Shown piece after piece: positions 1-40,720 of a DNA stretch of 40,720 nucleotides. The DNA is taken from positions 1 through 40,720 of the forward strand of contig NZ_WIPH01000024.1 in assembly GCF_009547075.1 (NCBI RefSeq). Direction: 5' to 3'. A model generated the notes under the pieces. It worked only from the letters and a program-made list of their open reading frames with translations, did no database searches and was not told the DNA's origin. The position numbers and the translations under genes are program-made. Positions within the stretch are counted from its first letter, which is position 1, and every line of letters starts with the position of its first letter. This stretch comes from Gluconobacter aidae (GTDB lineage Bacteria > Pseudomonadota > Alphaproteobacteria > Acetobacterales > Acetobacteraceae).

Positions 1-323
1 CGCCAAAAAACTAAAATCATCAGACAAGCGCATCAACAAACAGTTCTTCGATCCCTCCCCCTTGCCTTACAGAGACTGTGCAGCCGAATACTTCAGGAAA
101 CAGACAAGCCACCCAAATGTATTTCCGAAAAAATAAAATATGTCGGAAACATGTCCCAAGTTTAATGAAATGTATCATCCGAAATATTCAGGGAAAATAC
201 TCTCTTATCTGCCACGTTATGCGCCCCCCTTGCCCACAAGGCGATAATTATTCTACAACGCCACGTTAACGATATTTGAAAGACCGGCGATTTCGTCGGC
301 AATAGCGAAGCCAGTTCGGACAC
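1..323. other. A+T-rich leader before the glycosyltransferase pair
   Basis: This 323-base stretch carries no convincing gene. A 63-codon open frame from position 78 shows no family features and I do not believe it. The DNA is clearly richer in A and T between about 60 and 260 than the genes that follow, as is common upstream of surface-polysaccharide genes. It holds the inverted repeat listed at 122-149. It probably contains the promoter of the two glycosyltransferase genes, but I could not single out a convincing -35/-10 pair. Confidence 0.5.
122..149. repeat. Inverted repeat, 7-base arms (TTTCCGA / TCGGAAA)
   Basis: The arms TTTCCGA (122-128) and TCGGAAA (143-149) are perfect inverted repeats separated by a 14-base spacer made almost only of A and T. 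The shape fits either an operator for a dimeric regulator or a weak hairpin in the leader of the glycosyltransferase pair. There is nothing else to say which, and chance cannot be excluded. Confidence 0.3.
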
Positions 324-1799
324 ATGACCAAAGAGTACACCATCTGGATCGATGTCGAAGATATCTTCCGGTATTTCGAAAAAAACACCCGCCCCAGCGG
401 CATCCAGCGTCTTGTGTTCGAAATACTCAGTGTCATCCGCCAGCAGGCTGCCGCGAAACCGGATATCGGCCGTATTGTGCTCACCCGTCGGAACACAAGC
501 GCCATCTCCGAGACAGGCCCTCTCCTTTCTCCCGTTTCCTTTGATGCGCTGAACACGCTTTTTGCCGTTCATACCGACGAAGCCCCCCCCGCTCACACAG
601 AAGAGCGCGTCGCTGCCCATACGCCGTCCCACTCCCTGATACGCCGTCTGCGTCATGCCGTGATCCGGCGCATCGAGCGCCTGCCGCCGGAACTGGCGCG
701 TCCGCTCCTGAACCTCGCCGTCAATCAGCTCAGAGCCCTCCAGCTCTTACGCCGTTACGCCCGCACGAAGTTCCAGCGCCCCACCCCGTCGCGCCACACA
801 GCGCAGGCTCCCCTGTCCCCAACCACGTCTTCAGCCATCTCGGGCGACGTTCCAAAACCCGGTGACATCTTTCTGGTCCTCGGTGCCGCATGGTCTGAAC
901 CCGATTTCGGCGAACGCCTGGCGCGGATGCGCAGAACCTACGGCATCCAGCCCGTCCTGCTACTCTATGATCTCATTCCCGCTGTCAGGCCGGAATGGTG
1001 CGCGATTTCCCTGATCCGGGATTTCCGGCACTGGCTCGACACCACCCTTCCCCAGTGCGGCCGCCTTCTGGCCATCAGCCACGCCACAGCCGAGACGGTA
1101 GAGGATTACGCCCGCAAACAGCGCCTGAAACTGCTGGCGCCCGTGCAGACCATCCCGATCGGCAGCGGCTTCGGGCCGCCCCGCAGGATCGGGAATGAAC
1201 GTCCCAGGGGCCTTCCCGCGAAGGGCAGCTATGTGCTGTTCGTGTCCACCCTTGAGGCGCGCAAAAACCACCTGCTGGCATTCCGCATCTGGCGCCGTCT
1301 CGTAACGGACCTACCGCGGGATCAGGTCCCGACCCTCGTCTTCGCGGGCCGGGTCGGCTGGCTCGTCTCCGATCTCATGCAGCAGCTTGAAAATACCGAG
1401 TGGCTGCGGGGGAAAATCCGTCTTCTCCGTGACCCGTCGGATGAGGAACTGGCCCATCTGTACGATGGCTGCATGTTCACGATTTTCCCATCTCTTTATG
1501 AAGGCTGGGGTCTGCCCGTGACCGAGAGCCTCGTCAACGGACGCCCCTGCATCGCGTCGAACACGACCTCCATCCCCGAAGCGGGCGGCCCACTGACGCG
1601 ATACTTCAACCCCGAAGACCTCGACGAAGCCTATCGTGTCGTCCGGAAAACAATCGAGGACAGACCCGGCCTGAAAAAATGGCAGGACGAGGTCCGCGAG
1701 CAGTTCCAGCCCGTCCCCTGGGAACGCAGCGCGGATGCGATCCTCGACGCCTGCCATTCCGTCCATCTGACGGGCCGTATGAACGGACAGACATCATGA
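324..1799 (+). CDS. Glycosyltransferase, family 4 type (first of a tandem pair)
   Basis: This 491-residue protein is a probable GT-B fold transferase that adds a sugar from a nucleotide-sugar donor, most likely for exopolysaccharide or lipopolysaccharide. It opens with an unusual conserved block (IWIDVEDIF, then RPSGIQRLVFE at about 23-33), followed by a Pro/Arg-rich variable stretch (about 85-175). The C-terminal half is the donor-binding domain: FVSTLEARKNH (306-316), TLVFAGR (337-343), and an EX7E motif in LYEGWGLPVTES with E393 and E401. There is no signal peptide or membrane span, so it is cytoplasmic or peripheral. The stop overlaps the next start as ATGA, so the two genes are coupled. 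The start is ATG with only a weak ribosome site. The family is clear; donor, acceptor and product are not known. Confidence 0.85.
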   Translation: MTKEYTIWIDVEDIFRYFEKNTRPSGIQRLVFEILSVIRQQAAAKPDIGRIVLTRRNTSAISETGPLLSPVSFDALNTLFAVHTDEAPPAHTEERVAAHTPSHSLIRRLRHAVIRRIERLPPELARPLLNLAVNQLRALQLLRRYARTKFQRPTPSRHTAQAPLSPTTSSAISGDVPKPGDIFLVLGAAWSEPDFGERLARMRRTYGIQPVLLLYDLIPAVRPEWCAISLIRDFRHWLDTTLPQCGRLLAISHATAETVEDYARKQRLKLLAPVQTIPIGSGFGPPRRIGNERPRGLPAKGSYVLFVSTLEARKNHLLAFRIWRRLVTDLPRDQVPTLVFAGRVGWLVSDLMQQLENTEWLRGKIRLLRDPSDEELAHLYDGCMFTIFPSLYEGWGLPVTESLVNGRPCIASNTTSIPEAGGPLTRYFNPEDLDEAYRVVRKTIEDRPGLKKWQDEVREQFQPVPWERSADAILDACHSVHLTGRMNGQTS

Positions 1800-3166
1800 C
1801 CCTGTGGATCGACATCGACGATCTGCTGCAACACATGCTGCATCACAGTCGGCCGAGCGGCATCCAGCGTGTCGTGTTCGAAATCGGTTCGGCCCTGCGG
1901 AACCTCGCGGGCCATAACGTCCAGTTCGTACGCCGTGGCCCTGACGCGCCCGATGCCCGCGATTTCAGGACCGTTGACTGGACCATGGTCGAAACCGTGT
2001 TTCGCGAGGCCACAAACAGCAGCGCCCAACCCGGCTCGCCCTCGGTCAATGCTCCGCCCATGACAGTCCAGGCGCTCGAACAGGTCGCACCGGAGGACAC
2101 GCTCTCCGCGTTCCTGCGGACGGAAAGCCAGATCCTGAAAGATCTCGCCCCTCTCTCGCGCACATTCGCCCGGCTGGGCCTGAAGTCCGTCCAGTCACAC
2201 CTCGACTCGCGTCGCGCGCGACCGGAACTGTCGGCCTTTTCAGAAGGGACACAGCTTGCAGATGTCGCCCGCCCCGGTGATGTCTTCCTGACCCTCGGCT
2301 CCCCCTGGCACCACGCCAGTTACAGCCAGACCGTCAGATGGCTGCGCGACGACCTGCGGCTGTCCTACGCACTGCTCATGTACGATCTGGTCCCCATCCG
2401 CTGTCCGGAATGGTGCAACCGCGGCATCATAACGACTTTCCGCGCCTGGCATCAGGACATCCTGCCTCTTGCCGATACGCTTTTCGCCATCAGCCATGCC
2501 ACGGCAAAAGATGTGCGGGCCTATCTCGCGGAACAGAACATCGGGACAGACATTCCTGTCCATCCCATTGCCCTGGGGACCGGGTTTGGTCTTTCCGATG
2601 GGAGCATGACTGCCGAACCGCTGGTGCGCGAGCCTTATGTTCTGTTCGTTTCAACCATTGAAGCCCGCAAGAACCATGCTCTTCTCTTCCGGGTCTGGCG
2701 GCGAATGCTGGAAGAGATGCCGGCCGAGCAGGTGCCGACCCTTGTTTTTGCAGGACGGGAAGGCTGGCTGGTTTCCGATTTCATGCAGCAGCTTGAAAAC
2801 GCGGACTGGCTGAACGGCAAGATCCGGTTCATCCGGAATCCGACGGACGAAGACCTGCGCCGCCTTTACGCCGATTGCAGCTTCACCGTTTTCCCATCCT
2901 TCTTTGAAGGCTGGGGCCTGCCCGTGACGGAGAGCCTCTCCATGGGGCGCCCGTGCGTGGTGTCGAACACGACCTCCATTCCCGAGGCCGGCGGGCCGCT
3001 CGGGCGATATTTCAGCCCCTACAGCCTTGACGATGCCTATACGGTGATCCGCGAGACGATCGAGGATCCCGAGGGGCTGGCGACGTGGACCGCGAAGGTC
3101 CGGGCCGAATTCCGGCCTGTTCCCTGGGAAGACAGCGCCAGGGCCATTCTCGACAGGGTTCTCTGA
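1796..3166 (+). CDS. Glycosyltransferase, family 4 type (second of a tandem pair)
   Basis: This is a 456-residue paralogue of the preceding protein and reads in parallel with it: LWIDIDDLL, RPSGIQRVVFE, FVSTIEARKNH, TLVFAGREGWLVSDFMQQLEN, an EX7E motif in FFEGWGLPVTES, and SNTTSIPEAGG. The frame is open further upstream, to 1679. The ATG at 1796 is preferred because it lines up the N-terminus with the first protein and makes the typical ATGA overlap. The middle (about 65-170) is the divergent part, as expected if the two enzymes use different acceptors. No other polysaccharide genes (polymerase, flippase, export) follow, so any larger cluster would lie to the left of the window. It is predicted cytoplasmic. 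The family is certain and the substrate unknown. Confidence 0.85.
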   Translation: MTLWIDIDDLLQHMLHHSRPSGIQRVVFEIGSALRNLAGHNVQFVRRGPDAPDARDFRTVDWTMVETVFREATNSSAQPGSPSVNAPPMTVQALEQVAPEDTLSAFLRTESQILKDLAPLSRTFARLGLKSVQSHLDSRRARPELSAFSEGTQLADVARPGDVFLTLGSPWHHASYSQTVRWLRDDLRLSYALLMYDLVPIRCPEWCNRGIITTFRAWHQDILPLADTLFAISHATAKDVRAYLAEQNIGTDIPVHPIALGTGFGLSDGSMTAEPLVREPYVLFVSTIEARKNHALLFRVWRRMLEEMPAEQVPTLVFAGREGWLVSDFMQQLENADWLNGKIRFIRNPTDEDLRRLYADCSFTVFPSFFEGWGLPVTESLSMGRPCVVSNTTSIPEAGGPLGRYFSPYSLDDAYTVIRETIEDPEGLATWTAKVRAEFRPVPWEDSARAILDRVL

Positions 3167-3306
3167 CCTTCCCGCTCGTGAAAGTTTCACGCGCGGGGTC
3201 TTGAGTCAGGGCCGCGGATCACGCACATGCTGGGATCTCTCGTCCGGCATGTCGCGGGGTGCCTGTTCGTGACCCTCCTCCTTTTCCGTCCGCAAGGAGC
3301 GTTCCC

Positions 3307-4410
3307 TTGAAAATCAACGGCATTTCCTATCGCAGTCTCTGGCGCCCTTCCGATGATGACCGCAGCATCCGGATTTTCGATCAGACCCGCTTTCCCTGGG
3401 CCGTGGATGTCCTGGAACTTCGGGACATGGGTGCCGTCGCCGAGGCCATCACCAGCATGCAGGTCCGGGGGGCTCCGCTGATCGGGGCGGTTGCGGCCTA
3501 TGGGCTGGTCTTCGCGCTTCAGGACGATGCGTCGGACGAAGCCCTGGAGAAAGCCGCGGCTTTTCTGGTGGCTACGCGCCCGACAGCCATCAACCTGCGC
3601 TGGGCCATCGAGCGGATGGTCGCCCGTCTGAAGGCCATCCCCGCGCAGAACCGTGTGACCGCAGGCTATGCGGAGGCCGATGCGATCTGCGAAGAGGACG
3701 TGCGGGTCAATGAGGCCATCGGACGTCACGGCCTGGAACTGATCCGCGGGATCTGGGAGCGCAAGGGTCGTCAGGGACAGGTGAACCTGCTGACGCACTG
3801 CAATGCCGGATGGATCGCCACCGTGGACTGGGGCACGGCTCTCGCCCCGATCTATATGGCCCATGACGAGGGCATCCCCGTTCATGTCTGGGTGGACGAG
3901 ACCCGCCCCCGCGACCAGGGCAGCCTCCTGACCGCATGGGAACTTGGCAGCCATGGCGTGCCGCATACCGTGATTGCCGACAATGCCGGCGGGCATTACA
4001 TGCAGGCCGGGCGCGTGGACATGGTCATCGTCGGTACCGACCGCGTAACCGCACAGGGCGATGTCGCCAACAAGATCGGCACCTATCTCAAGGCGCTGGC
4101 CGCCCATGATAATAACGTGCCGTTCTGGGTGGCGCTGCCATCCTCGACGATCGACTGGCGTGTGCGCGACGGCGTGAAGGAAATCCCGATCGAGGAACGC
4201 AGCGCCGACGAAGTCCTGTTCATGACGGGGCTCGACAGCAACGGGGAAGCCGGCCGCGTCCGGATCGCGCCGCAGGGCAGCCCCGCCGCCAACCCGGCTT
4301 TTGACGTCACGCCCGCCCGCCTCGTGACGGGTCTCATCACCGAGCGGGGCCGCTGCGATGCGAGCGAGGCGGGTCTTGCGGGTCTCTTTCCGGAGCAGGA
4401 CGCTTCTTGA
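3307..4410 (+). CDS. mtnA: S-methyl-5-thioribose-1-phosphate isomerase
   Basis: This enzyme opens the ring of 5-methylthioribose 1-phosphate to 5-methylthioribulose 1-phosphate in methionine salvage. At 367 residues it has family length. Visible blocks are MQVRGAPLIGAVAAYG, the cysteine block THCNAGW (catalytic C165), DETRPRDQGSLLTAWEL, and VIVGTDRVTAQGDVANKIGTY (catalytic D245). The frame is open back to an ATG at 3259. I chose the TTG at 3307 because it has a textbook AAGGAG (3294-3299) seven bases upstream and begins at KINGISYRSL, where the family normally begins. No other salvage genes are adjacent. The family assignment is very secure; the start is well supported but not proven. Confidence 0.93.
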   Translation: MKINGISYRSLWRPSDDDRSIRIFDQTRFPWAVDVLELRDMGAVAEAITSMQVRGAPLIGAVAAYGLVFALQDDASDEALEKAAAFLVATRPTAINLRWAIERMVARLKAIPAQNRVTAGYAEADAICEEDVRVNEAIGRHGLELIRGIWERKGRQGQVNLLTHCNAGWIATVDWGTALAPIYMAHDEGIPVHVWVDETRPRDQGSLLTAWELGSHGVPHTVIADNAGGHYMQAGRVDMVIVGTDRVTAQGDVANKIGTYLKALAAHDNNVPFWVALPSSTIDWRVRDGVKEIPIEERSADEVLFMTGLDSNGEAGRVRIAPQGSPAANPAFDVTPARLVTGLITERGRCDASEAGLAGLFPEQDAS

Positions 4411-4471
4411 CGCCCCGGCCGTCTTGGCCCTTCATTCAGCCTGGGAAACAGATCCCCCAACGAGGATAACA

Positions 4472-5386
4472 GTGCCAGATTCGCATATTTTCAGGCGAGC
4501 AGCTGCTACGGCCGCCCTGCTCGCACTGGCTGCATGTTCCAGCCAGCAGAGTGTCCGCCCGTACCCGGCCCGCACGCCGAACGCCCAGTATGCGAACGGA
4601 ACCACTGGCCCGGTTGGCTATGACACCCATGTCCCCGATTTTGCCACCCGCAATTTCGAACCGTTCAACCGGCAGGACGTCGCGGCCATCGCCCTGCGCG
4701 AATGGCGGATGTTCGGCTCGCCGGTTTCGGATGACGATCCCGAAGACCGCCCCGAGCCAACCGATGCCGCTCTGAAGCCCGAGCGCCTGCCCGGGCTGTG
4801 GCAGCGGATCGGCGAATACTGGTGGATCGGGCAGGACCCGTATGAAACGGAAGTCGGCTGGACGGGCAAGACGGACTCACAGGGCACGCGCTTCGAAATC
4901 GAGCATGACGGCCATTATGCCTGGTCCGCAGCTTTCATTTCCTATGTGATGCGGGTCGCCGGAGCTAATGAGCGCTTCCCGTATTCGCCCAATCATTCGA
5001 CCTATATCAACGCCGCCGCCAGCGGGCAGTCCAGCGGTGTTACGGCGCATGATCCGGGCACCTATGCCCCGAAGATCGGCGACCTGATCTGCGTCGGGCG
5101 CGGGCGCAGCAAGACCGTGACCTTCTCCATGCTGCCCACGAGCTACGGCTTTCCGGCGCATTGCGGCATCGTGTCCGCGACGAACCAGAACGCCCAGCCC
5201 TTCGGGCATGAGCTGAGCATCGTCGGCGGTAACGTGGATGATGCCGTGGCCCTCACCCATGTTCCCACGGACGCAAACGGCATGATCGCCGATGGCTCAG
5301 GACACAGCTATGACAGCCGCTATCCGTGGTGCGCCGTGCTGGAAGTCCATTACGACGCGGATCAGGAACCCGACAGCGGCATGTAA
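4472..5386 (+). CDS. DUF2272-type lipoprotein
   Basis: This is a predicted envelope lipoprotein of 304 residues. The N-terminus has a basic start, a hydrophobic run (AAATAALLALAA) and a lipobox LAAC with C22 as the lipidated cysteine. The main part resembles the DUF2272 domain of proteobacteria: YAWSAAFISYVMRVAG, FPYSPNHSTYI, IGDLICVGRG, PAHCGIV and IVGGNVDDAV. This looks like a papain/NlpC-like amidase-type fold, but I cannot assign catalytic residues, so the function is open. I chose the GTG at 4472 over the ATG at 4358 because the upstream part reads as non-signal sequence, GAGGA sits five bases before the GTG, and only this start gives a clean lipoprotein signal. The last 25 bases overlap the convergent rhodanese gene. 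Confidence 0.75.
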   Translation: MPDSHIFRRAAATAALLALAACSSQQSVRPYPARTPNAQYANGTTGPVGYDTHVPDFATRNFEPFNRQDVAAIALREWRMFGSPVSDDDPEDRPEPTDAALKPERLPGLWQRIGEYWWIGQDPYETEVGWTGKTDSQGTRFEIEHDGHYAWSAAFISYVMRVAGANERFPYSPNHSTYINAAASGQSSGVTAHDPGTYAPKIGDLICVGRGRSKTVTFSMLPTSYGFPAHCGIVSATNQNAQPFGHELSIVGGNVDDAVALTHVPTDANGMIADGSGHSYDSRYPWCAVLEVHYDADQEPDSGM

Positions 5387-5790
5387 GAGGATGGCAGGCC
5401 GCTGGAGCGCCAGCCCTTGCCGGGGCCGTGCTGGTCCTCGAATCCGTCCACGATATTACTGACATCCGCATAACCGGCGTTTTCCGCCAGAAGTGCGGCA
5501 TGATGCGAACGCACCCCCGACCGGCAGAGGAACAGCAGCGGCGTCTTCTGGTCGGGGACGGTTTCGAGCAGCGCTTCCACGAATTCCTGCTGGCGGTCCG
5601 GCTGCCAGGTGATGCACAGGAGCGGCGCGGTCATCGCGTCGGCGTCCGGCAGGCCCACATGCATCCATTCCGGCGGTGTCCGGACATCCACCAGAATGGG
5701 ACGTGGCGCGCCTTCATCGGTATTGGCGGCGGCGTTTTCAGGGTCTTTTTCAAGCATTTCCCATGCCTGTCTTGCCGTCAGGACCTTCAT
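5362..5790 (-). CDS. Rhodanese-like domain protein
   Basis: This single-domain rhodanese of 142 residues probably carries or transfers sulfane sulfur as a cysteine persulfide. Visible parts are ILVDVRTPPEW (about 32-42), a helix-rich middle, the active-site loop CRSGVRS with nucleophile C89, and the closing block VDGFEDQHGPGKGWR. The loop has arginines at positions 2 and 6 of the motif, as in thiosulfate-type family members. It has no signal peptide and should be cytoplasmic. ATG 5790 is preferred (AGGAAG just upstream); an in-frame ATG four codons earlier (5802) is possible. The gene diverges from a cysteine synthase gene 57 bases away, which fits a shared role in sulfur metabolism. Its 3' end overlaps the convergent lipoprotein gene. 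Confidence 0.88.
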   Translation of the reverse strand: MKVLTARQAWEMLEKDPENAAANTDEGAPRPILVDVRTPPEWMHVGLPDADAMTAPLLCITWQPDRQQEFVEALLETVPDQKTPLLFLCRSGVRSHHAALLAENAGYADVSNIVDGFEDQHGPGKGWRSSGLPSSYMPLSGS

Positions 5791-5819
5791 GCTCTTCCTC
5801 ATCCTTCCAAAACGCGTTC

Positions 5820-5825
5820 TATAAT
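5820..5825 (+). promoter_or_regulatory. Consensus -10 box TATAAT before cysK
   Basis: A perfect TATAAT lies 22 bases before the cysteine synthase ATG, inside the short divergent gap between it and the rhodanese gene. No matching TTGACA-like -35 box stands out at the usual distance, so it could be an activator-dependent promoter or chance. On the other strand TTCACT (5845-5840) and TATAGA (5824-5819) are 16 bases apart and could serve the rhodanese gene. Confidence 0.4.
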
Positions 5826-5847
5826 TCACCCAGCACAGGAGTGAACT

Positions 5848-6903
5848 ATGACTGACATCTCCCCGAACCGCCAAACCATCCCCCAGTTCCCCACGAAGGG
5901 GTGGCAGACTGTCTCTCCGGGCATGACCGCCGCGATCGGGGGCACCCCTCTCATCCGCCTCAAACGCGCTTCGGAGGAGACGGGGTGCGACATCTACGGC
6001 AAGGCCGAGTTCATGAACCCCGGCGGCTCCGTCAAGGATCGTGCGGCCCTGGCGATCATCGAGGATGCGCTGAAACGTGGCGTCCTGAAACCCGGCGGGA
6101 CGGTCGTGGAAGGGACGGCCGGCAATACGGGAATCGGCCTCACACTGGTCGCCCATGCCGTCGGCTGCAAGGCCGTGATCGTCGTGCCGGAAACACAGAG
6201 CCGCGAGAAGCTGGACGTCCTGCGCATGATCGGCGCCGATCTCCGCCTCGTTCCGGCCAAACCATATCGCGACCCGGGCAACTATGTTCACGTCTCGCGC
6301 CGCCTGGCCGAAGAGATCGGCGGGTTCTGGGCCAACCAGTTCGACAACACCGCCAACCGCGAAGGCCATCGCGCCACCACGGCGCGCGAGATCTGGGAGC
6401 AGACGGGCGGAAAGATCGATGCCTTCACCTGCGCCTGCGGCACCGGCGGGACGCTGGCGGGCATCGCACTCGGGCTGCGCGATCAGGCCCAGGCTGCCGG
6501 GAAGACGGCGCCGCGTATCGTCCTGGCCGATCCGGAAGGCTCCGCGCTTTATGGCTGGGTCAAATCCAACGACCTCACCATCACGGGCGGTTCCATCACC
6601 GAAGGCATCGGGCAGGGCCGTGTGACGGCCAATCTCGAAGGCTCTCATCCCGATGACGCCGAACGCATCCCCGATGCCGAAGCGCTGGAGCAGATCTTTT
6701 CCCTGACTTCTGAAGAAGGTCTGTCGGTGGGGGGCTCGTCCGGAATCAATGTTGCCGCGGCAATACGGACGGCGCGCAGACTTGGTCCCGGACATACGAT
6801 TGTTACAATTCTGTGCGATGGTGGTGCCCGATATCAGTCCAAGCTGTTCAATCCGGAGTTCCTGCGTGCGAAAAACCTGCCTGTTCCACCCTGGCTGGCC
6901 TAA
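5848..6903 (+). CDS. cysK: Cysteine synthase (O-acetylserine sulfhydrylase family)
   Basis: This PLP-dependent enzyme of 351 residues is expected to make L-cysteine from O-acetylserine and sulfide. The PLP lysine is K63 in PGGSVKDRAA. The substrate loop reads EGTAGNTGIGL where classical CysK has a T-S-G-N-T loop, as in some CysK-like and cystathionine beta-synthase-like relatives. CGTGGTLAGIALGL is the phosphate-binding loop and EGLSVGGSSGINVAAA the C-terminal PLP-ring site. The start is supported by AGGAG (5836-5840) and a perfect -10 box upstream. The divergent rhodanese neighbour supports a role in sulfur assimilation. A strong hairpin follows the stop. Family certain; exact substrate (acetylserine versus phosphoserine or homocysteine) is inferred. 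Confidence 0.88.
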   Translation: MTDISPNRQTIPQFPTKGWQTVSPGMTAAIGGTPLIRLKRASEETGCDIYGKAEFMNPGGSVKDRAALAIIEDALKRGVLKPGGTVVEGTAGNTGIGLTLVAHAVGCKAVIVVPETQSREKLDVLRMIGADLRLVPAKPYRDPGNYVHVSRRLAEEIGGFWANQFDNTANREGHRATTAREIWEQTGGKIDAFTCACGTGGTLAGIALGLRDQAQAAGKTAPRIVLADPEGSALYGWVKSNDLTITGGSITEGIGQGRVTANLEGSHPDDAERIPDAEALEQIFSLTSEEGLSVGGSSGINVAAAIRTARRLGPGHTIVTILCDGGARYQSKLFNPEFLRAKNLPVPPWLA

Positions 6904-6921
6904 CATCGCTTCCCTGTCTGT

Positions 6922-6951
6922 CCCGGCCGGAAATGCCGTTTTCCGGTCGGG
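6922..6951. terminator. 12-bp hairpin after cysK
   Basis: CCCGGCCGGAAA (6922-6933) pairs with TTTCCGGTCGGG (6940-6951) over 12 pairs with one G-U, around a six-base loop. It begins 19 bases after the cysteine synthase stop. There is no T run after it, so it is either a weak terminator or a 3'-end stabilising stem. Confidence 0.5.
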
Positions 6952-7002
6952 CGGCATGCGCAGTCTGAACGCGGTCACAGCATTCCTGAAAGGCCACTGG
7001 TC

Positions 7003-7728
7003 ATGAGCACGGAAACCCTGCCCCATCTTCTGGTCGTGGATGATGACCGCGAAATCCGCGAACTGCTGAGCCAGTTCCTTGAACGCAACCATTTCCGCGT
7101 CACGGCGGCCCGCGATGCACGGGAAGCCCGCAAGGCGTGGGCCAACGGACATTACCAGCTCGTGGTGCTGGACCTGATGCTGCCCGGCGAGAGCGGCCTT
7201 GAAGTCGCGCGCTGGCTGCGCTCGCAGGACAACGTCCCCATCATCATGCTCACCGCCATGAGCGACGAGACCGACCGCATCATCGGCCTCGAATTCGGTG
7301 CGGACGACTATGTCGCCAAGCCGTTCAACCCGCGCGAACTGCTCGCCCGTATCCGCGCCGTGCTGCGCCGGACAGTGGATGTGGAAGACAAGCGTCAGGC
7401 CGCCGATACCCGCAAGATCCATTTCGCCGGATGGTGCCTCGACCCCGTGCGCCGCCGTCTTCTGAACCCGGACGGAGCGGAAGTCTCCCTCACGGGCGGC
7501 GAGTACGATCTGCTGATGGCGCTGCTCGAACGCGCCAACCGCGTCCTGACGCGCGACATGCTGCTTGAACTGCTGCGGGGCCGTCAGGCCGGGCCGTTCG
7601 ACCGCGCGATCGACGTGGCCATCAGCCGCCTGCGCCGGAAGCTTGAGGATGACGGGCGCAACGCACAGGTCATCAAGACGGTCCGTGGCGGCGGCTATGT
7701 GCTCGCAGCGGAAGTGGAGCGTCTCTGA
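7003..7728 (+). CDS. OmpR-family response regulator
   Basis: This is a two-domain transcription regulator of 241 residues. The receiver domain (about 8-123) has the acidic pocket VVDDD, phospho-acceptor D57 in VVLDLMLPGESG, T84 and K106 (ADDYVAKPFNPRELLARI). The C-terminal winged helix (about 135-238) shows LTGGEYDLLMALLERANRVLTRDMLLELLRG and IDVAISRLRRKLEDD, then the wing KTVRGGGYVL. It is partnered with the histidine kinase that starts five bases after its stop. Upstream, GAAAGG precedes the ATG by nine bases. The target genes cannot be read from the sequence; the insert in the partner kinase hints at a metal or envelope signal. Confidence 0.92.
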   Translation: MSTETLPHLLVVDDDREIRELLSQFLERNHFRVTAARDAREARKAWANGHYQLVVLDLMLPGESGLEVARWLRSQDNVPIIMLTAMSDETDRIIGLEFGADDYVAKPFNPRELLARIRAVLRRTVDVEDKRQAADTRKIHFAGWCLDPVRRRLLNPDGAEVSLTGGEYDLLMALLERANRVLTRDMLLELLRGRQAGPFDRAIDVAISRLRRKLEDDGRNAQVIKTVRGGGYVLAAEVERL

Positions 7729-7733
7729 ACCCG

Positions 7734-9350
7734 ATGCACATCCTGCCACGGTCTCTTGTCGCCCGGACCAGCCTTCTGCTGATCGTGGGCCTTGCGGTCG
7801 TGGAAGCGGCGGGGCTCGGAATCCACGCGCTGGACCGCTTTGACCTGGAGGAACGCAGCCAGGTCCATGAGGAGCAGGTCCAGGTCTTTTCGATCTATCG
7901 CACGGTGGCGGAAGCCAGACCCGCCGACCGTCACGACGCGATCGACGACCTGCATATCCCGTCCTACGTCACGGTCCTGCTTCTCAAGGAGCCGGACCCG
8001 CTGATCGAGGGGCATGAAGTCCCCTTCCCGGCGATGACATCGCCGTCCTTCCTGCACCGCCTGCATGACGACGGGCGGAGTCATGACGGTTTTCTGCTTC
8101 CCGCCCCGATGGATCCGGACGGTCCACATCCCGGCCCCGACATGGGGGGAGCGCCCTTTCCCCCTCCCGGTTTTGGCCCTGCCCCGATGGGCGGCGCTCC
8201 TGGCGGACCGGAGTTCCATTTTCCTCCGGAACATCCCGACAGTGGCCATCCGGACGCCGACCACCTGAATCCCCCTCCCCGCTTTTCCGGCACCATACAC
8301 CGCCGCGACATGCCGCCTTTCATGCGCTGGGCGCTCCTGCCGTCCTCGCTCTATCCACGCAAGGTCCTGATCGGGCAGAAAATGCGCACGCATTCGACCT
8401 CGATGCTCCTTCCAGACCGGGATTGCTGGGTCGTGGTGCGCTTTGTTACCCCCCTGCCCGATCCGTTCGGCTCCCCGACCTTCATGATCGCCTTCCTTGT
8501 CATGTCGATTGCAGGAAGTGCGATGATCGTCTGGGCCACACAGCGCCTGATCGCACCCGTGAGGACGCTGGCCAATGCGGCTGAAGCACTGGGCCGGGAC
8601 GTCCACACGGCGGCGCTGCCCGAGAACGGACCGTCTGAAATCCGCCGCGCTGCCATCGCCTTCAACACAATGGCCATGCGCATCCGCCGTTTCGTGACGG
8701 ATCGCACACTCATGCTGACGGCCATCGGCCATGATCTGCGCACGCCCATCACACGACTGAAACTGCGCGCCGAATTCATTGACGACGAGGAACTGCGCAA
8801 CAAGGTTCTGGCCGATCTGGACGAGATGGAAGCCATGGTCTCCGCCACACTGGCCTTCGGGCGGGACAGCGCTTCCGCCGAACCCATCGTCTCGCTCGAC
8901 CTGCGCGCCCTGCTCCAGACCATCATGGACGAAGCGGCCGAAAGCGTGCCGGACAAGGCGGACGACCTGTTCTATGAACCGCCCAATGTTCCCGTCCGGA
9001 TCAAGGCCCGCTCCGTGGCGCTGAAGCGCGCGCTGAACAACCTGATCCTCAACGCCCTGAAATACGGGGGAAGCGCGCATGTCACGCTCATTCCCGCCAC
9101 CAATCCGGGCGAGAAGGACAATGTGGTCAGGATCCTGATCGAGGATGATGGCCCCGGCCTGCCGGAAAACGAGCTGGAGCGCGTGTTCGAGCCTTTCGTC
9201 CGTATCGAGAGCAGCCGGAACCGCGAAACAGGTGGCAGCGGTCTGGGACTCTCGATCGCGCGGACCATCCTGCACGGTCAGGGCGGGAATGTCCGGCTTG
9301 AGAACCGGCCGAGCGGCGGGTTGCGCGTCATCGTCACGCTGGCTCCGTAA
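7734..9350 (+). CDS. Membrane sensor histidine kinase with Pro/Gly/His-rich sensor insert
   Basis: This 538-residue inner-membrane kinase is the likely partner of the upstream response regulator. It has a first membrane span at about 9-28, a periplasmic part at about 35-245, a second span at about 249-270, a HAMP linker (LIAPVRTLANAAEALG), the H-box with phospho-acceptor H333 in AIGHDLRTPITRLKLRAEF, an N-box (ALNNLILNALKYG), and G-boxes EDDGPGLPENE and GGSGLGLSIARTI. The periplasmic part contains a low-complexity stretch (about 124-184) rich in Pro, Gly, Asp and His, with PDGPHPGPD and EHPDSGHPDADH. Such segments often bind divalent metals, so a metal signal is possible but unproven. The overall plan is EnvZ/OmpR-like. 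Confidence 0.9.
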   Translation: MHILPRSLVARTSLLLIVGLAVVEAAGLGIHALDRFDLEERSQVHEEQVQVFSIYRTVAEARPADRHDAIDDLHIPSYVTVLLLKEPDPLIEGHEVPFPAMTSPSFLHRLHDDGRSHDGFLLPAPMDPDGPHPGPDMGGAPFPPPGFGPAPMGGAPGGPEFHFPPEHPDSGHPDADHLNPPPRFSGTIHRRDMPPFMRWALLPSSLYPRKVLIGQKMRTHSTSMLLPDRDCWVVVRFVTPLPDPFGSPTFMIAFLVMSIAGSAMIVWATQRLIAPVRTLANAAEALGRDVHTAALPENGPSEIRRAAIAFNTMAMRIRRFVTDRTLMLTAIGHDLRTPITRLKLRAEFIDDEELRNKVLADLDEMEAMVSATLAFGRDSASAEPIVSLDLRALLQTIMDEAAESVPDKADDLFYEPPNVPVRIKARSVALKRALNNLILNALKYGGSAHVTLIPATNPGEKDNVVRILIEDDGPGLPENELERVFEPFVRIESSRNRETGGSGLGLSIARTILHGQGGNVRLENRPSGGLRVIVTLAP

Positions 9351-9364
9351 TCCCGGTCCGGACA

Positions 9365-9394
9365 GGCCCGCACCTTGATCAATGGTGCCGGGCC
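9365..9394 (+). terminator. Hairpin after the histidine kinase gene
   Basis: GGCCCG (9365-9370) pairs with CGGGCC (9389-9394). CACC/GGTG extends the stem inward after a one-base bulge, with a loop around TTGATCAAT. It lies 15 bases after the kinase stop and is followed by TTCC, a poor T run. Its presence also argues against starting the next gene at the ATG (9382) inside it. Confidence 0.5.
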
Positions 9395-9438
9395 TTCCAT
9401 GCTGGGGGCTTCCCCCATTTTCTAATCAGGTCTTTCCC

Positions 9439-10485
9439 ATGAAACAGCGTGAACTTGGCCGCACCGGCATTGCCGTCAGCGAAATCTGCCTCGGCACCAT
9501 GACCTTCGGTCAGCAGAACACCGAAGCCGAGGGCCATGCCCAGCTCGACATGGCGCTGGACCACGGCATCAACTTCATCGACACCGCCGAACTCTATGCC
9601 ATCCCGCCCCGCGCCGAGACGCAGGGCTCAACCGAAACCATTATCGGAAACTGGCTGAAAGCACGTGGCGGCCGGGACCGCCTCGTCATCGCCAGCAAGG
9701 TCGTCGGACGCACCGCCATGCCGTGGTTCCGGCCCGATGGCGAGGAAGCGCGCCTGACCCCGCGTCAGATCCGCTATGCGCTGGAAGGCTCCCTGCGGCG
9801 TCTTGGCACGGACTACATCGATCTCTACCAGCTCCACTGGCCGGACCGGAAAATCGGCCTGTTCGGCGCAGGCGGCACGACCTTCCGCGATCTGCCGGAA
9901 GAAACATCCATCCCCATCGAAGAAACGCTCGGCGTACTCGGCGATCTCGTGAACGAAGGCAAGATCCGCCATGTCGGCCTCTCCAACGAGACCGCCTGGG
10001 GTGTCTCGAAGTTTCTGGAAGCCTCCCGCACCGGCCTGCCGCGCGTGGCGTCCATCCAGAACGCTTACAATCTGATCAACCGGACGTTCGAGATCGGGCT
10101 GGCGGAAATGGCGCTTCACGAGAAGGTCGGGCTGCTGGCGTATTCCCCGCTCGCACAGGGCTACCTCACCGGGAAATATCTGAACGGTGCCCGCCCCGCA
10201 GGGGCCCGCACCACGCTGTTCAACCGTGGCCAGCGCTACCAGAAGCCCGGCGTTGACGACGCCATCACGGCCTATCACGCTCTGGCCCGCGAGGAAGGGA
10301 TCGACCCCGTCCAGCTCGCCATCGCCTTCGTGACCTCACGGCCCTTCGTGACGTCCAATATCATTGGCGCCACCAGCGTCGATCAGCTCCGCACCATTCT
10401 CGGCGCGACGGATGTCGTCATCACGCCCGAACTGGAAGAGAAGATCAACGCCATCCATCAGCTCCACTCCAACCCGGCACCCTGA
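9439..10485 (+). CDS. Aldo/keto reductase, Tas-like
   Basis: This NAD(P)H-dependent oxidoreductase of 348 residues should have a TIM-barrel fold and act on aldehydes or ketones. The tetrad is complete: D48 in INFIDTAELY, Y53, K87 in VIASKVVG and H133 in YQLHWPDR. The N-terminus MKQRELGRTGIAVSEICLGTMTFG and the stretch ETQGSTETIIGNWLK match the Tas group of E. coli. The C-terminal cofactor end ITSxNIIGATS-like block appears as VTSNIIGATSVDQL. I chose the ATG at 9439 because the family starts at KQRELG and the earlier ATG lies in a hairpin. The gene stands alone, converging on rsmB. The natural substrate is unknown; acetic acid bacteria carry many such reductases. Confidence 0.9.
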   Translation: MKQRELGRTGIAVSEICLGTMTFGQQNTEAEGHAQLDMALDHGINFIDTAELYAIPPRAETQGSTETIIGNWLKARGGRDRLVIASKVVGRTAMPWFRPDGEEARLTPRQIRYALEGSLRRLGTDYIDLYQLHWPDRKIGLFGAGGTTFRDLPEETSIPIEETLGVLGDLVNEGKIRHVGLSNETAWGVSKFLEASRTGLPRVASIQNAYNLINRTFEIGLAEMALHEKVGLLAYSPLAQGYLTGKYLNGARPAGARTTLFNRGQRYQKPGVDDAITAYHALAREEGIDPVQLAIAFVTSRPFVTSNIIGATSVDQLRTILGATDVVITPELEEKINAIHQLHSNPAP

Positions 10486-10496
10486 GGGCAAGGCAT

Positions 10497-10528
10497 CCGG
10501 CATCGGGGCTTATGCGCCCCTGAGCCGG
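10497..10528. terminator. Two-step hairpin between convergent genes
   Basis: CCGGC (10497-10501) pairs with GCCGG (10524-10528), and inside it GGGGC (10505-10509) pairs with GCCCC (10516-10520), with a three-by-three internal loop. It fills the gap between the aldo/keto reductase stop and the rsmB stop, so it may serve both strands. No T run is present on either side. Confidence 0.45.
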
Positions 10529-10535
10529 GTAGCCA

Positions 10536-11870
10536 TCAGACCTTGATCAGACGCGCGGCAAAGAAGCCGTCCATGCCGCCAAGTTCGCTCCAAAGGCCCG
10601 GATGAGTGCGGAACATCCCGTCCCATGTCCGCGCGACGGCCATGTTGGCCAGTGCTTCTTCCGAAAACGGATCGAACTTCCAGCCGCCACGGGCCATGGC
10701 GGCCTTGATCCGTTCCGGACCTTCCTCGTCCTGAAGCGAACACACGGCGTAAAGCAGCACGCCCCCCGGTTTGAGCATTTCATGCGCCGCGTCGATCAGC
10801 GCATCCTGACCTTCCGCCAGCGCCGTCACATCGCGTGGGCGCTTGATCCACAGAACGTCCGGATGACGACGCAGCGTGCCCGTCGCGGAACACGGCGCAT
10901 CCAGCAGAACCATGTCCACCGGTGCGTCCGGACGCCATATCGCGGCATCCGCCACGACTGTCTTCGCCGACAGCTTCAGACGCGCGATGTTCTCCTCAAG
11001 CCGCTTCGCCCGCGCTTCCTCACGCTCGACCGCCACGACATGCGCGCCTGCCGTCGCAAGCTGCGCCGTCTTGCCTCCGGGTGCCGCACAGAGATCCACG
11101 ACGGTCTTGCCCGCCACGTCTCCCATGAGTTTCACCGGCATCGTCGCCGCCACATCCTGCGCCCAGAACGCGCCGTCCTCGAAGCCTTCCAGCGCCGTGA
11201 TCCGCGTCCCGGCCGGATAGCGGACGGAGCCTGTCGGCAGCACCTCGCCCCCTTCCGGTGCAACTGCGCCCGGACGCAGCGTCAGATCCAGCGGTGCCTC
11301 ACGGTGCAGACCGCGCGAAATCGCCCGGGCCCTCTTGCCCCAGGCGCTCCACAGCCAGGGCGGCACATCCAGCCGGTCTTCGTCCAGACCGTCCAGAAGC
11401 TCCTGCCCCTCCCGCGCGACACGCCGCAGGACGGCGTTGGCCAGCCCCGCGAAGGGGGCCAGACCGCGACGGCGAAGCAGGTCCACGATCGTGCCCACGG
11501 CCGCGTGAGGCGGCGTCTCCAGATGCAGCAACTGCGCCACGCCCATGAGCAACGCACAGCGCACCGGCTCGGGCGGCTCCCGGCGCAGCAGCGGCTGGAG
11601 CAGTTCGGTCATGCTGCCGAGATGACGCAGGGTCGTCGCCGCCAGCCGGTGCGCGGACGCACGGTCGCGTGCGTCCATCGCGCCCGCACGGTCCAGCGTC
11701 GTCTCCAGCATCCGGCGATATTCGACCACGCCGCAGACGATATCGAAGGCGAGGTCGCGCGTGGGATCCGGAGCCGGTTTGCGCTCCTGCGCCCTGCCAG
11801 ACGAACGGCGTGATCCGCGGTTCGCGGAAGCGGAATGACGGGGGGACTTGCTTGAAGGCTTCTGGGTCAT
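10536..11870 (-). CDS. rsmB: 16S rRNA (cytosine-C5) methyltransferase, RsmB-like
   Basis: This 444-residue enzyme is expected to methylate C967 of 16S rRNA using S-adenosylmethionine. After a basic, Ser/Arg-rich tail (1-35) comes a NusB-like RNA-binding domain (about 38-165, with MGVAQLLHLETPPHAAVGTIVDL). The Rossmann methyltransferase domain shows the SAM loop VDLCAAPGGKTAQLA, then VVAVEREEARAKRLEEN, the cysteine motif LLDAPCSATGTLRRHPD and the nucleophile motif YAVCSLQDEE. Both cysteines of the RNA m5C family are present. The start ATG is divergent from yggS, 76 bases away. The NusB plus Fmu architecture is typical of RsmB, but other NusB-bearing Sun-family paralogues with different target bases exist. 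Confidence 0.87.
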   Translation of the reverse strand: MTQKPSSKSPRHSASANRGSRRSSGRAQERKPAPDPTRDLAFDIVCGVVEYRRMLETTLDRAGAMDARDRASAHRLAATTLRHLGSMTELLQPLLRREPPEPVRCALLMGVAQLLHLETPPHAAVGTIVDLLRRRGLAPFAGLANAVLRRVAREGQELLDGLDEDRLDVPPWLWSAWGKRARAISRGLHREAPLDLTLRPGAVAPEGGEVLPTGSVRYPAGTRITALEGFEDGAFWAQDVAATMPVKLMGDVAGKTVVDLCAAPGGKTAQLATAGAHVVAVEREEARAKRLEENIARLKLSAKTVVADAAIWRPDAPVDMVLLDAPCSATGTLRRHPDVLWIKRPRDVTALAEGQDALIDAAHEMLKPGGVLLYAVCSLQDEEGPERIKAAMARGGWKFDPFSEEALANMAVARTWDGMFRTHPGLWSELGGMDGFFAARLIKV

Positions 11871-11946
11871 GACAGGCTATCGGTCTCTCGCATCCTGCCG
11901 AAATCGCATCTTGCGGCCACGGACGCAATGGCGTCTTCTTTCGGAC

Positions 11947-12630
11947 ATGTCCGATCTTACTGCCCAGAACCTTATCAGCGCGAACCTTGCCGCTATCCGC
12001 AACCGCATCACCCGGGCCTGCGAACGGGCCGGACGCGCCGCGGAAGATGTCTCCCTCGTGGCCGTCAGCAAGTTCCATCCGATCGAGAGCGTGGAAGCAG
12101 CCCTGAACGCGGGCCAGCGCCTGTTCGGCGAAAACCGCGTGCAGGAAGCCGCCTCCAAGTTTCCGGAACTCCGCAAGACCTTCCCGGACCTGCGGTTGCA
12201 TATCATCGGCGGACTTCAGACCAACAAGGCAGCCGAAGCCTGCCAGATCGCCGACATGATCGAGAGCCTCGACCGCCCGTCTTTGTCCGACTCCATTGAG
12301 AAGGGCGCGCAGAAAGCCGGACGCCTTCCCGAGCTTCTCGTACAGGTCAATACCGGCGACGAACCGCAGAAATCCGGCGTTCCGCGCGAGGAGGCCGATG
12401 CTTTCACAGAAGCCTCGCTCAAAAGATTCGGTCCGAAAATCCGTGGCCTGATGTGCATCCCCCCCGAAGGTGAAGACCCCACCCCGCATTTCCGTTTCCT
12501 GCGCCAGATGGGCCAGCGTCACGGGCTGCCGGTACTGTCGATGGGCATGTCGGCGGATTTTGAGAAGGCCATTGCCGAAAATGCGACACTGGTCCGGGTC
12601 GGGACCGCCATTTTCGGAAGCCGCCCCTAA
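11947..12630 (+). CDS. yggS: PLP homeostasis protein, YggS/PROSC family
   Basis: This is a single-domain PLP-binding barrel protein of 227 residues that buffers cellular pyridoxal phosphate and has no known enzyme activity. The PLP lysine is K42 in LVAVSKFHPIE. Other family blocks are FGENRVQEAASKF, LHIIGGLQTNKA, QVNTGDEPQKSGV, GLMCIPPEGEDP and LSMGMSADFEKAIAENATLVRVGTAIFG. The frame is open to an ATG at 11848 inside the divergent rsmB gene. I chose ATG 11947 (MSDLTAQNLI) since the family begins there and the extension would run through the rsmB start. No strong ribosome site is visible. The assignment is very secure. Confidence 0.93.
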   Translation: MSDLTAQNLISANLAAIRNRITRACERAGRAAEDVSLVAVSKFHPIESVEAALNAGQRLFGENRVQEAASKFPELRKTFPDLRLHIIGGLQTNKAAEACQIADMIESLDRPSLSDSIEKGAQKAGRLPELLVQVNTGDEPQKSGVPREEADAFTEASLKRFGPKIRGLMCIPPEGEDPTPHFRFLRQMGQRHGLPVLSMGMSADFEKAIAENATLVRVGTAIFGSRP

Positions 12631-12691
12631 TCCATCCGCCCCCATTCATTGCCACAATCCTGACACGCGGCTTGCCACCACCGCCGAAATC

Positions 12692-12719
12692 TTGTCATGA
12701 GGGGAAGTTGCCGTAATGT
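12692..12719 (+). promoter_or_regulatory. Possible sigma-70-type promoter before kup
   Basis: TTGTCA (12692-12697) and TAATGT (12714-12719) are separated by 16 bases, about 60 bases before the kup ATG. Each box is a fair match to the -35 and -10 consensus. In a genome this rich in G and C the combination is suggestive, but it is a visual match only. Confidence 0.33.
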
Positions 12720-12778
12720 GGAGCCGCGCCTGAAAGGTGCTGCGACAGTAGACAGCGGCACTCTGTTGACGCCCGTAA

Positions 12779-14809
12779 ATGGAACCAGCGATGCCTGAAC
12801 ATGACGGTGACCACGCCTCCAACCTTCCTCATGGCGTAGGGATTCCCAACGACTCCGGCGAGATCGTACAAACGATCGAGCAGGCCCGTTCGGAGGGGCA
12901 TACCCATGAGATCGGCGGGGGCGAAGACGACAGCTCCAGCCACCATCGTCCCGCAGGAATGGACGCCCTGCTCGCTGTTCTGGGCGTTGTCTATGGCGAT
13001 ATCGGCACAAGCCCACTCTACGCGCTGCAATCGTCGGTCAGTATCGTCAGCTCCCCCAAATCCCCGGCCCAGCCATGGGAAGTCATGGGCCTGGCCAGCC
13101 TGACGTTCTGGGCGCTGATGCTCATCGTCACGATCAAGTACGTCATTCTCATCATGCGGGCCGACCATGATGGCGAGGGCGGGATCATCGCGCTCATGTC
13201 TCTGGCGCAGCGCGTCTGCAAGTCCCAGCATTTCCGATGGCTCTTTGGCCTCGTGGGCATTGCAGGCACCTGTCTGTTCTTTGGCGACAGCATCATTACG
13301 CCGGCCATTTCGGTGCTCTCCGCCGTCGAAGGCATCGAGACCTCCGTTCCCTCTGCCAGCCACATCATCATCCCACTGGCCATGGTCGTTCTCGTCGCGC
13401 TGTTCTCGGTCCAGGTGCTGGGCACAGGGAAGATCGGCAAGGCTTTCGGGCCGATCATGGTCTGCTGGTTCGCGGTGCTGGCGATCCTTGGCGTCAAAGG
13501 GATCTTCCTCTACCCGCATATCCTGCTTGCCCTGTCGCCGACTTTCGCGCTCGAATTCATCATCATGCACGGCTACCTGTCGTTCATCGCTCTGGGTTCG
13601 GTCGTCCTTTCCGTCACGGGTGCGGAAGCACTCTATGCCGATATGGGACATTTCGGCCGTGCGCCGATCCGCAAGGCATGGCTGTTCTTCGTCCTGCCAT
13701 CGCTGACGCTGAACTATTTCGGACAGGCCGCCCTGCTGATCCATAACCCGCGTGCGCTGTCCAACCCGTTCTATCTTCTGGTGCCGCACTGGGCGCAGAT
13801 CCCGATGCTGATTCTCGCAACCTTCGCGACCGTGATCGCCTCGCAGGCCGGCATCTCGGGCAGCTTCTCCCTGTGCCGCCAGCTCATCCAGCTCGGCTAT
13901 CTGCCGCGCACCCGCATCATGCACACCAATGCCTCCGAGGAAGCGCAGATCTACCTGCCGTCCCTCAACTGGATCCTGGCCTTCGGTGCACTGGTTCTGG
14001 TTCTGGCGTTCCGCACGTCCTCGGCCCTCGCCGCGGCTTACGGTATTGCCGTGACGGGCACGTTCCTGTGCACCTGCGTGCTGGCGATGGTGGTGTTCCG
14101 CCGCGTCTTCGGCTGGAAATCGGTCACAGTCGGGATCGTCTTCGGCTTCTTCTTCATCGTGGACAGCATTTTCTTCTCGGCGAATGTGCTCAAGATCCCC
14201 GATGGCGGCTGGGTCCCGCTGGCGATCGGCATCATCAGCACCGTCATCATGACCACCTGGAAACGCGGACGCAGCCTCATCGCGGCCCGTCAGCAGGCGG
14301 ATTCCATGCCGATGGGCTCCTTCCTCGCCCGCCTGCCGCAGTCCCGCACGATCCGCGTTCCCGGCCTGGCCGTTTTCCTCACTGCCAATCCGGACATCGT
14401 GCCGAATTCGCTGCTGCATAACCTCAAGCACAACAAGGTCCTGCACGATCACATCCTGTTCGTGACGGTCGAAAACCTTGACCAGCCGGAAGCCGAGCGC
14501 GGACATCGCGCCATCGTTCAGGAACTGGCGCCGAACATCCACCGCGTCATCGTCCGCTACGGCTTCATGGAAATGCCCAACCTCCCCCGCGCCCTGCTGG
14601 AACTGAACGCGCTCGGCGTGGCGTTCGATGCCATTCAGGCGTCGTACTTCACCTCCCATGAACTGGTCGTGCGCTCCCGTGTGCCGAAAATGCAGCTCTG
14701 GCGGATGTGGATCTTCCTTCTCCTCCTGCGCAATGCCGCCTCCACGACAGAGTTCCTGCGCATCCCGCCTGACCGCGTGGTGGAGTTCGGCGTCCGGATC
14801 GCCATTTGA
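12779..14809 (+). CDS. kup: Low-affinity potassium uptake protein Kup
   Basis: This is a K+ uptake permease of the Kup/HAK/KT family, 676 residues, probably a proton-coupled inner-membrane carrier. The hallmark GVVYGDIGTSPLYAL is present. It is followed by IKYVILIMRADHDGEGG and FFGDSIITPAISVLSAVEGIE, some twelve membrane spans to about residue 480, and a soluble C-terminal part. Compared with the E. coli protein it has about 45 extra residues before the first span, a hydrophilic, His- and acidic-rich tail with HDGDH, EGHTHE and SSHHR. ATG 12779 is used; an in-frame ATG at 12791 is equally possible. The stop overlaps the hemW start (TTGA), so both are probably cotranscribed. Confidence 0.93.
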   Translation: MEPAMPEHDGDHASNLPHGVGIPNDSGEIVQTIEQARSEGHTHEIGGGEDDSSSHHRPAGMDALLAVLGVVYGDIGTSPLYALQSSVSIVSSPKSPAQPWEVMGLASLTFWALMLIVTIKYVILIMRADHDGEGGIIALMSLAQRVCKSQHFRWLFGLVGIAGTCLFFGDSIITPAISVLSAVEGIETSVPSASHIIIPLAMVVLVALFSVQVLGTGKIGKAFGPIMVCWFAVLAILGVKGIFLYPHILLALSPTFALEFIIMHGYLSFIALGSVVLSVTGAEALYADMGHFGRAPIRKAWLFFVLPSLTLNYFGQAALLIHNPRALSNPFYLLVPHWAQIPMLILATFATVIASQAGISGSFSLCRQLIQLGYLPRTRIMHTNASEEAQIYLPSLNWILAFGALVLVLAFRTSSALAAAYGIAVTGTFLCTCVLAMVVFRRVFGWKSVTVGIVFGFFFIVDSIFFSANVLKIPDGGWVPLAIGIISTVIMTTWKRGRSLIAARQQADSMPMGSFLARLPQSRTIRVPGLAVFLTANPDIVPNSLLHNLKHNKVLHDHILFVTVENLDQPEAERGHRAIVQELAPNIHRVIVRYGFMEMPNLPRALLELNALGVAFDAIQASYFTSHELVVRSRVPKMQLWRMWIFLLLLRNAASTTEFLRIPPDRVVEFGVRIAI

Positions 14810-15984
14810 CAACCACATCACAACCCGGGCCACTCTCCCTCTACATCCACTGGCCGTTCTGTCTGGCGAAGTGCCCCTACTGCGATTTCAATTCCCATGT
14901 CCGGGAAGTGATCCCGCAACAGCGCTTCGCCGAGGCCCTGCGCCGCGAACTGGCCCATGACGCCGCCCGCCTGACCCGCGACAGCGTCAAACGCCCTCTG
15001 CGCTCGATCTTCTTCGGCGGGGGTACGCCCTCGCTCATGGCACCCGAAACCGTCGCGGCCCTGATCGAAGACGCACATCGCCTGTTTGACGCGGAAGATG
15101 ATCTGGAAATCACGCTCGAAGCCAATCCGACCAGCGTTGAGGCCGGAAAATTCGCGGCATTCCGTCAGGCCGGGGTCAACCGCGTCTCGCTCGGCGTTCA
15201 AAGCCTGAGGGACGATGCGCTGCACAAGCTCGGGCGCGAACACTCCGCCACGCAGGCCATCCGCGCTCTCGAAACCGCCCGAACCCTGTTCCCGCGCATT
15301 TCCTTCGACCTGATCTACGCCCGGCCCGGCCAGAGCGATGCTGACTGGACGGACGAACTCACCACAGCGCTCGACCTCGTGGCCGACCATCTGTCGCTGT
15401 ATCAGCTCACCATTGAGCCCGGCACGAAGTTCGAGGCTATGCATAGGCGCGGCGAACTCACCCTGCCAGACGAAGACACTGCCGCGCGCCTCTATGACCT
15501 GACCGGCGAAATCGCGGCCCGTCACGGTCTGCTGCCTTACGAAGTCTCGAACTACGCCCGCCCCGGCGCGGAAAGCCGGCACAACCTGACCTACTGGCGC
15601 TATGCGGACTATATCGGCATCGGCCCCGGCGCTCATGGCCGGCTCACGCTGGACGGCGACCTCTATGCCACCCGCCGCCATCGCGCGCCCGAGCCCTGGG
15701 CCGAGCTCGTCGAAAAAACAGGCTCCGGCAGCACCGAAGAGACACGCCTCACGCCGGAAGAAAAAGGTCGCGAAGCCCTGCTGATGGGCCTGCGCCTGTC
15801 CGAAGGGATCGACGAAGCCAGTTTCGCAGCCCGTACCGGCCGCACGCTCATGGACTGTGTGGACCCGGCCATGCTCGACGCCTGCATCGAGGAAAACTAC
15901 CTCGAACGGGACAACGGCATCCTGCGCGCGACGGGCGAAGGACGGCTCCGGCTTGAAGCAATACTGGCGCGACTGGTCACTTGA
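14806..15984 (+). CDS. hemW: HemW-like radical SAM protein
   Basis: This 392-residue radical SAM protein of the HemN/HemW group has the iron-sulfur motif CX3CX2C with C19, C23 and C26 (WPFCLAKCPYCDFNSH). The residue pair DF after the third cysteine, instead of an extra cysteine, points to HemW, a heme-trafficking protein, rather than the coproporphyrinogen oxidase HemN. Other blocks are SIFFGGGTPSLM, EANPTS, GVNRVSLGVQSL and YEVSNYARPGAESRHNLTYW, plus GIGPGAHG. The start is TTG, overlapping the kup stop as TTGA. No in-frame ATG lies near the expected N-terminus, and the sequence SLYIHWPF follows at the right distance. Older annotations of the family as an oxygen-independent oxidase are probably wrong in function. 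Confidence 0.9.
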   Translation: MTTTSQPGPLSLYIHWPFCLAKCPYCDFNSHVREVIPQQRFAEALRRELAHDAARLTRDSVKRPLRSIFFGGGTPSLMAPETVAALIEDAHRLFDAEDDLEITLEANPTSVEAGKFAAFRQAGVNRVSLGVQSLRDDALHKLGREHSATQAIRALETARTLFPRISFDLIYARPGQSDADWTDELTTALDLVADHLSLYQLTIEPGTKFEAMHRRGELTLPDEDTAARLYDLTGEIAARHGLLPYEVSNYARPGAESRHNLTYWRYADYIGIGPGAHGRLTLDGDLYATRRHRAPEPWAELVEKTGSGSTEETRLTPEEKGREALLMGLRLSEGIDEASFAARTGRTLMDCVDPAMLDACIEENYLERDNGILRATGEGRLRLEAILARLVT

Positions 15985-16020
15985 AGGCATGATCCCGTCT
16001 TAATCCATCTGGAAGAGACC

Positions 16021-17109
16021 ATGCGCCGACCCATTCTCTCTGCCCTTCTGGCCGCCTGCACCGTGCTGGCCCCGTTTGCCGCTGCGAACGCTGCTCCCGC
16101 TCCGAATTATGTCGTGCTCGACAACGACTTACTCGGCCCGGGTGGCTCCAACATCCAGTCCATCATCCCGCTGCTCAACCGCCCCGGCGTGACGCTGCTG
16201 GGCCTGACCTCCGTCATCGGCGATGACTGGGAAAACGCGGGCACGGCGCATGCCCTCCGCTTTCTGGAAATCGCCCGCCAGACGCAGATCCCCGTGGCTG
16301 ACGGTGCCACCACGCCGCTGGTCAACACGGTGGCCGAGACGAAACTGCGCGAACAGCAGTTCGGCATTATTCCGTGGAAGGGCGCGTGGGGCGGTCTCGG
16401 CTCCATCGAGCACGTACCGGCCACGCAGCCTCCCGTCGCCAAGCTGCCGGAAGGCACACCGCATATCGCCGCCGATCCGCTCCCGGCTGCCATGTTCCTG
16501 ATCCGCGAGGTCCACGCCCATCCGCATCAGGTCACGGTCATTGCCGCAGGGCCACTGACAAACCTCGCCCTCGCCATCCGCATCGACCCGACTTTCGCTG
16601 CGACCGCGAAGCAGCTTGTCTTCATGGGCGGTCTGCTCGATGCCAGCATGATGTCCGTCACCGGCAATGCCGACTTCGCATCCGACTTCAACATGATCAT
16701 GGACCCCGAAGCCGCCCGCATCACCCTGACCGCGCCCTGGCCCGCCATCACCTGCGTCGGCAACGTCTCGAACGACATCATGATGACGCCCGAACTCGCC
16801 AGCCGCATCGACGAAAAGCACAACGCCGTCACGGATTACCTGAAAAAGTATCAGGCCCCTCTGCCCCTGTGGGACGAACTGACCTCCGCCATCGCCGTTG
16901 ATCCCACACTGGTGACGAAATCCGTCACGGCCGTCATGGACATCAACATCGAACATGGCATGGATTACGGCCACGCCCATATCTGGCCGGATTCCACGGC
17001 TCCGAAGAACATGGGTCTGAAGAAGGTGAAAATCGTGCAGTCCATCGACAGAACGCGCTTCATCAACGATTTCGTCTCACAGTCCCAGAACGCCCTGGGC
17101 ACGCACTAA
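16021..17109 (+). CDS. Exported nucleoside hydrolase-like protein with altered metal site
   Basis: This protein of 362 residues has a Sec signal peptide (about 1-24, cut after AAANA) and is expected in the periplasm. Its fold is that of inosine/uridine-preferring nucleoside hydrolases: VTLLGLTSVIGDDWENAGTAHALRFLEIA, VTVIAAGPLTNLALAIRIDP, LVFMGGLLDAS, ADFASDFNMIMDPEAA. The normal N-terminal calcium site DXDXXXDD is DNDLLGPG here (D34, D36 kept, the DD pair replaced by PG). The usual C-terminal HD pair reads WD (LWDELTSAIAVDP). Purine or pyrimidine ribosides in the periplasm could still be the substrate, but the chemistry may differ or be lost. GGAAGAG upstream of the ATG is a fair ribosome site. 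The fold is confident, the activity doubtful. Confidence 0.8.
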   Translation: MRRPILSALLAACTVLAPFAAANAAPAPNYVVLDNDLLGPGGSNIQSIIPLLNRPGVTLLGLTSVIGDDWENAGTAHALRFLEIARQTQIPVADGATTPLVNTVAETKLREQQFGIIPWKGAWGGLGSIEHVPATQPPVAKLPEGTPHIAADPLPAAMFLIREVHAHPHQVTVIAAGPLTNLALAIRIDPTFAATAKQLVFMGGLLDASMMSVTGNADFASDFNMIMDPEAARITLTAPWPAITCVGNVSNDIMMTPELASRIDEKHNAVTDYLKKYQAPLPLWDELTSAIAVDPTLVTKSVTAVMDINIEHGMDYGHAHIWPDSTAPKNMGLKKVKIVQSIDRTRFINDFVSQSQNALGTH

Positions 17110-17132
17110 CCCAAGGAGAGCACCCGACACAC

Positions 17133-17552
17133 ATGCTGAACATCATCAAGCTGGCCGTCGGCTGCCCGAGCCTCGAAGTCCTGCGCGAACGGCTGAACCA
17201 CTACCGCATCAACGGCCACGCCACCGTCCAGACCCGCACCATGCCCAAACGGGCCGAAGACGTGCTGGACGGTGGCTCCCTGTACCGCGTGATGGACGGC
17301 ATGATCCTGTGTCGTCAGCCGATCATCGGGCTGGAATCCTGCCAGCGCGCGGATGGCAGCACAGGCACGCTGATTGTCGTGTCCGATGACATCATCCCGG
17401 TCCAGCCACGCCCCATGCGCCCCTTTCAGGGGTGGCGCTATCTGGAACCCAAAGACGCCCCGCCGGATCTCGGCGACAGCCTGGCGCAGAACGGAATTGC
17501 CGATCTTCCGCCCCAGCTACGGCGCGAGCTGGCCGAGCTGGCCCTGATCTGA
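17133..17552 (+). CDS. DUF1489 family protein
   Basis: This small cytoplasmic protein of 139 residues belongs to a family common in Alphaproteobacteria and of unknown function. Family landmarks are IIKLAVGCPSLEVLRER at the start, TRTMPKRAEDVLDGGSLYRVMDGMILCRQPI in the middle, and the ending PVQPRPMRPFQGWRYLEPKDAPPDLG. No signal peptide or membrane span is seen. AAGGAG lies upstream but 14 bases from the ATG, longer than ideal. It sits 23 bases after the nucleoside hydrolase gene on the same strand and is likely cotranscribed with it. Confidence 0.85.
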   Translation: MLNIIKLAVGCPSLEVLRERLNHYRINGHATVQTRTMPKRAEDVLDGGSLYRVMDGMILCRQPIIGLESCQRADGSTGTLIVVSDDIIPVQPRPMRPFQGWRYLEPKDAPPDLGDSLAQNGIADLPPQLRRELAELALI

Positions 17553-17713
17553 GCTTCTCCGACAGGGACCTGCCTCATTTTTGCTGCATTCCGGGAACGG
17601 AATGGGACATGAAACGTCATGCCCCTATTCCGGGGAACCACAGGATGTCCCCTCTCCGCCCCAACGGGTGCCAGCAGGCGCTGCGTGCGGGCCAGAACAG
17701 AAGGAGTGCCGCC

Positions 17714-18652
17714 TTGCCGCCCTTTCCCCGTCCTTCCCGAGCAGGTACGGCTGCCGTCACGCTGTCAGCGGCTCTTTCCATCGGTCTCGGCCTGACAGCC
17801 CCGCTTTCCGGCGCCCATGCGCAGACGACAGCCCCGGGTCCCGCCAGCGAAGCCAAGGTCCTGCCTGGTAAAATCGTCTATGCCCAGCTCACCACTCCCG
17901 ATCTCGCCAAGGCCAAGGCATTTTACGGCGGCCTTCTGGGCTGGACCTTTCAGGACCGTGCCGTCTCCCGCGGGCATTACGCCGAAGCCCTCGTCAACGG
18001 GCATGTCGTGGCTGGTCTGGTTGAGCGTCCCCTGCCCAACACCGACAACCCGCCCCATCCGCTCTGGCTGCCTTTCATTTCAGCGCCGGACGTGTCGGCA
18101 CTGGCGAAGTCGTCGCGTCAGTGGGGCGCCAAGGTGCTGTTCCGCCCGACCATGATCCAGGGCCGCGGCGAACAGGCCATCATCGCCGATCCGCAGGGTG
18201 CCCTCTTTGCGAGCCTGCATGCTCCACATGGCGATCCGAACGATACGGATCCTACGGTACAGGGCGACTGGATCTGGAATGCGCTCCTGACCTCCACGCC
18301 CTCGGCCAGCGCGGGGTTCTATCAGAAGCTCTTCGGCTATCAGGTCGAGGCCGCTCCGGCACCTGACACCAACCAGCGTTACATCCTTGAATCGCAGTCC
18401 GTGGCCCGTGCGACGGTCAATCCACTCCCGCCACGTCTGCCGCCGAACGCGCGGGCCCGATGGCTCAGCTTCGTACAGGTGGACAATGTGGGCAGTACGG
18501 CTGAAAAAGCCGTGCAGCTTGGCGGTCGCGTTCTGGTCGAGCCGCATCTCGATCACCAGAACAGCATGATCGCCGTCCTTGCCGATCCGGCGGGTGCCGT
18601 CTTCGGTGTCATGGAACTGCATGACACCGGCCTGGCAGGAGACGCGAAATGA
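17714..18652 (+). CDS. Exported protein with two VOC (glyoxalase/bleomycin-resistance) domains
   Basis: This is a predicted periplasmic protein of 312 residues with two vicinal-oxygen-chelate modules in tandem. The first opens with KIVYAQLTTPDLAKAKAFYGGLLGWTF, the second with GDWIWNALLTSTPSASAGFYQKLFGYQVE. Each ends with the usual PQGALFASL- or PAGAVFGVM-type strand. The frame is open far upstream, past ATGs at 17609 and 17645. I chose the TTG at 17714 because AAGGAG (17701-17706) stands exactly seven bases before it and because translation from there gives a clean Sec signal (basic start, long hydrophobic core, cut after AHA). Secreted VOC proteins are uncommon; the ligand is unknown. The stop overlaps the next ATG (ATGA). 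Confidence 0.8.
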   Translation: MPPFPRPSRAGTAAVTLSAALSIGLGLTAPLSGAHAQTTAPGPASEAKVLPGKIVYAQLTTPDLAKAKAFYGGLLGWTFQDRAVSRGHYAEALVNGHVVAGLVERPLPNTDNPPHPLWLPFISAPDVSALAKSSRQWGAKVLFRPTMIQGRGEQAIIADPQGALFASLHAPHGDPNDTDPTVQGDWIWNALLTSTPSASAGFYQKLFGYQVEAAPAPDTNQRYILESQSVARATVNPLPPRLPPNARARWLSFVQVDNVGSTAEKAVQLGGRVLVEPHLDHQNSMIAVLADPAGAVFGVMELHDTGLAGDAK

Positions 18653-19155
18653 TCCGTCGGACAACAAAGACCTTTGCCCGCATTGGCGGTACGCTCTGCC
18701 TGCTCGGCATGCTGTCAGGCTGCGTCGGCTATGATGGATATGGCTATGACGGTTACGGCGGCTATGGCGGCGGTGGCTATTATGGCGGCTACGATACCGG
18801 CTGGGGCGGTGGCTGGGGTGGCGGCTGGGGCCCGGGTTATGGCGTCGGGCCCTATCGCGGCCATGGCCCTGGCGGTGGACGCGGACCAGGCGGCCATGGT
18901 CCCGGCGGGGGCGGTCCGGGTGGCGGCGGGTCGTCCCGGCAGAGGCGGCGGTCCGGGTGGCGGGGGTGGCCATGGTGGCGGTCCCGGCGGCGGAGGTGGC
19001 CACGGTGGGGGCGGCGGCCATCACTGACACCCGCGCTTCTTTCGGAGCATGAGGCACAAACGGGGGAGACGGAGTTCCGTCTCCCCCATCCTGTTTTCAG
19101 GAAGCGGCGCGATCCCCGCGTCCGGCCCGTTCCAGAGCCGCGATCTCGGCCATGA
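18649..19155 (+). CDS. Gly/Tyr-rich lipoprotein, reading frame probably broken
   Basis: The literal frame gives 168 residues. It starts with a lipoprotein signal (basic start, TLCLLGMLSGC, lipidated C25), then a repetitive segment of GYGGYGGG, GGGWGG and HGPGGG type (about 28-94). From about 18931 the literal frame changes to an Arg/Trp-rich and then ordinary-looking tail that runs through a terminator into the neighbouring gene on the other strand. The +1 frame continues the repeat instead and ends at 19027. The intended product is therefore probably about 125 residues, and the literal tail is an artefact of a shift. Glycine-rich envelope lipoproteins of this kind have no known activity. ATGA overlap with the VOC gene suggests coupling. 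Confidence 0.6.
   Translation: MIRRTTKTFARIGGTLCLLGMLSGCVGYDGYGYDGYGGYGGGGYYGGYDTGWGGGWGGGWGPGYGVGPYRGHGPGGGRGPGGHGPGGGGPGGGGSSRQRRRSGWRGWPWWRSRRRRWPRWGRRPSLTPALLSEHEAQTGETEFRLPHPVFRKRRDPRVRPVPEPRSRP
18932..19027 (+). other. Continuation of the Gly/His repeat in the +1 frame
   Basis: Read one base later than the lipoprotein frame, this segment encodes R-P-G-R followed by GGGPGGGGGHGGG-type repeats ending in GGGGGHH and a TGA at 19025-19027. Composition matches the first half of the lipoprotein, and the stop falls before the terminator at 19062. This is what one expects if a single base was gained (or two lost) near 18931, in evolution, by phase variation in the G-rich tract, or by sequencing error. 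Confidence 0.65.
19062..19087. terminator. Strong bidirectional terminator stem
   Basis: GGGGGAGACGG (19062-19072) pairs perfectly with CCGTCTCCCCC (19077-19087) around the loop AGTT, an 11-bp stem. It lies between the plus-strand lipoprotein gene and the end of the minus-strand FUSC gene. The plus side is followed by ATCCTGTTTT. It also argues that the plus-strand reading frame should end before it. Confidence 0.75.
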
Positions 19156-21088
19156 TTTCCCCGTTCTGAATCTTCAGGGCGACATCCGCCAGCGGGCCAC
19201 CCGCTTCAAGAGCCGCCGCCGTAGCGCTCCAGCGCTCACCGGCCTGCGCATCCCCTTCACACAGCCCGGCAGAGATATCGAAACGCAGCAGGGTCGCCTC
19301 GCCGCTCAGCCGCCGCAACGCCCGCAGCAGGGCATGGGCCTGCGTCGCGCGTTCGCCCACGGCGGACACGCCTCCCAGAACGGGCAGCGAGCCCCTGGCG
19401 AACTCCGCGCGCGTCGTATCGATGCCGGCCTGACGCTGGATGCGGTCCGTCATGACCGGATCTTCCCGTTTCAGAACGGCCGCCAGATAACGCAGATTGC
19501 CCACGACAGCCGTCTGCAACAGACCGTCCATGTCCTGCCCCCGGCGCTGCGGACAGACCATGAAGGCGCAGAACAGCCCGATCACGCTGCCAAGCGTGTT
19601 GTCGAGCATCCGCATCCAGGCCACACCCTGCGACGGCATGATCATTTCCGTCACGACGATGAACTGCGCGCTGATGAACACGACGAGCATGGTGTAATTC
19701 ACCGCCCGCATGGCGATGGCACCGATTACGAAAACCGCCACTGCCGTCAGCATCTGGGCCGAACCCGGCAGGAACGGCGTCAGAAGCAGCGCCAGCACGC
19801 CACCCCCCACCGTCCCGAGCACACGTTCCAGCGCCCGCACCAGCGTCGTCTGTCCGGAGGGCTGGATCACCAGCAGCACCGCCACCAGCGCCCAGAACCC
19901 ATAGTCAAGCCCCAGCCACCAACTGGTCATGTAGGTCGCCAGCAGGCCGACCACCAGGCGCAGCGTATGCTGCCAGATCGCAGGCGTCAGCCGGGCGACA
20001 TGCCGGGGCAGTTCGGCATCGAATGGCAGGCGCTCCTTCTGCGCGAGCCCTTCGGCCAGCGTCCCCAGTGTCCGCGCACTGGTCGCGACCAGTTCCCCGA
20101 TCGGACCCGCCGTCGCGGGAATGTTTCCCGCGAGCGCCAGCCCCTCGGAGGCCAGATGGCCAAGGTCCGGCGCGGGATCGAGTGCGGCATCACTGGCATG
20201 CTGGCAGAGAGCGGAAAACGCGGCGAGCGTCCCCCGCGCCTCGAAGTCCAGACCGCGTGTCTCGACAAGATGTTCAACGGCCAGCATCGCAGTGAACAAA
20301 CGCTCCGCCCCGGCCAGGGAGGCAATCAGACGCCCGCGCATGCCATAACTCGCATGCCCGGCATCAATCTGAAGCGCCATCCCGCGCGCGCGCTCGATTG
20401 CCGTGCGTACGTTCTGCCGGTGCACGGTTTCCTGAAGCCGCCCTGCCGCGATCTCGCCCGCCATGACCGACAGCAGCCGGTAACAGCCTCCCACGGCCCG
20501 CCGCGCAGGCGCATAGGGATGAAGCGGCCAGATGACGAGACACAGCAGCGTGGCCCACAGGCCACCGCCCCCGAATGCCCCCGCGATGACGAGAGCATCC
20601 TGAAGCCCATGGGCCGGGAACCCCGTCCCCGCGAGCATGACGCAGCCGAGAAGCGCGCAGAGCAGCGCCATGGACGGCGTCAGCGCGCGGGCCATCCCCA
20701 CCAGCAGCCCCGTCAGGACCAGCCAGGGCAGCACGCCCCGGAGCGGATACACGGCGATGAGAGACGTCACGCCGCCGAGGATCGCGCCCGCTACCGTAAA
20801 CAGTCCGAGAATGCGGAGCTGTTCGCGAGCCGTGCCACCCGGCTCGATCAGGCAGCTCCAGAACGCCGCGAACGCAGCCCAGGCCAGCACGGCCTGATGT
20901 TCATAAATTGCGGGAAGAAGGGCCACGACCGTGGCGACAGCGGCCCGGCTCCCCTCGGCCGGAGCAATCTGCTCCGGACTGACGGGGACCGAGTGCCGCG
21001 CCAGAAACTGCGTCAGAAAGTCGAACGGCCTGCCCCGTTTCAGGGCAGGCCGCGACGACGGACCAGAGGAGAGAGGGTCACGGACCAT
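19097..21088 (-). CDS. FUSC family (fusaric acid resistance-like) membrane transporter
   Basis: This 663-residue inner-membrane protein has the typical two-block layout of the FUSC/aromatic acid exporter family: a hydrophobic block of about six spans (about 50-185), a long soluble helical middle, and a second six-span block (about 375-510) with LDYGFWALVAVLLVIQP and RVLGTVGGGVLALLL. It is likely part of an efflux route for aromatic acids or other toxic organic compounds, usually together with periplasmic adaptor proteins, which are not encoded next door. Its ATG follows the stop of the upstream flavoprotein gene by only three bases, so the two form an operon. The substrate is inferred only from the family. 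Confidence 0.82.
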   Translation of the reverse strand: MVRDPLSSGPSSRPALKRGRPFDFLTQFLARHSVPVSPEQIAPAEGSRAAVATVVALLPAIYEHQAVLAWAAFAAFWSCLIEPGGTAREQLRILGLFTVAGAILGGVTSLIAVYPLRGVLPWLVLTGLLVGMARALTPSMALLCALLGCVMLAGTGFPAHGLQDALVIAGAFGGGGLWATLLCLVIWPLHPYAPARRAVGGCYRLLSVMAGEIAAGRLQETVHRQNVRTAIERARGMALQIDAGHASYGMRGRLIASLAGAERLFTAMLAVEHLVETRGLDFEARGTLAAFSALCQHASDAALDPAPDLGHLASEGLALAGNIPATAGPIGELVATSARTLGTLAEGLAQKERLPFDAELPRHVARLTPAIWQHTLRLVVGLLATYMTSWWLGLDYGFWALVAVLLVIQPSGQTTLVRALERVLGTVGGGVLALLLTPFLPGSAQMLTAVAVFVIGAIAMRAVNYTMLVVFISAQFIVVTEMIMPSQGVAWMRMLDNTLGSVIGLFCAFMVCPQRRGQDMDGLLQTAVVGNLRYLAAVLKREDPVMTDRIQRQAGIDTTRAEFARGSLPVLGGVSAVGERATQAHALLRALRRLSGEATLLRFDISAGLCEGDAQAGERWSATAAALEAGGPLADVALKIQNGEIMAEIAALERAGRGDRAAS

Positions 21089-21091
21089 GTC

Positions 21092-22510
21092 TCAGCGACC
21101 GGTCAGGATACGCTCCACGAGCTGGCCGACCGTCGGGACAAAGCCGTTCGCGTAGAACGGGTCCGTGCCGAAGCGCCACGCATTCGTGCCACCGAACATG
21201 AGATTGTGGTCCATGATCGCATCCTCATCCGCGCCGGGCGGAATATGGGACACGGTCTGGAGCGTCTTCTGGATGCAGAAAGAGCGCGGGTCAGCCTTCT
21301 GGCCCGTCGTGTACGGCTCTTTCTGCATCCAGTTGGAGAACCGACACTGCGACAGGCAGCCCATGCAGGCCGTCTGGTCCGCCAGGATCTCGCGCGCGCT
21401 TTCCGGCGTCACGAAAACCAGCGTGTCATCCGGTGTGCGCAAGGCCTCGGTGAAGCCCGCGGCTTCCCATTCGGCAATCCGCGGACGATCGGCCGCCGGC
21501 ACGAAGACCTCGCGCTTGCGGGCACCGACGCCGTAAGACGCCTCATATCCGTCACCGGATTCCTGACTGTACGGCACCTGACGCCCGGAGCGATCGCGCA
21601 GATCGTTCAGGAAGCTGTTCTTGACGGCTGAGGAATAGAAGCCGGTCGGGGAGAAGCGGTTGAGATACACATCCCCCTTCTTCAGCGTCAGGAGACGGCG
21701 CTTCCAGGCATTGGGGATCGGGCTTTCCTGTGTCAGGAGCGGACGGGTTCCAAACTGGAACGCGATCGGCCCCAGCTCCGGATTGCCGATCCAGTCCTGC
21801 CATTCCTCCAGATGCCAGACGCCACCGGCCATGATGATCGGCGTTTCGCCCAGGCCATAATTGCGCATGACGCGGCGCAGTTCGAGAACGCGCGGATAGG
21901 GATCTTCCGGAGATAGCGGATTTTCCGTGTTGGACAGGCCATTATGGCCGCCCGCACGCCACGGATCCTCGTAAACCACGCCGCCCAGAAGTTCCGGCGC
22001 CTTGCTGTAGGCGCGGCGCCACAGGGCGTTGAACGCACGTCCCGAGGAGACGATCGGGTAATACGGAATACCGAAGCGCACCGCGATGTCAGACAGGCGA
22101 TACGGCATGCCCGCACCACAGGTCACGCCATGGACCAGTCCGGGAGCCCCTTCGAGGATCCCGATGATGACGTCCTCGGCCCCGCCCATTTCCCACAGGA
22201 TATTGACGTTGATCCGGCCCTTGCCGCCCGAGATGTCGTGGGCAATTTTCGCCTGGGCGATGCCGCCGTCGATCGCGTAGCGGATCAGCTCCTGCTGGCG
22301 CTCGCGGCGCGTGCGACCGTGATAGATCTGCGGAACGGGATTGCCGTCCTGATCGTAGCTGTCCGCATTGACGGCCGAGATGGTTCCGATCCCACCGGCG
22401 GCAGCCCAGTGTCCGGCCGAAACGCCCGTGGAGACGGAAACACCTTTGCCCCCTTCGATCAGAGGCAGCACATCCTGACCACCAAAACGGAGGGTATCAA
22501 TTGATTTCAT
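21092..22510 (-). CDS. Nitronate monooxygenase-like flavoprotein with cysteine cluster
   Basis: This 472-residue TIM-barrel flavoprotein belongs to the 2-nitropropane dioxygenase/nitronate monooxygenase superfamily. Visible are GVSVSTGVSAGHWAAAGGIGTISAVNADS at the start, INVNILW, HGVTCGAGMP, PYYPIVSSGRAF, WRAGGHNGLSNTENP and ETPIIMAGGVW. Unusually it has a C-terminal cluster C382-X2-C385-X3-C389-X22-C412 (ACMGCLSQC ... SFCIQ) that looks fit to hold an iron-sulfur cluster. The frame is open to 22657, but ATG 22510 begins at the family start and avoids running through the pnp terminator. It is the first gene of an operon with the FUSC transporter, which suggests detoxification of a small organic compound. 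The true substrate is unknown. Confidence 0.78.
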   Translation of the reverse strand: MKSIDTLRFGGQDVLPLIEGGKGVSVSTGVSAGHWAAAGGIGTISAVNADSYDQDGNPVPQIYHGRTRRERQQELIRYAIDGGIAQAKIAHDISGGKGRINVNILWEMGGAEDVIIGILEGAPGLVHGVTCGAGMPYRLSDIAVRFGIPYYPIVSSGRAFNALWRRAYSKAPELLGGVVYEDPWRAGGHNGLSNTENPLSPEDPYPRVLELRRVMRNYGLGETPIIMAGGVWHLEEWQDWIGNPELGPIAFQFGTRPLLTQESPIPNAWKRRLLTLKKGDVYLNRFSPTGFYSSAVKNSFLNDLRDRSGRQVPYSQESGDGYEASYGVGARKREVFVPAADRPRIAEWEAAGFTEALRTPDDTLVFVTPESAREILADQTACMGCLSQCRFSNWMQKEPYTTGQKADPRSFCIQKTLQTVSHIPPGADEDAIMDHNLMFGGTNAWRFGTDPFYANGFVPTVGQLVERILTGR

Positions 22511-22536
22511 GGGGACTGGCTGTCTCCGAAACTCAG

Positions 22537-22567
22537 AAAAAAAAGGCGGGGCCTTGCGAGCCCCGCC
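22537..22567 (-). terminator. Rho-independent terminator of pnp
   Basis: On the minus strand GGCGGGGC (22567-22560) pairs with GCCCCGCC (22552-22545) around a seven-base loop, followed at once by eight T residues (22544-22537). This is the best intrinsic terminator in the window. It lies eight bases after the pnp stop and ends 27 bases before the next ATG on the same strand, so it cuts the pnp operon off from the flavoprotein gene. Confidence 0.92.
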
Positions 22568-22574
22568 CGAACAC

Positions 22575-24725
22575 TCACTCGGCGTCGCGACGGGGCGGAC
22601 GGCCGGGTCTGGCCCCCACACTCTCCGTGATATCGGCACCCGTGGCCTGATCGACAACCCTCATGGAGAGCTTGACCTTGCCGCGATCATCGAATCCGAT
22701 GACCTTGACCTTCACAGCATCGCCCTGCTTGACGACATCGGTCGTCTTCGCAACGCGGCCTTCAGCCAGTTCGGAAATGTGAACCAGGCCATCACGCGGG
22801 CCAAGGAAGTTCACAAACGCGCCGAAATCTGCGGTCTTGACGACCTTACCGTCATAGATGCGGCCGATTTCCGGTTCAGCGACAATGCCTTCGATCCGGG
22901 AGATGGCCTTCTGGGCCTGCTCGTCGTTCGCAGCGGCGATCGTCACGGTGCCATCGTCACCGATATCGACCTTCGCACCCGAATATTCGACGATCTCGCG
23001 GATCACCTTGCCGCCGGAACCGATCACGTCGCGGATCTTTTCCTTCGGAACGGAGATCGTGGTGATCTTCGGAGCATTGCCCGAAACGTCCGAACGGCCT
23101 TCCGTCAGAGCCTTGGACATTTCGCCGAGGATGTGGATCCGGCCTTCACGGGCCTGCTCCAGAGCGATCTTCATGATTTCCGGCGTGATGGATGTGATCT
23201 TGATGTCCATCTGCAGCGCGGTCACGCCGTCAGCCGTACCGGCCACCTTGAAGTCCATGTCGCCGAGATGATCTTCGTCACCCAGGATGTCGGACAGCAC
23301 GGCGTAACCACGATCTTCCTTGATCAGGCCCATGGCAATGCCGGCCACCGGACGCGGCAGCGGAACGCCGGCATCCATCAGCGCGAGCGAGGAGCCGCAG
23401 ACAGTCGCCATCGAGGACGAACCGTTGCTTTCCGTGATCTCGGAAACCACACGCATCGTGTACGGGAAGGCTTCTTTGGTCGGCAGCAGCGGATGAATCG
23501 CGCGCCATGCCAGCTTGCCGTGACCGATCTCACGACGGCCCGGGGAGCCCATGCGGCCACACTCACCGACCGAATACGGCGGGAAGTTGTAGTGCAGCAT
23601 GAAGTTGGAACGGTATTCGCCTTCCAGCGCGTCGATGATCTGCTCGTCCTGACCCGTGCCGAGCGTCGCGACCACGAGGGCCTGCGTCTCGCCACGCGTG
23701 AACAGGGACGAACCATGGGCGCGCGGCAGAATGCCGACTTCGGCCAAGATCGGACGGACCGTCTTCAGATCACGTCCATCGATGCGGATGCCCGTCTTGA
23801 GGATGGACCCACGAACGACCTGCGCCTCAAGCTCCTTGAGCATCGGCTTGGCCAGTTCGACGTCCAGACCTTCCTCGGCCAGGATCTCGTTGATCCGGTC
23901 CTTGGCTTCGGCGACCTTCTTGTAACGGGCCTGCTTCTGACGCTCCTTGTAAGCGTCCGCCATCAGCTTGTTGCCGACCTTCTCGACGCGCTTGCGAAGG
24001 GCGATTTCTTCCTTCGTCAGCGACGGCAGATCCCACGGCGCCTTCGCAGCGTGCTCGGCCAGCGCGATGATGGCGTCGATAACCGGCTGGAAGGACGTGT
24101 GCCCCAGCGTGACGGCTTCAAGCATCGTCTCTTCCGAAAGCTCGCTGGCTTCGGATTCGACCATCAGCACGCCTTCGGCCGTACCGGCGACCATCAGGTC
24201 GAGCGTGCTGTCCTTGATCTCGTCATGCGTCGGGTTCACGACCAGCTTGCCATCGATGCGGCCGATGCGCGCGCAGGCGACCGGGCCGAAGAACGGAATG
24301 CCCGAGAGCGTCAGCGCGGCCGAGCAACCGATCAGCGACACCAGGGCCGGATCGTTCTCGTTGTCGTAGCTCAGAACCGTTGCGGTGATCTGGACTTCGT
24401 TGCGGAAGTTCTCCGGGAACAGCGGACGGATCGGACGATCGATCAGACGGGCGTTCAGGACTTCGGCTTCGGACGGACGGCCTTCACGCTTGAAGAACCC
24501 ACCCGGGATCTTGCCGGCGGCGTAAGCCTTTTCCTGGTAGTTGACCGTCAGCGGGAAGAAGTCCTGTCCCGGCTTGACGGTCTTGGCGCCAACGGCGGTG
24601 CAGAGCACGACCGTGTCTCCATACGTGATCATGACGGCGCCGTCCGCCTGGCGTGCGACCTTGCCGGTCTCCAGGATCAGGGGGCGTCCGGCCCATTCGA
24701 TTTCCTTACGGAAATAATCAAACAT
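22575..24725 (-). CDS. pnp: Polynucleotide phosphorylase
   Basis: This is a phosphate-dependent 3'-to-5' exoribonuclease of 716 residues, close to the usual length, and a core part of the RNA degradosome. Two RNase PH-like domains are evident: the first begins [30 protein letters not shown]; the second has [27 protein letters not shown] and the catalytic-site block [13 protein letters not shown] domain ([22 protein letters not shown]) and an S1 domain ([21 protein letters not shown]) close the protein. It is the last gene of the nusA operon, 197 bases after rpsO, and is followed by a strong terminator. In many bacteria pnp controls its own message through a leader hairpin cut by RNase III; the rpsO-pnp gap here could hold such a structure. 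Confidence 0.97.
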
Positions 24726-24893
24726 GCATGTTTTCCCAAATTAAGGGTGAAACCATCTCCGGGCGTCCGGCAGGTGGCGGAGCAGCGTTTCGGACGGCAT
24801 GGCGGTGATGACGGGAAGCCCCCGACATGACACCATGTGGCCTGAAACGCCGGTCGCGCACCCGCACCGCCGGACAGGCGATGGCGGGGGTGC

Positions 24894-24911
24894 CCGGGAG
24901 CATGCTCCCGG
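24894..24911 (-). terminator. Hairpin in the rpsO-pnp gap
   Basis: CCGGGAG (24894-24900) and CTCCCGG (24905-24911) form a perfect 7-bp stem around CATG, 12 bases after the rpsO stop on the minus strand. No T run follows, so it is either a leaky terminator or an RNA-processing stem between rpsO and pnp, as known in other bacteria. The rest of the 197-base gap holds no gene I can support. Confidence 0.5.
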
Positions 24912-24922
24912 ACAGATCCAGC

Positions 24923-25192
24923 TCAGCGACGCAGGCCGAGACGCTCGATCAGGCTCTGATAGCGGGCCTGGTCCTTGCGCTTCAGATAGTCCAGCAGGCT
25001 ACGACGCTGACCGACCATCATCAGAAGACCACGACGGGAGTGGAAGTCCTTCTTATGGGTCTTCAGGTGCTCGGTCAGGTTGACGATACGCTCGGACAGG
25101 ATGGCAACCTGCACTTCCGGCGAACCCGTATCCGTCTCGCTCTGCTTGTACTCAGAAATCAGTGCCGTGCGGCGTTCTGCGGTAATCGACAT
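24923..25192 (-). CDS. rpsO: 30S ribosomal protein S15
   Basis: This is an 89-residue protein, exactly the normal length for S15, which binds the central domain of 16S rRNA early in small-subunit assembly. Family blocks are [54 protein letters not shown] and the end [27 protein letters not shown]. The frame is open 22 codons further; ATG 25192 is the family start. The gene begins inside the last 41 bases of truB on the same strand, an unusually long overlap that should couple their translation. S15 often represses its own mRNA, but no clear operator fold could be drawn by eye. Confidence 0.97.
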
Positions 25193-26153
25193 CGTGTTCT
25201 CCAAAAAACTCGTGGTTTTCCAGCATCCGTGCTGCCCTGAGCCGCCCATGACGAACATGACACAGACCCAGCACGTGCTCTCCGATCATCGCGCGCCACA
25301 GATGGTCTTCCCCCTGCGACGATACCGGCAGAGGATGCACGAGGTCCGCGGGGTCTATCGACTGCCCCCAGACAAGCATCCTTCCCTCCGCATCGGTGAC
25401 GGCCAGCGCCGGGATGTCGACCAGCGCGGTCGCCGCATCCAGCAGAGGAGCCGGAAGAGCATCGGCCTTGTCCACAGTTTGAGTCGATTTGTCCAGTGAT
25501 ATCTGATCGATCGTCAGTGCGTGGCTCAGATCGAACGGCCCGCACTTCGTCCGTCGCAGCACCGAAATATGCCCGACCGTTCCGCAGGCCAGCGCGATAT
25601 CACGCGCGAGCGAACGCATATAGACGCCCTTGCCCGACTGCACGTCGAAGACGGCCGTATCCGCATCCGGACGTTCCACCAGCGTTATCGAATCGATCCG
25701 CGCCGGACGCGGCGGAAGTTCTGGTGGGCGGCCGGCCCGCGCCATGTCATAGGCCCGCTCTCCCCCGACCCTAAGCGCCGAAAAAACCGGGGGCACCTGC
25801 ATGACGTCTCCGGTAAGCGCGGGCAGAACGGCACGGATCTGGTCATCGGTCGGGCGGTTCGGCGATGTCGCCAGAACCTCGCCTTCAAGATCATCCGTCG
25901 TCCGGCTTTCGCCGAAAGTCAGGGTGAAGCGGTAACGCTTTGTCGCGTCCATGATGTAGGGAATGGTTCGCGTCGCCTTGCCGAACGCGATCGGCAGCAC
26001 ACCGGAAGCCAGCGGATCGAGCGTTCCGCCATGACCGGCCTTTTTCGCGTCAAAAGCCCATCGCAGCCTGTTGACCATATCCGTGGAGGTCGGCCCCAGC
26101 GGCTTGTCGAGAATCAGCCACCCGTCGATATCGCGTCCACGTTTCCTGCCCAT
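25152..26153 (-). CDS. truB: tRNA pseudouridine-55 synthase
   Basis: This 333-residue enzyme turns U55 in the T-loop of tRNAs into pseudouridine. Family blocks: [22 protein letters not shown], then the catalytic block [24 protein letters not shown] with the nucleophilic aspartate in [48 protein letters not shown], and [10 protein letters not shown] in the thumb region. The frame is open 19 codons upstream; ATG 26153 ([12 protein letters not shown]) matches the family. A clear intrinsic terminator lies between rbfA and this gene, so truB-rpsO-pnp may need its own promoter or antitermination. The 3' end overlaps rpsO by 41 bases, through a tail (about 310-333) beyond the usual end. Confidence 0.95.
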
Positions 26154-26208
26154 ACATCCCGTCCTTGCTTGTGAAGGCCGCTGATAGACCAGCAGAGGTA
26201 CGGAATGC

Positions 26209-26243
26209 AAAAACGCCCCTCACCGGAGGTGAGAGGCGTTTTT
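26209..26243 (-). terminator. Intrinsic terminator between rbfA and truB
   Basis: On the minus strand AAAAACGCCTCTCACC (26243-26228) pairs with GGTGAGGGGCGTTTTT (26224-26209), 15 of 16 positions, with a three-base loop and a T run as the 3' arm. It lies nine bases after the rbfA stop and about 55 bases before truB. A and T at both ends make it look bidirectional. It lies inside an otherwise continuous operon and so is probably a partial or regulated terminator. Confidence 0.85.
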
Positions 26244-26251
26244 TGAAAAAG

Positions 26252-26680
26252 TCACTCGGGCTTGGAGTTCAGATCCCGCTGGACTTCCGGGGATCGCATG
26301 ATCTCGTCAAGTTCCATGGCATTATCCAGCGCCGTATCGGGCTGAAAATGGATCTCCGGCACCGTCCGGAGATTGAGAGCCTTGGAAAGCCCCGTTCTCA
26401 GGAACGGCGCCACCCGCTTCAGGGCAGGCAGGAGAACTTCCACGTCGCTCCGTCCCAGACGTGTCACGAAAGCCGTGGCATGTCTGAAATCCGGAGAAAT
26501 GCGGACTTCCGTGACCGTAATCCGCACATCCAGCAGTTCCGGATCGCGAAATTCGGTCCGGGCGAACAGCTCCGCCAGAACCCGGCGGACCTCTTCGGCC
26601 ACGCGAAGCTGGCGTGTGCTGGGTCCCTGGGCGGTAACGCCCGCGGGGCCTTTCAGGTCATGTCTCGAACGCGAACTCAA
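26252..26680 (-). CDS. rbfA: Ribosome-binding factor A
   Basis: This 30S maturation and cold-adaptation factor of 142 residues has a KH-like fold. Visible blocks: [22 protein letters not shown], the strand [25 protein letters not shown], and [24 protein letters not shown] near the end. The start is TTG (26680), overlapping the infB stop as TTGA; the nearby ATG is in another frame, so TTG is the only sensible start there. Translation is probably coupled to infB. The protein is slightly longer than the E. coli homologue, with about 20 extra residues at the N-terminus. A strong hairpin with T run follows directly. Confidence 0.94.
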
Positions 26681-29430
26681 GCCGGGATCACTTCCATTTC
26701 ATAGCACTCGACCATGTCGCCTTCGTGCAGGTCGTTATAACCCGCAAACGATAGACCACACTCATAGCCGCGTGCCACTTCCTTGACGTCATCCTTAAAG
26801 CGCTTGAGCTGGCTCAGTTCGCCTTCATGGATAACCACGTTGTCACGCAGCAGACGCACGCCACAGCCACGCTTGACGAGACCTTCGGTGACATAGCAGC
26901 CCGCGACCTTGCCGGTCTTGGTGATGTTGAACACCTGACGGACCTCTGCGTAGCCGAGGAACTTCTCGCGATGCTTCGGCGCGACCTTGCCTTTGACCAG
27001 CTGCTCCACATCATCCGCCACCTGGTAGATGATCGAGTAGTAGCGGATGTCCACACCCTCGCGCTGGGCCAGTTCACGGGCCTGCGTGGTTGCACGGACA
27101 TTGAACGCCACGATGATGGCATCCGACGCCTTGGCAAGCTGGATATCGCTTTCCGTGATCTGACCGACACTGGCGTTCAGAACGCGGACCGCAACTTCCT
27201 CATGGGCCAGCTTCTGCACCGTCGTGGAAATGGCTTCCGCCGAACCCTGCACGTCAGCCTTGATGAGAAGGGCAACTTCCTTCTGCACACCGGCCTGGAT
27301 CCGGGCCAGCATCTGATCGAGCGTTCCTCGGGCCGCAACCTGCGACGCCGCTTCCTTCTCCTTGATCTTCCGCTGACGGAACTCGCTGATCTCACGGGCC
27401 CGCGCATCGTTTTCAACGACAACGAACGGCTCACCCGCACCCGGCACACCCGTCAGGCCGAGCACCTCGACCGGCATGGACGGGCCGGCTTCCTTGACCT
27501 GACGACCACGATCATCGAGTACCGCACGGACACGGCCCCATTCGGAACCAGCCACCACGATGTCACCACGACGCAGCGTGCCCTTCTGGACGAGAACGGC
27601 TGCAACCGGGCCACGTCCACGGTCCAGACGACTTTCGATCACCACACCTTCGGCCACGCGATCCGGGTTAGCCTTCAGATCCAGCATTTCGGACTGGAGC
27701 AGAATGCATTCTTCAAGCTTGTCCAGACCGGTCCGCTTCAGAGCCGAAACCTCGACGTCCTGAGTGTCACCACCCATTTCCTCGACCACGATCTCGTGGT
27801 TCAGCAGTTCCTGACGCACGCGGTTCGGATTGGCACCCGGCTTGTCGATCTTGTTGATCGCCACGATGATCGGAGCATTGGCCGCCTTGGCGTGCTTGAT
27901 GGCTTCGATCGTCTGCGGCATTACTCCGTCATCGGCTGCCACGACCAGAACCACAATATCGGTGACCGACGCGCCACGCGCACGCATGGAGGTGAATGCC
28001 TCATGACCCGGCGTGTCGATGAAGGTGATCTTCTTCCCCGACGGTGCCGTGATCTGATACGCGCCGATATGCTGCGTGATGCCACCGGCTTCGCTCGCCG
28101 CCACATCCGTGGTGCGCAGCGCATCGAGCAGGGAGGTCTTGCCGTGATCGACATGACCCATGACCGTGACGACCGGAGCACGGGGCTTCAGATCGTCAGC
28201 GTTGTCTTCAACACCCTCGATACCGATTTCAACATCGCTTTCGGAAACACGCTTGATGCGGTGGCCGAATTCCTCGACCACGAGTTCGGCAGTATCGCCA
28301 TCGATGCTCTGCGCGGCCGTCGCCATGACGCCCATCTTCATGAGCGCCTTGATAACTTCGCCCTGACGGGCCGCCATACGGTTGGCCAGTTCGGCGACCG
28401 TAATGGTCTCCGGCACAACGACATCACGGACAACGCGGACCTGATCGGAGCGCAGACGCTCCAGTTCGGCCTGACGACGCTCTCGGTCACGCTGCCGGCG
28501 GACCGAAGCCAGCGAACGCGTCTTGTCGTCATCACCTTCGATCGCAGCGCGGACGTCGATGCGACCCGAACGGCGATCGCTGCCACCCCCCTTGCGGGAC
28601 GGAGCGGACGGACGGCGCGGTGGGGCCAGCGGAGCGCCAGGACCACTGCGGCGCGGGGCGGGACGACGCTCGTCATCGCCACCGGCGGCCGCGCCGGAAC
28701 GCAGATGCAGCGTTTCGTTGTTACGGGCCGGCGCGGCGGCTGCCGGACGGGACGGCTGGACCGGACGCGGTGGCATGATGGCACGCTCGGCGAGCGGACG
28801 CAGACGCTGGACCGGAGCGGCAAGCTGCACGCCGCCGGTGGAATGGCTGCGCGGATCGAGCGGAGCGGAGCGCTCGGCTTCCTCGGCTTCGCGGGCTGCC
28901 GCCTCGGCCGCAGCCTGTTCGGCGGCCCGCGACGCGGCTTCAGCCGCCGCCTGTTCGCGGGCCGCCTGCTGTTCGCTTTCCTTCAGAGCCGCGATTTCCG
29001 CGGCTTTCTGCTCGGCGATCAGGCGTTCTTCCTCGGCAGCGCGACGCGCGGCCTCGGCGGCAGACATGATCTGAATCTTTTCTTCCTCGCGCCGTGCGGC
29101 CTCGTCAGCAGCAGCCTTGCGCTGTCCCTCAAGGGCACGCTGGCGGGCCGCCAGTTCGGCTGCCGTCAGGGCACGACCACCCGCGCGGCCACCACGGGCG
29201 GATGCCCCGGCGCCCGGGCCAGTGGCGTTGCGCTTGGGTTTGCGGACCTCAACCTGCACGACCTTGGAGCGGCCATGGCTGAAGCTCTGACGCACGGAGC
29301 CGGCATCCACAGTACGCCCGACCTCCTGGCGTCCAGCAGGGCGAAGCGACAGGCGGCTGCTTCTGGTCTGTTCGCCGCCCTGTGATGGGGTGTTGTTTCC
29401 GTCCTGGTTGCGCTCGTTGCCGTCGCTCAT
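26677..29430 (-). CDS. infB: Translation initiation factor IF-2
   Basis: This GTPase of 917 residues places initiator tRNA on the 30S subunit. The N-terminal third (1-310) is a long, variable region: a basic start, an Ala/Glu/Arg-rich stretch (about 90-190) likely to form long helices, then a Pro/Arg-rich part. An IF2 N-domain ([26 protein letters not shown], about 342-367) precedes the G domain with GHVDHGKTS (425-433), the switch [17 protein letters not shown] and NKIDKPG. Domains II-IV follow to the end IPA. The start overlaps the stop of the YlxR/L7Ae gene (ATGA) and the stop overlaps the rbfA start (TTGA). Identity is certain. Confidence 0.97.
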
Positions 29431-30116
29431 AGTTCCGCCTGTTCCTTACTGACCCCTGCGGGGTCTGGGAGCGGACGTCCTGCCACTCCCGAAAATCTCT
29501 CATGTTCGGCGATCAGGCGCTGTGCCAGCGCTCCTGGCGCCACCACCGCATAGACCGCCCGGTCCCGGCTGAACGCCGATTCCAGGACCCGATCGGGAAC
29601 TGTCACAACCGGCAGAGAACGCCGGCCCGACACCAGTCTGGAAAATTCGTCCGGACTTGCACTTTCCGAACGGATCACCACCCCTACCCTGCCTGAAGTA
29701 AGCCACTCCCGGCATTTCTGAAATCCGCAGACCGTCTGACCGGCTCTGCGGGCCAGACTGACTGCGTCCAGCATCCGCTGCACCAGCGCGGCTTCGACCA
29801 GATCAGCCAGACCTTCCGGTACAGTCACCTGGCCTTTCGCTGCTCTGGCGAAAGCCTGTCGTGTGCGGGCGCTATCTAACACATCCCGGCTGGCACTCAA
29901 CCACATTCCCCGTCCCGGAAGTTTTCCGGCGAGATCGGGAACAACCCGGTTATCCGGACTGACCACGAAACGGATCATGCCTTCAGGCGGCTTCTGCTCT
30001 CGCGTTACGATGCATCGCCGCTCCGAGCCGCGACGCCCCAGAGCACCTCCTAAAGCACCACGAACAGGACCATTATCAGTATCAGAAATTTCAGACGTCG
30101 GTCGACTCCCCGTCAC
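29427..30116 (-). CDS. YlxR (DUF448) plus L7Ae-like RNA-binding protein
   Basis: This two-domain protein of about 229 residues lies between nusA and infB. The first domain is YlxR/DUF448, with [52 protein letters not shown]. The second resembles the ribosomal L7Ae/L30e RNA-binding fold ([27 protein letters not shown]). This fusion in this position is usual in Alphaproteobacteria and suggests a role in RNA or ribosome handling. The start is uncertain: the frame is open to 30242, but codons before 30116 lie fully inside nusA. GTG 30116 has GAAGG nine bases upstream and overlaps the nusA end by 26 bases. The domain region itself begins near residue 30, so a later start is also possible. Confidence 0.82.
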
Positions 30117-31644
30117 CGTTTTCTGCCTTCGCCGAGTCGGTATCTTCACCATCGAACCAGTGCGCACGGGCCGCCATGATGATTTCATTGGCGGCATCTT
30201 CGTCGATGGCCTCCTCACCGAGGATCTCCACCAGTTCGTCACCGGCCAGATCCGCCAGATCGTCGAGCGTCTTCACACCCTTCTCACCCAGCGTCACCAG
30301 CATCTGGTTCGTAAATGTTCCCAGTCCTGCCACGTCATCCGTGACACCCAGCGCCTTGCGCTGGTCGTCCAGGGCCTGTTCCTTGCTGGCCAGATAATCG
30401 TTGGCGCGATGCATGAGCTCTTCAGCCACGCTCTCGTCAAAGCCTTCGATATCATTCAGCTCGCCCGGATCGGTGTAGGCCAGTTCCTCGATCGTGTGGA
30501 AGCCTTCCGTCACCAGCAGGCCCGCGATCACGTCATCGACGTCCAGTGCCTCGACGAACTGCGAGGAGCGCTTGCGGAACTCTTCCTGACGACGCTCCGA
30601 TTCCTCGGCCTCCGTCAGGATGTCGATGTCCCACCGCGTCAGCTGGCTGGCCAGACGCACGTTCTGTCCACGGCGACCGATGGCGAGCGAAAGCTGCTCG
30701 TCCGGCACCACGACCTCGACGCGGCCGGCTTCCTCATCCATCACCACCTTACTGACTTCAGCCGGGGCCAGCGCATTGACGACGAAGGTCGCAGCCTGCG
30801 GGCTCCAGGGGATGATATCGATCTTTTCGCCCTGCAATTCGGCCACGACGGCCTGAACGCGGGAGCCGCGCATACCGACGCAGGCACCGACCGGGTCGAT
30901 TGCCGCGTCGCGGGAGATCACGGCCATCTTGGCGCGCGATCCCGGGTCGCGGGATACGGCCTTGATTTCGATGATGCCGTCGTAGATTTCGGGCACTTCC
31001 TGCGCGAACAGCTTGGCCAGGAAGGCCGGATGCGTGCGGGACAGGAAGATCTGCGGGCCACGCGGCTCGTCACGCACATCATAGATGTAGGCACGGACGC
31101 GGTCGGAATTGCGGAAGGATTCGCGCGGAATCAGCTCGTCGCGACGCAGCAGGGCTTCTGTATGGCCGATCTCGACCATGAGGTTGCCGTACTCGGTGCG
31201 CTTGACGGTGCCGTTGACGATCTCGCCCACGCGGTCCTTGAACTCGTTGTACTGGCGCTTGCGTTCGTATTCGCGCACCCGCTGCACGATGACCTGCTTG
31301 GCCGTCTGCGCGGCGATGCGGCCGAAATCGATCGGAGGCAGCGGATCGACCAGATGCTCGCCGACCTGGATTTCCGGCTGGAACTTGCGGGCGATGTGCA
31401 GCGGGATCTGGGTGTCCTCGTTCTCCACATGCTCGACCGCCTCGGTCCAGCGGCTCAGGCGGACTTCGCCCGTCTTGCGGTCGATTGTCGCACGGATGTC
31501 CTTTTCATGCCCGTACTTCGCGCGGCCAGCCTTCTGGATGGCCTGCTCCATGGCTTCGAGCACTTCCTCGCGGTCGATATTCTTCTCGCGGGAGACTGCA
31601 TCGGCAACCAGCAGCAGTTCGGGACGTGTAACAGACGTGTCCAT
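30091..31644 (-). CDS. nusA: Transcription termination/antitermination factor NusA
   Basis: This RNA polymerase-binding factor of 517 residues acts in pausing, termination and antitermination. The N-terminal polymerase-binding domain opens with [26 protein letters not shown]. An S1 domain follows (about 137-200, [18 protein letters not shown]), then two KH domains with [27 protein letters not shown] and [25 protein letters not shown]. The C-terminus has two helix-hairpin-helix-like acidic repeats (about 365-490) and an acidic tail. GGAGG lies nine bases before the ATG. It follows rimP by 34 bases. An attenuator-like terminator before rimP would make expression of this factor sensitive to termination efficiency, a plausible feedback loop. 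Confidence 0.96.
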
Positions 31645-31678
31645 CAGATCGGACCTCCAGCCAGCATGAGACGGGTCA

Positions 31679-32290
31679 TCACTTCTTTCCCGGCTTCTTC
31701 GGATTCAGTTTGGGCGCCTGGCGCGCTTCTTCGCCATCTTCCCCTTCGGAGTTCAGCCCCGCAAGAGCGGCGCTCGCTTCGATCAGCGCATCCGTCAGGA
31801 CCAGACGCGCCTTGCGGATGTCCGCCAATGGCAGGACCGCCTCGGTTCCGTCATCCAGACGGATGATGGCACTGCCGTCCCGTGCGCCCATGACGGTGCC
31901 GGAAAAACGCCGGCGGCCATTGAGAGGAACGTCCAGTTCAGCCTTGGCGAGATGACCGGCGAATCGCTCCCAGTCCTTGGCGCGGGTCAGAGGACGGTCA
32001 ATCCCGGCGGACGACACTTCCAGCATCCACGCACCGGGAATCGGGTCATCAACATCAAGGATCGCTCCCGCGGCGTGACTGATCTGTTCGCAGTCTTCCA
32101 CCGAAATCAGGGAACCGTTCGCCCGGTCCGCCATGATCTGAATCGTGGGCGTATCACGCCCCAGCACCGAAAGACGCACGAGTTCGTAGCCCAGATCGGC
32201 CAGGGTCGGCGCGATCCGTTCCGCGATACGGGCTTCCAGCCCCGTAAGGTGAGGCAGTTCGATGTCGGAAGAAGCGTTCTGCTGAGACAA
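31679..32290 (-). CDS. rimP: Ribosome maturation factor RimP
   Basis: This 203-residue protein is needed for 30S subunit maturation. Family blocks: [27 protein letters not shown], a central [48 protein letters not shown], and the C-terminal SH3-like strand [28 protein letters not shown] charged tail of about 25 residues ([10 protein letters not shown] ... PKKPGKK) makes it longer than the E. coli form. The start is TTG at 32290. An in-frame stop (32309-32311) lies seven codons upstream and no other start stands between, so this is the most upstream option. There is no clear ribosome site, since the T run of a terminator ends just four bases away. A start further inside cannot be ruled out. 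Confidence 0.92.
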
Positions 32291-32293
32291 GAC

Positions 32294-32319
32294 AAAAAAG
32301 GCGGCCCGTCAGGGCCACC
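32294..32319 (-). terminator. Intrinsic terminator/attenuator in the rimP-nusA leader
   Basis: On the minus strand GGTGGCCC (32319-32312) pairs with GGGCCGCC (32307-32300) around TGAC, eight pairs with one G-U, followed by six T residues (32299-32294). It ends only three bases before the rimP TTG. No gene on this strand lies upstream, so the stem cannot be the end of another coding gene. It is best read as an attenuator in the operon leader, or as the end of a small leader RNA. Confidence 0.8.
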
Positions 32320-32360
32320 CCCCAATGAGCGGAAGATGAATGGAATGTGCCTTATGTAAG

Positions 32361-32370
32361 TCACCTCCCC
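32361..32370 (-). promoter_or_regulatory. Orphan Shine-Dalgarno-like GGGGAGGTGA in the rimP leader
   Basis: GGGGAGGTGA on the minus strand contains GGAGGTGA, a perfect match to the anti-Shine-Dalgarno end of 16S rRNA. It lies about 70 bases upstream of rimP and no ATG follows at a usable distance (ATA is five bases downstream, and a GTG is embedded in the motif). It may drive a short leader peptide, hold a ribosome as part of the attenuator, or be chance. Confidence 0.35.
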
Positions 32371-32506
32371 TCAGGACGCAAGGGGAACGCAAATCCCGTG
32401 GTTTCTGAACCGCTTAATTCATTGGGCGAGTCGAAAGATTTGTTTACATTCCGATGGCTCGAAAGCTCTTGTCTTCGGACGCTGTCGGGAGTGAGATGGT
32501 TCTGAC

Positions 32507-33130
32507 ATGACTCTCCCACCCGAGCCCCGTCCGGAACTGCGCCCGGAACCGCGCCCGCAGCCTTTGTCTGCCGATCCCGCCGCCCGGAGCCGGGTTCTGT
32601 GGGGTGGTGGCGCTCTCATCGCGGCCCTGACAGTCGGGGCAGGCGCTTTTTTCTATACCCACAACACGGCCACATCCCCCGCCCCCGCGGTGGCGCCCCC
32701 ATCCCAGAACGTCCCGGTCGTGCCTGCCGCCCAGACCGCCGCGGTCCAGCTTTCCATGCTTCCCCCGGGGAGGGCTCCGGCTGCCCTTGCAAAGAGCGGC
32801 TTCAGTCCGGCCGACCGCGCCCGCATCCTCGCGGCGGTAAAGGACGGCAAGATGCGGCTCGTGGAAATGCCGGTTCTGGATGCTTCGGGCGCCGTCGGCC
32901 AGACCATTGACGTAACCGTTTCGGGTCTCACACAGCGCGTCGTCCTGACCGGCAGATTCCAGCATCTCGTCATTCCGATCGTCGAAGCCGGACAGATTCT
33001 CATTGCGCCGGTCAGCATCCCGCATGCGCCCGCCCTGATCGTTGGCGCCCTCACAGCCCTTGGCCCCGAAGCTCTGCCTGCCCTGACAACGCTCGACCAG
33101 CGCGTCCTACTCAATGTGATCGTCCAGTAA
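32507..33130 (+). CDS. Single-pass membrane protein of unknown function (AAA+ operon, gene 1)
   Basis: I do not recognise this 207-residue protein. It has a short cytoplasmic N-terminus of Pro/Glu/Arg repeats (PEPRPELRPEPRPQP, about 5-19), one membrane span (about 30-50) and a Pro/Ala-rich linker (about 52-80). A compact, probably all-beta and helical domain (about 85-207) contains SGFSPADRARILAAVKDGKMRLVEMPVLDASG and VSGLTQRVVLTGRFQHLVIPIVEAG. The N-in, C-out orientation follows from the basic N-terminus. Its stop codon is part of the AAGGA ribosome site of the next gene, so it is tied to the membrane AAA+ protein. A role as partner or periplasmic sensor of that ATPase is an inference from position only. 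It diverges from the rimP-nusA operon. Confidence 0.75.
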   Translation: MTLPPEPRPELRPEPRPQPLSADPAARSRVLWGGGALIAALTVGAGAFFYTHNTATSPAPAVAPPSQNVPVVPAAQTAAVQLSMLPPGRAPAALAKSGFSPADRARILAAVKDGKMRLVEMPVLDASGAVGQTIDVTVSGLTQRVVLTGRFQHLVIPIVEAGQILIAPVSIPHAPALIVGALTALGPEALPALTTLDQRVLLNVIVQ

Positions 33131-33141
33131 GGAACCGCCCG

Positions 33142-34416
33142 GTGTTCAAGTCTCTCGTGCCCATGCTCAACCGGGCCATGCCGCTGATGATGGCCGCCTT
33201 TCTCATTCTGGCGGTGATTCAGGTCGCGGTCATGCTACACCTGTCGCTGAACGGGCTGTGGGCCGCCATCGAATGGGGACGTCGTTTCTATCTTCCGCTG
33301 GCAGGTGTCAGTGCTCTGTTGGCAGTCATCGGGCTGGCGTATGAAACGTCAGCCGAAAAACTGGCGCGTCGCGGACTGCGCCGCAGGAAAGGTCTCATCA
33401 TGGATGTTCTCAGTCGTCTGACGAACCGCGGAGCCCTTGAAGAACTCATGGCACGCGAACAGCGCGAAACCGTTCTCGACGCCGACGAACTGGCCGCGTC
33501 TCTCCGCGCCCGCGTCATCGGACAGGATCAGGTCTGTGAGGATATCGCCCAGCAGATGCGCCGCCGTCTGGCCCTTCAGGTCCGCGGCAAGCCCGTGGGT
33601 ATTTTCCTGCTCGCAGGCCCTCCGGGCACCGGAAAAACCTATCTCGCCAAACAGATGGCCAGGCAGATGGAACGCCCCCTGCTGCATTTCGACATGACGC
33701 AGATGTCCAGCGCCCATGCCGCAACACAGCTCTTCGGCTCGCCCAAGGGCTATGTCGGCTCGGACACGTTCGGCAAGCTGACCGGGGGCCTCAAGGACCA
33801 TCCGGATGCCGTGGTCCTGCTCGACGAGATTGAAAAAGCCCATCCGGACGTCTTCAAGAAGTTCCTCACCGCCTGGAATGACGGCCATGTCACGGAAGCC
33901 TCCACGGGCGAACAGGTTTCGACCACCCGTGCGATCTTCATGCTGACCTCCAACGTGGCGACCGAGGCCCTGACCGAAATCGCCGATCGCCTTGCAAACG
34001 AGCCTGAGAAGATGCGCGCCGAGTCGGTCGAGGCATTGCGCAAATCCGGTTTCGCCCCCGAGGTGCTGAACCGTCTGGACCGCATTTTCATTTTCCGCCC
34101 TCTTCGCGGACTGGATCTGGCCCGCGTCGCCGCACTCGAAATCGAGGCCATGATCGAAGGCTATGGCCTGCATGTGGAAACCGGGGGCATCGATGCCGGG
34201 GTCCTGTTCCAGGTCATGGTCAAGCAGAAGAATCTCGGCACCGGCGCGAGCGCGCGCGATCTTGTCCGCTCCATCGAGGACATGGTCAGCGAAAGCCTCA
34301 TCGTCGCCCGTCAGCAGGGCGCCAAGCGCGTCCGTCTCGTCACGCAGGAGAACGGCACGGTTATCACCGAGATCGCCAGCGATACCGAAACCCAGCTCGG
34401 CCGGGTGAGCCACTGA
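33142..34416 (+). CDS. Membrane-anchored ClpB-type AAA+ ATPase without protease domain (gene 2)
   Basis: This 424-residue protein has two N-terminal membrane spans (about 12-36 and 48-67), a basic linker, and one AAA+ module most like the second ATPase domain of ClpA/ClpB. The motifs are complete: Walker A GPPGTGKT (159-166), pore loop GYVG with Y204, Walker B VVLLDE (D228, E229), sensor 1 LTSN (N271), arginine finger in NRLDR (R311) and sensor 2 GASAR (R372). Thus it should form an ATP-driven threading ring on the cytoplasmic face. It lacks the ClpB N-domain, first ATPase domain and coiled-coil arm, the FtsH zinc protease and an IGF/IGL-type ClpP loop that I can see. GTG 33142 has AAGGA eight bases upstream. 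Substrates and partners are unknown. Confidence 0.85.
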   Translation: MFKSLVPMLNRAMPLMMAAFLILAVIQVAVMLHLSLNGLWAAIEWGRRFYLPLAGVSALLAVIGLAYETSAEKLARRGLRRRKGLIMDVLSRLTNRGALEELMAREQRETVLDADELAASLRARVIGQDQVCEDIAQQMRRRLALQVRGKPVGIFLLAGPPGTGKTYLAKQMARQMERPLLHFDMTQMSSAHAATQLFGSPKGYVGSDTFGKLTGGLKDHPDAVVLLDEIEKAHPDVFKKFLTAWNDGHVTEASTGEQVSTTRAIFMLTSNVATEALTEIADRLANEPEKMRAESVEALRKSGFAPEVLNRLDRIFIFRPLRGLDLARVAALEIEAMIEGYGLHVETGGIDAGVLFQVMVKQKNLGTGASARDLVRSIEDMVSESLIVARQQGAKRVRLVTQENGTVITEIASDTETQLGRVSH

Positions 34417-34419
34417 TCC

Positions 34420-35364
34420 ATGACGGCATTCGGACGGCTCTGGCGACGCGCTCCCCTCTGGCGCACGAGCGTGATCGTAACGGTAGGCGCGCTCGGCATG
34501 GCCGCTTTCTATCCCACCCCGGCGCTCAAGAAGGCCATGCCGTGGCTTCCGGGGCACCCGCCCGGGGCGACACCGTATAATGCCGGGGCCGGAACATCAC
34601 AGCCGGATGGACAGCAGAGCACCCAGCCCGGCGGCGCTCCGGGTCTTGGAGACCAGATCGGCGTGCCCGATCCCGGCATTGCCCAGCATGGCAGCATCAC
34701 CATCGCCGGACGCACGCTCCCGCTTCCGGCCGGTGACTGGCATCCGATCCTGACGGCCCGGAGTGGCGCGCATGGCGAACTCTCCCAGCAGGTTCTGGCC
34801 CGGACCGATCGCGGTGTCGTCTCGGGCGTCATCGTCGTACGCGCCACGCAGCAGCCTGTCCCGGCCGATCTGGCGGAGCAGCTCGAAACGCCATGTCATG
34901 ACGACCGCGATTACGCCGCGCATATTTCAGACAGGCCCGGCATCTCGCAGGAATGCAGCTATACCAGCAATGCCGTGCTTGAGAACCAGAGCGTCAGCAC
35001 GGACCCGTTCATCACGGCAGCTTTTTCACGGATGCGCACACTGGGCTTTCCAATCCCGAGCCTGATGATCAATGTCGGCTGGTATTATGCAGCAGCAGCA
35101 GGTAAGGGCACCGCTCATATCGAAACGGTCGAGACGCTCGTCGCCCCGATCGAACATGGATCGCGCCAGTTGCTCGCTCCGCCGCAATACTGGAACAAGG
35201 CCTCGGTTCACAAGAACCCCGACGCCGCCCAGTTCATTGATGCACTGGACCGATGGATGATCGGCTGGTCACGGGTTCTGCGTCAGGGATTTGATGGAAC
35301 GCTGAATACGGCGGCGCTCGTGCCGCCGCTCATCAACGATCCGTCCGCGCCTCAGCCGTCCTGA
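34420..35364 (+). CDS. Single-pass protein with large predicted periplasmic part (gene 3)
   Basis: I do not recognise this 314-residue protein. It begins with a basic segment and one hydrophobic span (about 14-33, TSVIVTVGALGMAAFYP), then a Pro/Gly/Gln-rich linker (about 45-85). The folded part (about 92-300) includes SITIAGRTLPLPAGDWHPIL, SQQVLARTDRGVVSGVIVVRA, and two cysteines (TPCHDD and QECSYTS) that could form a disulfide in the periplasm. The C-terminal half is helical and aromatic (INVGWYYAAAAGKG, FIDALDRWMIGWSRVL). The start is four bases after the AAA+ stop, so the three genes are almost surely one transcript. The span is probably an uncleaved anchor. The function can only be guessed: a sensor, substrate or adaptor of the membrane ATPase. 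Confidence 0.75.
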   Translation: MTAFGRLWRRAPLWRTSVIVTVGALGMAAFYPTPALKKAMPWLPGHPPGATPYNAGAGTSQPDGQQSTQPGGAPGLGDQIGVPDPGIAQHGSITIAGRTLPLPAGDWHPILTARSGAHGELSQQVLARTDRGVVSGVIVVRATQQPVPADLAEQLETPCHDDRDYAAHISDRPGISQECSYTSNAVLENQSVSTDPFITAAFSRMRTLGFPIPSLMINVGWYYAAAAGKGTAHIETVETLVAPIEHGSRQLLAPPQYWNKASVHKNPDAAQFIDALDRWMIGWSRVLRQGFDGTLNTAALVPPLINDPSAPQPS

Positions 35365-35394
35365 ACAGCTATGGCAACGAAGAGGTACAGTTCC

Positions 35395-35551
35395 CTTTAG
35401 CAGTCTGGACTTCCGCCACTTTGCAACGCTTTTCGGGTTGATCCCGAACTTCTCCTTGCCCAGCGCCACGAACGAAGCCTGCGATCGCTGTATTGCCTGC
35501 TGCCCGCGCGGCCTGCGTGGCCGTGACACCGCCATGAGATACCTGTCCCAT
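35395..35551 (-). pseudogene. Decayed IS481-type transposase N-terminus
   Basis: Two overlapping frames on the minus strand together recall the start of IS481-family transposases. MGQVSHGGVTATQAARA is read in one frame from 35551, then AIQRSQASFVALGKEKFGINPKSVAKWRK in the next frame to about 35410. The second piece is a recognisable helix-turn-helix with the GINPKSVAKW core. A frameshift separates them and the catalytic domain is missing after KGTVP. This is a remnant only. Confidence 0.65.
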
Positions 35552-35616
35552 AAGGCTTCTTTCCACTCAGTGGACAATATCACCGGTTTTTATGTTTCTG
35601 GGATTGAAGGAATGAC

Positions 35617-35745
35617 AAGGGCCTCGGATACAAAATCCAGGCTCCAGCGCTGTCCGGGTTCGTGAAGGATGGGCATGGGAGAGCGCGTTACCTGCGCCCT
35701 CTCGCGACCGCCCCGATGACAGACTTTCAGACAGATTTTCCCATC
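35617..35745 (-). pseudogene. Decayed IS3-type transposase (integrase core start)
   Basis: On the minus strand the frame reads CHRGGRERAQVTRSPMPILHEPGQRWSLDFVSEAL. This is the stretch leading into the DDE integrase core of IS3-family OrfB proteins, where QRWSLDFVSDAL carries the first catalytic aspartate. The frame stops soon after, at about 35590, and the rest of the core is missing. It differs from the neighbouring IS481-type piece, so at least two elements landed and decayed here. Confidence 0.65.
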
Positions 35746-35773
35746 TTCCAATGTGCCTCCAGAGTTGTGGCCG

Positions 35774-35796
35774 CCCCATAATTGCCCCCATAATTG
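35774..35796. repeat. Tandem 11-base repeat CCCCATAATTG
   Basis: CCCCATAATTG occurs at 35774-35784 and again at 35786-35796, one base apart, in the IS graveyard between the IS3-type remnant and the kinase gene. It could be a slipped duplication or a scar of transposition. No further copies were noticed nearby. Confidence 0.5.
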
Positions 35797-35975
35797 ACTG
35801 AGTTCCGTGGAAGTTATAGGCAAAATGCTGGCCAGAGACCGGATGATGGATGAGAGCCCCGGTGCTTTGCCGGACAGCTACTGTCCAAGCCAATTTCCAT
35901 GCAGTGTGAATCATAGCGTCTGTTCCGTATTGACTTCCCTGTCCGCTCCCGCCGCTCCAAACGAAACACCCCGAT

Positions 35976-36992
35976 ATGACAGCCACCCACACGATCATGC
36001 AATCCACCCCCCCGGTTTCGCAGTTATCCGCGTTCCCCCCTGCGTCCAGCATCGCGGCGATAGATGGCGGGGGGACCAAGACACTTCTGGTGGTGCTTGG
36101 CAGGGACGGAACACTGGGACCGGTGATGCGGGAAGCGGGTTCCAATCCTTTCGACCAAAGCGACTGGCAAACCGTTCTACAGTCCCTGATCGCACGGATC
36201 CCGGCCACAACGGAGGCCCTCTCGCTGGGGATTGCGGGATATGGTGAACCCCGCGTTCTGGGCCGCAAACAGGAGGAAGTCGTCAGGAACGCTTTTGCGC
36301 GACCTTTCAGTTTTACCGGTGATGTGGAAATGGCGTGTACAGGCGCTTTCGGTGGACGCGCAGGTGTTCTTCTCCTGTCCGGCACGGGCTCCGTTGCATG
36401 GGCGACAGATGGCAGAGGCAACCAGATCAGGGTCGGCGGCTGGGGCGGCCTGTTCGGTGACGAAGGAAGTGCTTTCTGGATCGGTCGTCAGGCGCTGTCT
36501 CTTCTGACCATGCTCCTGGACGGTCGCAATCAGGAGGATCAGGCCTTTCTCGAACCCTTTGCAGGCGCCATGGGGCTGCCAATCGAGAGAGAGGCCTGTG
36601 GGACGGCACTGCTGGCATGGTATGGAGCACTCGAACACCCACGGGCCTGTGTCGCGGCCCTTGCCCGGCATGTATCGGATCTGGCCGAGCAGGGACTTGA
36701 ACCGGCCAGACGGCTGATGCGTGACGCCGCGGATCATCTGGGTGCCCATATCGATGCCGCACAGCGCCAGTTTTCCGGGACTCCGCTCCCGTGGAGTTAT
36801 GCTGGCGGAACCTTCCAGAGCCAGTTCCTCCGCGACGTCATCACGGCCCGGCATGGCGCGCCCGTCGAGCCCCGTCTTCCTCCGGTCGGAGGGGGGCTGC
36901 TCAATGCCGCACGTCTGGCAGGCTGGGACCCGGATGACGACTGGATCGACCGGACCTCCCGGACACTCCATGTCGCAGGGCTGACATCGTGA
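35976..36992 (+). CDS. BadF/BadG-type sugar kinase, N-acetylglucosamine kinase-like
   Basis: This 338-residue kinase of the ASKHA fold probably phosphorylates N-acetylglucosamine or a related amino sugar. Visible parts: phosphate-1 loop AAIDGGGTKTLLVVLG (about 27-42), LSLGIAGYG, the phosphate-2/connect region VLLLSGTGSVAWATD, the substrate block GGWGGLFGDEGSAFWIGRQAL and the adenosine loop PWSYAGGTFQS with PPVGGGLLNAA near the end. The first 22 residues are poorly conserved in look, so ATG 35976 or an internal ATG (35997) could be right. The stop overlaps the transporter start as GTGA. The following transporter and the nagA/nagB relic support an amino-sugar substrate. Confidence 0.83.
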   Translation: MTATHTIMQSTPPVSQLSAFPPASSIAAIDGGGTKTLLVVLGRDGTLGPVMREAGSNPFDQSDWQTVLQSLIARIPATTEALSLGIAGYGEPRVLGRKQEEVVRNAFARPFSFTGDVEMACTGAFGGRAGVLLLSGTGSVAWATDGRGNQIRVGGWGGLFGDEGSAFWIGRQALSLLTMLLDGRNQEDQAFLEPFAGAMGLPIEREACGTALLAWYGALEHPRACVAALARHVSDLAEQGLEPARRLMRDAADHLGAHIDAAQRQFSGTPLPWSYAGGTFQSQFLRDVITARHGAPVEPRLPPVGGGLLNAARLAGWDPDDDWIDRTSRTLHVAGLTS

Positions 36993-38278
36993 TCGGGAGC
37001 ACACCAACTGACAGGGGCCTTACCGGCCGTTACGGACTGGTGCCTCTGGCTGTTGCTGCGGCAATCTTCTTCATCATGGGTTTCGTGACCTGGATGAACG
37101 GGCCACTGATTTCGTTTGTGCGTGTGGTGTTCGATCTCAGTGATACAACCGCCTTTCTTGTCCCGATGGTGTTCTATTTCTCATATTTCCTGTTTTCCCT
37201 GCCTGCGTCTTTTCTGGCCCGGAAACTGGGTTTGCGCGGAGGGCTTTCGACATCACTTCTGCTCTGTGCCGCTGGCGTGGCGCTGTTTGGACAGTTCATT
37301 GCGATACGCCTTTATGGAGGAGCACTGAGCGGCCTTCTGGTCATGGGGGCCGGCCTCTCGCTGATGCAGGTGGTCATCAATCCTCTCGTCAGCCTGCTCG
37401 GGCCGCCGGAGCGGGCCGCACAGCGCATCGCCATCATGGGCGTATGCAACAAATGCGCCGGAATCCTTGCGCCGATTGTTCTGGCGACGCTGGTTATGGG
37501 GGATATCGGCAGCATTTCCCAACGTGTCCAGGACGCAACCGACCCCATGGCGCGCAACGCGATCCTTACAGGTTTTGTTCACGCCATTTATGGCCCTTAC
37601 ATGACGATGGCCGCCATTCTGCTTGTAACAGCAATCGGTGTGGCGATCTGTCCCCTGCCCGATCTTCAGGCGCCGGCCCTGCCAGGCCTGCGAGACAGTA
37701 CCGGACATATTTTCCGGCCCCATCTGGTCTTCGGAATTGCTGCCATGTTCCTCTATGTCGGCGTTGAAGTCATGGCAGGAGACGCCATCGGCACTTATGG
37801 GCAGGGCTTCGGTTTGCCGCTCAGCCAGACCCGCTTCTTCACCTCCCTGACCCTCACCGCAATGCTGGGGGGATACGTGGCCGGCTTTGTGATTGTTCCA
37901 CGCGTCCTGACACAGGAACGGCTCATGGAACTGGCCTGTATTCTGGGAGGGATGCTCACAGTCATAGCCTTCCTGACGCATGGCTATGTTTCCGTACTCT
38001 GCGTGGCCCTTCTCGGGGCTGCCAACGCCATGCTGATGCCCACAATCTTCCCGATTGCGATCCGTGGCGCAGGTTCATGGACGCCGCTGGCATCCGCACT
38101 GCTTGTCATGGCGTATAGCGGCGGAGCCGTCATTCCGCAGATTTATGTCGCGCTGAAACCCGTGATCGGGCTTCAGACGATGTTCGCACTGCTTGTTCTG
38201 CCATCCTATCTTGCCATTCTGATCTATGCACGACGTTATGGTCAGACCGGCCTCCTGCCGCTGGATCAGGAGCGATGA
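36989..38278 (+). CDS. MFS sugar transporter, FucP/NagP-like
   Basis: This 429-residue inner-membrane carrier of the major facilitator superfamily has about twelve spans. The start resembles the FucP/GluP/NagP group: PLAVAAAIFFIMGFVTWMNGPLISFVRVVFDLS, with the family's FF-x-GF-x-T core, and VVINPLVSLLGPPERAAQRIAIMGVCNKCAGILAP in the middle. It probably imports an amino sugar such as N-acetylglucosamine by proton symport. The start is GTG 36989, overlapping the kinase stop (GTGA). Its stop in turn overlaps the nagA-like ATG (ATGA). So kinase, transporter and the former nagA were one coupled unit. Substrate inferred from context. Confidence 0.85.
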   Translation: MIGSTPTDRGLTGRYGLVPLAVAAAIFFIMGFVTWMNGPLISFVRVVFDLSDTTAFLVPMVFYFSYFLFSLPASFLARKLGLRGGLSTSLLLCAAGVALFGQFIAIRLYGGALSGLLVMGAGLSLMQVVINPLVSLLGPPERAAQRIAIMGVCNKCAGILAPIVLATLVMGDIGSISQRVQDATDPMARNAILTGFVHAIYGPYMTMAAILLVTAIGVAICPLPDLQAPALPGLRDSTGHIFRPHLVFGIAAMFLYVGVEVMAGDAIGTYGQGFGLPLSQTRFFTSLTLTAMLGGYVAGFVIVPRVLTQERLMELACILGGMLTVIAFLTHGYVSVLCVALLGAANAMLMPTIFPIAIRGAGSWTPLASALLVMAYSGGAVIPQIYVALKPVIGLQTMFALLVLPSYLAILIYARRYGQTGLLPLDQER

Positions 38279-38652
38279 GGATGCAGCTTGAAGGCAGGAT
38301 CGTACTGCGCGACCGTGTCGTTTCGGGACGGGTTCCATCACATGCCCTGACGATGGGTGTAGGCACCATTCTTGAAGAAAGACGCCTTCTTCTGGTGACG
38401 GCCGGAGCAGGCAATGCCGCCAGATCCCGGACGACGGATCAGCGCGGACATCCGATCCGTCCCGTGATGGCCGCGTGCCTTAAAGTGGTCCGGCCTTATT
38501 CCACCGCATTGCAGCGCCGGGTCGAGCCGGGGAAATCCGAACATTCACCTTTCACGGCATCCCAGCGGAAATCCATTTCCGGGCCTGCCATACCGTTGTT
38601 CTGGAACTCGGTCGTCACCGCGCTCACATTCGTCACATGGCCCTTGCTGTAG
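38275..38652 (+). pseudogene. nagA-nagB fusion relic
   Basis: The 125-codon frame starts by ATGA overlap with the transporter and begins MRMQLEGRIVLRDRVVSGR, like the first strand of N-acetylglucosamine-6-phosphate deacetylase (NagA). It then jumps directly to VPSHALTMGVGTILEERRLLLVTAGAGNAA and GHPIRPVMAACL, like the C-terminal part of glucosamine-6-phosphate deaminase (NagB; compare E. coli [20 protein letters not shown]). After about 38490 it has no resemblance and runs antisense into the next gene. It looks like the scar of a deletion that removed nearly all of nagA and the front of nagB. The NagB match is good, the NagA match short. An alternative is a small functional protein, which I think unlikely. 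Confidence 0.6.
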
Positions 38653-38963
38653 ATCAGGTCGACATACCCGTTGTGAAAGCCTGGAATCTTGCCCACGCCT
38701 TCGAAATAGGTCGGTTTTCCATCTTTTCCTGGAACGGCAAACAGTTTGCTCACCTGAGCCGGGGTCGCATGTTCCAGCTTGCGCAGGAATTCGGGGGACA
38801 GGCTCTGACAACTGATTTCAGGACGCGGGTCCTCGCCCACGTTTGAATCCCAGCATGCCTTCTGACCTGCAAATGGCGTGGCGGATGCGAACTGAGGCAC
38901 GACCAGCCCTGCCCCCACCACCGCCATCATCGTGAAACCCCTGAAATGCTTCAAACATACCAT
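38496..38963 (-). CDS. Small exported protein of unknown function
   Basis: I do not recognise this protein of 155 residues. It has a Sec signal peptide (MVCLKHFRGFTMMAVVGAG then LVVPQFASA, cut before TPFAGQKAC). The mature part has cysteines in QKACWDS, EISCQSLS, KGECSDF and STRRCNAVE that could pair into two disulfides, so it is most likely periplasmic. A conserved-looking core reads GKIPGFHNGYVDLIYSKGHVTNVSAVTTEFQNNGMAGPEMDFRWDAVKGEC. The frame is open 27 codons more, but ATG 38963 has GGAG ten bases upstream and gives the clean signal. Its 3' part is antisense to the nag relic. It lies downstream of the antiporter gene on the same strand, 100 bases away. Confidence 0.7.
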   Translation of the reverse strand: MVCLKHFRGFTMMAVVGAGLVVPQFASATPFAGQKACWDSNVGEDPRPEISCQSLSPEFLRKLEHATPAQVSKLFAVPGKDGKPTYFEGVGKIPGFHNGYVDLIYSKGHVTNVSAVTTEFQNNGMAGPEMDFRWDAVKGECSDFPGSTRRCNAVE

Positions 38964-39063
38964 CTGCAAAATACTCCAACAGAACCGTCTGTTTTCCGAA
39001 TCTATCACAGTCCGGCGACGGAACCCACAGAGGCAGCCGAACACCTTTTGCGGAAATGACCCT

Positions 39064-40323
39064 TCAGGACGGCGGAGACATCTCGGGATAAAGCCAGCGC
39101 ACCACCCGCTCCATCGTCAGACCCTGCACGATGATCGTGAACACCACGACCCCATAGCAGACCGGGAGCAGCGTATCGCGCAGATCCCCGGACGGAAGCC
39201 CCAGCGCCAGCGCGACGGAAATACCTCCCCTCAGCCCGCCCCAGGTCAGAACACCCAGAGCACGCCCCCGCTGTCCGGGTTGCAGATGAACAGGCATGGT
39301 GGAGAGGAAAACGCTCGCACCCCGCACCAGAACCGAAAGCGGGATGACCACCAGCATCGTCAGGAGCGGCGCCAGGTGAAGCCGGATTTCCAGAAGCTCG
39401 AACCCGATCAGCAGGAACAGCAGCGCGTTCAGGATCTCATCGATCAGGTTCCAGAACACCACCATGTCCTCGCGGGATTTCCGGGCAATGGCGCGATGAC
39501 CCGCCTTGCCCGCAAAACTCATGCCTGCCACCACGACCGCAATCGGCCCGGACATGTGCAGCCCGTTCGCGAGGCTATACGTCCCCGTCGCCAGCGCCAG
39601 GGAGCCCAGAAGATCGATCTGCGTGTCTTCCACTCCCCGCAGCAGCCGCAGGGTCAGCCAGCTCGCGAAGGCACCCAGCAGACCGCCGCCCACGGCCTCG
39701 ACCAGAAACCGCAACACGAAATCGCCGATCGAGACGGAACTCGTCTCTCCGGTCGCCAGCCCGATCATGATCCCGAAAATGACCACTCCCACGCCATCAT
39801 TGAACAGGCTTTCGCCCGCGAATATCGCCTGCAAAGCCGGTGGCAGCCCCAGCCTGCGCAACATGCCCACGACCGAAACCGGATCGGTCGGCGCAAGCAT
39901 CGCTCCCAGCAGCACGCACCAGCTGAAGGGAACCGCCAGCCCGAACACGGGAAAGATGAGCCATGCCGGAACCGCGAGCAGTCCTACCGCCAGTGACGTC
40001 CCCAGAATGGCCAGCGCCGCAACCGACTTCCCGCGCGACAGCAGCAGGCCCGGATCAACCTGCATCGCTCCAGCAAACAGCAGGAAAGACAAAGCCCCAT
40101 CAAGCAGCGTCCGGGGCAGATTGATCGTTCCCAGCAGGGACTGCGGGACCTGTTGCAGGTCATAGTCCGGAAACAGAGGATTCAGGATGATAACAATCAG
40201 GGAAATCAGCATCGAGATCAGCAGGACCCCGATGGTCAGCGGCAGTTTCAGGGTCCGGTAATTGATAATCCCGAGCAGGGTCGCCACAGCCAGCAGCAGA
40301 GCAAACAGCCCCAGAGAGTTCAT
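39064..40323 (-). CDS. Na+/H+ antiporter, CPA1 family
   Basis: This cation:proton antiporter of 419 residues has about twelve membrane spans. It has the CPA1 signatures LLDGALSFLLFAGAMQVD, LGAMLAPTDPVSVVGMLRRLGLP, and GESLFNDGVGVVIFG with the essential acidic residue of the ND motif. GLRGGISVALALGLP near the end is typical of this family. It should exchange Na+ or K+ for protons at the inner membrane, for pH and salt balance in an acid-producing organism. The frame is open 21 codons further upstream; ATG 40323 (MNSLGLFALLLA) starts the first span cleanly. It is divergent from the lipoprotein gene at the right edge; the 189-base gap holds no gene I can see. Confidence 0.88.
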   Translation of the reverse strand: MNSLGLFALLLAVATLLGIINYRTLKLPLTIGVLLISMLISLIVIILNPLFPDYDLQQVPQSLLGTINLPRTLLDGALSFLLFAGAMQVDPGLLLSRGKSVAALAILGTSLAVGLLAVPAWLIFPVFGLAVPFSWCVLLGAMLAPTDPVSVVGMLRRLGLPPALQAIFAGESLFNDGVGVVIFGIMIGLATGETSSVSIGDFVLRFLVEAVGGGLLGAFASWLTLRLLRGVEDTQIDLLGSLALATGTYSLANGLHMSGPIAVVVAGMSFAGKAGHRAIARKSREDMVVFWNLIDEILNALLFLLIGFELLEIRLHLAPLLTMLVVIPLSVLVRGASVFLSTMPVHLQPGQRGRALGVLTWGGLRGGISVALALGLPSGDLRDTLLPVCYGVVVFTIIVQGLTMERVVRWLYPEMSPPS

Positions 40324-40512
40324 GTCCACGCGCCTCCCCGATATCTGCTCCGGGAGCCCCTTACAGCACGGCACGGCGCACCGCAAGCGAACGGATCCGT
40401 CTTCATGCTATCCCGCAGGCGGCACGATTACGCTTCCTTACGGTTCCTGACATGACAGTCACGAGGACAGGACGCATTCTTTCCGGCAGGGAAACAGGAG
40501 GAACCGGTCCCC

Positions 40513-40720
40513 GTGAAAAAAACCTGCGCCGCGGCCGTTTTCGTTCTGCTTTCAGCCTGTGCCTCACATTCCTCGCCTGCCGACATGGCAGCCACCGCCA
40601 ACGACGATGATTCCGGTTACAATGTCCGGGGCCATCAGGGAGGTGGCATGGGAGGCAACGGTAATATCTGGGGCGAAGTCCTCAGAACCGCTCTCCAGAC
40701 CGGTATGGGCTTCGTCCATC
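40513..40720 (+). CDS. Lipoprotein, start of gene only (runs off the window)
   Basis: The first 69 codons of a lipoprotein gene are present. It begins with GTG 40513, preceded ten bases upstream by AGGAGGA (40496-40502), the best ribosome site in the window. The N-terminus KKTCAAAVFVLLSAC is a short lipoprotein signal with C16 as the lipidated cysteine. The mature part begins polar and acidic (ATANDDDSGYN), followed by a Gly-rich stretch (GGGMGGNGN) and the start of a helix (IWGEVLRTALQTGMGF). The frame has no stop up to the window end. I do not recognise the family from this part. Confidence 0.75.
   Translation, partial: MKKTCAAAVFVLLSACASHSSPADMAATANDDDSGYNVRGHQGGGMGGNGNIWGEVLRTALQTGMGFVH

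Follow-up and report, generated by a model that had tools for sequence, protein, structure and literature searches.

To our knowledge, membrane-fixed motors that thread polypeptides and carry no protease are few. FtsH has two N-terminal spans; Msp1/ATAD1 is a protease-less, membrane-anchored AAA+ motor of a different AAA clade from the ATPase described here, and we know of no two-partner operon for it; torsins, AAA+ proteins resembling the second domain of ClpB, operate with the single-span membrane partners LAP1/LULL1, have neither an arginine finger of their own nor an aromatic pore loop, and need an outside arginine finger for ATPase activity; and GspA/GspB (ExeA/ExeB) comprise an inner-membrane AAA+ protein and a partner that has one span and a Pro-rich linker. 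The three-gene set of acetic acid bacteria reported here is apparently undescribed: the literature searched yielded no description of an operon of such layout, or of a Clp/HSP100-class membrane motor with dedicated envelope partners, in agreement with the original prediction.

Arrangement and distribution of the three genes

The trio occupies positions 32507-35364 on the plus strand of the window (the whole 40,720-nucleotide stretch of Gluconobacter aidae DNA that was analysed), and the ORF coordinates agree with the intergenic gaps of 11 and 3 bases that had been read from the sequence (Table 1). Public records of close relatives also use an alternative start for gene 2, which gives a product of 417 aa. 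Gene 3 lies directly 3' of gene 2 in 20/20 relatives' loci and gene 1 lies 5' of it in 16/20, so the arrangement, put forward at the outset as one to be checked in the gene neighbourhood, is not due to chance. Gene 2 identity is 65-80% in the 16 loci with gene 1 and 34-38% in the other four. Searches with gene 3 gave the same picture, both other genes being present in all 80 named gene 3 loci (the best 80 of 105).

Table 1. Coordinates of the three genes and their features in the window; residues of gene 2 are counted on the 424-aa ORF from its GTG start
Feature	Position	Strand	Description
Gene 1	32507..33130	+	207 aa ORF
Gene 2	33142..34416	+	424 aa, GTG start; predicted membrane-anchored, single-module AAA+ ATPase of the Clp/ClpB second-domain type
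Walker A GPPGTGKT	33616..33639	+	gene 2 residues 159-166
Pore loop GYVG	33748..33759	+	residues 203-206; as G[YF][VIM]G in 100/100 motif-intact and 0/8 degenerate genomes
Walker B DE	33823..33828	+	residues 228-229; kept in 100/100 motif-intact and 0/8 degenerate genomes
Sensor 1 N271			present in gene 2
Arginine finger R311	34072..34074	+	kept in 100/100 motif-intact and 3/8 degenerate genomes
Sensor 2 R376	34267..34269	+	read in 97/100 motif-intact and 3/8 degenerate genomes
Gene 3	34420..35364	+	314 aa ORF
Gene 3 cytosolic stub MTAFGRLWRRAPLWR	34420..34464	+	pattern L[WR]xx[AC]xx[WF]R
Gene 3 Cys159 and Cys179	34894..34896; 34954-34956	+	

The ATPase was found in 108 of 397 sampled genomes of the same family, by a profile that includes four degenerate members; more eroded ATPases may escape it; in a sample of the class it occurs in 2/372 genomes, namely the window's own and one relative. 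Walker A, Walker B, the pore loop, sensor 1 and the arginine finger are all kept in 100 of the 108 (the motif-intact genomes). As predicted, the ATPase is seldom without its neighbours: gene 1 is missing beside eight dead ATPases and one cut by a contig end, and gene 3 is missing in 1/108.

There is one copy of the locus in the window's genome, and 19/20 relatives' loci adjoin rimP-nusA-infB, a setting that speaks against a role in anti-phage defence or as other mobile cargo. The AAA+ similarity of gene 2 to several PADLOC models (best PDC-M37B, 2.3e-24, and DolB, 2e-19) would favour such a role; these matches fall in or beside the shared AAA module, however, and no PADLOC model matches gene 1 or gene 3, so that we regard it as scarcely credible.

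The ATPase and its two neighbours

Gene 2 contains one AAA_2 module (Pfam; residues 150-314, E 4e-37, 128.3 bits against a cut-off of 27), and among NCBIfam models it matches the C-terminal halves of ClpB (2.6e-50) and ClpA (1.2e-48) best, far under the cut-offs of both. With Walker A and B, a GYVG-type pore loop, sensor 1, arginine finger and sensor 2 all found, it has the features of a Clp/HSP100 second domain, as had been proposed. Hydropathy (cut-off 1.6) gives windows at residues 5-23, 25-43 and 49-67 of this predicted two-span membrane ATPase. Neither a peptidase domain among the best 25 of 37 Pfam matches nor a peptidoglycan-binding domain among those listed was found, and a ClpP-type loop ([LIVMP]G[FL]) between sensor 1 and the arginine finger was found in 0/100 motif-intact genomes; the ClpA-like protein of the window's genome, which served as control, carries IGF there. 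The original picture of a membrane-fixed, protease-less motor of Clp type thus holds.

Four assignments to known ATPases were rejected: a ClpB disaggregase (171.7 bits against a cut-off of 1232.1, with only model positions 533-841 matched by a protein of 424 aa); a ClpAP/ClpXP-type protease partner (IGF/IGL-type loop in 0/100 motif-intact genomes); an FtsH-type membrane protease (FtsH_fam 18.7 bits against 600, with the Pfam result above); and a torsin (Pfam Torsin 24.6 bits, below the cut-off of 27, and an arginine finger, R311, of its own).

Neither gene 1 nor gene 3 has a match to a Pfam or NCBIfam family, as anticipated. Gene 1 consists of a Pro-rich cytosolic tail, one span (about residues 30-48), a disordered linker and a beta-sandwich domain (residues 76-207) that, according to the model, faces outside the membrane; hydropathy gives windows at residues 30-48 and, inside the beta domain, 154-172, and the C-terminal Gln is invariant in alignments A3 and A4. 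Gene 3 begins with a short basic stub in the cytosol, followed by a single span, a low-confidence linker (about residues 46-75) and an outside alpha/beta domain; its span (helix 12-30) comes from the model and inspection, hydropathy staying under the 1.6 cut-off. For both proteins the expected single N-terminal span and larger outside domain were thereby recovered. The stub pattern is present at 99/100 motif-intact loci and 7/7 degenerate-ATPase loci having gene 3, and Cys159 and Cys179, which probably form a periplasmic disulfide, are both kept at 99/100 (one gap) and 7/7 of these loci, respectively. The outside domain of gene 3, which belongs to a wider family found in other contexts too, may resemble, with middling Z, the Mog1/PsbP fold; the rows for Mog1, PsbP/CyanoP, LpqN and Tsi3, which belong to one fold class, show 7-8% identity, Foldseek returned nothing at E<=0.001, and the likeness carries no functional implication.

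An inner-membrane AAA+ protein beside a partner with one span and a Pro-rich linker, the layout of GspA/GspB, could suggest a similar helper that would open or load the peptidoglycan layer on behalf of a secretin or another outer-membrane assembly. Secretin (PF00263) is absent from the window's genome and from 16 of the 18 genomes tested, and was found in 2/18; seven secretin-free genomes (G000, G250, G029, G032, G317, G296 and G046) have a motif-intact trio with unbroken gene 1. Gene 2 is moreover of Clp class and shows no peptidoglycan-binding domain among the Pfam matches listed. Assignment as a secretin-assembly pair was rejected, and we consider any such helper role very improbable.

Absence of gene 1 and degeneration of the ATPase

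Gene 1 sequence lies upstream on the same strand in 99/100 motif-intact genomes, the remaining locus being cut by a contig start (G208). Eight of the 108 ATPases have lost Walker B and the pore loop, and gene 1 is absent upstream of all eight, with no convincing match elsewhere in these genomes (best E 0.02). Seven of the eight retain gene 3, complete with the stub and the two cysteines; G214 has lost it too. The original prediction of two dedicated partners therefore stands insofar as both adjoin gene 2 and are kept together in most carriers; their equivalence does not, because gene 1 is absent wherever the ATPase is dead, whereas gene 3 mostly stays and its domain has a wider family.

On a tree of InfB, NusA and RimP, the eight cases resolve into six changes, at least five of them forced by well-supported branches. 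Once relatedness is counted, the coupling of gene 1 loss to a dead ATPase is suggestive and not proven, because the phylogenetically independent pairs number only five (sign test, p 0.0625). In G101, sister to G158 and G201, the ATPase is intact but gene 1 is divided between two frames, consistent with a failure of gene 1 before that of the ATPase; scoring that gene 1 as broken leaves four pairs (median p 0.125). An intact ATPase next to a broken gene 1 also counts against the coupling.

The dead ATPases of the sister genomes G158 and G201, the one testable close pair, are under purifying selection (dN 0.016, dS 0.29, dN/dS 0.057; gene 3 of the same pair, dN/dS 0.058); a second close pair, G136/G061, is saturated for dN/dS. 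In 7/8 dead ATPases an uninterrupted reading frame covers at least 80% of the model; the membrane spans of the dead ATPases are only 23-41% like the intact consensus. Gene 3 evolves faster where the ATPase is dead (dN 0.459 for G334/G296 vs 0.197 for G317/G296).

All eight degenerate cases are in genomes of 1.9-2.4 Mb, which suggests a possible, if rather unlikely, explanation: the operon is dispensable in small-genome, probably host-associated lineages, and relaxed selection lets gene 1 and the active site decay there together, neither being specifically tied to the other. The rise in gene 3 rates, the loss of gene 3 from G214, the small number of independent pairs and two genomes of G214's genus code (G040 and G122) without a gene 3 match and without an ATPase match at E<=1e-50 are consistent with such erosion. 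Equal-sized genomes such as G032, G118, G317 and G029 nevertheless keep an intact trio, and the open frames, the strong purifying selection in the testable pair and the persistence of stub and cysteines in 7/7 argue against it.

A membrane-fixed, protease-less ATPase with an intact pore loop, flanked by two proteins whose outside domains are predicted by model, might recall an Msp1-like extractor, a ring that would draw inner-membrane proteins out of the bilayer when they are damaged or mislocalised, their recognition from the periplasmic side falling to genes 1 and 3. General quality control does not account for gene 1 disappearing together with catalysis when gene 3 and a dead ATPase mostly remain, or for the restriction of the ATPase to this family in the class sample; we consider this reading unlikely.

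Proposed mechanism and comparison with known systems

We give roughly even odds (about 0.5) to the reading that the trio forms one inner-membrane machine with gene 3 as constant structural partner and gene 1 as power-dependent partner, the dead pairs being scaffolds. Gene 2 would form a ring below the membrane with two spans per subunit and, judging from its motifs, would hydrolyse ATP and thread polypeptide via the aromatic pore loop; as it carries neither a protease nor a loop for docking ClpP, the threaded polypeptide would be released or moved, not degraded. Gene 3, with its basic stub, single span and periplasmic domain, would be the structural partner, mostly kept with a dead motor; unless they are sequence errors, breaks in four motif-intact genomes (G286 and G273, each in two frames, G126 in three, and G181 cut at a contig end) mean that this constancy has exceptions. 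Gene 1 may be an adaptor handing a client to the ring, or a protein whose cytosolic tail the ring pulls. In a lineage no longer needing this work, gene 1 would be lost and the residues of catalysis and pore would degenerate; the leftover ATPase/gene 3 pair could serve as a non-catalytic membrane scaffold. A more specific version, which we hold to be decidedly doubtful, is a trans-envelope machine of a new kind: by pulling on the cytosolic tail of gene 1, or on a client that gene 1 holds, the ring would turn ATP into mechanical work on a periplasmic domain, and gene 3 would provide the fixed frame. On at least five occasions the motor would have been switched off, with gene 1 loss, leaving a non-catalytic scaffold that is mostly kept.

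The recurring pattern of gene 1 lost, motor dead and gene 3 mostly kept is a natural genetic experiment that indicates which partner to examine for the motor's work and which for its structure. Because the motor is dead but mostly kept where gene 1 is lost, the role of gene 1 is testable, and the trio occurs in tractable bacteria, Gluconobacter and Acetobacter among them. The locus is also a possible example of an AAA+ ATPase turning into a retained pseudo-ATPase, with G101 as a possible intermediate.

Among known systems, the second AAA+ domain of ClpB and ClpA is like gene 2 in sequence (alignment to ClpB model positions 533-841 and ClpA model positions 448-715, with a GYVG pore loop); unlike these proteins, gene 2 is a membrane-anchored single module without the N domain, the first ATPase ring or the ClpP-type loop. 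FtsH-type proteases share the idea of a membrane-fixed ring and the two N-terminal spans, whereas gene 2 has a Clp-class module and no metalloprotease domain among the matches listed. GspA/GspB are alike in their combination of inner-membrane ATPase and Pro-rich single-span partner, but gene 2 is of another AAA class and the window's genome has no secretin. Msp1/ATAD1 is alike as a membrane-anchored motor free of protease. Torsins with LAP1/LULL1 likewise pair a ClpB-second-domain-like AAA+ protein with single-span membrane partners, and gene 2 matches Pfam Torsin weakly; in contrast to the lumenal torsins, gene 2 has its own arginine finger and an aromatic pore loop and is probably cytosolic.

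Affiliation and distribution of the trio

For the membrane-anchored ATPase encoded by gene 2, NCBIfam alignments cover the C-terminal half of both the ClpB and the ClpA model, and its closest solved sequences are ClpE, ClpB, ClpC and ClpA; genes 1 and 3 match nothing in Pfam or NCBIfam. A search of all 127 contigs (3.0 Mb) of the genome that holds the window showed gene 2 to be single-copy; its three further matches there belong to long reading frames (793-934 residues), probably of the Clp and Lon sort. A block conserved 3' of gene 3 in relatives (an amino-acid ABC transporter and CcmA/CcmB-like genes, by eye) is not among the window's listed ORFs directly downstream of gene 3, where a rearrangement end may lie. 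The ORF at that position has the look of a transposase fragment.

Coordinates of the trio and of other reading frames discussed in the text
Sequence	Feature	Positions	Strand	Remark
Window	Gene 1	32507-33130	+	
Window	Gene 2	33142-34416	+	One AAA_2 module
Window	Gene 3	34420-35364	+	
Window	ORF directly downstream of gene 3	35269-35583	-	Assessed by eye
L090	ORF with gene 3 type domain	8671-10053	+	Assessed by eye
L101	Gene 3 of G126	9829-10792		Several frames

The ATPase was found in 35 of 150 Acetobacteraceae genomes (E<=1e-45), in 108 of 397 by profile search (E<=1e-48), and in two of 372 genomes sampled across the Alphaproteobacteria (E<=1e-50), namely the window's own and one relative from its family. 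A gene 3 profile matched 84/299 family genomes, a count that takes in weak matches to related domains, and 11/385 class genomes, nine of them outside the family and matched in the outside domain alone (E 5e-18 to 5e-6). Within the 20-kb loci of 20 relatives, gene 3 lies downstream of gene 2 in all 20 (gap -4 to 118 bases), gene 1 upstream in 16, and rimP-nusA-infB divergently upstream in 19. Scanning named genomes for gene 3 yielded 105 relatives, and the best 80 of these all carry genes 1 and 2 at the locus; this set, which spans Gluconobacter, Neokomagataea, Asaia, Acetobacter, Gluconacetobacter, Komagataeibacter and kin and overlaps with our coded genome sample (G-numbers; L-numbers are loci cut from it), was scored for gene presence without ATPase motifs. 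A few more distant family members carry divergent trios (L094, L098), and another has a broken ATPase frame (L096).

The PLPxGxW domain of gene 3, which has no Pfam name, also occurs in secreted or membrane proteins of family genomes outside the 108 (G265, G156, G290, G258, G011 and G262; loci L084-L089 and L099); most of these genomes have several such proteins, often grouped. Some of these proteins end in a C-terminal DUF2061 (PF09834) membrane segment, scoring above cut-off in L084 and L085 and just below it in L099. In L090 a gene 3 type domain is fused behind an N-terminal region that, by eye, resembles a ClpP-like protease of the periplasm and has no Pfam match. These wider contexts are not evidence for the role of the trio.

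Gene 1 and the state of the ATPase

Gene 3 accompanies gene 2 whether powered or unpowered, and gene 1 tracks the powered state. ATPase motifs and the presence, order and strand of gene 1 were classified in all 108 genomes, the window's included. Walker A, pore loop, Walker B, sensor 1 and Arg finger are all kept in 100; sensor 2 is readable in 97 of these, the exceptions being two matches that end short (G327, G307) and one broken frame (G165). Gene 1 sequence lies upstream on the same strand in 99 of the 100, at -1 to 638 bases from gene 2 (between matched parts), and the locus of the sole motif-intact genome without it, G208, begins at a contig edge. The ATPase is degenerate in 8/108 genomes: Walker B DE and the pore loop are kept in none, the full Walker A motif in one (its GK in seven), sensor 1 N in two, and Arg finger and sensor 2 R in three each. 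Gene 1 is absent from the locus in all eight, none of which is contig-cut there, and whole-genome searches for it elsewhere gave unconvincing matches in two (E 0.02 and 0.04) and none in six (Fisher's p 3e-12 for gene 1 absence versus degenerate ATPase, relatedness ignored). Gene 3 is retained in seven of the eight.

The most eroded locus, that of G214 (L191/L111), holds an ATPase remnant without membrane spans, gene 1 or gene 3; G040 and G122, which share its genus code (g41), gave no gene 3 match and no ATPase match at E<=1e-50. Gene 3 is also interrupted in some motif-intact genomes: it occupies two frames in G286, two in G273 and three in G126, and in G181 the contig stops within it. These interruptions may be genuine or may stem from sequence errors; together with G214 they are the exceptions to gene 3 as a permanent partner. 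The G126 locus (L101/L181) keeps gene 1 and the ATPase motifs intact, although its gene 2 appears disturbed towards the N-terminus; in the sister genome G046 a single frame holds gene 3. In G101, gene 1 runs over two frames beside a motif-intact ATPase, and it looks as if gene 1 was the first to fail there, with sequencing error as the alternative.

Independence of the losses and constraint on dead ATPases

A tree of InfB, NusA and RimP was built from 38 loci, less L049, which lacks these genes; its 37 rows comprise all eight degenerate genomes and 29 of the 100 others. On it the degenerate state requires six changes, at least five by well-supported branches, and intact and degenerate ATPases stand side by side within three genera (G029/G116, G296/G334, G101/G158 and G201). 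Phylogenetically independent pairs agree in direction in five of five cases (p 0.0625), or, when G101 is counted as gene-1-broken, give four pairs with a median p of 0.125. The main rival explanation is plain operon erosion in small genomes, and the independent events are too few to settle between it and a specific link.

Erosion as the whole story is made less likely by the retained gene 3 stub (a short N-terminal cytosolic segment) and by purifying selection on the dead ATPase in the one testable pair, G158 versus G201 (gene 2 dN/dS 0.057, dS 0.29; gene 3 dN/dS 0.058, dS 0.20), a second pair, G136/G061, being saturated. Intact ATPases are more constrained (dN/dS 0.012-0.037 in six of eight pairs; the other two have too little change or infinite dS). 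Seven of the eight degenerate ATPases are open across at least 80% of the model, the exception being G214, and retain hydrophobic N-terminal windows. Identity to the intact consensus in these seven versus the intact median is 23-41% versus 66% in the spans, 40-56% versus 84% in the pre-AAA linker, 30-53% versus 91% in the large ATPase domain and 42-51% versus 83% in the small C-terminal domain (G214: 0, 31, 28 and 37%, respectively). The fall is greatest in the large ATPase domain, and the remaining regions appear to drift under some constraint; the dead ATPases are not junk.

A possible machine and its relation to known systems

Because gene 3 is constant and gene 1 power-linked, the simplest machine would be one in which gene 2 forms a membrane-fixed threading ring, gene 3 stays with it permanently, and gene 1 serves as its adaptor or its cargo. 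The complex, its threading activity, the sequence of the losses and the scaffold role are our inferences from these patterns of retention. In the portion of the open-licence literature available to us, we found no description of such a motor with a single module, a membrane anchor and two partners of its own, nor of repeated pseudo-ATPase conversion with one partner lost. The motor itself is of a known class.
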